Assembly: GCA_018340375.1 (NCBI GenBank)
Contig: JAFFJZ010000004.1
Coordinates: forward strand, 26,634,001 to 26,698,000
Source of the DNA: Gonatopus flavifemur
Lineage: Eukaryota > Arthropoda > Insecta > Hymenoptera > Dryinidae
Direction of reading: 5' to 3'
DNA length: 64,000 bases
Positions 1 to 64,000 of the stretch are shown in pieces. A model generated the notes under the pieces. The model did not search any database. It saw only the letters and a program-made list of their open reading frames with translations, and had not been told where the DNA came from. Every line of letters begins with the position of its first letter. Position 1 is the first letter of the stretch. A program made the translations under genes and the position numbers.

Positions 1-338
1 ATGCACTGTACCACTCATATGCACGTGTTTTTGATAGAGTCAATTCACCGTAAGCCTTCTCCAACATTTTCAGCGATTTGGCACACGAAATTCCATTTGC
101 AACGCAAAATTTAAAACAAATCCTTTGTTCAATCTTTGTATCCATGGTGACAATCGCGGGATACACTTGAGAGAACTGAAAAGATCGAGCACTGTAAACA
201 AACCAAATGACGGATGACAGTCGAACTCCGCGTCAATATACAGGACGAAGGTACCAACTTAACAACAAAAAGAATGTTGACAAACCCGTAAGCCGCACTT
301 TTTAAATGATCAATTCCCGGTACTTTTTTGACAGAATG
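1..338 (-). mobile_element. mariner fragment, 5' end with terminal repeat; cut by window edge
   Basis: Read on the minus strand, an ATG at 145 opens a frame running off the window edge (about 48 codons, beginning MDTKIEQRICFKFC and containing LEKAYGELTLSKTRAYEWY). This matches the N-terminal helix-turn-helix of the mariner transposase group often annotated as FLJ37770/GVQW3-like in animals (established family knowledge, recognised by eye). Upstream, the sequence around 306-338 (TACTTTTTTGACAGAATG) looks like the terminal inverted repeat of this group, followed by TA at 339-340, the usual mariner target. Only the first part of the transposase is in the window, so whether the copy is intact cannot be judged. 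Confidence 0.72.
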
Positions 339-390
339 TATATACAAAATAAGAATGGTAGAGCATTCCTGGTGTAGCGACTTTAAAATT

Positions 391-1661
391 CCTGGGAAAA
401 AAATTCCCGGGATCCATATATGGATTCAAATATGCATTCGTTCATGAATAATGGCCATATACGGTGATATGGTCAATATGGTCATATATGAAAATGGGGG
501 ACCTATCACTATTCATTCCACTCCTCTCTGTTTTGGTTTTTCACAGCATTTTATGAAACATTACGAAATCCTCTTCTTCATATATGGATATATATGATGA
601 TATATGATTGAAAATGATCACATATAGCCATGTATGATCTCATTCATAGATGATCATATATGGCCAAAATCAATATATGCTCATATATGATCCCATATAT
701 GTTCATATGTATTCCATATACCCTAGTAGAAAAGGATTACCCGGGAAAAACTGATTCATATATGGTCGTATATGAGCGTATATGAATCTTATATGATCCA
801 TACATGAAATACATATGAACATATATAAACATATATGAGATCATATATGAGCATATATGGATTTTGGCCATATATGTTAACATAGGGTCATATATAAAAG
901 TGGGGAATATATCAGCATTGATCTCACTCCCCGGGGAAAAATAATTCATATGAATCATATATGAATCATATATGAACATATATGAAATACATATGAACAT
1001 ATATACACATATATGAGATCATATATGAGCATATATGGATTTTGGCCATATATGATCATGTATGAATGAAACTGTATATGGCCATATGTGATCATATTCA
1101 ATCATACATTATCATATACATCCATATATGGTCAAAAAAATGTCACAATTTTACATGGAATGTGATGAAAAACCAAAGGAGAGAGAAGTGAGATCAATGC
1201 TGATAGATTCCACACTTTCATATATGACCATATATGAATCCATATATGGGTCCATACATGGAATTTTGTTTCCCGGGTATATATGGTCTATATATAATTA
1301 TTGAAGTTTATATAAGTATTATTGAAATGTATATATGCACATATAAACTTATATATAGTGGTATATATGGAATTTGAGATAATTATATATAAAAAGAATT
1401 ATTCAGATTTTTTACTATATATAACAATTCAAGTTTTCATATATAGCTCCATATATAACTATATATGTGCTTATATAAATCCTAATAATACTCATATAAA
1501 CTTCAATAATTATATATAGACCATATATAATCCCTTTTTACTATGGTAGGTCCATATGTAGGCCATATTTGTTCCATATACGCACATATATGTCCATATG
1601 TAGGCCATATATGATCTATATACGCACATATACAACCATATGTGAATTATTTTTTCCCTGG
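391..1661. mobile_element. non-autonomous element built of CATATATG palindromes
   Basis: The ends are imperfect inverted repeats: CCTGGGAAAAAAATTC at 391 and the reverse of CCAGGGAAAAAATAATTC ending at 1661. The interior is almost entirely iterations of CATATATG, GGCCATATATG and ATGATCATATATG palindromes, with internal CCCGGGAAAAA blocks near 735, 930 and 1270 suggesting nested or tandem copies of the same element. There is no credible coding potential; reading frames inside are low-complexity (Met/Ile/Tyr/His). No target duplication was obvious. Interpretation as a MITE-like element is inference from the ends. Confidence 0.6.
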
Positions 1662-2468
1662 CTGGTTCTAGCTGGGTCAACGTGATTCTGTTATAGACAG
1701 CCCATGATGGCTGGTCCCACCTCTAATATAGCTCCATTCATCTTGTTTTGAGGTCCTCCAACCTGCACCAAACCAATAGATGCATAGTTATAACTAGAAG
1801 AACGAATCAGAAATATTTGAAATGAATCAAATTCGCACAAACATGTCTTCCAAATGCAAAATATAAAATACTCATAATTCATGTATTTCAAATACGTATT
1901 TGGGATGCAAGTATTTCTGAAATACGCATTTCAAATACTTTTTCATGAAATACTGCCCAGTCCGGACTCTACCTATCCAGACCATAACGTATTATCCTTG
2001 TACTGGCAATTGCGAATCAATCTGGGAAAACTTCATTAGATCCTATTTTCTGGGAAATCATATTCATTCCTACGAAGTTGTGTCATGGATATCCCGAAGT
2101 AACCTGGAGTCATCCATTCAGAACTGGTCTTTGCGAAAACCAATCTCCACCACTTACTTACTCATCCAACTTGAAATTCCGAATATTATCGGATCCAGTT
2201 CACAATATGGCAGATCCGGATGCAAACCGTACAAATTTCTACCTAAAATGTCACATAGAACTGGATAATTCTGAACGAATTTGAAGATAATTGGGATAAA
2301 GATCAATGAGGGAGATCAGTTGTTTGTTTCCACTAAACATTTAGTTTCTTAAACCACCATGATAGTTGAAACAACTAGTTCATCATCATAGTTGAATTGC
2401 AATTCAATTGGTTGTTTCAACTACCTCTTTTTCCATGAATGAGTATTCTGTGTATTGTGGGCTGACTG
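1662..2468. other. no gene recognised; repeat debris
   Basis: About 0.8 kb without a recognisable gene. 1880-1945 repeats GTATTT/AAATAC motifs (a hAT-MITE-like texture) and 2290-2430 repeats AGTTGTTTCAACT-type palindromes. A 107-codon plus-strand frame (1945-2268) has no family resemblance and no supporting signals, so I do not call it a gene. Confidence 0.4.
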
Positions 2469-2845
2469 TACTGAGAAAAAGGATTCGTTGACTCAAATGA
2501 GATTTGTTTACAGTAAATAAATCGTATATTTGGATACGAGCAAAGGAATATTTACTAATATTGATTTTACCACATAGTTGTTGAATACACCGGTATTTCT
2601 TTGAGTCAACTTCATACCGATTATGATTCGATAGATCTGAATTTGACAAGAATTCATATTCATTCACATCAACTTCAATCACTTTGAATCAAATGAATGA
2701 TTTGGTTATAGTTAATAAATATGAATTTCTTGACTCAACACAATGCTTGGTTATAATCAATATGTCACATTTATATGAAACGATACTTCTTGAAAATGCT
2801 CAACCAAATGCGTTGATTTTTCAGAAGGAAACCTTTTTCTCAGTG
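2469..2845. mobile_element. CACTG-ended MITE with TTGACTCAA motif array
   Basis: Ends are (T/C)ACTGAGAAAAAGG at 2469 and its inverse CCTTTTTCTCAGTG ending 2845, flanked by TG on both sides (2467-2468 and 2846-2847), a 2-bp target duplication. The interior repeats TTGACTCAA/TTGAGTCAA, partly within GATTC contexts. It belongs with the other CACNG-ended elements of this window. No coding capacity. Confidence 0.68.
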
Positions 2846-4050
2846 TGTGAATATCAAAAATTCTGACTATGAGAAGTCTCAGTTATTCAGCTGTGAATCT
2901 CTTATTGGTTATCATCCGAATAAACGGTAAAAGCAATGATTATTCACTATGAGGTTTGGTTAAAAAACATGGAGTGTGTACAGGGATCTGAATGTTTTTG
3001 TTCAGAACGCATCAATGGCCAGTAAAAATATCTGGATACTAATTGTAAGGATATTTTGCCAATTATAAAGAAATGCGCTCGGTATGCTATACTTCATGCC
3101 ATACACCAGTGGTGATGTGGTTGCCATCCGCCGGGCGCACTAAGCTGTATAAAAGCATTTGTACAGGGGAATAACATGTTGGTGGGTCTCCCCTCACGTG
3201 AATTTTCATACAATCATATAGAAATCATTCACACTAGGAAGAATTATTCACGAATCATAAGGAACCTTATCTTCGAATATGATTTCATGAAATGTGTACA
3301 GAATCTGTCTACAATATCTACGGATTTGATGTACATTTTGGATAGAATTGATATAAATTATGGAAAATTGTGTTTTAAAACATGATTATGTACAGTTTTC
3401 ATGTAATTTGAACACAAATTTTTCCAATAAGATTTGACGTGGGGGGATTGTTGTTTTAACTCAACCCTAGAACACATGCGTGAGACATTCAATGTGCTAA
3501 GATAGTTCGCAGAGCATGTTGTAGACATTCGTTCATTACTTAGGAACATCCATAGTGTAACGTGATTTTTCGTCACAAAAAGTCGTGAGATGGCACCACG
3601 CATGATCCCCGGGAAATTAACCCGTATAGCTTGAGAAAACATTGGTTCCCGTAAAGGAATAAAGTTGTCGCTCGCTCACACGAGAATCGGGATCACACTC
3701 TCCCTCCTTATCTATCCCTGTCCTCCCCTAATTCCTGTCCGTTTTCTACTCTATTGAAGTTTTCTGCCCCAAGGAGGCAGTGCCACCTATAACACAGGCT
3801 CGAAGGAAGACTACCTAAGTAGGAATTCCTACAGTAATTCGCTAGTTGTAACACTTGCCCTCACGAAGAACTAGAGTTCCAATTCAGTAACTTTTCAGTT
3901 CAATCACCAACTTATAAGTGTTCTTATATATATAATATATATAAATATTACATTATACATTATATATATATACATATTATGTATATCTGATAACGTAAAA
4001 TATATAATAGATATACATATCAGACACCTAATGTTTGACTTCTTCGTAGG
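2846..4050. other. no gene recognised
   Basis: Nothing convincing on either strand. About 35 bp at 3673-3707 (containing CTCACACGAGAATCGGGA) recur in inverse orientation at about 25.20-25.24 kb, so part of this stretch is an interspersed repeat. 3920-4020 is AT-rich simple sequence (TATATATACATATTATG). The small frames at 3176-3385 and 3358-3642 lack support. Confidence 0.4.
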
Positions 4051-4054
4051 AATT

Positions 4055-5030
4055 GAAGTGCTGCTCAGCCGATGCGTGTCCCACCTATGAAAATGAATGG
4101 TAGTCGGAAGCGGCCAAGTCTGGTGAATACGGCGGGTGGGGTAGCAGCTCCCAGCCAAGTGCTTCGATTGTATCCTGAACCGGTTTCGCTTTGTGTGCAG
4201 GTGCATTGTATAATAAAATTGCTTCGCCGTGTCTTCTGGCCCATTCTGGTCGTTTTTCGATCAATGAACGGTTCAAATTGATCATTTGTTATCGGTAGCG
4301 ATTAGTATCAACAGTTTCACCAGATTTTAGAAACTCATGATACACCACACTTTTTTCGATCCCACCGAACACAGAGCATTGCCTTCTCGTCGAATCGATC
4401 TGGTTTTGCAGTCGATGTTGATGGTTGTCCCGAATTAACCCATGATCTTATCCGTTTAGGATTCTCAAAATAAATTCATTTTTCATCGCCAGTAACAATT
4501 CGATGCAAAACTGATTTTCCTCCGTGTCTTTGAAGCAAAATGTCACAAGTGTTCTTTCGGTTTTCCATCTGTCTTTCATTCAATTCATGTGGCACCCATT
4601 TTCCACACTTTTGGATCTTTCCCATAGCTTTCAAACGGTCAGAAATTGTTTGTTGTGCAACATTCAACATTGCTGCCATTTGCTTTTGACTCAAAGTATC
4701 ATCTTGATCCAATATTGCTTGCAGTTCGGCGTCTTCAAACTTTTCTGATGGTCTTCCACTTTCTTCATTTCCCACATCAAAATCATTATCTCTGAACCGT
4801 TGAAACCATCCTTTGCATGTTGCTTCTGATGGAGCACGGAGCGCGATCACCATATGCCTCGACAAGCATTCGATGCGACTCTGCAGCCATTTTCTTCAAA
4901 TGGAAACAAAAAATTAATACTTTCCGCAAATCATCACTTTCTGGTACCAAATTCAACATCTTTAACACGATGGGAAAATATGATGTTGTTGGTTCAATGA
5001 CTTGATGTTTATTAAATATGTTTGACAGAT
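4055..5030 (-). pseudogene. decayed mariner transposase, cecropia/mori-like
   Basis: Three minus-strand frames in order give one broken transposase: 4968-4786 (N-terminal HTH, LRKVLIFCFHLKKMAAESHRML), 4865-4476 (second HTH with ISDRLKAMGKIQKCGKWVPH and the first catalytic Asp in HRIVTGDEK) and 4285-4085 (PPYSPDLAASDYHSF around the third catalytic residue; the second-Asp motif HDNAPAH has decayed to YNAPAH). Frames shift between the blocks and about 190 nt between 4476 and 4285 are scrambled. The C-terminus and left terminal repeat are missing. The motif style is that of mariner elements of the cecropia/mori group; the subgroup assignment is by memory of motif spelling only. Confidence 0.8.
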
Positions 5031-7386
5031 GTCATACCAACCAAACAGAACAAAAATTAAGGCTCGTTCACAACAAATGTTCTCTATCGACACATTCGTA
5101 TCTTAACGCTCACTTCATACCGGTACACCTGGTATTAGCATTCATCAGCAACATCCCGGTCGGAATTTGTTGTTAACCATTCTAAATTCCCAGCGGGTAT
5201 CTATCGTCACATACTGTTCAGTTTGAGGTCGAGGTGTTGAGATCATTGGAGTGAAAGAAAGATTGGAAAGAAAAATTGTTATAATAATTAACTCAGGAAT
5301 GGAAGGATGAAAAACTGTTATATCAGCAAGACAAAATAATACTTCACAGATACATGCATAATCTGAGGCAAAAAGTTGGAGTTATTTTGGAGATAACAAT
5401 TATTCTAATAATTTTCACACCTCTGTATATCTAATCATATCTGCGTCAATTCGAATTCGGGTTGGATCGAATTCATATCTAATTCAGATATAGAGTCATA
5501 TCAAAAATATTTTCTCAACTCATTCATGTGGAAATATTGTGACAGTTTTTCCTCATATTGGAAAATTTCCGAGAAAATTTTCCAATTCTCATCAGGTACG
5601 TGTGCAGAATTTCGTTTCGTTTCAAGTACAAATTCAATCAAAATATCACTCTGTACATTACTTCTCTAATTCAAGTAGAAGTGCTGTACAGAGCGATATT
5701 TTTTTCATTAAATTGAAGCATTCGCCTGCAGTTTGTCATAAACCATTTGACTACTGCGACGCCGCTAGTATCACCTTAACTTTTGGTTTCGATGGTGCGT
5801 GTAATTCATCCTTGATTGAGATTACATAATAATAATACAATCATATATAATATTATAATCAATACTATACACAATACAATTATATAATGACAATACACAA
5901 AAGTAACTGAAAATGAAGATTTTTAAATTTATAATCAAGGTTTGATTTTATCGAACTTGGAACTAGTGTGCGAAACTATACATAATTTTCATGTGCCTCA
6001 TGTTTTCATTTGAATGTCGGAAGAATATCACTCAGTGATTAGCCTCGTTGAAAATTGCTGCTAAAAATACTTAGAATGTATCAGAAACTGATGACAACCG
6101 GATGAAAACGGCTAAAAAATTTAATTTGTTTCCATGCGGTTTTAAGCTATTTCTGATATATTCCAACTGTCTTTAACAGCAATTTTTACCAGAAAGATAT
6201 TCCTTTTCTGACATTTGGAGAATAAATAATATCATTCATAAAAGAACTTCATACCCAGTCTTGAGAGGAAATATGTTTCAGACATAACTCAGATTGATGC
6301 TTTTATAAAATTTATAGAAAACACTCTGCCGATTGACACATGGCTTCCTCGTTTGTGTTGCACTTCAATTCTACGAGCGTTCACAACATGTTATGCGTTC
6401 CTCATTCGAACAATCTCCGAACGTTTCTATTTCATATCCCTGATTGAAGAAACATTATCGGATCACAACTAGAACGTGGTATAAATTTCATTGCAATCGG
6501 ATAACAGGAAGCGAAGACATGCCGATCGCAGAATCAAAATTTTCGATAACATGTTTCCTTTCCCCGTCCCGTTTTTCCTGTAAGGACCAGATTTAAACTT
6601 GTATGAGACCATTTTCGGCACTGCATAAAACTGTGGTAAGAATTCCAAAACGATCGGATGATAGGACTGGAAGATATCCGCATGACAGCGGCATTTATGA
6701 GATTTTCAAATTTTGTTTCAAAGCTTAATGCTTACCATTTCCTGCCCTCGCATCAGATTTGCTTGAAATCTTATTTTACTGACATCAACGAGTTTTTCAA
6801 GAGTACTCGAACAATCCGAAAAGTCTTTCAGAGAAACTCGTTAATCAGAAAGAGTCGGTTAGAAAATTTTTAGAATTCTTCATGAATCCATTAGTTCGGA
6901 ATGAGTTCTACAAGGATTCTATTTATTTTATGAAAAAAGAATTCTTTGGGTGCTATATAGGATGTTAATTCAACGTTCTTATACTGATCATTGACAGTTT
7001 AACAGTGAATACATTTTATTTGGGCGAATTTAGGGTGAGGCAGGGTAATATGGCACACCTAAGGAATGAGAGTAGAAAACACTTGAGAATGTTAATTGAA
7101 TCGAATATGTATCATTTAATCTTATATAGCATTCATCAATCTCCAAATCCAAAGAATTAAAAGTAAAATTTTCTTGCGACTTACACCCGAAAAATAAAAT
7201 TTTTCAAACTTCGAAAAAATGACATTTTACCCACAGGTGTAGGGATAAAATGCCACCAGACCTTTGGTCATCATTATAATCTCAACTATCAATCTTATGA
7301 ATAGTATGAAGTCGGATCTTTCGGATTCAAGATGGACGCTTATTACATAAATAGTATGACGTTGAATCTTTCACATTCAAGATGGA
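5031..7386. other. no gene recognised; unclassified repeats
   Basis: AT-rich sequence without convincing coding potential. 6060-6210 contains loosely inverted segments (CGGATGAAAACGGC and GCGGTTTTAAGC), and 6470-6660 has a texture common in transposon untranslated regions. From about 7030 (GGGTGAGGCAGGGTAATATGGCACACC) sequence of the kind seen at ends of pogo-like elements begins; it probably marks the left end of the element described next, but I could not define the terminal repeat. Confidence 0.35.
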
Positions 7387-7949
7387 TCAAGATGAACGCT
7401 TATCACATAGTTCCATTGGATTTTTGGTACTATTTGGCAGAAACAGGACATACAGGACAAACCGTATCCTCAACGCAGTCTTCATGCATCCAATGTTCAC
7501 AATTTCTGCATTGTATCCAGTCGCAGCGTGGTCCTTTTTTGTTATGAGAATGTAATTTACAAATGGCACAGTAGTCGTCAGTGTCATCTTCACCACTTGA
7601 AGTGTCATCAAAAGCAGGAAGAGATTCGTTAGAAGAATCGCTTTCATGCTGTATTGTTTTCGTCTTTTTTCTGTTCTTTGATTTTTGAACTTTGTGTTTT
7701 GGTGGGTTTTTTCTCTTTCTCGTTGGGTTTTCTTCCATTTTCTCAAGTTTTTCTTTCTCCTTCCCTTTTTTTCTCAAATTCTTTCTATGTATCCAGGGTC
7801 GCATAAAAGTTTTGCATGCTGCTTACGTGCTGATGTTTTAGGTTTTGGTAATCGCGAAACTGGTCTGATCGAACCGAAATTAATTGCGGGCTCTTCATTT
7901 GACAACTCTATTGGAGATAAACCTGGGTCTGGAGTGGAGCAACTTGCTT

Positions 7950-8319
7950 CACGGAGAAAAAGGAATTCGCTGTGGCAGCGAAATCTACTTTTGCTGGGTT
8001 CCTTTTGCCAGAGCAGCAAATTTTTTGCTCTGACAGCAAACTATTTGCTGTTCCAGCAATCTTGTTAGCTGCGACAGCGAATTTTTAGCTGTGGCAGCAA
8101 AAAATGTTTGCTATCCCAGCACAATTTGTTTGCTATTCTGTATATAATACTGAAAATTTGCTGGCGGAGCAAACATTTTTCGCTGCCACAGCTAAAAAAT
8201 TGCTGTCGTAACTAACACGATTGCTGTCATAGCAAATTTTTAGCTAGGTCAGCAAAAAATTTTGCTATTCTATATATAATACCTCGATTTGCTGCGTCAG
8301 CAAATTTTTTCTCTCCGTG
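7950..8319. mobile_element. CACGG-ended MITE with GCAAA...TTTGC motif array
   Basis: Ends CACGGAGAAAAA (7950) and TTTTTTCTCTCCGTG (to 8319) are inverted, flanked by TT at 7948-7949 and 8320-8321. Inside, AGCAAATTTTTTGCT-like palindromes and GCTGTGGCAGC/GCTGCCACAGC blocks are iterated. It lies in the linker region of the pogo-like gene: the frame on either side (PQHG and EASCSTPDPGLSP) is contiguous once the insert is ignored. Non-coding. Confidence 0.72.
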
Positions 8320-9242
8320 TTGGGGTACAACAGATGTATTATCGACTTCCTCAGCGGAATCCGTAGGATTTGCTTGTGTTCTGTCAGAAATCGCAAGGGC
8401 ATCGTCTGGGATAATTTGTGGGTTAAATGAGAATATCCCACAAGCTTTGAAGCCAGATACCCCATGTTCAATTGTTGCAGCCGAAGTCCATGCAGGATTC
8501 AAAAGCTGTCCGAACTGATATCTTGTGAGACGTTTGCCAGGATGCTTGAAAATCCAATTCGAGATAGCACTTTTCCAAAAAGTTCTTAATGATTCAAAAA
8601 ATGATCTGTCCAGTGGCTGCCCTTGTGGAAAATGCTGACTTCCAACCAACCATAACAATCGAAACAGTACTGGTACAACACTGATTACCAGGGTTGGTTG
8701 CCAACGTTGTAACGTAGTTGAAGTAACAACCAGTACAATGTTGTTGTAATGCCGATAGTCAATGCTGATTTGCTAACGTTGATTCAAAACTCGTTCAACG
8801 TTGTTCATTATGTGTGATTTAATATGGCAAAATTTTGAAGAAATTATTATTCATGTTCTCGAATTGACTTCTTCACATGTTTTCGGATTATTCATTCGTT
8901 TCAAGGAACGATTCGAACTTCAGCAACATACGAACAGATGTGTTATATTTTTCACTTTCTATATAACCATGCACCGAAAAAACGATATTCTAGGATTGAG
9001 AGGAATTTATTCTTCACTCTTCCTCTAAACCAATCCTCTTATTATAAGACTAACCCCCTCTAATTGTCAGTGACTTCATAAGATGTTCTTCGTTTTAGAA
9101 TAAATTCTTGAGATAAGAATATTCCCAGATCATTTTAAATAACCGCTCTGTACAAAATAATTTTGTAAATTATCTAGCCTGGGATGTCAAATGACTTATA
9201 AATTCACAATATTCGTATAAAAGTCATTCTAAACATGAGAAA

Positions 9243-10150
9243 ATTTCGAATTGAAGAGTATTCTTGAAGTTGAAATTTTCAAATTTGAGAAAAAAGCCTT
9301 ATGTTCTCAGTTGAATTTGTTGTTAGGGTGATGACAAACTTGTAGGAAGAGTTCAAAAGTTGGGTGGAATCTATATTGATCAGGAAAGTCCAAATCGTGT
9401 GGCAAAAGTTAGAAAATCTGTCAACTCAGCTCACGGCACATGGGTATTCTATCAGCTTTTCTTCACTAAACGAAATATAGGCAGGAAAAATGTATCAAAA
9501 TTTAGTAAAATCAATTTGGTACAGAGTAAGAGAGGACAGATATATTCATTGAATTTTATTGGTCATTATAAAAATGTTGATAAATAAGGAAAGGCTATAG
9601 AAGATCCAATGTGTCGTCTTTTAATATTTTTGTTCCAATAATGTTGTATCATGTTCCTACAAATGAATGTTATTATATTTATGGAACAGGGTCAATACAC
9701 ATCTTTTCTCAACCTACTAGTGAAAAGATACAAAAATGCAAACAATACAAGTCATTGACCAAAAATATTGAGAGACGATAAATTGAGTCATACATAGCCT
9801 TTACGTATTTATTAACATTTTTATAATGACCAAGACAATTCAATGAATATATCTGTCCTCTCTCACTCTGTACCAACTTGATTTTACTAAATTTTGATAC
9901 ATTTCTCCTGCCTAGATTTCGTTTAGTGAAGAAGAGCTGATAGAATACTCACGTGCCGTAAGCTAAGTTGACAGATTTTCTAACTTTTGCCACACGATTT
10001 GGACTTTCCTGATCAATATAGATTCCACCTAACTTTCAAACTCTTCCTACAAGTTTATCATTACCCTAACAACGAATTCAACTCAGTAAATAAGGCTTTT
10101 TCCTCAAATTTGAAAATTTCAACATGAAAAGTACTCTTCAATTCGAAAAG
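9243..10150. repeat. 0.9 kb inverted duplication (long hairpin) containing an exon
   Basis: Left arm 9243-9601 and right arm 9793-10150 are reverse complements with scattered differences; the ~190 bp spacer is itself partly palindromic. The left arm has an acceptor-like TTGTTAG followed at 9327 by an open frame to 9587 (GDDKLVGRVQKLGGIY, then VRKSVNSAHGTWVFYQLF and SKRGQIYSLNFIG). The right arm carries the same exon inverted. A third copy is the plus-strand exon at 17545-17835, to which the right arm is closer than the left. The pattern GGIY...L...LF...L loosely recalls a BEN domain; that is a weak guess. A transcript through this region would fold into a ~350 bp duplex. Confidence 0.75.
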
Positions 10151-10929
10151 TAAAACCATCCGTCGAGCTGCAAGTGAATAATCCAAGTTTTTTGCAATTC
10201 ATTTTGAACATTTTTATGACATATTTTTGATCAAATGAGTTCTTCATGACTCATATTTATTACAAAATTAATATGATCTCTGAGTTTTTGCCTAGAAGTA
10301 CTGACGTAAGTATTTGAAGAAAATTCATTTTCACTGCATCAACAAATTACGATTTTTTGACATGTTACAACAGCTATGACTGATGTACTAATTCATTTTG
10401 CACTTACTAACAGATTTTTTGATACACATTATTCAAAAAATAATCACCACACATTTCACAAAAATAATTCATCCATTTTTTGATCACATAAATTTAACCT
10501 CACACCTGTCAACCGAACTGCAATTTTCACACAGGCTCATAGATTATTATATTCAACCGACGGATGATTGAATCGGATAAACACGTCACTTTCATTGACC
10601 TTTTCTAATGCATCGCGTAGGTACCGGTTTGACGGTACAGGAAAATTATTACTGATACCGAATTTGAATAATTTGCAAGTCTAGTCTAGTCGGTGTAAGA
10701 ACTCCGGTAACAGTTTCAACGAAAATATCTTTATATAATATGCTATTGCTGTTATTTGAAAATTTGTAACTCATCAGAATGATAAGAGAAACATTCTTAA
10801 TAGTATACAGTCGGAGAAGAATATTTAAAATTCATCAATAACAACGTGTTCAAAAATATTCCCGTTAGATCTGTTACCGGACTCCTCACACCGACTATAC
10901 AATGATACTCTAATTCATGATGTCAGAAT

Positions 10930-11045
10930 TCATAACTGGCGTACAGCTGTACTAGTCAAAGCGTCATTCTCTCATTAGGGTCAGGATTTTGTGTTAGGTT
11001 CGATTCCGCGTGTAGGGCTATGAGATTTTCGCTATTGACCCCCAC
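10930..11045 (+). repeat. tRNA-derived SINE-like segment
   Basis: An A-box-like ACAGCTGTACTAGTCAAAG is followed about 55 nt on by GGTTCGATTCC, a good RNA polymerase III B box. No acceptor stem or anticodon arm can be folded into a credible tRNA, so it is read as a tRNA-derived SINE body. The same segment occurs inverted at about 16835-16955 within the duplicated block. Confidence 0.55.
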
Positions 11046-12626
11046 AGTTTGAACGCTTGTGATCATTATATATCTTCATTAAGATAATTTCCACCAGGGA
11101 GTTCGATTGCTGTAGAACGCGGTTCTAGCAACTGACATTGGAACATGTTTCCGTACATCTATTACACATACAGTACGAGATCGACAAGGATTCCAATAAT
11201 TTTTTTGTGAATGATTTGAAATTATTTCACAATTGCTCTAATATATGGGTAGCGTTCATTTTTCTTATTTCTCTCATCAATTTTAGAACTAAACTAAGAG
11301 ATTATATTCATTCATATGATAATATTATGCAAAAATGAATATTATTCCATAGTCAACTGAATCATTTATGTGCACGTTAATATCATACGTGCCCAATCTC
11401 AGAATATGGTTTTTTCGGTGTGGACGTTAGCTGAAAATATATAATTATTTTCATTAGCTACGTACAAAGGCTCAAATGGATTACCATCACCGGTTGAAAA
11501 TCAATTGTCGATGTTGGTATCCAATGAAAAACCAGTACTGATTCAGGGTTGATGTCAACGTTGACCCAGTATTGGTGAACAACGCCGTACCAGTGTTGAT
11601 CAGCGTAATCATTCCGGGTTTATTCCAACGTTGTTTGCCAACAGTTGGCAGTTGGCGAATAACGTTATTCCAGTACTGGGTCATTCGCCAATTTCTGCAT
11701 GGGTGAGGATAATGCGTAGTGTGACTTGGCAAACATAGCAGTACAATGGCGTTTTCAGTTGCAAAATCTGAGCCTTCTCGAGGTGGAAAAGGATTTTGTA
11801 GCCAGTCAAGAAACAAATCTGCATTGACATAACCAGATTTCTCACACATTTCCACTTGAAAACTCGGTGGCATCCCATCTTCAAATTCATATTTCTTTCG
11901 TCTCCCTTTCATCACGCGATAGGGTGGAAGGAATCGTCCTTCAGCGTTACAGCATGCACCAACGCTTATGGTTTCGCCTTTTTCTGCTGATGTCAAGTGA
12001 TAGACATTCCTGGCGCCTTTTGTGGCTAGAACTTTGCCAGGTTCATTGTTGAGTTACACGCCACTCTCATCGATATTCCAAATGTTACCTGGTGTTGACT
12101 GAAAATCATTTTCTTCACAGGTTTCTCAAAGCAGCTTGAAATATCCATCAACTTCCTCTCTGCTCATACCAAGACCACGAGATATCGATAAGCGTTCTGC
12201 TTTTCTGATTGCCAACTAAAGATGGCGCTTCATGAAAGATCTCAACCAATCTCGACCAGCTAATTTTTTTGTATCATCAAAACGGTTCTCAATCCCTCTT
12301 TTTTCAGCTAAAGTATGAGCGAGTTGACGCACTTTTAGGGCTGTCGGTGGATAGTGAATATCCAGCTTTTTCAAGGCGTTGGATATATGCTACTGGTTCA
12401 TCTTCGTGATCTTCCAAACAAATTTCATGTCCGAGCTCACTTTTTGTGAGATGTGTGGTTTTGTGCGACGTTTTAAAGTACGGTAAGGGATATCAAACGA
12501 TTGAGCTGCCTTCCATGCAGTCATCTTGGCATTGCGCACGGCTCCTGCAGCTTTTATCAGGCTCTTCTCACTCCATGAAGCACGCTGGGTTTTTCTTTCA
12601 TAATTGCGAGGCATCTTTCACTAGCT

Positions 12627-12798
12627 AAAATAAAAATAATCATGGAAATAGGGATAGCAATAATTTTATAATAAGCCTCATTAGATATATAATAGAGATT
12701 ATTATGAAGATTGTACCCGCACGATCTATATAATACTTTTCATCATATATCTAATGAGTTTTATTATAAAATTATTCCTATTCCTATTTTTATTATAC
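12627..12798. mobile_element. short palindromic MITE
   Basis: Two ~60 bp arms are inverted copies (GGGATAGCAATAATTTTATAATAAG and its inverse; each ends near CTCATTAGATATAT), separated by about 35 bp containing the only GC-rich bases. No coding capacity. It lies just upstream of the pogo-like N-terminus and probably inserted in that element's 5' region. 12800-12860 (GGTGAAATGCCATGTGGC... GGTGGCATTTCACCC) may be the pogo-like terminal region. Confidence 0.55.
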
Positions 12799-12849
12799 AT
12801 TTTTCTCTGTGGAGGTGAAATGCCATGTGGCACATACTTGGTGGCATTT

Positions 12850-13060
12850 CACCCACACTGACGAGGAAGGAATAAACTACGTTATTCAAAATGACATGTT
12901 GCTAGACGCCAAATGCGAGGGTGAAGGAGGTTTCTTCTTTGGTTCTCTTCTAACTAAATTCACAAAGTTCAATATCGAACATCCACCTAAATTAGTGGAA
13001 GAACTGAAATCACCTAGCAACTCCTGGAAGTTGTATCGAATGGGAATAGAAGGTTATGCA
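12850..13060 (+). other. orphan open frame cut by a CACCG end
   Basis: A plus-strand frame of about 70 codons (DEEGINYVIQNDMLLDAK ... SPSNSWKLYRMGIEGYA) has a protein-like composition but matches no family I know. It ends exactly where the CACACCGAAAAAACC element end begins at 13061, so it may be an exon or transposon fragment truncated by that insertion. No splice sites or promoter were identified. Confidence 0.25.
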
Positions 13061-13667
13061 CACCGAAAAAACCATATTCTAAGATTGAGAGGGCGCATCT
13101 AACTTGAAGAACATTGGCATCTAAAATAAGCGCCAAGAATATATTCTTGTTGTAAGTGAGCATTCCTCTTATACTGAGAATGACGTGGAGTATTCTCATT
13201 TTAAGAATACTACAGGATTCCCATTTCAAGGATACTATGCGTTGACCTCAATTATTCATAATATTCACTATTCCCACATCCAGAATATCCAGCTGAATAT
13301 GGATTCGTAATTATAAATGTTTTGCAAAACATGACTCCTTTCATATGTCAATTACGTGGTGATATGACATAGAATAATTTATGCGCACGTATGATATTGA
13401 ACGCGCAGATAAATGATTCAGTTCAGCATGAAATAATATTCATTTTTGCATAATATTATCATATGAATGAATATAATCTCTTAGTTCAGTTCTAAAATTG
13501 ATGAAAGTAATAAGAAAAATGAACGCTACTGTTACGTCATGGAAAACAATCCTCCAAAAAATAACAAACGGATTACAGGAGGAAATCTTTGGAAGATTCA
13601 CCCCTGAAAATTATTCCCCTAATTCAACATTCGTAAGGGAGGGGTAGGAATCTCGGAAGTGGAAATC

Positions 13668-14003
13668 TTAAAACTGAGGGAGATTTAGTAAATTCACTTT
13701 CACATATGTATCCTGTATGAAGTGGTTGCGGAACTCAAAAGAATATTCGATATCTCTGATATATCTATGTATATGAATTTTAAGACATCGGATAGTTATT
13801 CTTTCGGTTGTGGTATTTTTGATGCGAATATGTACAAAGATTACTTTATTATAAATTTGGTGAATATATTTTGGATCGAGTGATCCCTTTTGGTGGATTT
13901 TAACACTAGACTTAGTTAGAATCTTTTGTGTAAGGCAACCATTTGTATTTGTCGTGTTCCATAATTTCTTTTTTATTATTTTGTGTCTGCAATTGGCCAT
14001 CAC
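13668..14003 (-). CDS. hypothetical 111-residue protein in the TGTTACGT element
   Basis: An ATG-started frame of 111 codons (MMANCRHKIIKKKLWNTTN ... IQDTYVKVNLLNLPQF) lies 110 bp downstream of the cysteine-motif gene on the same strand. The composition is basic and protein-like (Lys/Arg/Ile-rich, alternating hydrophobic residues) but I recognise no domain. It may be a separate gene or a further exon of the upstream gene. No Kozak, splice or polyadenylation evidence decides this. Confidence 0.3.
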   Translation of the reverse strand: MMANCRHKIIKKKLWNTTNTNGCLTQKILTKSSVKIHQKGSLDPKYIHQIYNKVIFVHIRIKNTTTERITIRCLKIHIHRYIRDIEYSFEFRNHFIQDTYVKVNLLNLPQF

Positions 14004-14113
14004 AGTATTTAGTGAATGAGGTTATCTGAGAGTCATTGAGGAAGTGGTTATTGTGAAGAAATCACTCATAATTAAGTTAAAATTTAATTGAATATATTTT
14101 ATAGCATGTTTCC

Positions 14114-14557
14114 TTACAAACTCCTTTTACAATTCTTACAATTATCACCACAAGGCAATCCCTTACTCAACATCTCATCTATAAAATTTCTCTTTTCTCG
14201 CTCCTTTATTAGAGATGTGATATTTTCTTTTCCCCAGAAGGGCGGAGGTTTAGGTAATTCTACCAATTTTCGAAAGTTTTCCGAATAAGTCAAGGTTCTT
14301 AACTCCTCAATCAACCTATGTAGGGCATTCTCATCCGTATTTAGGTTTTTGATGAAAATCCTACGCCTCTTCCCTTTTTCTGACAGGGTGTCCGAACGGA
14401 TATGTCCGTATTTTTCCGCAATCCTGGTTTTGATTTTTTTTATGATATAGTGGATTTCTGCAATCCTTTCTGATTTCACTAAAACAAAATGAGTAAAAGG
14501 GGTGATGATAAAAAAAGCACTGATTGCAAGCGAGATTCTATTGTGATATTCAGTCAT
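14114..14557 (-). CDS. small cysteine-motif protein, family member 1
   Basis: The unspliced frame has 147 codons from ATG 14557, but a polypyrimidine tract and acceptor (CATTTTGTTTTAG) put the probable last exon at 14478-14114, beginning TG-AAA-TCA. Joined to an upstream exon ending in A this gives MKSERIAEIHYIIKK. The product is helical and charged (residues 1-80), then has LPKPPPFWGKENI and a C-terminal CGDNCKNC motif. It resembles the 49.3 and 52.9 kb genes in layout and in the phase of the last-exon acceptor. A TATA box 0.6 kb upstream on the same strand fits a 5' untranslated exon. Function unknown; a zinc-binding or nucleic-acid-binding role is only inference from the CxxC pattern. Confidence 0.5.
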   Translation of the reverse strand: MTEYHNRISLAISAFFIITPFTHFVLVKSERIAEIHYIIKKIKTRIAEKYGHIRSDTLSEKGKRRRIFIKNLNTDENALHRLIEELRTLTYSENFRKLVELPKPPPFWGKENITSLIKEREKRNFIDEMLSKGLPCGDNCKNCKRSL

Positions 14558-15044
14558 TCATTTTAATTTGAATGACAGAAAAAAGAAATATAATCGTTAC
14601 GCGATGATCACATTCGTTCGATGTGACGTTTTCAAAATAGATTAACCATGAAAAATCCACCATGTCACTTCAATATATATATATATATTCACAAAACTCG
14701 GGACTTTTCACTATTTAATCACTTTTGACAGATGATTGAAACCCGGGGTTCTGGGCGCGGTTTCACTCCCAGCTTCCATCGAGAATAGTTGTACGGAACA
14801 CAACTCAATGGAAACTACGAGGTTTTTTTTATATATAATTTCATTTGAGTTTTGATCCAATTAAATTATGTGAATATGTGAATTTATTTTCAAATATGTT
14901 GAGGTGAATATACGTATAGCAACGCACTGTTAGGCGCTGGAAACTTCCTTGTCGATGAATAATTCTTTCTTGTCTTGGAGCAGGTCGAGAGAGAGCAGAT
15001 CTCTCAAGATTTTGTTGTATGATGATTAAGCGAATGATTGTAAT

Positions 15045-15081
15045 TGTATATTGTCTTATCTGTAGCGCACTCGTATTTATA
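15045..15081 (-). promoter_or_regulatory. TATA promoter of the 14.1 kb gene
   Basis: On the minus strand TATAAATA (15081-15074) stands about 30 nt upstream of a likely start near 15050. The following sequence contains splice-like sites before the 14478 acceptor. The distance and the absence of other genes make it the likely promoter of the cysteine-motif gene. Confidence 0.45.
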
Positions 15082-15747
15082 CATGCACCCTCAGACCAAG
15101 TCTCCATGATTGGCTACAGATTCCCTGGAGGGGAATTTTTAGGTTTTAGCCAATTAGTGATCCAGGTCCAGGTTCTCAATCGAGGGATCTAGTCTAATTT
15201 CTGCATTTTCATCGATCGGAAGAAATTCATTTTTCGACCCTCGATCAGTGGCGTTTCGTCCTCCGCTGGGTTAGAGAAATCGCTCTCTATACGCACAATG
15301 TATGTTTTCCAGGGTTTGCCTTGCTCAATAAGATCCTCCTTAGATTCTATGCATATTTTCTATGATTTGAAACATAAAGCAACATATTCGATATCTTATT
15401 AATACGTTTTTGCACGGTCAATTGTATGTATTTAAATTCAATGGAAATTATGGTATCCCCTGAAGGCTTATGTTGAACTTGAAAACAGCACATCTATATT
15501 CAAGTCGTATCCTAACATTCCCTTTTGGTAATGGTTTGATTAAATTAATGTCTTATCGAAAGTAATATGAAATTTCTATCATCTAAATTGTGATTTTCGC
15601 TCAACTTGAGATCTCCTGATTATTCATATCGCTTCTTTTCCTCAATCTTTTGATATAACGCATTTTGTCAATTAGTTTCTACAGAGGATTATTGACATAT
15701 GAATAAATGAAGGTCTCAAGTGTTTTGCGATTCACGGTTACTGAATA

Positions 15748-16092
15748 TTGTTTCTTCTTAAACGAAAATCTAATTATTCTGTATCATTTTCATCTGGACT
15801 TCTGAAATTTGCTGGAATATTTGATATTCAATCTGCTTCATTCCAGTCTTACTTCAATCAATTATACCTGTTGTCAACACAATTCTCTATTAGAATTTGT
15901 TGGTTTGAGACTATATGGATCAAGGATTTGAGTTATTCAAATTCGAATCTTTTTTGTTCTTTCAGAAATTTCGTTCAATATCTGTATTTTGTTGTACGAA
16001 AGGCAATCTCATGGATTTTGATGAAATTTCAGCTTGACTTATCAAACTCTATTTCAAATTGTTGTACCAATTTTTATCATTTCATAAAATGA
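15748..16092 (+). other. weak 114-codon frame
   Basis: A plus-strand frame of 114 codons rich in Phe, Ser, Ile and Leu within very AT-rich sequence. The first codon is not ATG. The length is within what AT-rich, T-biased sequence can give by chance, and no domain is seen. Listed because it fills an otherwise gene-free part of the TGTTACGT element. Confidence 0.15.
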
Positions 16093-17544
16093 ATTTCATA
16101 TTGGAGAAGATTATTGTGAACATCATTGATTAATTTTTATTTTTCAATTTACCAGAATGAGTGAATTGCATGCGAAGTGCTTATTGTTGTTTTGAAAATA
16201 GTTGATAATTTTCCTGAAAAATTCATTTAAAATATTTCATGCATATAACTTAAGTACTTGGAGTCTTGGCTGACCACATTCTTAAGATGAGGGATGTTTA
16301 TATATACGCAAAACGTCTCTAGAGACAATAGCTCTTGCGATCCATGTGGATGAGGCTATAGGTTGTTTCAGACTTGTGGATTCAATATTAACGTTGTCGC
16401 AAGTTGGTTCGGCTTCTACACTTCTCCTCACATGCTTCTACGCGAGCGAGAATCGATGACAAGTCGTAGGGTGCTACGTCACTCCACGCACAGGTGTTAG
16501 CGAGGAGGAGTAGTAGTGCCTGTCTGACTCTTATTCCTTTTTCTTATTTCAGAAATGTAATATGGTTGCATATTCTTCAGGGGCTGAATAAAAAAGAATA
16601 AAATGGAGTGAAAGATACGTTCACGTTACACTACTCATATATTACAGCAATAATAAAATAATTTCAAATCATTCACAAAAAAATTATTGGAATCCTTGTC
16701 GATCTCGTACTGTATGTGTAATAGATGTATGGAAACATGTTCCAATGTCAGTTGCTAGAACCGCGTTCTACAGCAATCGAACTCCCTGCTGGAAATTATC
16801 TTAATGAAAATATTTAATGATAACAGGCGTTCAAACTGTGGGGGTCAATAGCGAAAATCTCATAGCCCTACACGCGGAATCGAATCTAACACAAAATCCT
16901 AACCCTAATGAGAGAATGACGCTTTGACCAGTACAGCTGTACGCCAGTTATGAATTCTCTCATCATGAATTAGAGTATCATTGTATAGTCGGTGTGAGGA
17001 GTCCGGTAAAAGATCTAACGGGAATATTTTTGAAAACGTTGTTATTGATGAATTTTAAATATTCTTCTCCGACTGTATACTATTAAGAATGTTTCTCTTA
17101 TCATTCTGATGAGTCACAGATTTTCAAATAACAGCGATAACATATTATATGAAGATATTTTCGCTGAAACTGTTACCGGAGTTCTTACACCGACTAGACT
17201 AGACTTGCAAATTATTCAAACTCAGTATCAGTAATAATTTTTCTGTACCGTATCCACGCGATGCATTAGAAAAGATCAATTGAAGTGACGTATTTATCCG
17301 ATTCAATCATCCGTCGGTTGAATATAATAATCTATGAGCCTGTGTGAAAATTGCAGTTCGGTAAATATGAGTCATGAAGAACTCATTTGATCAAAAAAAT
17401 GTTCAAAATGAATTGCAAAAAACTTAGATCATTCACTTGCAGCTCGACGGATGGTTTTACTTTTCAAATTGAAGAGTACTCTTCATGTTGAAATTTTCAA
17501 ATTTGAGGAAGAAGCCTTATTTTCTGAGTTGAATTCGTTGTTAG

Positions 17545-18760
17545 GGTAATGATAAACTTGTAGGAAGAGTTTGAAAGTTAGGTGGAATCTATATTGATCA
17601 GGAAAGTCTGAATCGTGTGGCAAAAGTTAGAAAATCTGTCAACTCAGCTTACGGCACATGGGTATTCTATCAGCTTTTCTTCACTAAACGAAATATAGGC
17701 AGGAGAAATGTATCAAAATTTAGTAAAAGCAAGTTGGTACAGAGTAAGAGAGGACAGATATATTCATTGAATTTCATTGGGTATTATAGAAATGTTGATT
17801 CCTGTGAAATTCAATGGATCAATAATATCGAATAACCATAATTAAACAGCCATAACTAATGAATATCAATCAAACATTCGCTTTTCCGGATAAATATTTT
17901 GTTATTTGCCATGATAAAGTGTTCATTTCTATTCTATGATTCTATTCTAATTTTCTCAATTAGAAGTTGTGAAATTTCCAGAACACTCCCGTACTACGCA
18001 AAAAAGTTCTGCAGTACCTTCATCAGAAGGTATTGAAGACAACAATGAGGAAGAAAATACTGAGTCAGTAGAAGGACAATCGAGTAAGAGATGAATTCAA
18101 TTTACATCTACACAGAGCCTGTTGTATTTTCATTGAATATAAATTTATTGGCATGGAATAGAAAACTGATTCAACATTGCTGCAGTAAATTTACACAGTA
18201 ATATTTTGAAGAACATTTGAAATATTCGCTCTTTAAGTTTGATTACAAACATAATGAAGTTTGGTATTATACATTTATTCGCAAGCTGAAATTGATTGTT
18301 CAGTGATCAGGTTTTTTTGTTTCAAGGTAACCCAGTGAACAACATGTTATCACCCGGAGTTCTTGAAGATCTCGTGAATATGTGTGAGAGGTCAGATGGA
18401 CCTTTCAGAAGGTTAACATGAAGATATCAGAATGTTATCAGATGCGTCGATTCCTGAGGAAAATAAGAGATCGCCAGAATGTTATCCAAACGAACTCTTG
18501 AGGATTTTTTTCTGAGATCTCAGAAAAATGATACCATTCAGATATCAGTATGATAACATTGACAGATCTCTTTCAAAAGACCTCTTGAAGAGCTCTTTCT
18601 CTCATGAGTGTTCATTGGGAATACAAAGAACGATCAGCGAGATAACCGGGAAATAGTCTGAGACCATGAAGATGTGAATGACAACACGGTTCAAGAACAA
18701 AACACACCCGAATTAATGCTTACTTTACTAGATCAAGGTGAAGGAAAAACATGAATCTGT
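17545..18760 (+). pseudogene. decayed three-exon gene fragment (source of the duplicated exon)
   Basis: Exon 1 (17545-17835) follows TTGTTAG and encodes GGIYIDQESLNRVAKVRKSV and FYQLFFTKRNIGRRNVSKF; an early stop (GTT TGA) shows decay. Exon 2 (17964-18083) lies between TTTTCTCAATTAG and GTAAGAG and reads VVKFPEHSRTTQKSS ... EEENTESVEGQSS, Ser/Glu-rich. Exon 3 starts after TTTTGTTTCAAG near 18327; a 289 bp element (18331-18619) sits inside it. Ignoring that element and one AA copy, the frame continues SNTKNDQRDNREIV, then a stop, then DHEDVNDNTVQEQNTPELM. Exon 1 may be BEN-domain-like; I cannot confirm. The matching phases of the splice sites support a real ancestral gene. Confidence 0.5.
18331..18619. 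mobile_element. MITE with CCCARTGAACA ends inside an exon
   Basis: Ends CCCAGTGAACAACATG (18331) and GTGTTCATTGGG (to 18619) are inverted, flanked by AA on each side. The interior repeats GATAACA/TGTTATC and AGATCTC palindromes. It interrupts the third exon of the gene fragment here. Same construction as the CACNG group (2-bp duplication, private palindrome array) but with different terminal bases. Confidence 0.62.
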
Positions 18761-19175
18761 TGATCAGCGACGACATACAAATGCTCTTAAGAGTCCGTTG
18801 AAAATCAATATCAATTTCTCGGATCTTCAAATCATTTATAAAAGGCTATATATATGCATGGAGAAAATAACTGCACATCAATTAACAAACGAAGCATGTC
18901 TGAATTCTGCAGTTTTTCTTATATTTGCACGGAAATTTTTGGCGCTTTTCAAGTAATAATTGTTGTTTTTTTTCAAAGATTATTGAATAAAACTTATTCA
19001 ATTCTAAACGCTCTTGAAAAATTGAAATAAATGTTGTCAAGCAATATTGTGTATCACTCATTCAAATTGAAAACCTCCTTGTTATATCCAATTATACTGT
19101 AAATTCTTTCACGAACATTTTGTATGAAAATATAGACTAACGAAAGTTGAGGAAACGTTTGTTCTTTATCCTCCA

Positions 19176-19425
19176 CACGGGAAAAAGAAAACAGCAATGG
19201 TTACTGTGAATCGCAGTAATTCATTGAAAAATAATGAAAAATCAAATTCACGCCGTTCTTACCGCGTCTCTCAGTAACCCTTAATGTCCGAGCAGCATTG
19301 ACGAATTTCACTGCAGTACACATCACTGTGATCGCACTAACCTCTATGATCCAAGCGTGTTTTCATTTGTTTTCCAACTGATTGCTGTTATGGACAGTGA
19401 CCGGTGCTGTTTTCTTCTTTCCGTG
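19176..19425. mobile_element. CACGG-ended MITE, CACTGTGA motifs
   Basis: Inverted ends CACGGGAAAAAGAAAACAGC (19176) and CTGTTTTCTTCTTTCCGTG (to 19425), flanked by CA on both sides (19174-19175, 19426-19427). Interior repeats of ACTGTGA/TCGCAGT-type motifs. No coding frame. One of the clearest members of the 2-bp-duplication group. Confidence 0.75.
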
Positions 19426-19807
19426 CAGTTGATTGGACTTTCTAGTTAACTAGCTCGTGATCGTTCAATTCCAGTAGGAATGGAGCTAATGTGGAAACAC
19501 TGCTGGTAATTTTATTACTATGAAACATTTCTAGTGTATGCTAGTAACACACTTGAACAGTTATATATACAAGGTGTTTCAAAATTCATCACCCGGATTT
19601 CTGTGGTGTATTCTGCAGCCAAAATGCGATAATTACCGTTCGAAAAAAATTTTTTGAAGGCTCAGTTTTTGAGCTACGAGCATTTTTAGATTTTTTTTCG
19701 AATCCAAATAATTCAACAGCATTGTGTCCTGCATTCTTGAGCTCAACACCATTCTCTGAGTTGGGAAACGCGGGATCTCTGGAGAAAAGAATTCAATTAT
19801 CCTTTTA

Positions 19808-20986
19808 CGTGTATAACTTCGCTTCCGCCGTTTTGCAATAGATTGCTGTAGTGGTAAGTGGTAGTTGAAACAAATGGATCATAGATGTCACACAATAAGC
19901 TTAGGTATTTGTAAACATAAGGTCACTGTAATATTATCGATTTGTGTCTGCATCATAAAGTTATTCTCGATCAAACATGTCAACTTACGAGCCAAATTCT
20001 CGTCATTTGCGGGAGGTTTTAATTTTCTGCTTCAATATGGAGAAATCTGCGGCTGAGGCTCATCGAATGCTCTCAAATACCTATGCTAAGGCCGCTATTA
20101 GTGAAAGGAAGTGCCGGGAGTGGTTTCAACGCTTCAAGAATTGGCAGGATCATTGGGAGTGACACAACCAGCCATTTCAACACGCCTGAAAGTCATGGGA
20201 ATGATTCAGAAACAAGGAAATTGGGTGCCGTACGAGTTGAAACCGAGAGATGTTGGACGGCGTCTGAGTGTTTGTGAACAGCTGCTTGCAAGGCAGAGAC
20301 CGAAGGGATTTCTGCATCGCATTGTGACTGGAGACGAAAAATGGGTTCATTACGATAATCCCAAGCGCAGAAAATCATGGGGATATCCCGAACATGCTCG
20401 TCGACGGCCAAACCGAATATTCACGGTTCCAAGGTTATGCTCGGTATTTGGTGGGACCAGCTCGGCGTAGTGTATTATGAGTTGTTAAAACCGACTGAAA
20501 CAATCACAGGTGATCGTTATCGAACGCAATTGATGCGTTTGAGCCGAGCATTGAAATACAAACGGCCGCAATACAACGAGAGACATGATGAAGCCATCTT
20601 ACAGCATGACAATGCTCGACCTCATGTTGTAAAAGTGGTCAAGACATATTCGGAAACTTTGAAATGGGAAGTCCTATCCCACCCACCGTACTCTCTAGAC
20701 GTTGCTCCTTCGGACTATCACTTGTTTCGATCAATGGCACACGGCCTAGCTGACCAACACTTCCGGTCTTATGGAGAAGTAAAAAATTGGATCGATTCGT
20801 GGATCGATTCGTGGATCGCTTCAAAAGATGACCAGTTTTCTCAACGCGGGATTCGTATGTTGCCCGAAAGATGGGAGAAAGTAGTGACCAGCGATAGACA
20901 ATACTTTGAATCATAAATGTATAACCAGTTATTTACAATGCAGCCTCGAATTTCGGAAAAAAACGGCGGAAGCAAAGTTATACACC
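19808..20986 (+). pseudogene. decayed mariner element (cecropia-like) with both terminal repeats
   Basis: Inverted ends CGTGTATAACTTCGCTTCCG (19808) and CGGAAGCAAAGTTATACACC (to 20986) are flanked by TA. The transposase lies in three frames: 19977-20162 (N-terminal HTH, SAAEAHRMLSNTYAKAA), 20111-20470 (LGVTQPAISTRLKVMG, HRIVTGDEKWVHYDNPKRR) and 20377-20916 (LLKPTETITGDRYRTQL, QHDNARPH, HPPYSLDVAPSDYHLF). Between the two HTH parts about 130 nt are missing, and a 15-nt duplication gives WIDSWIDSWIAS near residue 150 of the last block. DDD motif parts are present but the gene is frameshifted, so the copy is inactive. Confidence 0.85.
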
Positions 20987-20989
20987 TAA

Positions 20990-21537
20990 TATAATCAAGC
21001 TTGTTTTCGTATTCAATTGTGTTTCACACTTCCCTGTCTTTCTCACGCATAGGGACGCGTGAGTCAAATTTGTCTAGAGTGACATTTTAAATTGCGCAAT
21101 TTAGATTGTCCGGGATCGAAAGACTCAATTGATTTTGGATGCGCATTTTTTCTTACTATCTACCTACAGTGCGATCTTCACAACATATTTATTCTCACAT
21201 GCAGAAACGTAGAAGTGAGTATTGATGTAGGTTATAAATCAGAATCAAACAATATAGTCTCCCTGGTCGACATTGCAGTAGAGGTGTATGAAAATGTTCA
21301 TAAATAAGACGAAAATGTTTACCAGTGTCATTTTTCTAACCTTTTCCATATGTTTCTTGTAGACTATCATCTGCATTATGATTTTGTACAAATTTACAAG
21401 TCATTTGAACCATGATTTATGAATTATCTTATTATAGTGTACCTCACTATTGAAAAATAATTGTGAAAAATAGTTATGTTCACTAAAAATCAAATATTTT
21501 TCTAAACCTTTCAAATAATTTTTTAAAAACCTTTGGT
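20990..21537. other. no gene recognised
   Basis: AT-rich sequence. A 71-codon plus frame (21092-21307; ends NNIVSLVDIAVEVYENVHK) has no recognised relatives and could be chance or an exon; nothing else supports it. Confidence 0.3.
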
Positions 21538-21539
21538 TA

Positions 21540-21791
21540 CGCTGAAAAAAATTCCTACAGGAAAATTCCTATAAATTCATGTGAAGTAATCAACATACAT
21601 ATGTGTTAGGAATTTTCCAAACTTGTCCGAAAATTCACTAAGAAATGTTGAAGAAAATCTCATGGAGATTTGAATTTTTAGATGAATTTATGGGAAATTT
21701 CATATGAATTTATCGGAAATTGATTTATTTACCAGTAATGGGAATTTCCTGGTTACTGTATACAGGGAAATTCCGATTATTTATTACAGTG
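21540..21791. mobile_element. C(A/G)CTG-ended MITE with GGAATTTCC motif array
   Basis: Left end CGCTGAAAAAAATTCC (one base from CACTG) and right end ATTTATTACAGTG are inverted, flanked by TA at 21538-21539 and 21792-21793. GGAAATTTCC/GGAATTTTCC-type palindromes are repeated across its 252 bp. Non-coding. Confidence 0.68.
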
Positions 21792-22214
21792 TACATCATA
21801 CACTAAAAATTAGTAAGTGATACTAAAAAAAAATAGTTGAGACGTTATTTTACTAATGTTTCTAGATAATGGCAACTAATCCTTCCTCTCAGTGTAGTAG
21901 AAATCGACATCGAATCAATGTTGTTCCCAGCTTGGATTCCTCAGAACAATGTTGATCTGTTGTTGATTCCTATCAGGGTGTCCTTCAAGTTATACTTTTT
22001 TAGATGGCTGAAAGTTTCAATAAAAAATTATTCCAGATTGTGAACAGAACAGTTCATATGCTTTCTTCAGCTTTGGAAACTTCTTTTTCAGTTTCATCTG
22101 AGATATAATCGAATGGATTGACGCAAAACATCCAGTAGTTGAGTTCCATCAATTTGTGAATCCCTTCTTTAGCAAAAATCGCTGCTTACATTTCGTGACA
22201 GGCACCCTGTACTT

Positions 22215-23617
22215 TTAATGGTGAATGATAATTATAAAAATACTCACCTTTTCTCTTAATTTAGTATAGTTTTGGGAAACACATGGAAATATTTGAAACA
22301 AACTGTCGAAAGGACATGTGTTCAGAAATGATACCATATCATTATCTATTTTGATTGGCTGCAGTACCATGGTGTTTCCATTCTTCAGAATTGGTAATTT
22401 TTGCCTCCTCGGCAGAGTTGAAGCATCATGGATGGCTTGCTTCCTTTGCCCTAAATAAGTTCCTCTCCTTTTATTTATAGAGAATTGTCCACGCCAATGT
22501 TCTTCCTCGCGACTTTTAAGGATGTCCACAACATTCCCTCCCTTGAAACAGTCATGACATACTCTTTTCTCCCCATTTCCCTCGTTGTGTTTATTCATAG
22601 AAAATGAACACGGTTCTACGGGATGCACAAATTTGCAGCAAATCACGCATTGGTGACTAACGCCAGGTAAATCGTCATTTGCACACACCGGGTATTCAAA
22701 ACCTGGATCAAGTTGATTGGACGAATGATTATTAGAGTTCGCAGCTATATTTATTCCAAATTGGATTGTTTCCAATCCAAATGGGCCGGATTGATTTCCA
22801 AATGGAAGCTGTTTTTCGGTGGCTTGAGGAATGCATCCTCTTGAATCATTCAAACCTCCACACAAAATATTGTTATAAGACTTATAAATAATTATTGCTG
22901 AAGGAGATTTGCTATAATACTTACACGTCTCTTGGATTTTATATTTCAAAGATATCCAACAGACATTTGAGAAAAAGTGATATTCAATCTAATATATTCA
23001 GACCAATATTTACTGGATAGTTACCTGTTTGTGGGACACAAATTTGTGACGTGCTCTCTGGATCACCCTCATTGGGATTCGAGAAATCCCGCTCATGACT
23101 TTCGATGCATTTAGCAGCATCGACAATCTTCATTTTCCTCTTGATATCATCCAAGTGTATGCGAACGAGTTGATCAGCCCTCAAACGTTTTGTTTTTCTT
23201 AAACTCTCCTTCGACCGGAGCAGATGATGCTGGCATGCGTCCATAACCGAAGGATTCCCAAGAGAAAGAGGACCATGAAGGTAAAATGGATAGATTTCTT
23301 TCCAACAGATGATTCGCTATACTTGGATAATAATGAGCATTCTCTCAATCGGCTTTTTCTTTCAAAAACGATTGAATCTCTTCATTGATTTTACTCCCGC
23401 ATTGCTCCCACAAATTTGGATTGGAATTTTTCTTTCTCTTGGATTTCTGACTCTTTGAATCAGTTTCTGGAGAAGATACTGAAGAACTTGAATTGCTTTC
23501 ATCGGCTTTCTTTTCGAATTCGATAAGTTTTTTTCTATCTGAAAATGTTGTATTCCTATTAAAATTGTTGAGGTTATTGCTTGTTAAATGTATTCCATAA
23601 AATTGAATCTTGGACAC
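22215..23617 (-). CDS. integrase-element C-terminal protein, KRBA2/SCAND3-like, multi-exon
   Basis: Three minus-strand frames in order, 23617-23345, 23244-22984 and 22949-22215, appear to be exons or fragments of one protein. The first is Ser/Lys-rich (LWEQCGSKINEEIQSFLKEK). The second is basic and helical (TKRLRADQLVRIHLDDIKRK). The third has a Cys/His cluster (CVICCKFVHPVEPC and VCHDCFKGG) followed by EEHWRGQF, KNGNTMVLQPIKI and NTCPFDSLFQIF. A finger of this type followed by NTC.FDS.FQ is what I remember at the C-terminus of KRBA2/SCAND3-like proteins, which descend from transposons with retroviral-type integrases (Ginger/gypsy class). No integrase core is seen in the window, so it is partial or a derived gene. 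Splice joints not resolved. Confidence 0.5.
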
Positions 23618-23869
23618 CTATTGATTTTGATAAATATCATATGTTACACAGCGAGAATATGTAGTATAAAATCGAATTCCAAAGAAGTATCAATCACATC
23701 AAATAGTTAGTGTAGTAGAAAACTTCCAATCAACATTAGGCAGTGGGGAAACGTATGTAAAGTAGAAACAAAAAATGGAAGAAAATGAAAGGAGCAGGGT
23801 ATGTAAAATGGAAATAAATTGACATATACTACATGAAAAGTATTATATAATTTACAAGTTTTCTAATCA

Positions 23870-24007
23870 ACAATTCAAACAAACGTGATACTGATCATCT
23901 GACTCCGTTGTGATGGGTATCTCCTGAACCCATACACGAAGGCGCATAAGGTGTTGAGCGCCTCCACGACACTCGTCGTGGATATTTATTACCAACAGCG
24001 GCACCTG
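23870..24007 (-). other. possible terminal exon
   Basis: After a minus-strand acceptor (CAATATATTTCAG) an open frame starts GTGCCGCTGTTGGTAATAAA and encodes about 45 residues (VPLLVINIHDECRGGAQHLM ... ITTESDDQYHVCLNC) to a stop. It is GC-richer than its surroundings. No upstream exon could be joined. Family unknown. Confidence 0.25.
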
Positions 24008-24639
24008 AAATATATTGAAGGAGAACAAGTAATATGTCCACGATGATTATGAAGGGGTAAAGGGTTAAGGGGAAGCTGAGGGAGAGAGGGTGGGTTGAAT
24101 TTAATTAACAAAAATGCAAAATCTGGAATTGAGGTTAAACATGTGTTACCACGTATACATATATTTTGACAACTTCATACAAATTACACGGCCTGGTCGT
24201 GGGAAAAGGCAATACAATATTGATTGAACTTGTAGAAGAAGTCAAGGGAACACAGGGAAACGAGAAAATACGGAGGGCACGACCGCGAGGGACATCTCTA
24301 CACGGACAAAGCCGTTCACATTAATCAAACAAAGGGAGGACTCAGGGAAACCGCGACCATAAACTAGTACACGAGGGTGGGCTGAATCGGACGAGGGGGT
24401 GATTCTAGGGAACAAACACTACGGGCGGAGGAAAATTCAAACGAGGGAGCACGTGGTGGATGCCACGAGAAGGAAAACTTTGACTCGATACTTCACCGAA
24501 AGAAATCCACCACACTGGCACTCTCACTCCGGAACAATAATTTGGCGGATGCGGATACCAATGTGTAATTCAGATTTAAACCCCGGTGGCACCGTGCACT
24601 CACCGTATTCCAAGATTTTATCCAAAAAAAGTTTTCTCG

Positions 24640-25430
24640 CGAACGTCACTAGAGCTTGGTCACATGAGAAGTGAAATTCAAGATGGCCTTTTCTTCTTCT
24701 TCACCAACGGGTGAGTTCGCAAAATGATACACGGAACCCTGTCGGTGCCTTTCCGTTGGAGCCCGCTTGTTGAGCTCGTTTCATTGATTCAGGCGGTGAT
24801 AGTCTCTGATTGGTCGTTGGGTGAGTGTCGGTATAAGTGGGACGGGGGTTCTGTCCTTCTCCAAGTGGCTGATTTCTCTCGTGTGAAAGTGACAGGGAGT
24901 GTCGGGGTTCGGGTCGTCTCTCTCATCCGTTCTTCTCCTCTTATAGGGGCATGTTGAACGGCGCATGCGTCCTGCTTCTTCCCCTCGGGTTGACGGCCTT
25001 GGCGAGAGGGCGATAGAGGGCGTTTCTTCCTCCGCTGTTGGTTGGCCTGGGGTGAGAGAAGATGAACTCCCGGGATTGGTGGATCGTCCTCCGGTGGTAA
25101 GGGACCGCCGTATCACCTCGCGGCAGATGGCGTTGCCTCCCAGGGGCAGGAAACCCCGACAAATCATAGGCGGACAGAGATTAGAGGAGGTCGGGATTGG
25201 TTGAGGAGGGAAATTGTGTTCCCGATTCTCGTGTGAGCAAGCGACAGTAGTGTTCTCTCTAGCAAACTAAAGTGTGCGCAGATGACATGACAACTCTAGC
25301 GATGGTGCGCGGCGCCACCCCGCGATTCTCTTTGTGACAAGATATCACGTCACACCGTGTTAGCCATCACGTGCTTTTACCGCTGTTTACCGCCAACGAT
25401 CATCCTGCGCTCTACCTGCGCACGATCGAG
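24640..25430. other. GC-rich island
   Basis: This ~0.8 kb is strikingly GC- and CpG-rich against the AT-rich window. Open frames exist on both strands (for example minus 25167-24781, Pro/Thr/Arg-rich, and plus 24965-25204), but long frames are expected by chance in GC-rich DNA and they overlap, so I call none. A start-like AAGATGGCCTTTTCTTCTTC followed by CGGGTGAGTTC at about 24680-24715 could be a first coding exon with a donor. 25201-25240 recurs inverted at 3673-3707, so part of the island belongs to an interspersed repeat. It may be a promoter region or a foreign element. Confidence 0.45.
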
Positions 25431-25439
25431 TCGTTTTGC

Positions 25440-25476
25440 TATATAGCATTATAGCGACGTGCGCTCATTCCTCAGT
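25440..25476 (+). promoter_or_regulatory. core promoter at the edge of the GC island
   Basis: TATATAGC at 25440 followed by TCAGT (A at 25474) about 34 nt downstream: a TATA box plus arthropod-type initiator. It points into AT-rich sequence where only short frames (a 22-codon frame from ATG near 25542) occur, so the transcript it would drive is unidentified. Confidence 0.45.
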
Positions 25477-25978
25477 ACTACGTCAATCAAATTGATAACT
25501 TTCCACTTTACACACGTTTCCATATTATTGTTGTACGTAAATGGAACCTACAAATAAAAAAGAATTCAAAGGAGTTGAGAATTATGAAAAATTTCGTAAT
25601 TCAGTCTTGTTACCTTGAAAATATGAATTCAGTAAATTCATTTTGAGTACGTCAGACTGTTGTACGAAGTAGTGAGCGAAACATACAATTGGAATTTCAA
25701 TTGTTCATCGGAACGCATTCATAATTAAAATTGAAAAAACCTCATTCGGAAGTGATGAGTGTTCTAAAATCTTGTTCTCTTGAAAGGGATATAATTATTA
25801 TGAATATGTTATTCGAGAAAGTAAAGATATATACGCCCCAGTCTTTTGTATTCAGTTGCTAATGCGTTACAATGAACGAGTCAAATTTCAAGGACGTTGA
25901 GAAAACAAGAAGCTTGTAGAAACGAAAACACACGGAATATTCAAAAGTACTTTGGAAATTAGGATATCTCCTTACCTA

Positions 25979-26280
25979 CACGGAGAGAAATTTGGAGATA
26001 TTGAATCACTGAGCTCCGTGTGATTTTTCATCTCGAAATCAGATGATTTTGTATCTCGAACGGCGTGAAAAAACATCACAACATCGGAGAGCATGATTCT
26101 CGAATCCCGTGATATTATTTCACCGTGAAGTTGGAGATTCGAAATCAAGCAGTTCGGTGCTCAAAAAGCATACAGTTCGTGATAGAAAATCACCAATCGG
26201 TTGATTTTGCTTCACGTCAGTTGCGAGATGCAAAATCATGTTGAGTTCGTTGATTTAATATCTCCGAATTCCTCTCCGTG
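25979..26280. mobile_element. CACGG-ended MITE with TGATTT/ATCTC motif array
   Basis: Inverted ends CACGGAGAGAAATT (25979) and AATTCCTCTCCGTG (to 26280) with TA on both sides (25977-25978, 26281-26282). Interior repeats of TGATTTTGNATCTC and its inverse at least eight times. The ends match those of the element at 7950-8319, but the internal motif is unrelated. Confidence 0.75.
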
Positions 26281-26420
26281 TACACAACACAAAATATTTG
26301 ATATATTTGATATATTGTTCTCCAGGCGTTCATCGTGAATTCAAAGTATTCATAATGAATACGTATTGATTTCCATAACAGGACCCTCATGGAAGAGTCT
26401 TTGCATTTTTCTACGTTGTC

Positions 26421-26528
26421 CCCCTAGTAACACAAAACGTTCGTCAAACGTTCTGAGAATATTTGCAGGGCATTCAAATATTCTAGGAATGTTCGGAGAA
26501 TATTTTATTCACATTGGTGTTACTTGGG
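26421..26528. mobile_element. short CCCNAGTAACAC inverted-repeat element
   Basis: CCCCTAGTAACACAAAACG and TGGTGTTACTTGGG form inverted ends; the interior repeats AACGTTC/GAATATT-type palindromes. About 108 bp, non-coding. The ends resemble those of the hairpin at 41804-41907 (CCCAAGTAGCA). Confidence 0.5.
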
Positions 26529-26639
26529 TAAGTTCATGGGAATGCACTAACTAACTAAATCAGTGTTATGCGATGCCAGTGATTTTCAATCATGGTATTG
26601 AAATGTGAAGATTTTATACAAATGATCCATGAATAATTC

Positions 26640-26640
<1 letters not shown>

Positions 26641-26694
<54 letters not shown>
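26641..26694. repeat. (TA)n microsatellite
   Basis: An almost pure TA run. A similar run lies at about 52735-52770. 26700-27190 holds no gene; it contains GAATTC/ATGAATTCAT-rich repeat debris. Confidence 0.9.
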
Positions 26695-26697
<3 letters not shown>

Positions 26698-27192
26698 CAT
26701 CTTGTATCTTGTGGTACATGCAATATAAAATCATTAAATATTGAGTCTAATGGCAATTACAATTGTATAATATATATTTAATTTCAACACTAAATAAGTC
26801 AAACATATCCTAGCCAGCATAAATGATCAATTTCAATTCATGAAGAAGACTTCTCAAAGAGCTTCTGAATAGTCCCTATTATGCGATGAGTAATGAGTTC
26901 AATATGAATTTCATGAATCCAATATGAAAACGTATTGAGTCCCCGGTGAATTCATCACGGAGTCTCGATATGAATTCTTTCTGAACATTAGGTTATTTAT
27001 CAAGAGTTTATTTTGAATTCATCGAATTCATATTACTTATTATTAGTAACATAACTAGAGCTCTTTGCGGGGACTCTTGTGCTGTATGGGATTAGATGAT
27101 AAGGAAAAGAAATTTATAAATGAATATACATACATCAAAGAATGATCGAAAAATTGAAATTTTATTATAACATACATCGAATTATTCAATGC

Positions 27193-30002
27193 TCACATAT
27201 GAAGCAATGGAATGGAAACATTTCTTCCCTGAACAGCAGTGTGGATACACTTTTTCTCACATTTCATAAGATTATAAAACCTTGTTTTCTTTTCACAATT
27301 ATCAAGTGCGGTAATACCAATCAACCTTGGAGACAAGGGATATGTGAGAAAAATCGTAAGGGAACGAAATTTGAAACATCCAATTGAAATATCCTGTGCA
27401 GTTAAATTATGTTTTTTTGAAGATAAAATGGATGTGATTTCAACAATTTCTCCAGAATCAAGTTGAACCAGATTATTTGGATGTGACGTTGTTAAATACA
27501 TTTCTTCGAATCTCACTTTTGATAAAGAAAATTGATCTCCATTATCAATAATCCTTGACAGATTTTCGAACTGAATCCATTTTTTCACTGCTTGTTGCAA
27601 TGGCACTGATCTTGTTGTTGAAAAATTTTCAGGGGTTTTTCCCAATTGTTGCAGATGTACCGCTACTTGAGCAAGCGTTTTTGATGTCCTTTCATCAGAC
27701 GCTCCAAATATCCTGAGGCATTCTCAAAAGGGAATGCTGAATAATCCGTCAATGGTCCGTTCATATGTTTAACGTCATCAACAATGTGCGGAAGATTATG
27801 AATGTTCATAACTTGCGAATCTTTGCCGTAATAACTGGGCGTGAGAATGAAAAAGGTTTTCAATAACATTTTCGCGTAATCAGCATATGCAATGCATAGT
27901 TCCCTGCTACATAGTATTCTACAAGCTGTATAGAGCAGCATAAAATGCTTATATAAGTTTTCAGGAAGAACTTGATAAACAGTTATTCCACTGAAATATA
28001 AAAGAAGAAGCCTATGTTGGGTCGCTTTCCATTGACCAATATCAAACAGATCTAATGTTTTTCTTTGAAATTCTACTGGGACATGTTTTGTAAATTCCAT
28101 CAATATATGTTGGAATGTTGTACGATTCGTACTGCCAATTTTACATGATTTTTTCCATGTAAAATATTGTTTATCAAAAATTTGGAAACACCTAAACATA
28201 AATGATGCATATAATCGATTGACACAGACTTAACGGGATCGAAATTCATAATATCCACCAGTGGGGAGTCTTCTTTTGGAGAATGATGTTCTGGTTGTGC
28301 TCTGGCTCTGGACGATTCATTTGTACGCAACTGTGATTCAGAATTATCAAAAATACGTTCATTATCAATACTTAGCCCTCGATCTTCACACCTTTCACAG
28401 GAAAAAAAATCCTGTGTGAGATTTTCTGCGTTTAATAAAAGCTCTGGCAGGTGTATCACAAACAAATCCATGCTCATCAAAGTCATAGTGTTTACCACCA
28501 ATGTTTATGCCATTCTTAATCAAAACATTCACTTCTTCGACGAACTGCTGTAGATATTCTTTGGCTGACATTGGTTTCCCTTGGCCATGAAACAAGCCTA
28601 TCATGAAAGGAGTTGTGTCATATTTCTTATTATCAATTGAACCATAAGCCAAAATTGTTTCGACGAGTTTTTATAAACCTCTACGCCATCAACGTGAATT
28701 AGCAAACCAATTTTTTTGTCTTCATACACATCCGTAATAATAGTCCTTCAAAGAGATTTTTCTATACTATAATAAACGAATTGACCATAGGTGCCATTAC
28801 TGCACAACATTCTTTGTATTTCATATTCCTTCTTTACAGATTTGAATGAAGTTTTTGAACTTTTTGGAATTTCTTCATGGCCTTCATCTATGAAAATACG
28901 TAATGTCACCAATACATTCCCTCGTTAATATTGTGACACGGCCCAAGGCCCAAAAATGGATTTTTTCTCTCAATGTTCCAGATGGTCCTGGATGGCCCTT
29001 TCGCCAACCGGTGCCATATCTGTATTTGTTGAGTGAGAGGATTCTGTGGATGAGAATGATATGCTTTCATTGTCACTTCCATCAGGAATCATTCCGTCAT
29101 CTTCTTTCTCTGATGCATTTCTAACATGTATGCCAGTTTTTTCCTCAGGCAATTCATTTAAATCTGGCTTGGTCGCGGTAGAACTTGATTCGCCAATCCT
29201 AAGGCTACTTTCCTTTTGATCTACAAGTGAGTTTACGCCATCAGTTTCCGACTCAAGTATACATGGAAAATATAACATTGGTGATTCTGGGATTTCATCT
29301 TGTGATTCATCTAGAAGTAAAGAAATACAACGTCTCTCAATGTTCTTGAATGTAAAAATATTCCAATGTAGTCATGAAGAATTCTTTATGAATTCATTGC
29401 AGGATTCACTAAGAGTCCTCGTTATGACAGTTCAGAATGAATTCTTCTTGAACTCCTGGTATTCAAAATGACTTCTAAAATAATGCATAAGAATTCATAA
29501 TGAATTGACATAATCGGGAGTGATTTTGGAACATTGTTTACCGTGTGGATTATTTGCACATTCCATGCGTGATCACATGCTTAGATTGCTTGAAACAAGC
29601 TTGCACGAGCTTGGAATGTTTGGAAAGTGCTTGTGCTATTCGAGTACAATCGGTATCGGTATCGGTTCAATAGTGAATTACTGGTTGAAAACACTTACTG
29701 ACAATCATTCCTTTCCAAAGTAGTTCCCCAAATAGCACAAGAATTCTAAAACAGTTCTTCATAAATATATTGTATTCATTATGAGCTCCTTGAAAACTCC
29801 TGTACTTTTTGCGTTCTCATTGAAAATTTCAAGCAGGAAACTATTGGGGATCTGTTAGGGTTGAATCTGAATGGTGTAAAAATACCATGAACGCTGATTA
29901 TATTATATACTAACCTTGGTTACTTTCTCCATTGTCAGAATCTGTATCATCGACTGAAACTTTTTGGAGTTCAAGATATTTTTTCACTCTATTATAAGAC
30001 AT
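27193..30002 (-). pseudogene. Plavaka/CACTA-like transposase-derived gene, frameshifted
   Basis: Exon 1 (30002-29916) starts ATG and encodes MSYNRVKKYLELQKVSVDD; its donor CAAG|GTTAG joins in phase to the acceptor TTACTTCTAG at about 29312 (exon 2 begins DESQDEIPESPM). Exon 2 runs to a stop at 28970, Ser/Glu-rich. Further fragments follow: LLIHVDGVEVYKNSSKQFW near 28720; 28652-28395 with CDTPARAFIKRRKSHTGFF; 28400-28100 with CERCEDRG and SIDYMHHLCLGVSKFL; 28199-27663 with GQWKATQHRLLLLYF, RILCSRELCIAYADYAKMLL and NIHNLPHIVDDVKH, SAFPFEN; 27645-27193. These are motifs of DUF4218-type Plavaka/EnSpm (CACTA) transposases as I know them. Frameshifts and stops make this copy inactive. Repeats fill the first intron. 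Confidence 0.7.
29340..29900. repeat. repeat-filled intron
   Basis: Between exons 1 and 2 of the Plavaka-like gene. 29370-29530 iterates GAATTC-type palindromes and 29535-29720 iterates CAAGC/GCTTG motifs, each with the palindrome-array texture of the MITEs elsewhere. Ends could not be set with confidence. Confidence 0.4.
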
Positions 30003-30286
30003 ATTTGGGAATCCAAATCGACGATTTTACGTAGAACTACACTCGAAGAACACGCAAACCTCTGTGTGTCTGATAAATGTACGAGGAAATTTGAATACGT
30101 CTAACGAGCGTGCATGGAGATTGCTGGCTCTTAGAATATATACAAACAACCAGACATTGGTTCACATCACTCGCGTGAACTCTGTTCATTGTAATAATAT
30201 TATTGGCAGGATATTGGAACAGCGGAGATTGGGCGTTGTAGTGAGCCAAAGCTACACCAGAACAGAGCCAGAGTTGGAGGGAGTAG

Positions 30287-30420
30287 GGATGGGCGATGTT
30301 GAACAAAATCATCGATGTTGAAAAATCGATTGTTAGCAGTCTCGATAGTTAATTAATCAATGTTTTTTGAAAAACATCGATCAACATCGGTACATCGATT
30401 ATTTCCTGATCTGGCGGGAA
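30287..30420. repeat. hAT-end-like GGGATGGGCGATG segment
   Basis: TAGGGATGGGCGATGTTG followed by alternating CATCGATG/ATCGATT motifs is typical of hAT-type terminal and subterminal sequence in insects (family knowledge). A hAT transposase lies 1.4 kb away at 31.8 kb, but I found no matching opposite end, so the link is open. Confidence 0.35.
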
Positions 30421-30690
30421 ATTTTGAAATTTAATTTTTTTATCAAGTCATAAAATGAATGCAATTCTTAAAAAATGGGGAACCCGTCTCAGAATTGAAA
30501 TTTTTACATTATTTCATTCACAACAATGCGAATGTATGCAGAATTTGGTTTTGATCGCAATATTCACCAATATAGCAAAAGATATAACAAGATCCAATGG
30601 CATTCTTTCAGAATCGCCAAGTCAACCCCTAAAACGTCTGCAGAATAAAGTCCTTGAAAGATTCAAATTGGCTATTGTCATCAGTGTTAC

Positions 30691-30783
30691 CAGAGTACGG
30701 TCGTATGACCAATGTTTATTAGGAGTTCCGTTTGATAGTCTCTTACGATTTGTCGAGCGTACGACCCATAGGTCGTACTCTGG
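30691..30783. repeat. 93 bp inverted repeat
   Basis: CCAGAGTACGGTCGTATGACC and its near-inverse GGTCGTACTCTGG bracket about 50 bp. Probably a very short MITE. The overlapping frame at 30455-30835 (126 codons) includes it and is not called. Confidence 0.4.
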
Positions 30784-31087
30784 CAATGCTGTTTGTCATA
30801 CAATATATACTATTATAATATTATACATAGTATGATCAAAGCCAATTTGAATCATCCAAAGACTCTATTCTGCTGTCATTCCAGGGATCCATTTGAAGAT
30901 TCTGCAAAAATGCGATTGGATCTGATTTTTAGAATTTTTGCTATCTGGGATTGTGGTTTCGTTAAGAATGTTAATATTCGAAATGCTCAAACTAACACAT
31001 AAAGGAATCAATTCTACACTGTTAGGAGATTTCTTAATTTTCATGTAAGAATTTTTGTGGAATTTCATAAGTGATTATTAACATTAA

Positions 31088-31416
31088 GAGGATACCAGCG
31101 CATAGGTGGCTGCATCTGGTGGCATTTCCTTTTCTACCAAAATACTCGAAGCTCAATGCATGAAGGAGTCTGAAATTTTCAGGGTTGAATCTTCGAAGGT
31201 TTATCTCCGTCTGTGAAATGCCGGATTTTCAAATTTCGAAAAATTGCAAAAAAATTGTTTTTGCTTTTTCTTGCAATTTCCGGCTCTTCACAGACGTTGA
31301 TGAACCTTCGAAAATTCAACCCTGAAAATTTCAGACTTTTTCATGCATTGAGCTTCGAGTATTTTGGTAGGAAAGAAAATGCCACCAGATGGAGCCACCT
31401 ATGCGCTGGTATCCTC
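31088..31416. mobile_element. 329 bp foldback MITE with TTAA duplication
   Basis: Arms starting GAGGATACCAGCGCATAGG and ending CCTATGCGCTGGTATCCTC are inverted through most of the length (CTTCGAA, TCTGAAATTTTCAGGG and AATGCATGA are shared), and TTAA flanks both sides (31084-31087, 31417-31420). TTAA targeting points to the piggyBac or Kolobok class. Non-coding. Confidence 0.75.
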
Positions 31417-31420
31417 TTAA

Positions 31421-31800
31421 GGAATAAATTCTTGGAATCCCAAATTCAAGAACCGATTATGAAATTTGAGAATATATGTGATAAAATTTGAAAATTCAAT
31501 TAAAATTGATAAATCGTCTATCAAAACTAATATTCAGCCATAAAATTCAAGAACTATGGTTATGTAAATAATTTCATAACCATGATTTTGAATTCCAGTT
31601 GAGTTTTTCTAACAGTGTATTATTATATCATCACTTTTAACGTAAAACAATAAATTTGCAGTTGGAATTGATGCAATACAGTTTTTTTATTGATTTCTGA
31701 AAAAATTAAATTCTTTTCTTATAAAAATTTTTGTTAAAAAATTTACTTATTCAAAATTTTATATGATGAATAAAAATTTATATGATCAACTTATTCTAGC
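31421..31800. other. no gene recognised; end of a CACTG-type repeat
   Basis: 31421-31618 has AATTCAAGAAC/TTCTTGAATT-type palindromes and ends TTTTTCTAACAGTG, resembling the right end of a CACTG-type MITE whose left end was probably lost next to the TTAA element. The rest is AT-rich with no support for genes. Confidence 0.35.
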
Positions 31801-31802
31801 TC

Positions 31803-32982
31803 CCAATCTTGACGACTTGTACCGTTCAAAAAAAGCAATGTATCAACATGTTGACCCGTGAATCTGTTTCCTTGATCAACAACAATAGAACCAGCTTTCG
31901 AAAACATTCACATGGCACAGATGTTGCTACGATGCAAGGGTATTGCATCGCTATAACGTATAAGGATGGATACGCGATTTCTAAAGATTGCCAGTGCTTG
32001 AGAGGATCTTCAGTTCGGCAAATTACCTTTTGGCTCAAATACTGCTCCAATTCGAAATACAATCCATCACTTGCAGCATTAATTGAATCAGATGTTTTGG
32101 CGATCAACTCATCATGGAAACTCCAAACACTCATAGAATCAGAAGAATGATTTGCATTGTTTGAAACTGTTCCTAATAATTCCTTTGAACCCGTTATGGA
32201 TTTTATCACACTATTGACATGACTAATAACAATTGAAGCCTGCTCAAAATGAAGATCCTTAAAGCGTGGATCAAGCAAAATTGCAGTGGCCAATATCAAA
32301 CATCTCTCTATCTCTGAAAATCTTGATTTAATTTCGAATTCCAATGCGTTTTTGAACTGGGCGCCAGTTTCTGTTACTGGTGTAGAATGTTTGATTTGCA
32401 TTTTCATACATCGAACAATTGGGATTATCATACTGCTGGTAGGATATGAATCAGCACTGATTTCAGTGATAACACTTTCAATTGGTTTCATAAGAGCTGT
32501 ACAATCTTTCAGAATCAAAATTTCATCACGAGTCAGCATATTTGGTGGCTTTTTACATTTTGATACAACTGGATAAATATATTCTTCTAATGCAAGAAAT
32601 CGTTCGAGCATGTACAATGTTGAGTTCCAACGTATTTCAGTATCCTGGATAAACTTTAGCGCGGTTCCTTCAGTTTTCCCATCACGTATTTGGAGCCTTT
32701 TGAGTTCGTCTGAAGCGACAACACTTCTTTTTGTGAGTGTCACGATGTTTTTAACTTTGGTGATAATAGCGCTCAAAGATGAATTGTTCGTTGTTTGTGC
32801 GGGATCAAAATTCGTTGATGGCATTTTGCGTATCGCATCAGGTACAAGATGAGATAAGGTATGTGCAAAGCATGGAAGACGTTTGACCTTCCCAAAAGCA
32901 TCAGTGACCGCTTTTTTTATATTGGACGCACTATCGGTAGTTACAGCTTGAATTTTGTTGAGGTCTAAATCAAATGAATTTA
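31803..32982 (-). pseudogene. hAT transposase C-terminal part, split by mariner
   Basis: The minus frame after the mariner junction (32982 downward) runs about 385 codons: DLDLNKIQAVTTDSASNIKK (the TDSASN region around the second catalytic Asp), LPCFAHTLSHLV, DTEIRWNSTLYML, ILLDPRFKDLHF and the dimerisation region DPLKHWQSLEIAYPSLYVIA...TSVP. Just after VPCE a small deletion shifts the frame; in the next frame the expected FSKAG and DTLLFLN motifs follow, ending at a stop near 31803. The N-terminal zinc finger and first catalytic region should lie beyond the mariner (34279 upward) but are not recognisable there. The combination of truncation and frameshift makes it inactive. Confidence 0.85.
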
Positions 32983-34276
32983 CGAGGGTGGATTGATAAG
33001 TTTCCGGCCTGACCAAGAGATGGCGCCACTAGGCCTACCTTGAGGTGGCGTTCTATAGTACCATCCTTAGATAGCTTGTAGCTATAGTTTCAGTCCGATC
33101 GCCATGTTAGTTTAGTTTTGAGAGCACGCTGACCAAGACGCCTCTGTGTTTTTCGTAAAAATGGAAAAGCTGGAAAATCGTGCTGTCATCAAATACTTTT
33201 ATTTGAAGGGGTTAACGCCGAAGGAAATTAAAAAAGAGATGGACTCAACACTGGGGACATCCTCCCCATCATATTCAACCATTAAGCAGTGGGTTTCCGA
33301 GTTTAAAAAGGGTCGTGTGAGCACCTCTGATGAGCCTCGCTCAGGACGCCCCATTGAGGTCACAACTCCAGATATGATCGAGAAAATCCATCAAATAGTG
33401 CTGAAAGATCGCAGATTAAAAGTTCGTGAGATAGCTGAGACCTGTAAGATGTCATATGAACGTGTACAAAATATTTTGCACCAACATTTGTATATGGAAA
33501 AGCTCTGTGCAAGATGGGTGCCGCGTTTGCTAACAGTCGACCAAAAATTGATTCGAAAGAACATTTCTACCGCCAATTTGGCGTTGTATAAGCGTAAACC
33601 AAGCGAATTTTTGCGTCGATTCGTAACCATTGACGAAACTTGGGTCCACCACTACACTTTTGAAACCAAAGAACAGTCTAAACAGTGGATTGGACCAGGG
33701 GAACCAACTCCAAAGAAGGCAAAAACAATTTTTTCGGCGAACAAGGTTATGGCTACTGTTTTTTGGGATGCAAGAGGTATTATATACATTGATTACCTTG
33801 AAAAGGGTAAAACTATCACTGGTCAATACTACGCAGACTTATTGCAACGTTTGAGCCACGAAGTGAAAATTAAACGACCTCATCTGGCGAAGAAAAAAAT
33901 CTTGTTTCATCACGATAACGCACCAGCGCACACGTCAATCGTTGCGATGGCTAAAATCAACGATCTGAAGTTTGAATTAATGCCGCACCCTCCCTACTCT
34001 CCAGACCTAGCCCCGAGTGACTATTATCTGTTTCCTAACCTCAAAAAATGGCTTGGCGGTAAGAGATTTGCGGACAATGAAGAAGTAATCGAAGCTGTAA
34101 ATGGGTATTTTGAGGAGCTTGACGAATCAGTCTATAGAGATGGCATTACTAGACTAGAACACCGCCATGAGAAATGTATCAGCCTTGGAGGAGATTATGT
34201 TGAGAAATAAGAAAAAAAAAATTCTTAAAAACGTTGTTTTTCTTGGTCAGGCCGGACACTTATCAATCCACCCTCG
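32983..34276 (+). mobile_element. complete mariner element, 1294 bp, intact
   Basis: Inverted ends CGAGGGTGGATTGATAAGT (32983) and ACTTATCAATCCACCCTCG (to 34276), with the inner GGCC(T)GACCAAGA part also conserved, are flanked by TA (32981-32982 and 34277-34278). The element interrupts the hAT transposase frame. With both ends, the target duplication and a full-length transposase frame it is the youngest-looking insertion of the window. Confidence 0.95.
33161..34210 (+). CDS. mariner transposase, full length (349 aa)
   Basis: Cut-and-paste transposase that binds the terminal repeats and cuts and joins DNA at TA sites. I chose ATG 33161 (MEKLENRAVIKYFYLKGLTP); an in-frame upstream GTG at 33146 is less likely. 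Domains: two helix-turn-helix motifs (residues about 5-110, with RSGRPIEVTTPDMIEKI as linker), WVPRLLTVDQK before the catalytic core, then the DD34D triad: Asp in FVTIDETWVHHY (about residue 155), Asp in HHDNAPAHTS (about 250) and Asp in PPYSPDLAPSDYYLF with 34 residues between the last two. The length equals that usual for mariners (about 345-350). No stop or frameshift, so the protein is probably functional. Transcription would need a promoter in the 5' terminal region or host read-through. Confidence 0.95.
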   Translation: MEKLENRAVIKYFYLKGLTPKEIKKEMDSTLGTSSPSYSTIKQWVSEFKKGRVSTSDEPRSGRPIEVTTPDMIEKIHQIVLKDRRLKVREIAETCKMSYERVQNILHQHLYMEKLCARWVPRLLTVDQKLIRKNISTANLALYKRKPSEFLRRFVTIDETWVHHYTFETKEQSKQWIGPGEPTPKKAKTIFSANKVMATVFWDARGIIYIDYLEKGKTITGQYYADLLQRLSHEVKIKRPHLAKKKILFHHDNAPAHTSIVAMAKINDLKFELMPHPPYSPDLAPSDYYLFPNLKKWLGGKRFADNEEVIEAVNGYFEELDESVYRDGITRLEHRHEKCISLGGDYVEK

Positions 34277-34278
34277 TA

Positions 34279-34800
34279 TACTCGTGTTTCATTTTATGGA
34301 TTACGTTGGATGTGTATAAATGAAATGCTTCAACTTTACCCCTTTTAGACGATTCATCGCATCTTTGATTTCTATAAACATCGATGTATTTTCTTCTCAC
34401 TGTGCACCAATTTCTTTTCGAATGAGTTTTCGGGCGTATCTTTTTTCACATCTTTTCTTCTTTCTACCAGTGCCTTCAATTGAACATTTGAAGTACGCCA
34501 TTTTGTTATCCTTCGCAACCATTATCCGAAAATCCAACTGTGTACCACAATTACAAAATCCTGTAATAAAATCCATAGATATGAATGCTGATGGCGTTCA
34601 AATCATTCATTGGAACAAATTGGTAATCGAATAACAACGTATTCAGCTGTTGTAGGCCCAAAATCTTACAGTTATCTTACTAAATCTTAGTTCATATGAC
34701 ACAAAGTATATAAAACTTATTTGGTCCGCATACTAAATTGCCGTTTTGTCTTTCGGTATAACTCGGACTACTATATCGAATGTGAGAATTTTCATTCGAG
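34279..34800 (-). other. flank beyond mariner; possible hAT 5' region
   Basis: Expected to hold the N-terminal half of the hAT gene, but translated minus-strand frames here (for example MVAKDNKMAYFKCSIEGTGR near 34.5 kb) show no BED finger or hAT motif. Either the hAT copy was already truncated or this is unrelated sequence. The plus frame 34320-34634 is unsupported. Confidence 0.3.
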
Positions 34801-34809
34801 GATTTTTAT

Positions 34810-35640
34810 CTAGCCGTTTGGATCATATTCTGAATTAATAATCAGCATCAACAGTAAACCAAGTAGTACAACAAAATAAGGCCCACCATGGATATAACCG
34901 CTCTGTTTATCCGCTGAAATATAGTGGTTTTCCAAATTCAAACCACATTTTGATCCACTTGCATGCCAAATTTCATCCGTCACTTTTTCCTGCCAAACAC
35001 CCGGGATGAAATCATTTCGATGCTTTTTGTTGCGAGGATAGAATATTTGTTGGGTGATTCCATCGAACTGGATGGGGGCCATATCAACGAAAAGACAAAT
35101 CAACGAAATCAGTATTTGAAAAGAGAGAGTGTGACGTATCTCCCTTTTCCGCCAACTTTTCGTTGAATTGGTTTTTCGTTAATTGATTAGATAATTTGGC
35201 CCTCATCCATCGAACCCTATTTGTGGCACAGTGAATATTAATTTATTCTCACATATTTCATCCTCTGATACATTCATGCTTCCATCTGATGTAAGTGTAG
35301 TATCAGGGGGAGGGGAATTGGTTTCAATATTCGCGAAAATCAAATCTCTTAAAGCAAATCGATTTAAACATATCATCGCGTGTATCGATGACCCCAATAA
35401 TTTGCGATTCAATTCCTTGGAAATATCACCCCATATTCCATCAGACTTAGATATAATTTTGCCCGTGTCTATAATAATTTTATCTCGATACTTAAAAACT
35501 ATTTCTCGTAGAATATCTTGGTTGACCACGTTTGGAATCCATGATAGCACGAGATCTAATCGCCGTGACGCGTCGCGAATGACTGTGCAACGGTTCAGTT
35601 CTCGAATATTCGAACCGAGTATCCCACTCACACAACGCAA
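34810..35640 (-). CDS. unidentified transposon-like frames (two blocks)
   Basis: Two consecutive minus frames. 35640-35203 encodes 145 codons (RRLDLVLSWIPNVVNQDILR, KSDGIWGDISKELNRKL, MICLNRFALRDLIF, then an acidic Ser-rich end). 35103-34810 encodes VDMAPIQFDGITQQIFYPRN, FIPGVWQEKVTDEIWHASGS and DKQSGYIHG. I have the impression of a transposon-associated protein repeated in insect genomes but cannot name the class. The two blocks may be exons of one gene; stops between them speak for decay or an intron. The first block starts at the edge of the hairpin at 35638. Confidence 0.35.
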
Positions 35641-35798
35641 GCGGCATGTCCGTGTGAAGAAAGCGGGACTATGGTTGCGCGCGCCATCACATACTCTCTC
35701 CGTTGATCATCGAACGGTTAACGAGAGAGCAACGGAAAAAGCATGCCAGATTGCGCGCGGACAATACACCCTCTCTCTTCACACGGACATGCCGCTTG
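35638..35798. repeat. inverted repeat with perfect 23 bp arms
   Basis: CAAGCGGCATGTCCGTGTGA... (35638-35660) and its exact inverse (35776-35798) enclose 115 bp that is itself symmetrical (GCGCGCG and CGCGCG, GAGAGAGC and CTCTCTC). It is GC-richer than its surroundings. It may be a MITE or the touching terminal repeats of two elements. Confidence 0.6.
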
Positions 35799-36096
35799 TG
35801 TTGGTGAGCGATGGTACCCGGTTCAAAACTCAAGCACAAGTGGAGACCCACAAATGAAACAAAAGCGGCGCTTTGATTTTTCTCACAAGATCACTCAAAA
35901 CAGCATTCGATGTGTGACTCATATACAGGCGAACAAATTAACTTAAGTGCATGGTATGAGATATTGTCTATGGGATTAATGAAGATTCTTTGTCATGACA
36001 CTTGCAAGTGCATTTGCGACGTTGTCGCAAAACAAACACATCACAGAAGCACTCTGATTTTGTTGTTTCGGTATTTTGGGAGATATGATATCTCAC

Positions 36097-36437
36097 CCGG
36101 GACTCAGCGGTTCAAGAATATTCCATAGGTCAGCGAATCTATCACCATTTGCTGGAGACAGGATCTTGAACGTGCACACCCCATCATAGTGTATCAAAAA
36201 ATCTTGTGGCAATACGATGCTGAAATTAGCCCAAAAATGTAGCCCGAGTACAGGGCCGCAACAGGACGTAGTAATATTAAATCGCAAATTCTGGTTATGA
36301 ATACAAAAAGCAGGCTCCTTCCTCGGGCCAATTTCAGCATCGCGTAGCAATGAGATATCTTCACGGAGATAATAGAACTCGCAATGACAACGATGCCTCA
36401 TTATTCTGCTGGTTACTTCCAAAATGTCTCCGAACTT
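36097..36437 (-). CDS. single internal exon of an unidentified protein
   Basis: A 341 nt minus-strand exon lies between a good acceptor (GATTCAGTTCTTAG-type tract ending TTCTTAG at 36438) and a good donor (CCGG|GTGAGA at 36096). It is open throughout: KFGDILEVTSRIMRHRCHCEF, then DAEIGPRKEPAFCIHNQN, FNITTSCCGPVLGLHFWANF and CTFKILSPANGDRFADLWNI. Six cysteines and alternating hydrophobic and charged residues make it clearly protein-like. I do not recognise the family. It is the best candidate in the window for an exon of a non-transposon gene, but neighbouring exons were not found. Confidence 0.45.
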
Positions 36438-36439
36438 CT

Positions 36440-38320
36440 AAGAACTGATTCCCGTTTCCTACCTTCTATGATAGAATCTCTGAATCCGAAACTGAAACAC
36501 AAAATTCTCCCTAACCAATGATCCTTGTGTTCCTAGAAACGCTTTAGAAACAAAAATTCTCAATCATACCAGCCCAACAACCATACCAGACTAACGATCA
36601 GGTGTTATATTGAATTCATCACTTCCCGATCCGCCGCAAAAAGTCTTCGATAGCATAATTTATAATTCTTCCAAAAAAATCAGAGCAATAACTCTCTTTT
36701 CGTAGTGACTGATTGGCAACAAATTTCTATATACATATATTACATGTGGTTTTAGACCCAAAGGCATAATGGGCTTTTCAGCAGAATACTTCCGTTGGCT
36801 TCACTCAAATTTCAGCAATAAATGAAATAGCAACAAATTCGATATTGGTGTTACAAATTAGCAACAAAAAAGCATCAAATTCCCATATAGGTTTCATTGG
36901 GTTTGCTCGTAATGGGTTCTCCAGCGGAATAGGCGTCTGGAAACAAGGATAAGAGGTGGGATTTTCTCGCGCCTCACACTTCGTTTTGCGTCAGTTGAAG
37001 GAAGATAGAGAATCCCTTACCCTGCCACTGGTTACAATTGAATGATGTTCCAATCGAATTCTATTCAATTTCATGAAATAACGTCCAATTGTGAATTCAT
37101 TCAATCTCATATAATAAAATCATTTGTAGACGATTGTAAACAGAGAAATCTCAAGAACGGTATCCTCCTACGATGATTCTAAACAGGAAAAACGTCAGGA
37201 ACATGGTCAATATTGTACCTTCGAAAAAGGATTTTGGTTATATGATTTTGGTTTCATAAGTTACAATGTATTCCTCAGCAGTGACAATGAATTAGACTTG
37301 AAAATTGATTCAAGTCTGATGAATAATTTCCTTCTGAGTGAATACAGCACTATTTCAAACTTTCAAAATTCCTCAATTTGACAGTCATCACAAATTTCAT
37401 GTAGAGAAGGCGTGTCAAGAGGGAGTGGATTCTGAGAAAATCCAAGGATTGAGATGTTCCCGACTGTTGGATTGTACATACAGGAGAGAAACGTGTTACA
37501 GGAGTGGATGGATAAAACGAAACAATAATAATGAGAAGGCGACTGACGTTGATATAGAAATGGATAAGAGAGAACGCACGATAACTACACGGAAGTAATA
37601 TTATCTTTTAAATTACGATTTTGAAATCGTAGCACAGGACCATATTTGAAAAAGCAGGCATCGTCAGATGTTTGAAGGGAATACTGTTGTTATAACCTTT
37701 CTTTGCAGGAGTTAACATCGTAATATTCAACATGATTCAATAAAAAAATAGCACAATTCACGATGTTACATTTTGAATAGGCTAGTTTTGAAGTATAGTC
37801 CTCCGTTACGATTTCCACACCGTAATATATGAGATAATATTTTTCCCGTGTATACGACAAAAATGAATAAATGGGAAATGAGTCAGCAACCAGAAGAGCA
37901 CAAACGCATGAAAGGTAGGAGTTCTCCTGGCGCGATAATATGATGGATGCATTGAAAAAAATGATCGTTCTTACTACGAAACTGTATGTTATCCGGAACG
38001 CCTCGATGTGGCAACGAGAGCATAGTTGATACAACGAGCCATGTAGGGGAAGAAAGGATACGTATCGTTGTAGGGCAGATACCAGATCGTTCGACCAACT
38101 ATATTATGGTTTTCGCAGTGCTACCTTCATTGTTAGGTTTCGTATACTTGTCTCTTCATACCGCGTCTTTGTAAGCACTAGACTTTTTTTTTCAGTGTAG
38201 ATAAAACAGTGAATCAAAATGAAAGTGACAGGATGTACTTATGATACTAACAACGAAATGTTGAGCAAACCTTATTTTCAAGATAATCCAAATAGACGGT
38301 TATATTTTCGAGATGTATGA
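36440..38320. other. no gene recognised
   Basis: Contains a diverged direct repeat (GCATAATGGGCTTTTCAGCAG near 36770 and CGTAATGGGTTCTCCAGCGG near 36910) and short unsupported frames (37338-37598 plus; 38034-37690 minus). Near 38184-38199 TTTTTTTTCAGTG resembles the right end of a CACTG-type MITE. Confidence 0.35.
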
Positions 38321-38329
38321 GGTGTGTTA

Positions 38330-38905
38330 AAAAAATAACAAGAATTTTCGTTTTGTGAAAAAAAAATTTTTATTCATTCATCAATATCTATTTTGTCCCC
38401 TTCAAAATAATTCCCCTTGGATGTAATACACTTGTGCCAACGCTTTTTCCAATCCTCGGAAGACTTTTGAAACTCGATCTTTGTAATAGCTTTTAGCTCT
38501 TTCAGCGATTGGCTTTTAATGTCATCTATGCTTGTAAAACGACGGCCTTTTGATGTTCTCTTTATTTTTGGGAATAGAAAAAAGTCACATGGAGCCATAT
38601 CTGGCGAATATGGAGGCTGAGGCATCGTTACAGTTTTGTTTCTGGCCAAAAATTCACGAACAAACAATGAAGTGTGAGCAGGTGCATTATCGTGGTGCAA
38701 AAGCCATGAATTGTTTTGCCACAAATCCGGGCGTTTTTTTCGGATTGCTTTTCGACTGATATGCCAACATCAGCGACTTCTCTGATTGTGATTCGGCGAT
38801 CATTCATAACCATTTCTTTCACTTTCTTCACGTTTTCATCGGTTGATGTGCTTGGGCGTCCGGGTCGTTCGCCATCTTACCGGAAGTCCATCCGGTGGAA
38901 TAATA
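38330..38905 (-). pseudogene. internally deleted mariner
   Basis: Minus strand: WTSGKMANDPDAQAHQPMKT and VKKVKEMVMNDRRITIREVA (HTH region) are followed, after loss of about 300 nt including the first catalytic Asp, by GKTIHG and then 38724-38374: LLHHDNAPAHTSLFVREFLA, MPQPPYSPDMAPCDFFLFPK (second and third catalytic Asp, 34 residues between) and WHKCITSKGNYFEGDKIDID at the C-terminus. The frame shifts at the deletion. It sits at the 3' end of the transposase-like gene at 38.9-40.6 kb and truncates it. Confidence 0.8.
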
Positions 38906-40644
38906 TGTTTTGTTGACATTTTGAAATTTCAATTTAATCAACTCAATTAATCTATTTTGAAACATGTATACTGAAATAGTATCATGAGTCGTATTTTCTA
39001 AAACACCAAGAAAACTGATATTTCTCAAGGAACCATTCTCTTCATAATATACAACTGAGGGAAGAATAGCGATATTCGTATTATTCCAGTAGAATCCTTG
39101 AACAGCATCTCGGATTACAACTGCATAATTTTCAGGAAAATCTAATGTTACTAGCAATTCACCTCCTTGCAAATTATTTTTCAGTTCCTGGTAGTATTCA
39201 CTTTGCGTTTCAGCAATGTAATCATGCTGCACAAGTTTTCCAAGCGATTCTATCAAGGAATCAAGAAATTCTGAACTATCACTAGTAACATTTATCAGTT
39301 TACAACGATCTGTACTCATCCAAGCTTTGTAAGAAATCTCCTCGATTTCGTTTTTTTCAAGCACTTCTTCTATACGTTCTTTTATTTCAGTATTTTCAGG
39401 GCAATTCTTGCAAACGCGAAAATAGCAACTTTCAGTTGGTTGTGAGCGAACAAACTTTCTCAATAAATCACTGTAGGATTTATACTCTCCATCAAACCAC
39501 TCATTGTTTTTCATCAATGTTTCAAAGTTACAACCTAAAACGAAAGAAAAAATTTCAAATTATGGTAGTTACTAAACTATTAGGGAGAATGAAATAAAAA
39601 CTATTAGAATACCTCCCAACATTAATTTGAGATTTTGATGGTACACGCACACACATACGGTATGAGTACCGGCACTTCCAGCAAGCACACAATGTTGAGG
39701 TCTCAACAACGTGAATTTGGTAAATCCTATTTCCAGATTGCTTTCTGTTTTGAAACTTTTATACAGTTCTTTTAAATTTGACAGTATCAATTTTTTTTGT
39801 ATCAACTTCCTGGTTCCATCAGGTTGTTTTATTGATTTGACATCTTTTTTATCAGGCAACTGACGTGAATTGTCTTCTCTCGTGAAAATCTTCAACAAGT
39901 TGCACATTTTTTACACTTAATCCAGTTTCTCAAGGCACATCAACTTTAACTATACCTTCTCTCAAATTTTTCATTTCTACAATCGAGTGATTGGATTTTA
40001 AATTCAAGGTAGTTTGAATTTTTCGTACACTCCAATTTTCGGGTAATAGCTTTGGCCACTCAATTTTCTTGAATCTATCATTCAAAATTAATAAGTCATA
40101 GAAAAAAATAATAAATAATTGAAAAGAAGAATATTTTCATACCTATCAGTTTCTCGTTGAAATCTTTCTTCAATGTTCCTTTGTCATTCAGACAATGTTC
40201 AATTGTCATCAGAAATAATTTCCTCAGTTGTAGATAATATAGAGCAACTAAGATCCGATATTAATTTTTTGGTTGCAACTTCATGGATTTCGTTCAATTT
40301 ATCTGCCATATACTTATCGTTATCACACCTGCATCATTTAAAAAAAAGATTCATCATCTATTAGAAATCATCAATTAACATTCAATTACGTACCATTTCC
40401 TTTTGACAGGACTTATTTTTAAGAGCTTATCAATGGTTTCATCACAATCTGAAGGACTTGACATTTGATTGTTTGCTGAAGATTCAGATAGTTCTTCGTT
40501 ACTAACAGTTTCAACAACAAATTCTTTTACTTTTTTTCTGCACGTTGTACATAACCAGGAATCTGTGGTCGCGGATGGAAACTTGAATAGATCTGATTCA
40601 GAAAATTTTCTCAAATCACTTATATTTGTTGAATCTACGATCAA
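38906..40644 (-). pseudogene. multi-exon transposase-like gene (DFAENY-type family), 3' end lost
   Basis: Blocks on the minus strand in order: 40644-40390 (SWLCTTCRKKVKEFVVETVS, a CxxC element), a small one near 40310-40200, 39907-39600 (SFKTESNLEIGFTKFTLLRP, CVLAGSAGTHTVCVCVYHQN) and 39517-38910 (NCPENTEIKERIEEVLE, TLDFPENYAVVIRDAVQGFY, LPSVVYYEENGSL, LENTTHDTISVYMF). The signature DF.ENY, Q..YWN and LRP..CVL.G..GTH.VCVC is one I remember from an uncharacterised protein family widespread in insects and other animals, probably a DDE-type transposase because an FSDG and an HGKGPCDG motif normally follow. Those are absent here: a mariner has replaced the end. Function unknown; remnant. Confidence 0.6.
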
Positions 40645-40689
40645 TTGTGAAAAAATATATAAATTGTGGGAAAATAATTGTTTTAAATG

Positions 40690-41800
40690 AATTCACGCTT
40701 GCTAAATAAATACATTCGAAAATAAAATTAAATACGAACGAGATTTGGGTAAATTGAACGGGTTGAAACATTCTTTTTTCCTCGGATTGGACATTTTGCT
40801 ATGCACTTTCAAAGAACTCGGTTGTTTTGAAAATAATTTACACACTTATTACGAGATAAAACAACACCAAGAAACTTCAAGATATATATCGAATTGATGT
40901 TGGTTCAAGAACAAGCAACGGTCTTGGAATTAAAAGTAGCGTACTGTGGTCGAATGATATTTGTTTACATTGTATCAAAACACTGACGAGTGAATTGATA
41001 TTATAGCAAGATATGATCAACGTGCGCTTGAAGCACCTTCATGAATTAAGCGCAAAATTTGAATCTTATAATTCATTTATTTTCGTTAATTTTTTATAAC
41101 ATCAATTCATATTATGAATGAATAAAGATTTGATATCGTACCCGTTCTAATTCTTATGCTCTGTTGTAAGAAAAACTCATTTTCTTTTGTTGATTAATAA
41201 TTTTTTTTCTTTCGTTTTCATAATTCATGAATTAAACGCGAAATTTGAATTTTATTTATTCATTTATTTTCGTTAATTTTCAATAGCACTTGGAAAAATG
41301 TCGACCACCTTTTTTTTAAGACTGTTTTTTATGTAAAATTTTCCGTTCTTTTTAGAAAAAATACAAAAATTGAAAAAAAATTTGGGAAACAACGTGAGAA
41401 ATGCATTTGAAATTTTTTTTTTGGTTTTTGAAGCTTCCAAACATATTTGACATGAAAACTGATATTTCTTCCATAATTTGCGAAGAATTTCACGTCGAAA
41501 CTGATATTTGGAAATTTCAAAAAAAATCAATTCAAAGCCGAGATATAACGATGAAAAAAACAAAAAATGAGGAATGACAAACTTCATTAGCTTGGCACAG
41601 ATCAGCGTGCGGATGACATTGGGGGTTTAGGGCTCAAGACCTCTATTTTGGATGAGTACTTTGAGAGAAGGATTTTGGAAAAGATCTGAGAGGGCCGGAC
41701 CTGGAAGTGTTCCATGTGACCGTGAAATGTCTTATATACTGCGTACCCATATACGTCATCTCATATCATAGTTATATGCTATGTACCGTACGTATATGTA
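40690..41800. other. no gene recognised
   Basis: AT-rich sequence with long A and T runs (41290-41580). The 104-codon minus frame at 41587-41273 is Phe/Lys-rich and expected from such composition. 41045-41130 and 41220-41280 share a direct repeat (ATTAAGCGCAAAATTTGAAT and ATTAAACGCGAAATTTGAAT). Confidence 0.4.
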
Positions 41801-41803
41801 TAC

Positions 41804-41907
41804 CCAAGTAGCAAGCGAATGTTGTATATATACTATGCACATACGTAGTATATCTGAATATACCATGAACGTACATAGTATATATACAACGTTCGCTTGC
41901 TACTGGG
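41804..41907. repeat. 104 bp hairpin element, CCCAAGTAGCAAGCGAA ends
   Basis: CCCAAGTAGCAAGCGAATG and its inverse CGTTCGCTTGCTACTGGGG enclose TATATATACTATG-type palindromes, giving a near-perfect foldback immediately left of the DD41D element. Probably a very short MITE. Related ends occur at 26421-26528. Confidence 0.6.
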
Positions 41908-41916
41908 GTATATGTA

Positions 41917-43948
41917 CAGGGTGGGGCATTTAAAGTGTCGCGGGCGTTTTCTCCAAAAATAAAATGAGATACGAGAAAATTTTTCGGACAAAAATTGTAG
42001 GGTATCGAGGGGGACATCCGATGGTGGCCTTGGCTTTGACCTCAGATCTCATCTTCAAGGGCATTCTGAGGTCAACTCTTGTTTTTTGAATAGCATCTCA
42101 TATTTTTTACTGCAGATTTGAATTCTAGGTCAAAAACCAAGAAACTTTTGTCTGAACCATTCTCCTGAAATCCGCAAAGATGGCGCTCTAATCGATATTG
42201 TTCCAAACTGAATCTGACATTAGAATAACTCGAAAACGAAGGGTCTTGGAGGAGAATGTTTCGGACAAATGTTGTCTGATTCCAAGGGGGACCCCTTGAA
42301 CTGAAACGGAGGTGATGGGGTATAACAGACAAAACACAACACATTTCAATCGTCTACATCCCTTGGATAATTTTAATGCAGTAGATGCTCAAAATGATGG
42401 CCTTCGACTTCAATACACATTTCAAAACGTTTTACAAAAGATTGCTGAACTCGTGCTAAAATATCTTCATTGATGCTCGCGCATGCATTGATGATTCGTT
42501 GACGCATATTCTCAGGTGTAGTCGGTGCTTGTTGATAAACTGTATCTTTTATGTATCCCCATAAAAAAAAATCTGGAGAAGTAAGATCCGGAGAACGGGC
42601 AGACCAATGAACTGGTCCACGACGTCCTATCCATCGTCCAGGATAATCTCTGTCCAATATTTCTCGAGCTGTGACTGCATAATGGGATGGACAACCATCG
42701 TGTTGATACCACATATTCAATCGTTCCTGAATAGGTATGTCTTCAAGTAATGTTGGAAGTACTTGATCTAAGAAATGTCTATACTTCTCTCCATTTAGCG
42801 TATCTGCAATGAAGTACGGTCCAATTACTCGAGATCGAAACATACCACACCAAACATTCACAGCCCATTGTCTTTGATGCTCTACTTGACGTAACCATCT
42901 TGGATTTTCTGTCGTCCAGTAATGCATATTATGTCGATTTACTTGACCATGATTGGTGAACGTCGACTCATCAGAAAATAATATGCTGATGAAGTTGTTA
43001 TTGTGCATTCGCGCTAGACCCCATCGACAAAACTGTACACGATTTTCGAAATCATCACCGTGAAGGTCTTGATGCAAACAAATGTGATACGGATGGAATT
43101 TGTGACGTTTCAGTATTCGAAGAACACTTCTTCGAGAAATTCCCGAATGGAGTTCAATTTCACGAGAGCTCACGTGTGGATTATTGGCTACTGCAGCTAG
43201 TACATTAACTTCCGCATTTTCTCCGCTAACAGTTCTCATTCGATGTCGTTTTTCCCTTGTAACACTTCCCGTTTCTGAGAATAATTTTCTAATGCGTTGA
43301 AAATACCTAATGGATGGCGTTGTTCTTTCAGGAAATCGTTCTGCATACAAGTCATATGCTTGTCTGGGGTTCTTATGCACTTCACCGTAAATGTAGATGA
43401 TATCGATCTTTTCAGAAACCGTGTATCGGATATCCATGATTTTCAATTTGTCATAAACCAAGTAATAATCAAATGTAACTGACAAACTGACTTTCAAAAT
43501 CGTGAATTTTCACTGAACCCCGTCGTTTGTTTACATCGCGTGAGCTCTGAATGGTGGTAATTTAGACGATTGAAATGTGTTGTGTATTGACAACTTTTGT
43601 ACGAAACATTCTTTTGCAAGACCCTTCGTTTTCGAGTTATTCGAATGTCAGATTCAAAATGGAACAATATCGATTAGAGCGCCATTTTTGCGGATTTCAG
43701 GAAAATGGTTCAGACAAAAGTTTCTTGGTTTTTGACCTAGAATCCAAATCTGCAGTAAAAAATATGAGATGCTATTTAAAAAACAAGAGTTGATCTCAGA
43801 ATGCCCTTGAAGATGAGATTTGAGGTCAAAGCCAAGGCCACCATCGAATGTCCCCCTCGGTACCCTACAACTTTTGTCCGAAAAATTTTCTCGTATCTCA
43901 CTTTATTTTTGGGAAAAACGCCCGCGACACTTTAAATGCCCCACCCTG
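41917..43948 (-). mobile_element. complete DD41D Tc1/mariner-superfamily element, 2032 bp
   Basis: Ends CAGGGTGGGGCATTTAAAG (41917) and CTTTAAATGCCCCACCCTG (to 43948) are the outer part of unusually long inverted repeats (about 41917-42352 and 43562-43948), flanked by TA (41915-41916, 43949-43950). The left repeat carries an extra ~50 bp. Between them lies one intact transposase gene. Confidence 0.92.
42373..43437 (-). CDS. DD41D transposase, intact (354 aa; 374 from an upstream ATG)
   Basis: DDE/D transposase of the IS630/Tc1/mariner superfamily. The family start is probably MDIRYTVSEKIDIIYIYGEV at 43437; the frame also extends 20 codons upstream to an ATG at 43497. Residues 1-110 form two HTH motifs (AYDLYAERFPERTTPSIRYF; VSSREIELHSGISRRSVLRI). 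The catalytic Asp residues are in ILFSDESTFTNHG, WYQHDGCPSHYA and RSPDLTSPDFFLWGYIKD. By my count 41 residues separate the second and third, hence DD41D, as reported for rosa/Visitor-type elements. WTTENPRWLRQVEHQ and WCGMFRSRVIGPYF are conserved core motifs. No stops or shifts; with complete terminal repeats this element could be autonomous. Confidence 0.9.
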   Translation of the reverse strand: MDIRYTVSEKIDIIYIYGEVHKNPRQAYDLYAERFPERTTPSIRYFQRIRKLFSETGSVTREKRHRMRTVSGENAEVNVLAAVANNPHVSSREIELHSGISRRSVLRILKRHKFHPYHICLHQDLHGDDFENRVQFCRWGLARMHNNNFISILFSDESTFTNHGQVNRHNMHYWTTENPRWLRQVEHQRQWAVNVWCGMFRSRVIGPYFIADTLNGEKYRHFLDQVLPTLLEDIPIQERLNMWYQHDGCPSHYAVTAREILDRDYPGRWIGRRGPVHWSARSPDLTSPDFFLWGYIKDTVYQQAPTTPENMRQRIINACASINEDILARVQQSFVKRFEMCIEVEGHHFEHLLH

Positions 43949-43950
43949 TA

Positions 43951-44560
43951 TATACACATATATATGTACGGTATATACATGTAACCTCTTTACTACATTT
44001 TCCATGACTTTTTTGTCCTTGCTTATTAATAAGAACACTATATATACATATATGTAATCTTTTGTTAGAATTCATACTGTACACCGTGCGTGTATACGTA
44101 AATGCACATATACGTATAAATACTATATATACATGTAACATTCTTGTTACATTTCCACAATTTTTTTTTTCTTTTTCATTCATGAAAATATTACCTACAT
44201 ATATGTATCTTTAATTAGAGTTATGTGCCGTATATGTATTGTGCGTATGTATATATATGTATATGCACATATCTATGCACTATATATATATAGATATCTT
44301 AATCTGAAATATAATAATTAATGAACCTTTCAATAATTATACGTATATGTATCCATGGATCATTCTTGAAAGGAAAAATACTATGTCCAGATCACCCGTT
44401 ATGTGCATAAACACTTCAAATTTAGTAAACATCTGGGTGACAGTTTCGGAAGGAAACTTCTTCGCACAGGGGGAAAACCACTCATAAAAAATTATGACGA
44501 GAACGAAGGTCTGTGTCGTTTCGCTACCTAACTGCAACGCGAACCAACACACACCGTAAC
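43951..44560. other. TATACATG-rich simple sequence
   Basis: AT-rich stretch dominated by TATATACATG and GTATATGTA motifs; TGTAACATTCTTGTTACA is a short palindrome near 44135. Frames on the minus strand (44183-43932, 44552-44337) are low-complexity or unsupported. No gene seen up to 45.1 kb. Confidence 0.5.
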
Positions 44561-45151
44561 CCTATGTAGAAAAAACGTGGCCTACGTGCATTTTCAAGAA
44601 TGACCATTGATACAAATATAATTTTTCTTATTTAATTAAATGTACTTATTTTATTCAAATAATTAGAAGACATACATGCGTATCTATTAGATGTCATCTA
44701 CAATCAATGTTTGAAATTATTAAATACTATCAAAGCATATTGAAACCTTACATTTTAGATTAGAGAGATTTGGTTGGTCAATTAAATAATCCTATAGATT
44801 CGGATTTCAATTCAAACATTGACTGTAGTTCTTTCATATGACAAACCAAAATCGCTGACCTTTTTCAACATTCTGTCAATCATAAACATTATCAACCCTC
44901 TCCTTCTATACTTCAATAATATTATAAGACTAAAATTATTACAATTTCTCATGAACAATCAGACGAACTACAAAGAATATTGGTTAATTTTAATATTTTC
45001 GATTTCAATATTGTGTTTCTCTTACATCTTGGAAGAATCATACGTAAGAAGGTACGTGTGAAAAAAATCTCAAGTGCATAGAAAGAAAGGAAATCTATTT
45101 CTTTCTTTCTCAAATAATAGGACTCCCACTTCAGGTCTACTGTCAGAATAG

Positions 45152-45191
45152 TATATAAGGACCGGAATGCATGCCCCCTGACACATTCAGT
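45152..45191 (+). promoter_or_regulatory. TATA box and TCAGTT initiator upstream of hairpin array
   Basis: TATATAAG at 45152 and ATTCAGTTTT with the A at 45189. Possible splice donors follow (CAAG|GTAAAA near 45258; ACA|GTAAGT near 45317). The spacing of 37 nt is slightly long but equal to that of the minus-strand promoter at 50.4 kb, which also has ATTCAGTTT. Confidence 0.55.
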
Positions 45192-45380
45192 TTTGAAAGT
45201 TAGAACCAAATCATTAATTCTCCGAATTTGATCTTCAACACTCATTCATTTTTCAAGGTAAAATTACAACATTCAATTCACAACTAAAATCAGTTCACTT
45301 CGATCACTATTTTTAACAGTAAGTATCACTAATAATATTGAACCCCAATTCATGATATCGAAGATCCTGCCTTCCCTTCC

Positions 45381-46284
45381 GAAATACTGTGCATAGCCAC
45401 TATATTTCAACCTCCTTTGGGATAATGTGCATAGTCACTAATCCCGATTCATTTCCCAACTTCTCTTGGTTCCTGTGGAGATACTGTGCTCAGTCGCTAT
45501 ATCTCTATTCCTCTTTAGAGATCATTTGCAACAGCCACTAATCTCTAAAAACCCTAACCAGTTTCTAATCAATTCTAATTTTTCAATTCGAGATAATGTG
45601 CATAGCCACTATATCTCGAATCTTTCTTTAATTCATTTTCAACTCTATAGAGATGATGTGCAACAGCCACTAATCTCTTAAACCTTTCTAATCTTTTCTA
45701 ATCAATTCTAATTTTTCAATTCGAGATAATGTGCATAGCCACTATATCTCGAATCTTTCTTCAATTCATTTTCAACTCTACAGAGATGATGCGCAACAGC
45801 CACTAATCTCTAAAACTTTTCTCATCTTTTCTAATCAATTTTGAATTTTCAATTTGAGATAATGCGCATAGCCACTATATCTCGAATCTTTCTTTAATTC
45901 ATTTTCAACGCTATAGAGATCATGTGCAACAGCCACTAATCTCTAAAATCCCTAACCAGTTTCTAATCAATTCTAAATTTTCAATTTGAGATAATGCGCA
46001 TAGCCACTATATCTCGAATCTTTCTCTAATTCATTTTCAACTCTATAGAGATGATGTGCAACAGCCACTGATCTCTAAAACTTTTCTAATCTTTTCTAAT
46101 CAATTCTAAATTTTCAATTTGAGATAATGTGCATAGCCACTATATCTCGAATTCTCCTATAATTCATTTTCACCTCTATAGAGATGATGTGCAACAGCCA
46201 CCAATCTCTAGAACTTTTCTAATCTTTTCTAATCAATTCTAATTTTCCAATTCGAGATAATGTGCATAGCCACTATATCTCAAA
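45381..46284 (+). ncRNA. array of 15 short hairpins with near-constant loop
   Basis: Fifteen 27-34 nt inverted repeats follow each other every ~55-60 bp. Two alternating types exist: TTCGAGATA + loop + TATCTCGAA, and TAGAGAT + loop + ATCTCTA. The loop is nearly invariant: (A/G)TGTGCATAGCCACTA in one, GATGTGCAACAGCCACTA in the other. The first two hairpins have different but still paired stems (GAAATA/TATTTC at 45381-45408; GGGAT/ATCCC at 45419-45445), and several TTTGAGATA/TATCTCGAA copies keep pairing through G-U. Co-variation of stems with conservation of loops is the mark of selection on RNA (or cruciform DNA) structure. Pairs of hairpins form a ~115 bp higher-order repeat. The array would lie in the first intron of, or at the start of, a transcript from the 45.15 kb promoter. 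Frames across it are not conserved as protein. Confidence 0.7.
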
Positions 46285-46615
46285 TTCTTTTAGAAAAATG
46301 ACATCCCACGCATCCTCACTCGAAAACCTAATCCTTCCTCTTTGATATCCGGAATAACAACTAGTTCACTGTCACGTCCAGAACCTTTGAAGGTCCTTGA
46401 CGCTACTGCGGGGTTAAAGGATCGTAGAATTCGGAATTTGATTTCTACAACCCTTTGTTTATAGAGTTCCCCGTTTTAGTGATAATGCAAGGACCGAGGA
46501 TTTAGAGATTCTGAGACGATTATTATGTATATATATATGTGTGAGGTTGTTGAATTTTCACATTTCTAGCATCGAATGATTCATTGGTTCTTGTATTTGA
46601 ATTTGAATCCCGCAG

Positions 46616-47525
46616 GTCAATCTATTTGCGTAGATCGCAATCCGCAGAATTGATTGGTGCAATTGATTTAGGGTGACAACGGTGTGTCCCCTGTGTGTAT
46701 ACTGACCTAATGTTGTGATAGAAATGTCATAACATGTGTGTGTACACTAACCTAATGTTATGTTAGAAATGTCAAAACATTTCTGTGTACGTGTGTGCAT
46801 ATGAAAGTGTAGGGTAAGTATTTCAAATATTAAGGTGAGTAATTTGAATTAAGATTTAATTAATAGATCCAAATCTGTATTTGTTCCCTTTCTATTCAGA
46901 TGTGAAGAGATAAGGAACAAATGTGGGTACTTCTACGAAGAAGAAAACTTAGAGATGGGAAAAAGTCTTCTTCGATGGAGTTCTGGGTAGGAATCAGTTC
47001 CAAGGTAAGTCTTAATGTAATATATACATCTCAACTCCTTATTTCAATAGAATCGCATAAATGAATTACATTCACTTATTGGGTTCTTTAGGGTATTGTA
47101 TATTTTAATACTTGTTGTAAAAAAGAGGGGTAGTCGATATACTTGTTCTGTATATTTTGTATGTTTTAACTTTAATTCTAATTACTATTGGGTTTTTCAG
47201 TTGAGGTAAGATGTACTTTTCTTGACTCGTCCCCTGCTACCTTTGGAATTGTACCAGCGAGTAGCAATAAGAGTCATCAAGGGGGTATCATCGAACCAGG
47301 TACGTGTGAGTGTATTATGCTAGTATGAATAAATTAGTTATTTTAGTTGTAGAAAGTTTCATATGTTATGAGACTTTTGTATTGTGTTATAATATAATGA
47401 TTGTTTCAGTTTCCTGGAGAATTACTTCATCGACTGACTTCGGCTCTGCCTTCTGCCCTTAGCAACTTGAAGAACATCCAGCGTCACCAAGTTCTTGGGT
47501 AATAAAATGTGCAATCTCCAGATAG
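46616..47525 (+). ncRNA. chain of well-formed exons, largely non-coding transcript
   Basis: Four exons bounded by good sites: 46616-46813 (CCCGCAG / AGG|GTAAGT), 46900-47004 (TTCTATTCAG / CAAG|GTAAGT), 47201-47299 (GGTTTTTCAG / CCAG|GTACGT), 47410-47525 (TTGTTTCAG / ATAG|GTAAAA), and a next acceptor near 47601 (TTTTTTAG). Exon 2 contains an ATG at 46921 and 28 open codons (MWVLLRRRKLRDGKKSSSME), closing two codons into exon 3. A second frame is open across the exon 3/4 joint for 60 codons (TRPLLPLELYQRVAIRVIKG, FPGELLHRLTSALPSALSNL) but has a stop before it and no ATG. So the transcript either encodes small peptides or is a long non-coding RNA running into the repeat array. Confidence 0.5.
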
Positions 47526-47626
47526 GTAAAAACAGTATCAATTATAATATCACATGTAACCTTTCCCCGTAAGAAAGTTCTAATGTGAATTAATTTTTTA
47601 GGCATTGGATTCCATGACGGTGGGAT

Positions 47627-47796
47627 TTATGTATCGCCAACCAGGGAGGGTCTCTCTCTCTCTCGCTGAGAAGGTTTGGATAGAGCCGTTGGATTCCAAT
47701 CTCCTTCCTCCTTGAAGAGTTCAATTGGAACGTCAACTCTTCCTTCTGCCTTGACAGGATGTTTTACGGGTAGTGTATTGATATCAATCAATTCAT
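47627..47796 (-). other. antisense open exon candidate
   Basis: After a minus-strand acceptor-like CATTTGTATAG an open frame encodes about 56 residues (YVDELIDINTLPVKHPVKAE, VDVPIELFKEEGDWNPTALS, then RERERPSLVGDT and stop). Its composition is more protein-like than the plus-strand frame over the same bases (SMTVGFMYRQPGRVSLSLAE). If real, the element has overlapping genes on both strands here. The (GA)n-like RERER part is simple sequence. No promoter or start codon found. Confidence 0.25.
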
Positions 47797-47939
47797 CTAC
47801 ATACCTATACAAATGGAAATTAGGGCTTCTAGTTCAGTGTAGATGCATGTAAAAGGTGACATTCTTATGTGTTAAAAGTTGAGTGAAGTGAAATTTTTCA
47901 ATAGCGATTCTCTTAAGTCGTTACAGTAGATTCAGTGTT

Positions 47940-49070
47940 CTGGTATAGTGTGTTATCCTTTTGTGCTTTCTTACAATCTTTTATGTTATTAATGATCAAT
48001 GTGAGAGGTTTTAAAAATTGAAGTGGTGAAAAATGTCAGAAAGTGCTTTTGAGGTTGCGACGACAAAAAAATAAAGTAGTGTGATTTCAAGTTCAGTGAA
48101 TTAGGTGTGTGTAGTGTTTGTAAGTGGTTTTGTTAAGCCTGTAGGGCTTAGACAAAGTTGTCTACCAAATTACAGACAATTCGAAGTGACAGTTTCGTCA
48201 CTGAGAACAGTTTAAATTGTAATTTCTCAAAAGACGAGAACATTAATTTTCAAGAATTGTGTTTTACGGATGTGAAGTGGTTGCAATTGGCTTGGTTAAG
48301 ACTGTGGCATCGAGATAGACTATTATACTGAATTATAGACAATTCGAAGTGACAGTTTCGTCACTGAGAACAGTTTAAATCGTAATTTCTCAAAAGACGA
48401 GAACTTTAGTTTTCAAGTGTTGTGTTCTACGGATGTGTGGTGTTTAGAATTGATTTGGTTAAGACTGTGGCATCGAGATAGACTATTATACTGACTTATA
48501 GACAATTCGAAGGGACAGTTTTGTCACTGAGTGCATTTTAAATTGAGATTTTGCAAAAGACGAGAACTTCAATTTTCAAGTGTTGTGTTCTACGGATGTG
48601 TGGTGTTTAGAATTGATTTGGTTGAGACTGTGATATCAAAGTGAACTATTATACCAATTTACAGACAATTCGAAGTGACAGTTTCGTCACCGAGTACATT
48701 TTAAATTGTGATTTTACACTAGACGAGAAGTTTAATTTTCAAGTTTTGTGTTCTACGGATGTGTAGTGTTTTATAGTGATTTATTCTGTATCGTGGAGTG
48801 ATGTTAAGTGTAGTTGTGGAATTTGAACAAATTTGAAGTGACAGAACTGTTCAGAAGTTCAGTTTTATGTCTGCGGTTATTGAAAAACCGTGAACTTTTT
48901 CCTACAAGTTCAGTGTCTTAGTGGAGTGATGCGTTATAATTGATTCGAACTGGTTAATAGTGATATTTTCAAGTAGTTTGAAAGATTCGAATGAACTAGA
49001 AATGATAGTTGTATTATGAGATGCTTTATAAGGTGCAGAAACAGATAACCGTGAACTAATTTCTGTGTTT
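47940..49070 (+). repeat. tandem array 1 of ~163 bp unit
   Basis: About seven units with starts near 48012, 48175, 48339, 48501, 48664, 48827 and 48990. The four central units are well conserved (ACAATTCGAAGTGACAG..., CTGTGGCATCGAGATAGAC, GTTCTACGGATGTG). Each has a small hairpin AAGTGACAGTTTCGTCACT; a divergent unit has CGGTTATTGAAAAACCG near 48875. No conserved reading frame. An acceptor (GTGTTTTTCAG at about 49075) follows directly. Confidence 0.8.
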
Positions 49071-49299
49071 TTCAGGTTCTCGTGCAGCGATGAGAGGTAT
49101 TTCTGGATTAGGTATTCGTGAAGGAATGGTGTACTGATTTTTGGTTTCCCTGTGTGGAGGGTGATACCTCGTCTTAAGGGTAAATTTTATTATCAATTAA
49201 TTTTCACAATATTTGGTTTGAATTATGAACATGAATATAACTAAATTTATTTTTGGTTACAGGAAGTTATGACTGTACACGCATATACATTTACATGGC

Positions 49300-50022
49300 T
49301 TATAGAGATTCTAAATTACCGTCGACTATCCTTTGACATTGAGGACAGTGATTTACATTCCCTATTAATAATTCACATGGGATTCTAGAAACACAAAAAA
49401 CTGGCGGAGATGGATGGTTCCCTATTCCCCTATACTCGGCGATCTTTTGCCTCGTCCAAGCAGGAGGAGGACGGAGAGGAGTGAATCTAAACTTCGCGAA
49501 ATTCAACGGATAATTAATCTCGCGTCGCCTAGCTTCTAATAAATCCAGATCTCTTTTGTCCCTAGTTTGATTGGTGGCGAATTTCTTCCTTGCTCTTTCC
49601 GTAGGGAAGAGGAGACCGTTCTCCTCGTTTATTTGTCGATTTCGGATCCTCTCGCAAATCATTTTGATCCGGTCCTCAACTTCCTCTAAATCGAGAGACT
49701 TTAAATTTTGCACTAAAAAAGAAGAAGGGAAAACATGAAACCTTGATTAGAATAATTACACTCGATCGCTCGATATTGATGGTAAGAGAGAATTCAAACG
49801 AAATTGAGATTGTTAAATGAAAAGTAAATTTATGCCACAAACAGATAATTCTTCACGATAACTTGGTAAGAGAGAATTCTAACGAAATTGAAATTGTTAA
49901 ATGAAAAGTAAATTTATGCCACAAAACAGATAATTCTTCACGATAACTGGTTCACTTGAAAGAGTTGATTATATCTGGGAATACTATGTAAGTATTTCAG
50001 AGTTAATCAACTCACAAGACAT
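49300..50022 (-). CDS. small cysteine-motif protein, family member 2 (139 aa, spliced)
   Basis: The main exon (49712-49300) opens after CTTCTTTTTTAG without an ATG. A 24-nt micro-exon (50039-50016) between TATATTTGCAG and GTGAGT contains ATGTCTT; joined, the frame reads MSLQNLKSLDLEEVEDRIKM. A non-coding first exon (about 50385-50166, free of ATG, ending CCA|GTAAGT) and a TATA/initiator promoter complete a consistent gene. The product is charged and helical (1-80), then FAKFRFTPLRPPPAWTRQKI, and at the C-terminus CVSRIPCELLIGNVNHCPQC, a possible four-cysteine metal site. Layout and splice phase match the 14.1 and 52.9 kb genes. The 3' end overlaps plus-strand exons from the opposite direction. 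Function unknown. Confidence 0.62.
49783..49951. repeat. 85 bp tandem duplication in intron 2
   Basis: Two nearly identical copies of a segment beginning GGTAAGAGAGAATTC and ending TTCACGATAAC lie side by side in the intron of the minus-strand gene. One base in an A run and a few substitutions differ, so it is recent. Confidence 0.8.
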
Positions 50023-50380
50023 AATTCGTAATAAATCCACTGCAAATATAGATTCGCTCGAATTTGTTACGAATCTCGTTTTGATTTCTGCGATACACTT
50101 TGGGCGCTGATAAAACAAGAACACACACGATCGCGGAAAATTTTACTTTCAATAGAAAATACTTACTGGTAATTATATTTTAAATTTTTGTTGAAAAGAA
50201 GAAAAAACAAAACTGTTGTTGAACACACGAAAATTGAAACTAGAGGTTTAAATTTTACGAATACTTTCAATAGTATTGTACGATTATTTTCGAAGGGTTG
50301 TGATAGTCTTGAAAACTATGGAGTGTTTCAAGATTTTCACAGGAGGTGGTGGTTTTAGTCGCGATAGAAAATCTGAACTG

Positions 50381-50422
50381 AAACTGAATTTGAACTGTCC
50401 AGCCTTTTGGGCCTATATTTAA
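50381..50422 (-). promoter_or_regulatory. promoter of the 49.3 kb gene
   Basis: On the minus strand TTAAATATAGG (50422-50412) precedes AATTCAGTTTCAGTTCAG (initiator A near 50385). The transcript from here has no ATG before the first donor at about 50165. Confidence 0.55.
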
Positions 50423-50869
50423 GGGCTGTCCCCCTCTCCGATTCTCCTTCCCGATGGACGCTCCCTATTCTTGTTTTTCCAGAGTTTCTCCGTCTTTTCG
50501 TTTAGGGAAAGGGATACGGGTTCTCCAAGTTTCGATTATCGATACGCGCATCCCTGTGTTCGTTGGAAATTGTGTGCATGGGTTGCTATGTGTAAGAGAG
50601 AGATAGGGATATCCATTTCTTACACGTAGGACTTATTTCTATTTCTATAATTATTGGTTTGAATTATTGAATTTCAGTGTTGTTGTTATTCCTAACGCTT
50701 ATCACTTATGATTATAGTTAATTACATTTGTTGTTGTTTCTCTATAGAGGTTAGGGGGACCAATTCGGCAATATTTAATTTCCATGTTTAATAGAAAAAT
50801 AATTGGCGGTTTGTATGTATATACACGTGTGTATATAATATAACATAATAGTATTTTCGGCAGGTAGTA

Positions 50870-52040
50870 ATTCTAGAGTGACAATTTGTGAAGAAACTGT
50901 ATTTTCATTCTGCGATTCTATGAGTCGTTGAGCTAAATTTTCCAGGTTTTCATAGTTTTAATATTATAAAGTAGTTCCAGTGGTTTTATTTGGTTGTGTT
51001 GAGTGCTTATAACGTGTGTGTCAAGTGTTAGAAGATTTGAGGTGGTACCTTACGAAGAAAGTGAATTTTTGTTCTGCGACTTAGTGAAAACCGCAAACTT
51101 ATTTTGGTGTTTTTATATTCTAGTGCAGTGAATCATCTTTCAGTGGGATTATTTGTTCATTTAGAGTAAGTGTGACTTCCACATCAAATCCTAAAAGGTT
51201 TGAAGTGGAAGTTTTGAAGAAAACTATATTTTTAATCTACGACTCAATGAATTGCAATTTGAATTTGACGTATCCGCATAATTTCTATTGTGGAGAATTT
51301 TCCTAATAGTCTCATTAGACTGTGTAATATGATGGCAGAGTGTATTTAGAATTTTAAAGGATTTGAGTTGGTAGATTTTTTGAAAACTCTATTTTGTATC
51401 TGCGACTCTCAGAGTCGTTTAGCTTGTTTTTAAAGTTTTGGTTATTTTGATATCGTGGAATAGTTTTAATGGTCCTATTCCACTGTTTAATATAATTATG
51501 GTTTATAAATACATTCTCAAAAGATTTGAGGTGGTAGAACTTTGTAAACTCTATTTTGTATCTGCGACTCGCAGAGTCGCTTAGGTTGTCTTTAGAGTTT
51601 TGGTTATATTGGTATCGTGGAATAGTTCTAATGGTCCTATTCCACTGTTTAATATAATTATGGTTTATAAATACATTCTCAAAAGATTTGAGGTGGTGGA
51701 TTTCTAGAGATTATGTATTTTGTGGTTGCGACTCTTAGAATTGCTATAATAATTTTGTAATTTTCGTAGTCTTTATATTGGAAATTGTTTCTAATGTTTT
51801 GATTTGAACATATATGGCAATTGTACCTTGTGCTTCAAATATTAAAATATTTGAAGTGCAAGTTTTATTTGAATGTGAAATTTAACTCTGCGATTCTATG
51901 AGTCGCAACCTTTTATTTGTACATTTTTGCAACTTGCGTGTCATAAGAGATTTTCAATGGTTATATTCAGTTAATTGAACGAATTTTCGATGTAAGTTTG
52001 TGCATTTTCTTTGTCTTTGAAAATAATTTTTTTTTTTTTT
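50870..52040 (+). repeat. tandem array 2 of ~163 bp unit
   Basis: Seven units starting near 50876, 51034, 51198, 51361, 51524, 51686 and 51849. Each starts GATTTGAGGTGGTAG-like, continues with a three-base-loop hairpin (TGCGACTC-GCA-GAGTCGC, TGCGACTC-TCA-GAGTCG, TGCGATTC-TAT-GAGTCGCA) and, in the best units, GTGGAATAGTTCTAATGGTCCTATTCCAC. Units 4 and 5 are almost identical; the others have diverged. The period equals that of array 1 and the AAGTG(A/G) unit start is shared, so both arrays derive from one unit. Confidence 0.8.
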
Positions 52041-52378
52041 AAATATTTCCTGTAAAAAAAAAAAGGGCAGATAAATGCAGGGTTATTTCATAGTGTTTGA
52101 AGTTTCTCCTGCACATCTGTTTTATTGTTTGGTTTTATGACAAGGACTTGGTATTTCTTTAGTTTCTTCCATCGTTGTCATTTCCATTGTGAGGACAGAT
52201 TTCAAACCTCGATTACTTTACTGTTGATTTTTAATTTCATTTGGTGTTGCTGTACTTTTATTACGGTTTTATCCTTTTTGAGTATCAAAGGAGGTTAGAC
52301 TGTAATAAGGTCGAGTTTTAATTGATGACCGTAAGATTTTCTATCGGGCTGCAATCGAGTATTGAAATCTTATTCTCT

Positions 52379-52573
52379 TTAGGGTTTGGCAACGCTGGGT
52401 CTGACCATTTGTTTCCTTGTGTATACTCTCCTTTTTTTTATATGCGTTTTCACCATAGGATTCTCGACGCCTGCTCGACAACGGATTTCTTTATCGAGGG
52501 TGGTCAGAGTATCCTTGGTTTGTTTGAAATAGATGAAAAAAAAAAGGTTATTCATAGAGATCTCTGGAAACAA
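52379..52573 (-). other. basic open frame, possible exon
   Basis: A minus frame encodes about 50 residues with a basic end (LTTLDKEIRCRAGVENPMVK, HIKKRRVYTRKQMVRPSVAK) before a stop. Over the same bases the plus strand has a 93-codon frame. The basic composition fits a nucleic-acid-binding tail, but there is no start or splice evidence strong enough to decide. Confidence 0.25.
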
Positions 52574-52732
52574 ACAGATGTAGGAAATACCAGTCTCTTG
52601 TAATTTGTTGGGTTTCGGTGCGAGGAACTATTTCGTATCTCTTCGTTTCATGTGAAAATATGCGTACATATTTTCAGTCATTATGTTCCTTTAAACCATA
52701 GAGAGGAGAAAAGAGAGGGAAGAGAGAAAAGA

Positions 52733-52734
<2 letters not shown>

Positions 52735-52770
<36 letters not shown>
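52735..52770. repeat. (TA)n microsatellite
   Basis: A pure TA run preceded by GA-rich sequence (AGAGAGGAGAAAAGAGAGGG), upstream of the last gene of the 7.2 kb element. Confidence 0.9.
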
Positions 52771-52772
<2 letters not shown>

Positions 52773-52894
52773 TAAAAGACATGATTACGTCACATCACTA
52801 ACTATCATTGTCTGGAAATCACCCCTTTTTTCCTAATCACCACCGCGTGCTTATCAATCCAACCTCCATTCCAAATTTCCGAATTCGTTTTCAG

Positions 52895-53366
52895 TGTCGC
52901 GATCAATTATCAAAATCCTAAAGGAAGCTGAAATAGAAAAGAACAGGATCCTAAAAAAACAAAAACTAATCAATACCCAGGGGAAAAGGTTAGGGGAGAC
53001 GTTTCATATAGAACAGAAAAAGGTATCAAGAGGCTCACGAAAAAATTCAAGCTCCTCTTGGAGGAACAGAAGGCAGCCCTCTCAGCCCTCCCCAGCCAAC
53101 GTGTCCGAATTAATATAAATACATCTAATCAATCGAATAAGACTCTTAAAACGTCCGATAGACCACAGTTACCCACGAGGTGTAGAATATGTATCGAAAC
53201 TAAAAGAGAATTCTTGAATTGTGTCAATTGTAAAGATCACGGTCGATTGTATAGTGAATTAAGTGAGACTGAAATGAATAACGTTAAATTCTCTGTTAAT
53301 GAAAAGAAAGAAATCCTGTCGATCAAATATTTCGGGGATTCATATCACAATATATCAGAATTGTAA
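52895..53366 (+). CDS. small cysteine-motif protein, family member 3, frameshifted
   Basis: The exon opens after GAATTCGTTTTCAG with TG-TCG-CGA, the same phase as the 14.1 and 49.3 kb genes; an upstream exon ending in A would give MSRSIIKILKEAEIEKNRIL. The first frame continues to 53118; the C-terminal half is in the -1 frame (open to 53366): LTKKFKLLLEEQKAALSALP, then RCRICIETKREFLNCVNCKD and FSVNEKKEILSIKYFGDSYH. The switch must occur near CAGAAAAAGG at about 53018, an A5 run, so either a single-base insertion or translational frameshifting. The Cys pattern CxxC-x11-CxxC suggests a metal-binding site. AATAAA follows at about 53390. Confidence 0.5.
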
Positions 53367-53577
53367 CCCTTTATATGTATAGTTATTGATAAATAAATTG
53401 ACATTGTATTATACATCCTTGATCTTCATGAATTCAACCTTCATCTCACTTTCCTTTCCTCTTAGTCCATGCATAAAAAACCCTCTATTTTAGTCAGAAA
53501 GGGAATTTCATAAATTTCAATTCTGATTTATGTCAACGGAAAGGTATTCCGTTCAGACGGAATCCCTGGACGTGACA

Positions 53578-54680
53578 AATGCTAGTGGAAATTTTTTTCC
53601 ATATATTGTTACTGTCATGAGATCACTATTGGGAAAACAAGTTACAACTGAATTATTGCGTTCAATCACTCTGAACCTCAAACATTTTAGTATCAACAAG
53701 ATGTGAATGGACAACACAATTTGGCAAAAAATCGAAATCGAAAAAAATTTCAATTGTGCATTCCTAATTGAAGAGGATTTAACAATTTTCTGGCCATATG
53801 CGTCAGATGTTTGAACAATAGAAAACTTGAAGAATTTCAATTTCTTTCGATTATTTTGATTTTTTTCTACGAAATGAAGGAAATCGTAGGACCTGTGACA
53901 TAATATATAATACAATCGAGGATAGAGATTGGATGGGGTCATCAATTTCCCATTCTTGATATTGAAGGATTCCATTTAGTTTCGTCTCCAAGAATTCTGA
54001 ATGTTGCCACTCCGTTTTTTGATTTGTTTTCGTGTGCATATTATAAGTCTTCTAATGATATTGAAATAGGTGGAGCTTTTTTGTCAATTACTGTACAGTT
54101 ACAGTATTTGGGAGGTCTGATTGTCCTTTTTGATTGATAATAATGTGTACAATTGTAGAAATGTTACACGAGTTGGATGGTCGTTACAAACTGCTGCTTG
54201 TCTGATTGAGCCGAAAACTTTCTGCAACATACTGAACAAAATATGTTGAAATTAGTTGCATGTCACTTGTCATGACTGTTCTTTTATTTCAACTTGTTCT
54301 GTAGTGATTTAATTCGATCTCATCCCTTTATGAATTCCATCTCCAGTAAAAATCACTCTAGTCATTGGTGTAGGCCTCTTAAGGCCTTGTGATAGCCTAG
54401 AGAATCATTGGAATGATTTCTGTTAGTAGAATCATCGTATATGAATTCGCATCACAATTTCAGAGTTTTTCAATGGAATTCAGGGATCCTCATCAACAAA
54501 AAAATAGTCTCTACGAATTTTTCAGCGATGAAGCAGCAGAAGCTGTCAGTGAAATTCGAAAGAATTATAAAAATAAGACTGAATCCACCAATAAATTGTG
54601 AAAGGTGTGATGATGTTAAGGAAGTCCACGTTTTTAACAGAATTTGTCTGTGTTTGATGTTATGTAAAACAATCTCATGA
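53578..54680. other. no gene recognised
   Basis: Low-complexity and unsupported frames only (minus 53975-53553, 140 codons, hydrophobic; plus 54413-54680 in two overlapping frames). No domain or splice evidence. Confidence 0.35.
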
Positions 54681-54689
54681 TTCGTAAAT

Positions 54690-54957
54690 TTGAAAACAGG
54701 AATACCTGTGAACGCGCCTCTGAATTATCCTCATCCACTTTGCCTGTTAACAGATATTGAGAACTAAATTCATCCTTCATATGAAGGTATGAGCTAATAG
54801 TCGATTGTAGAGATGTTCTCAACCCTCCAGATGTCTCCTCAGTTAACAATTCGTATGCAGGTGTATATCCATTTGCAACGGCGGATTCCCATTGATTGAG
54901 CCACTCCAGCGGCTCTTCCAGAATCTGTAAATTATGTAGCTTCATAATCATAATCAT
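54690..54957 (-). pseudogene. P-element/THAP9-type transposase fragment
   Basis: The minus frame contains LEEPLEWLNQWESAVANGYT, LLTEETSGGLRTSLQSTISS and SSQYLLTGKVDEDNSEARSQ. These correspond to the C-terminal region of P/THAP9-type transposases (the T..GLR.SLQST and YLLTGK..QD..E..F segments). The expected QD and FG residues have changed and the frame stops shortly afterwards, so it is a decayed fragment of about 85 residues. Confidence 0.65.
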
Positions 54958-55092
54958 GAACCATCAATTTCATCTTTATTCATAAGGGTTCAATAGAAGA
55001 ATTTTTGTTGAAAATCAAGGCATGTTACGTAAGTTGATATTCTACTGCGTCTTAAGAATCATTATTATTATAACACCGTTGTGAAATGTCAA

Positions 55093-56109
55093 CCCATTAA
55101 CGCCCAAGCGCCTCGATTTTGTGTCAACTTTTCGACGCGATTATTTGTAATGTTATCGTCTTTGAAAAAATTCAGTTTCCACATATTTTGGCGTGAAATT
55201 TTATGCTATTTCAGGATCCGTGGTCAAAATTATGATTTGACTTCTAGGAAAAAAGATGTGGCCGATTTAAACTCAAAAAACGTGAAAGTTGGAAGAAAAA
55301 AAATTTCTTGATTTTTTTTCATAATGTTATCGCCAATAATTTGTGCTCTCATTATGGACAAAGGTGGACAAAATGCTCCAGGTTTGAGAGGAAGTTTTTG
55401 TGATCGGAGTGAAATCGCTTTTTTTTACAAAATGGTGGCAATAACGTAAAAATTTCATGAAAAACATTACTTATTCTTTTTCTCGAAAACTATGGACTTA
55501 ATCAAAAAATTCGAAGGAACAATAATGTCTTATGATTAGTGGAGGAATACTCAAAAATTTTCCCAAATATTTTTGACCCGTTTCTGAAAAATCAGATTTT
55601 CCGAATTTTCGAAAAAATCTAAACTGTCTCAAAAAATTCTAAAAAAATTTGTGAGCGTTCCTTGACTGATTCTAAGACACTTTTGTTTTCATAAACTTCT
55701 CGATAAAATCTAGTTTTCGAGAAAAGAAATAAGTAATGTTTTTCATGAAATTTTCACATTATTGCCACCATTTTGTAAAAAAACGCGATTCCACTTCGAT
55801 AACAAGAATCTCCTTCTAAACCTGAAGCATTTTGTTCACGTCTGTCCATAATTAGAGCACAAATTATTGGCGTTAACATTATGAAAAAAAATCAAGAAAA
55901 TTTTTTTTTCCAATTTTCACGTTTCTTGAGTTTAAATCGGCCATATCTCTTTTCCTAGAAGTCTAATCATAATTTTGATCACAGATCCTGGAACAGCATA
56001 AAATTTCACGCCAAAATATGTGAGAACTGAATTTTTTCAAAGACGATAACATTACAAATAATCGCGTCGAAAAGTTGACACAAAATCGAGGCGCTTGGGC
56101 GTTAATGGG
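55093..56109. mobile_element. 1 kb foldback element with CCC...GGG ends at TTAA
   Basis: The two halves are inverted copies over essentially the whole 1017 bp: CCCATTAACGCCCAAGCGCC at the left and its inverse to 56109, with matching interior blocks (GTCAACTTTTCGACGCGATT, TTTAAATCGGCC, ATTTTGGCGTGAAATTTTA). TTAA follows on the right (56110-56113); TCAA precedes on the left (55089-55092), one change from TTAA. CCC ends next to TTAA indicate a piggyBac-class non-autonomous element. Confidence 0.75.
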
Positions 56110-56648
56110 TTAATGAATCTAAATAAAACTACATCGATCCTATTTCAAATAAATACATCACCCACCTGAATTCTTGGGTTTTACCTGATTTGATGCTCTA
56201 TTCTGTTGGTTGATTAACAAAGTTTTTATGATTGATTGGAACGAAATTTCGTTATCAGTTATGGAGAAACTTTTATTTAGTTTTCAGGCACACATCGGTA
56301 TACGTAGTATACCAGCCCGGAGTGCCTATTGTACCCAACATCGTACACTCTGACCGTACCTTCTAAACTATTTGAGTGATCCAGTTGGAAGTCGGATAGT
56401 TTTGCATTTCATGTAATACTGATTGATAACCCGCAGAGTTGCTGTATGTATGTCTGTCTGTCGGCAGTCTGTTTGTGGTCGGGATAACCCTGGACCAAGT
56501 GGACCAAATGGACTGAAGTTTATAGGAAACCTTCTTCAAACCCTTCCCAAGGACCGTTCAATTTTTACTGACATCGGACGAGTTCTTCTATTTTTTCATA
56601 TTTTTTTCTCAAAAAATAGGTAATCTCGGAGAAAATTTTCTCCGCATG

Positions 56649-57956
56649 CACTGTAAGAAAAAAACTGGAAATTTACTGTGCACCTGGACTGAAAATTTCC
56701 AGTGTTAGTACTGGAATATGGATATTCCATTACATGTACAGGGATTTTGTCGGTACGGTGCTGCAAATTTACCAAGCATAACTGAAAATTCAGTCCTTGT
56801 ACTGGAATTTCCAAGTTTGAGATCGTGTACTGAAATTTTGCCATGCGTTCACAAAAATTTTACTGGCTCGTACTACAATTTTACAGTTCTTGCATCAGGA
56901 AAAAGTATCCCCTCAATAAGGATTTGGGAAAAATTTCGAGGTTAGACAAAAAAACCAAATCGTTGGTATACTGGAATTATACAGGTTTTGAACTGCAATT
57001 TTCAGGTTGTGTGATAGAATTTTCCAGTTACTATGCAATTGAATTATACAGGTTTTGAACTGCGATTTCCAGGTCGTGTGATGGAATTTTCCAATTGCCA
57101 TGCAATGGAATTTTCCAGTTATCCTGGAATTGAATCACTGTTGCACTGAGATTTCCCACTTCTATCAGACTTCGTCATTTCTGGCAAGAAAAATTCCAAG
57201 TCTTTATATTCAAATTGTCCTGATTGAGATTTTGCATAATAATTGTAATTGTAGCAAATGAAATCGATATATGAGGTTTTTCGAAGATTTCTTCCTTTGT
57301 GTATCCTAAATATGAAGCACACAGTAAAAAATAAGACTTCCTTTCACCCTTAATATCAGCTTATTTGAAGATGCAGACACAACTAGCCCTATTTCAGCTG
57401 GAAGTAAGCATCCAAAACAAATGCCAACACAATGGAAAATACTGAATTTCAGTTAAGTTTTCAAGTGAGATGCAGCCACTTCCATTCGGACTTCTGCACA
57501 GTGCATATGTAGTAACTCAAGCTAGCCTCCCAACATGTCGCGCTACAGCTCATCGGTTAGGTCTCAGGTTTCAGTTGGCAGGCAGGTAGAAAAGTGTAGG
57601 TTCAAATTCCGTGGGGGAGATATGATTTTCTGTCCATCCATATGAATGATCAAGTTTCTCAATCATCTTGAAATACAAGGATCGTGCAAAATCACTTTGT
57701 GTGGGTAATTTTTTTTTCAATTTTCATGAATATTTTCAGCATGAATTTTCTAATACATGTCCTGGAAAAGTCCAGTTTGTGTACTAAAAAATTCCAATAC
57801 TGAGGCTCAGAAAAATTTCCAGTTTGGATGCTGGAATTACATAACATTTGTACTGAATTTTTGCAGTACAAATGTGCTAAAAGTTTCCGGGACATGTAAA
57901 GGTTAATTGCTTCCAGTACATGTACTGGAATTTTCCGGTGAAATTATTTTACAGTG
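56649..57956. mobile_element. CACTG-ended MITE with ACTGGAAATTTCCAGT motif array, with nested SINE
   Basis: Ends CACTGTAAGAAAAAAACTGG (56649) and ATTATTTTACAGTG (to 57956), TG on both sides (56647-56648, 57957-57958). The outer parts (56660-57130 and 57760-57950) consist largely of iterated TACTGGAAATTTCCAGT palindromes. The middle (57140-57750) lacks the motif and contains a tRNA-like SINE, so it is probably a later insertion. Confidence 0.72.
57538..57612 (+). repeat. tRNA-derived SINE-like segment
   Basis: GCTACAGCTCATCGGTTAGG resembles an A box and GGTTCAAATTCC (57599-57610) a B box of RNA polymerase III promoters, about 50 nt apart. A cloverleaf cannot be completed (no matching acceptor stem), so this is a tRNA-derived SINE head rather than a tRNA gene. 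Confidence 0.5.
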
Positions 57957-58029
57957 TGTATACGAGTACATATATACATAAAAGTCGTTTTCTCCGCAAG
58001 CTTTGAATATTCGTTACTCTGGCTTGAAT

Positions 58030-58490
58030 CAACGGATTATTATGAAAAATGGGTTCTAGGGGTTTTTCGAGGGTGCTGAATCCGGATCTGCAGTCAGTAA
58101 ACGAATTCAAAATGGTGAATCCAATACGGCGGACGTGAATCTAGTGACTTCCGCATTTGTGAACAGATTCATAGGAGAAATGGTTTTGAGGGGTTTCCGA
58201 GGGTGCTGAAACCGAATCTGACGCCAAAAATGAATTCAAGATAACGAATCCAATAAAGCGGACGTGAATTCAGTCATTTTCGCATTTGTGGACAAATTCA
58301 TATGAAACATAGTTTCTAGGGGTTTTCGAGGGTGCTGTAACCGAATCTGCAGTCAGAAAACGAATTCAAGGTGGTGGATATCATATGGTGGAGGTGAATC
58401 CAGTCCATTTGAAATTTGTGGACAGATTCATATGGAACATAGGTTCTGTAGGTTTTCGGGGGGACTTAATCCAAATCTGGGATCAAATGT
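58030..58490. repeat. tandem satellite, ~128 bp unit, about 3.5 copies
   Basis: Four successive copies of TAGGGGTTTTCGAGGGTGCTG ... CGAATTCAAGATGGTGAATCC ... GGCGGACGTGAATTCAGTC ... GTGGACAGATTCATATG, with 75-85% similarity by eye; the last copy is degenerate. Short insect satellite array. Confidence 0.8.
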
Positions 58491-58499
58491 TCAAAACGA

Positions 58500-61480
58500 G
58501 GGAGAGTTTTGATCTTCCCTTGTAAGCTTTCTTGTATCCGAACACTCCTCAAAAGCTGGTCGATGTGATGACAACTCCATTCCAGTGAGAGAATTCACAA
58601 GTGGAGAAAGTAGTTGTTGAAAGAAATCAAGCGTGAAAATATTCCAATTCATTCCCATATCATGCCCAGATCACTCTTTGTTACGCTCAATTGACTGTCA
58701 GCTCACGCTCTCGTCGCACTTCCACGCTACATTTTTCCTATGACAGCTGTCCAAATTCCGCAGTTCTTTAGGAACATTTTTATAAATCATTTGAACATGG
58801 TATGAAGAATGGTAGGCAATCAGTTTAAAGTTTTCACATTGAGATTGAAAATTTTAAATACGCGAGAAAAGTTATTTTCCACATGAGGTTTTATACTTAA
58901 ACGTCACGTGGACCTCATACTCCAGCGTATACACGACTTGAGCGGCGTACAAGAGTCAAGTGTTTCTTCGCTCTCGTCTTCGTCGTTAACTTCGACAGTC
59001 CTCCTACAAGAAGAAGGGTGTGTCGAAGCCAACCTAACAAACGAATCTGTGTTCACCTAATTGCACTTTTCGTTGGTACATGTGAGGCCCACACATGCTG
59101 ATGATCCCATAATGGCCGCAACTGGCATTGCGTTACGTGGGAACCATAGGGAATCATTAGATAAAAAGTGAATTCTGATATTGAGATGTAAACAGTTGAA
59201 ACAAAGCGAGTTTTTATCTGAAAGAATTTCGTGGAACCTCATATGATGGATGGACAGAGTTGTTGAACAATATGCACTACCTTGATATTTGATGATTTGA
59301 ATCTTATTCTATGAGAATTATTTAATTTGTGTTGGAAACGAATTTTGTTGATAATGAATGATCATGATATTCTGCCAATTACATATAAATTTTCACTACT
59401 TTCCTCTCATATTGACTCTGATATGGGAAAGAATTGATTACGAAATTGTTATCTGATACCTAACTGAGAATAATCAATCAATGACTAATTATATTCTGAG
59501 GAGATAGACCGTGAATCTCATCATAATCTAAGCTCAACCTTCTGTACGATTGTACTAATCATGACGAGTAGGATGGATTGCGTTGATCGTTGTGTACAGA
59601 GAATAGCAGAAAACAAGTAGTTTACAATAGGTGATAGTATTCGGAAAGATTACTCCATTGAATTACAGATGTGAGAAACAGTTAGAACTTTGAAAGTGAA
59701 GAGAATGGTTTTCATGGTTTACAGCATTCCTTGACTGCCCGTCACAATGCTTGACTGTTAGAAGCACTTGTTATTCACACTCGTTTTCGAGTCAAAACAT
59801 TGAAACTCACAATAAAAAAAACACCGTATTTTTTAAGAGAAAGTGAAGGAAGAATTGGAATAATAGCTTCGTATGCGTGTGATTGACACGTATACGGAAG
59901 TTTCATTGTGTGAATAGTAGAGGGGCTGATTTTTCGGCCCACACCGTCTTTTCTGGCATCACAGGGCGACATCTTATGACCGTGCTGTTGGCAATAGCCA
60001 TCGAATTGAGATTTTCCAGAAAACTCCCAACATACTTTCCTCGACGCTCCCCACATCCCTCTTACTGAATTAGAAAATGCCCTTGATACTTTTTCTCACA
60101 GAATGTATTTGCGCGTGATTTCTGCCGTTGAGTGGGGAACAATTGATTGTATTAACAATTTTACCAATGCCATAATTCTCGATTATATTTCAATTTTCTA
60201 TACACATTGCGAGATATATAGTAAAAATTTCAGAAAGGTTAGTTAATTATCCACCGGAATACAGTGGGTTGAAGCGAGAAATACATTGAAACATAATCAT
60301 AGGAAAAAGTTTGTTTTTAATGTTCATTCATCAAAATATGAAACAAATAATTGATTCTTTTCCATAAAAAGTGATAAAAATATGAAATTCTTTTGTTTGG
60401 GAAGTTTTCTACCTATTCCATTTTTGTGATATAGGAACGAAAATATCCAATACATTCTTGATGGAAATACCGCCATGGAAACGATAGGAATCATCAAAGC
60501 ATTTAATATTTTCTTCGTTTATATATCATTCATGTACACGAGCACATGATATGTTGAAAATTTCACGCACGAATTGTCATAAATGGTCCTAGAAGCAGAG
60601 TAACATGCACCTTCTTCAGTAGGGTTCCAAGTATTTCATAATCTTATTCACTGATCTACGAGAAACGCTCCTGTGTGAGAGGCATGGTTGAAAACCCCAT
60701 GATCTTGAGATATGATTGATTGGAAAGAACAACAGAAACATGAAGCAGTTCACATGCGAAGTATAAATAATTCTACACTTACATTCAGTAGAACCTATTT
60801 AAAGAACCACGAATTTTAGGTAAGTGTACATACAAAAGTGCCGAATCCATAGTTGAGAACAAAGGCATGTTTTGATACCTGAATGCCCAAATATACATAC
60901 GCGTAGTACACAAGGACAATACAACGTGCGAAACTGATTATGGTAAAACTTCAATATTCTCCGCTTTGTGGAGGATTATTTGACATTCTTATATTTGGAA
61001 TTGAATTTTCATGATGTTATCTAATAAAAAATCCATTTAACGTATTCATAATTCCTTCGATGTTTTTCTGTTATCTCTATTACGTCCAGAGAATCTTGTG
61101 TTGAGATGTATCGGAAAGGGAACACTCCTCCAACAACCAAAGAGAAGGTTGGTGACTTTCCTTCAAATTCAGAATTTCCTACTTCTATGTCCAAGACGAG
61201 GACAGGGAGGAACGAAAAATGAGAAGAGGCGGTTCAAATGATGACACTGAATTATTATTGATCCAAATTCACTAAACTACTTTGGCTAACTGATTGCATA
61301 AGGAATGAAATTAAACCAGAATTACAATGGTTTGAATAAAATAAAAATTGAAATAAAAAGAAAAAACGGAATTCATTTATGAAAAAAAATAACGATTTTG
61401 TGAGAATTTAAGCATTGTTTTATAAATTTGAAGAAATACTATCCCAGGATTGGCGAATCGTGTACAAAAATCTATATATA
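58500..61480. other. no gene recognised over 3 kb
   Basis: No frame beyond chance length, no conserved motif and no clear inverted ends. The minus frame 60056-59775 (93 codons; SRKVCWEFSGKSQFDGYCQQ) is slightly GC-richer than its surroundings but unsupported. The stretch may hold regulatory or untranslated sequence that cannot be recognised by eye. Confidence 0.4.
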
Positions 61481-61484
61481 TAGG

Positions 61485-62400
61485 TACATATATATGAGGG
61501 TGTTTAAAAAAAAAATTGTTTTCGAGTGAAGGGTCTTAAAGTCTTCATTCCGACCCCAAACTGAACCTCCTGCAACCTGGGGTCCCTAGCTTTAGATGTA
61601 GAGGTCGCTCAATCGAGTTGTATATTGCGATTTTGCTGCCAGTCTGAAAAACCACTTAAAGTGGGGAATTCAGGAATTTTGTGTTCATAATCTACTACAG
61701 GTCGTAATTTTCGACCGATTTTGATGATTTTTCTTTAGAATGCTCAGAATTAAATTCTTAAGAGAACTGTTGTTCCACATTTTTCAGTCCCTCCTTAATT
61801 TTTTCAATAAATGTACAAATAGTGTGAAAAAATCTTCAATTTGAGGTATTTGAGCTTGTATCTTCCGAAAAAGTCTTGGGATAAAGTTACCATACAGCAA
61901 GATTATCACAAGTGTGCTCATTAGACATGAATAGTTCGAATAATTACGAATTTAATAATTATAAACAATTTTATAAACAATTTTCATTAAAACATCAGAT
62001 TATCTCAATCACTCAAATACCGAGTAGGTATGTCTTAATCGTATACATGAAATATCATAAGAAATTTAGGATGAAAAAAAATTAAAAATAGAATTTCATC
62101 TCGGATTTCAACTTACTCGTCCGTGTTAAGTCGGACTTGTGGGAAGATTGCAACTTCAAAGTTGAGAAAAAATACTTCAGTAGAAGGGTAACTGGTCTGT
62201 TGATTTGAAGAAATGAGAATGTGTCTCCTCAGGGCTTGCCTCGTTCTTTTATATGTTGAGTGTAGGGGCAATTCGAGCATTTTAGTGCGGACTTGATCCT
62301 CTGTACAAAAAATATAGAATATTTTCTTCTACAGCTTTTCCTCATCTCCTACCATTCCTCCAGCCTCACATACAATACACAATGTTTCTGATTTCAAGAA
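61485..62400. other. unclassified transposon-flank-like sequence
   Basis: 61495-61850 (GAGGGTGTTTAAAAAAAAAATTG ... GACCGATTTTGATGATTTTT) has the texture of insect transposon untranslated ends, but no second end or coding part is present. The remainder up to the mariner is AT-rich. Confidence 0.3.
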
Positions 62401-62403
62401 ATA

Positions 62404-63337
62404 ACACGTCGTTCAATAAGTCCCGAGACTAACAACGAAAACAACATTTTTTGTTCAAAAATCATTCTTATTTATCAATATAATCTCCTCTTAGAGTGAT
62501 ACAATCTTTCCAACGCCTTTCCAACATCCCTATACCATGTTTATAGGAAGATTTATCCTTTGCTTCAGAATAAACTTCAGTTTCGGCAATGACCTCTTCA
62601 TTCGAGCTAAACTTTTTTCCCCGGAGCATTTTTCCGAGATCAGCAAACAGCCAGTATTTGCTGGGGACCTTTTTCCAGGTAGTCAATGAAGATCACGCCA
62701 TGTGTATCTCAAAAAGCAGATGCTATGACTTTGCCAGTAGACTGCTGCGGTTTTGGACGCTTCGGGCGGCTATCGCCAGCCATGCTCCACTCAGATGATT
62801 GCCGATTCGACTCCGGAGTGAAATGATGTATCAATGTGTCATCCATGGTCACGTATCGATGCAAGAAATCCTTTTTATTGCGAGTAAATAGCGAATAAAT
62901 CGTCGACTCATTGCTGTTTTTGTTCCACTGAAAGCAATTGCGGTACCCACTTGGAGAAAACTTTTTTCACGCTCAATTTTTCATGAAGGATTGTAAATAC
63001 GCTTCCAGATGATATCTGTGTGATTTCTGCAATCTCACGGTTGGTTTGGATGGAGAGGAGTCCGGGTAACGGTTTTCAAGCCATTGCTGGGCTTTTATGG
63101 TGTTTTTACCCATTAAAAAACAATGTTTTATCAACACGCGAAACTCGCTTTTTTCCATTCTTCAAACAGATTACAAAGTGACTTTACTCTAACCTCGATA
63201 ACTCTGCTGTTTGCGGTCCGATCGACGTGAAATTTTTACACGTTTCATGTGAAGGTTCGTAATCTAGGGAAACGTGGCCAGTTTGGTCCTACTAGCACCA
63301 TCTCTGGGTTAGTCTCGAGACTCATTACACGATGTGT
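62404..63337 (-). pseudogene. internally deleted mariner, 934 bp, both ends present
   Basis: Ends ACACGTCGTTCAATAAGTC (62404) and its inverse ...CTCATTACACGATGTGT (to 63337) are flanked by TA. Minus-strand remnants: 63158-62973 encodes the N-terminus MEKSEFRVLIKHCFLMGKNT and then loses frame; 62686-62468 encodes the C-terminus (YWLFADLGKMLRGKKFSSNE, LERRWKDCITLRGDYIDK). The sequence between, with the DDD core, is reduced and scrambled. A non-autonomous deletion derivative. Confidence 0.85.
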
Positions 63338-63339
63338 TA

Positions 63340-64000
63340 TTACTTGAGATCATATAAACATTTGGTACCTTTGGTCGCGGACAATTTTCAAAGGCGTAAG
63401 GATTTGGATGATTGAGATTCCGTTCCTTCTGTAGGAAGCTGAGTTATATTCCTTTGAAAATTCTCAATAATTGTATGAATGATTCGATTTTACAAAAGAG
63501 TTGACCGAATAATTATATCATGTAATATTTTCCTCAGGTAGGAGGAGGAGTGAGCACCATTATCGATGTGGAAGACGAAAACTTCTTAAGTATGGAAGCT
63601 TCCAGGAAAAGCTTTCAATGAATCATAAAATTTTGCAAAAGATTTACTAAATAAATTGAAATCCTTCCCTATGTGGGGTTAAACTTCACATAAGTATCAC
63701 ACCTCTAAGAATATAAGCATGAACCTTATAAAAATTCTATTGAAAGAAATTAATTTTTGAAAAGGGAAGGAAAACAAATTGTTCTACAAGTTCATATCCA
63801 TCATTACTATTTCTTGGAAACTATCGAATAGTTTTAGTCACTCGATCACGTGATCAGTTCGTGTTAAGCAGTAGGAAACGTAAGGATTGTCTCATGTTTC
63901 ATGAGCAATGAAGCTCTGTTTGTTGGTTACTTCCCCTATCGTGCTGCGTTTATATTATAAGAGAGTTTTTTAAATTGAAGCAATGGGGTATACTATAACT
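63340..64000. other. no gene recognised
   Basis: AT-rich sequence to the window end without a credible frame or repeat structure. Confidence 0.4.

Follow-up and report, generated by a model that had tools for sequence, protein, structure and literature searches.

A hairpin array in the LTR of an env-bearing Ty3/gypsy-type element of Gonatopus flavifemur lies within a predicted intron

The window analysed here is the whole 64,000-nucleotide stretch corresponding to positions 26634001-26698000 of its contig, in a genome assembly of 636 Mb. It contains an LTR of an env-bearing Ty3/gypsy-type element with an array of fifteen hairpins, located downstream of a TATA box and between predicted splice sites. 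Numbers such as L002 denote loci; L alone denotes the LTR-encoded protein. A slash in a splice site marks the junction.

41730-53577, plus strand: LTR of the element, family A1 (alignment to L002-L008, 5' limit from L003, 3' end CTGGACGTGACA)
45152-45159, plus strand: TATA box TATATAAG (read from the sequence; also in L002, L009/L010, L036 and family C)
45187-45191, plus strand: initiator-like TCAGT, the presumed start site (read from the sequence; recurs in the copies read)
45189-45318, plus strand: predicted exon 1, without ATG
45319-45327, plus strand: predicted splice donor A/GTAAGTATC (read from the sequence)
45381-45408, plus strand: hairpin 1, stem GAAATA/TATTTC
45417-45447, plus strand: hairpin 2, stem core GGGAT/ATCCC
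45476-45507, plus strand: hairpin 3, loop CTCAGT, inner helix GTG/CGC
45514-45549, plus strand: hairpin 4, type B
45587-45620, plus strand: hairpin 5, type A
45649-45678, plus strand: hairpin 6, type B
45720-45753, plus strand: hairpin 7, type A
45782-45811, plus strand: hairpin 8, type B
45853-45886, plus strand: hairpin 9, type A
45914-45945, plus strand: hairpin 10, type B
45985-46018, plus strand: hairpin 11, type A
46046-46077, plus strand: hairpin 12, type B
46118-46151, plus strand: hairpin 13, type A
46179-46210, plus strand: hairpin 14, type B
46251-46284, plus strand: hairpin 15, type A
46370-52794, minus strand: 6.4-kb LTR nested in antisense in the intron, belonging to a different family within the same Gag lineage (absent from L002-L007; copies and pairs genome-wide; termini)
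52895-53366, plus strand: predicted exon 2, the L frame after acceptor TTTTCAG/TG, broken in the window copy (longer open frames in other copies)
53392-53397, plus strand: AATAAA, a possible polyadenylation signal

All fifteen tandem hairpins of the original prediction were confirmed at 45381-46284 of the plus strand by reading of the sequence and by pattern search. Nine carry the loop CATAGCC (one of them as CTCAGTCGC) and six carry CAACAGCC. Type B hairpins (CAACAGCC) and type A hairpins (CATAGCC) alternate strictly through copies 4-15 with a 133-bp unit, as had been proposed for most of the array, and TRF reports a 133-bp unit repeated 5.9 times at 45511-46290. Copies 1-3 are irregularly spaced and lie outside the alternation. 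The outer stem of each hairpin measures about 5-10 pairs and is separated by a small internal loop from an inner GUG/CAC helix, disrupted in some copies, which is capped by an apical loop with a nearly invariant YAG. The loop had been described as almost invariant; this holds within a family, but because the inner helix occupies part of that "loop", the apical loop itself measures 6-7 nt. With up to three mismatches allowed, the two loop patterns gave 11 and 7 matches in the window against chance means of 1.89 and 0.74, and 8 of the 11 and 6 of the 7 are inside the array. Folding of the 911-nt array beat 20 dinucleotide shuffles on both strands (z of -4.99 for plus and -5.66 for minus), so that folding energy cannot pick the strand. 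The motifs of the promoter predicted just upstream of the array, the TATA box TATATAAG at 45152 and TCAGT at 45187, are present and recur in the copies read. No Rfam family matched the window at the gathering score, the exact hairpin patterns had no match in viral contigs, and keyword searches of the open literature returned no description of such an array.

We performed a search of the same genome using the 911-nt array. This analysis revealed at least 62 matches at about 40 separate places, including the copy in the window, seven full-length ones at 90-91% identity and distant ones at 65-71%. Other matches, at 81-89% identity, include same-strand pairs, five of which are 17.1-17.5 kb apart and one 13.4 kb apart. 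The array of family C, a distant family, gave at least 47 matches when used as the query. The array sits in an LTR of about 3.1 kb with the termini TGTAACATC...CTGGACGTGACA, i.e. TGTAAC...GTGACA (TG..CA), and solo LTRs are flanked by 4-bp target duplications (CTCT for L002, GCTA for L007). Paired LTRs are 99.5% identical in the C218 pair L009/L010 and about 98% identical in L013/L014 and L015/L016. The primer binding site TGGCGCAGTCGGTAGGA is found 8 nt past the end of the 5' LTR, and the polypurine tract AAAAAAGGGGGGAGG precedes the TGTAAC of the 3' LTR (L010, L016). The LTRs proper of C218 are preceded at both ends by about 220 nt of rearranged sequence.

A gag frame of 621 aa in the internal region encodes eight CX2CX4HX4C knuckles. 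Gag, protease, RT-RNaseH and integrase follow the Ty3/gypsy order, as defined by Pfam on pieces of L011 and L012, with the protease match below the cut-off (19.2 of 20.7 bits). After pol, a 121-aa piece of env matches PF24664 (E 1.9e-26), the Monjiviricetes (chuvirus-type) fusion glycoprotein. The host element is an env-bearing Ty3/gypsy-type (Metaviridae) endogenous retrovirus with a chuvirus-like env. One study reports Gypsy fragments next to such glycoproteins in Hymenoptera and other orders, with no clear capture by Gypsy elements (PMC10084718). Troyka elements have CG..CG termini and 3-bp duplications and are without env (PMC12440569); the present element does not fit this group, having TG..CA termini, 4-bp duplications and an env. 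Two small frames are located between pol and env in L012 (3248-3850 and 4211-4753), one of which has a weak zinc-ribbon match below the cut-off. The multi-knuckle Gag lineage is large in this genome, with at least 101 matches listed at identities from 100% down to about 41%; 71 of 682 first-look candidates were scored. Among the leaders of nine further Gag families, that of L027 harbors a shared-loop array and that of L029 repeats with long hairpins, and the remaining seven showed nothing recognisable; some of these leaders may stop short of the relevant part of the LTR. L039 has no array by pattern.

The window LTR is without about its first 40 nt, contains three insertions and has a broken L frame. 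Its head holds a small palindromic insertion (about 41803-41910; element at 41799-41912) and a DUF4817-type transposon (41908-43957), which has inverted repeats of 369 bp and an open frame of 378 aa. The nested antisense LTR, from a family of the same lineage with a Gag of about 45% identity, is bordered by the target duplication TCAC at 46366-46369 and 52795-52798. The 163-bp repeats downstream of the array are part of this nested LTR; they hold small hairpins, e.g. GCGACTC-TGC-GAGTCGC, outside its own intron. On the minus strand, a split-AUG frame of 137 aa is predicted for the nested LTR, with donor ACCA/GTAAGTATT at 50166, acceptor AG/TG at 49712 and an ORF at 49300-49712; the stretch 49300-49743 of that strand has no protein relatives at E≤0.001. 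Because the window is without a second array, its copy of the element is best interpreted as a solo LTR that has suffered damage. Several transposon genes are present in the window, one of them, by eye, a long open mariner-like transposase frame of 362 aa (33122-34210, plus strand). The genome contains no exact TTAGG telomere repeat of six units.

The stems of the window vary at few positions (GAGATA, GAAATA, GGGAT; outer pair C-G or A-U). Since most copies are recent duplicates with few variable positions, about three independent compensatory changes are found within the window. The co-varying stems of the original prediction are seen between families, but within the window are represented by just these changes. 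In homologous arrays, compensatory stem changes were found between families A1-E and in family F. For families A1, A2, C, D and E, covariation was assessed on 28 hand-picked A-register units, including 6 of the 15 window hairpins and excluding type B units, whose register is shifted by one. In this set, 83.6% of cells are paired versus 78.0% in shuffled sets (0/500 shuffles), 7 pairs are changed on both sides versus 4.4 (4/500), 22 cells show double changes versus 9.5 (0/500), and the covariation score is 0.184 versus 0.100 (0/500), with slid controls at or below 0.093. Further pair types showed no excess (14 versus 13.7; 294/500).

The sister family F (L027 and L036, with 13 and 15 hairpins) shares the same array plan and a Gag that is 69% identical, but its loop, ACUCGCG (pattern A[CT][AT]CG[CT]G), differs from that of families A and C. 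Its stems comprise several unrelated sequences that are still complementary, a few of them weakly. For 11 distinct units out of 28 pattern matches, 87.6% of cells are paired versus 60.1 ± 3.2% in shuffled sets (0/500), 32 cells show double changes versus 11.6 (0/500), 9 pairs are changed versus 6.3 (11/500), and the covariation score is 0.711 versus 0.228 (0/500), with slid controls at or below 0.208. Further pair types were not clearly above the shuffles (46/500). Shuffling ignores the relatedness of the units, which the slid controls and the unrelated stems of family F answer in part. It is well supported that stem pairing in the hairpins has been maintained by evolution, most clearly in family F.

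The strand was considered using wobble pairs. On the plus strand of the window, G.U pairs are present in the outer stems of hairpins 9, 11 and 13 and a C.A mismatch in that of hairpin 15, and C.A mismatches appear in the inner helix of hairpins 8, 9 and 11. A census of units started from 408 raw matches, of which 61 with more than two loop mismatches were dropped, leaving 347, or 163 unique units; it replaced an earlier fuzzy-pattern census that recovered 8 of the 15 window units. Over the core stem positions L2-L6 of the unique units, we counted 770 Watson-Crick pairs, 12 G.U, 18 A.C and 15 others on the plus strand, so that wobble lends no support to a plus-strand RNA. The outer position L7 shows 19 G.U versus 35 A.C, and the inner helix 23 G.U versus 7 A.C, 17 of these G.U pairs being GTG/CGC, mostly of the copy-3 type. 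These counts are blurred by the many copies that are solo or decayed LTRs. A G-U-compatible stem had been claimed; G.U pairs do occur in some hairpins, but C.A also occurs and the plus strand is not singled out.

The loops had been expected to drift more slowly than the spacers, and they are nearly invariant within a family, but between families A and C the spacers drift little faster than the hairpins. One A unit and one C unit are identical at 48 of 65 hairpin positions and 39 of 68 spacer positions, gaps being scored as differences, a modest contrast in spacers of low complexity. Array size is labile, from about 9 to more than 30 units. Very long arrays include one of 4.7 kb in a family C copy (C395:127382-132130) and one with 30 loops by pattern in L008.

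In families A and C, about 60 nt separate the upstream donor A/GTAAGT from the first hairpin, and in family F the first hairpin follows the donor directly; the acceptor lies about 180 nt of LTR sequence past the last hairpin, excluding the nested LTR. All fifteen hairpins are thus within the predicted intron, since the donor precedes and the acceptor follows the array, and would therefore mark unspliced RNA. The predicted junction, ...A+TG..., forms the AUG of a basic LTR-encoded protein of about 155 aa, referred to as L. The predicted exon 1 of the window lacks an ATG, as do the 135 nt preceding the donor of L017-L019 and the 260 nt preceding that of L036; in L002 and L009, two ATGs occur in the equivalent region, 5' of the initiator. 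The acceptor search covered the AG/TG form and kept junctions that give ATG. As this form was preset, the evidence for a split AUG is the shared place and frame in several families.

We surveyed 28 sequences, i.e. 27 loci and the window. A strict donor near the array start was found in 17, all of which (17/17) yield an ATG-started frame of 39-173 aa; 8 have no strict donor and 3 no array by pattern. Re-inspection of those 8 and L008 revealed A/GTAAGT or A/GTGAGT correctly placed in 7, with a changed donor in L005 and none there in L020. Among the same nine sequences, 7 have a homologous acceptor, with frames of 30-155 aa. The split AUG is also predicted in family E, and family G (L029) has A/GTGAGT...AG/TG with a 178-aa frame. 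By eye, L038 has the acceptor and a weaker GTTAGT donor. The sequences give good support to a selected hairpin array within a retroelement LTR that forms a predicted intron, and we infer that splicing occurs at the predicted sites. A study of springer-clade Drosophila endogenous retroviruses reports that splicing joins an AU dinucleotide to the env exon and so completes its start codon (PMC12992720). The arrangement predicted here is similar in that an insect endogenous retrovirus would rely on splicing to complete a start codon, but the codon is divided as A/UG, the protein is LTR-encoded and is not env, and the intron is the hairpin array.

L measures 155 aa in 11 of 17 readings (families A and F) and 148-173 aa in family C, and its frame is broken in L003, L006, L010 and the window. 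The protein is basic (37 K+R versus 20 D+E in L002) and, in families A, C and F, ends in a part with a CxxC...CxxC pattern. A dN/dS of 0.13 between A1 and A2 (11 and 19 changes) indicates purifying selection on L in this one comparison; the comparisons among A2, C and F are saturated at synonymous sites. An AlphaFold2 model built from five sequences (mean pLDDT 76.3, pTM 0.40) shows two long helices and a small C-terminal portion, with a linker that is disordered. A search with this model found no solved fold at E≤0.001, no Pfam family reached its cut-off for L, and the window stretch 52932-53363 (plus strand) has no protein relatives at E≤0.001.

Families A and C share the loop GUGC..YAG.CAC, and family F has ACUCGCG. 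The L proteins are 51% identical between A and C, 37% between A and F and 39% between C and F; the corresponding values for the Gag knuckle region are 76%, 80% and 73%, with A represented by A2. Loop kind may therefore track L identity and not the Gag knuckle region, an association over three families (A, C and F) that leans weakly to L as the reader of the hairpins; the lean is weak because L is physically linked to the array. The partial L of family D is 60% identical to C, 47% to A and 37% to F. That of family E is 42% identical to C, 33% to A and 34% to F, and stands against L as the reader: it is equally close to A and F, yet the E loop is of the A type.

The favoured mechanism, to which we give an even chance, is that the array is both the body of an intron in the LTR and a multivalent RNA-binding site for a protein of the element, most likely L, in a Rev/RRE-like circuit. 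Transcription would begin at the TATA/initiator site of the LTR. Splicing from donor to acceptor would remove the whole array, and the A/TG junction would build the start codon of L. The unspliced RNA, genomic and gag-coding, would carry, close to its 5' end, about 15 hairpins with a single kind of loop, and the spliced L mRNA would lose them at that end. The hairpins would offer many sites to L or, less probably, to the eight-knuckle Gag, and L would act back on the unspliced RNA through splicing restraint, export or sorting. In this scheme the working form of the hairpins is presumably RNA rather than DNA, and both the role of L as reader and the effect of its binding are conjectural. Against the circuit, every RNA would also end in an array, supplied by the 3' LTR, if polyadenylation takes place at 53392, and L038 and the nested LTR keep a predicted intron without a recognised array.

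In Rev/RRE, Rex/RxRE, Rem/RmRE and Rec/RcRE, a structured element is kept in unspliced RNA and a small basic protein is made from spliced RNA; in some of these circuits, the response element is located in the LTR. The same two features are predicted here, and it is through predicted splice sites that the RNA structure is confined to the intron of a spliced regulatory protein. The present array differs in consisting of about 15 tandem hairpins with one loop kind, and its intron splits the start codon of the candidate reader.

A possible though unlikely alternative is that the array is a packaging signal, bound by the Gag nucleocapsid so that unspliced genomic RNA is packed. Retroviral psi comprises stem-loops after the leader splice donor and is recognised by a Gag with zinc knuckles, and the array likewise follows the leader donor in an element with a zinc-knuckle Gag; it differs from psi in being long and homogenised, with a family-specific loop and a Gag with eight knuckles. 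A many-site RNA would suit the Gags of A2, C and F, each of which has eight CX2CX4HX4C knuckles. Seven Gag relatives were found, and the three that were read also have multiple knuckles; the position after the donor and the absence from spliced 5' ends fit. However, the knuckle region is closer between A2 and F, whose loops differ (80%), than between A2 and C, whose loop is common (76%), and an array in the 3' LTR would occur in all RNAs.

It is improbable that a host RNA-binding protein binds the hairpins and controls leader splicing, export or translation without an element-encoded reader. The YAG conserved in the loops of families A-E and the intronic placement would agree with such a factor, but the replacement of the loop by ACUCGCG in family F, in the same genome, fits a co-evolving protein of the element better than one fixed host factor.

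More remote is a promoter-proximal array of DNA sites for a DNA-binding protein. The gypsy Su(Hw) insulator of Drosophila has 12 sites with a TGCATA core; like the hairpins of the present array, they are arranged in tandem close to the 5' end in a Ty3/gypsy element of an insect. The many copies near the promoter, the wobble without an RNA strand bias and the TGCATA in type A loops are consistent with a DNA element. In a comparison of this core, TGCATA was nevertheless absent from the hairpins of type B and of families C and F. Moreover, the insulator is a conserved DNA site, whereas stem sequence here is free if paired: the stems of family F share no sequence yet remain complementary, which a double-strand binding site would not need. 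Sireviruses harbor 8-32 palindromic repeats per element, many in the LTR; these plant Ty1/copia repeats have a CGG-CCG core, are located upstream of the TATA box and are read as DNA activators (PMC2829016). The array shares with them multiple palindromic repeats in an LTR, but its hairpin core is not CGG-CCG, the coding order is Ty3/gypsy, and it is downstream of the TATA box.

Neutral satellite expansion inside the LTR, with palindromes as a by-product, would suit the labile copy number (about 9 to more than 30 units) and the 4.7-kb array at C395, but is very hard to reconcile with the covariation in the 28-unit set and in family F, and with the retention in F of the same plan with a different loop. 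A unique lncRNA of the host, resembling Xist or roX in its several repeat domains, to which the promoter, the hairpin array, the downstream 163-bp repeats and five plus-strand GTTNTACG boxes at 47761-48757 might have pointed, is ruled out by the genome search, which places the array at about 40 sites as LTR sequence, and by the assignment of 46370-52794, with the repeats and boxes, to a separate antisense LTR. Boxes of this roX-like type number 13 in the window versus 4.29 expected, and were dropped as a candidate, five being in the nested LTR and four of those in its 163-bp repeats. roX2 has several stem-loops joined by linkers in a host dosage-compensation RNA (PMC6451107); the array has a similar layout but is retroelement LTR sequence. 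A transcript co-opted from the window LTR alone may exist. The original prediction had proposed a structured nuclear RNA acting as a binding platform. The array does look like a multivalent platform, with its conserved loop, compensating stems and upstream promoter, but it is not a single host RNA, since it belongs to the LTR of an env-bearing retroelement, between conserved splice sites.

A striking hairpin array in raw sequence can be a predicted retroelement intron and not a host noncoding RNA. If the favoured circuit is correct, insect endogenous retroviruses would possess an unusual version of a Rev/RRE- or psi-like element, built of countable modules with family-specific loops, and RNA-protein co-evolution would therefore be testable among families of one genome. 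The array would also give a concrete answer to how such elements might distinguish unspliced from spliced RNA, and LTR-encoded proteins would exist that gag/pol/env searches would miss. We tentatively suggest, while holding it rather doubtful, that a lineage of insect env-bearing Ty3/gypsy retroviruses may have evolved its own post-transcriptional switch: an intron of equal-loop hairpins, whose splicing would build the start codon of its reader and whose loop "password" varies between families of one genome.
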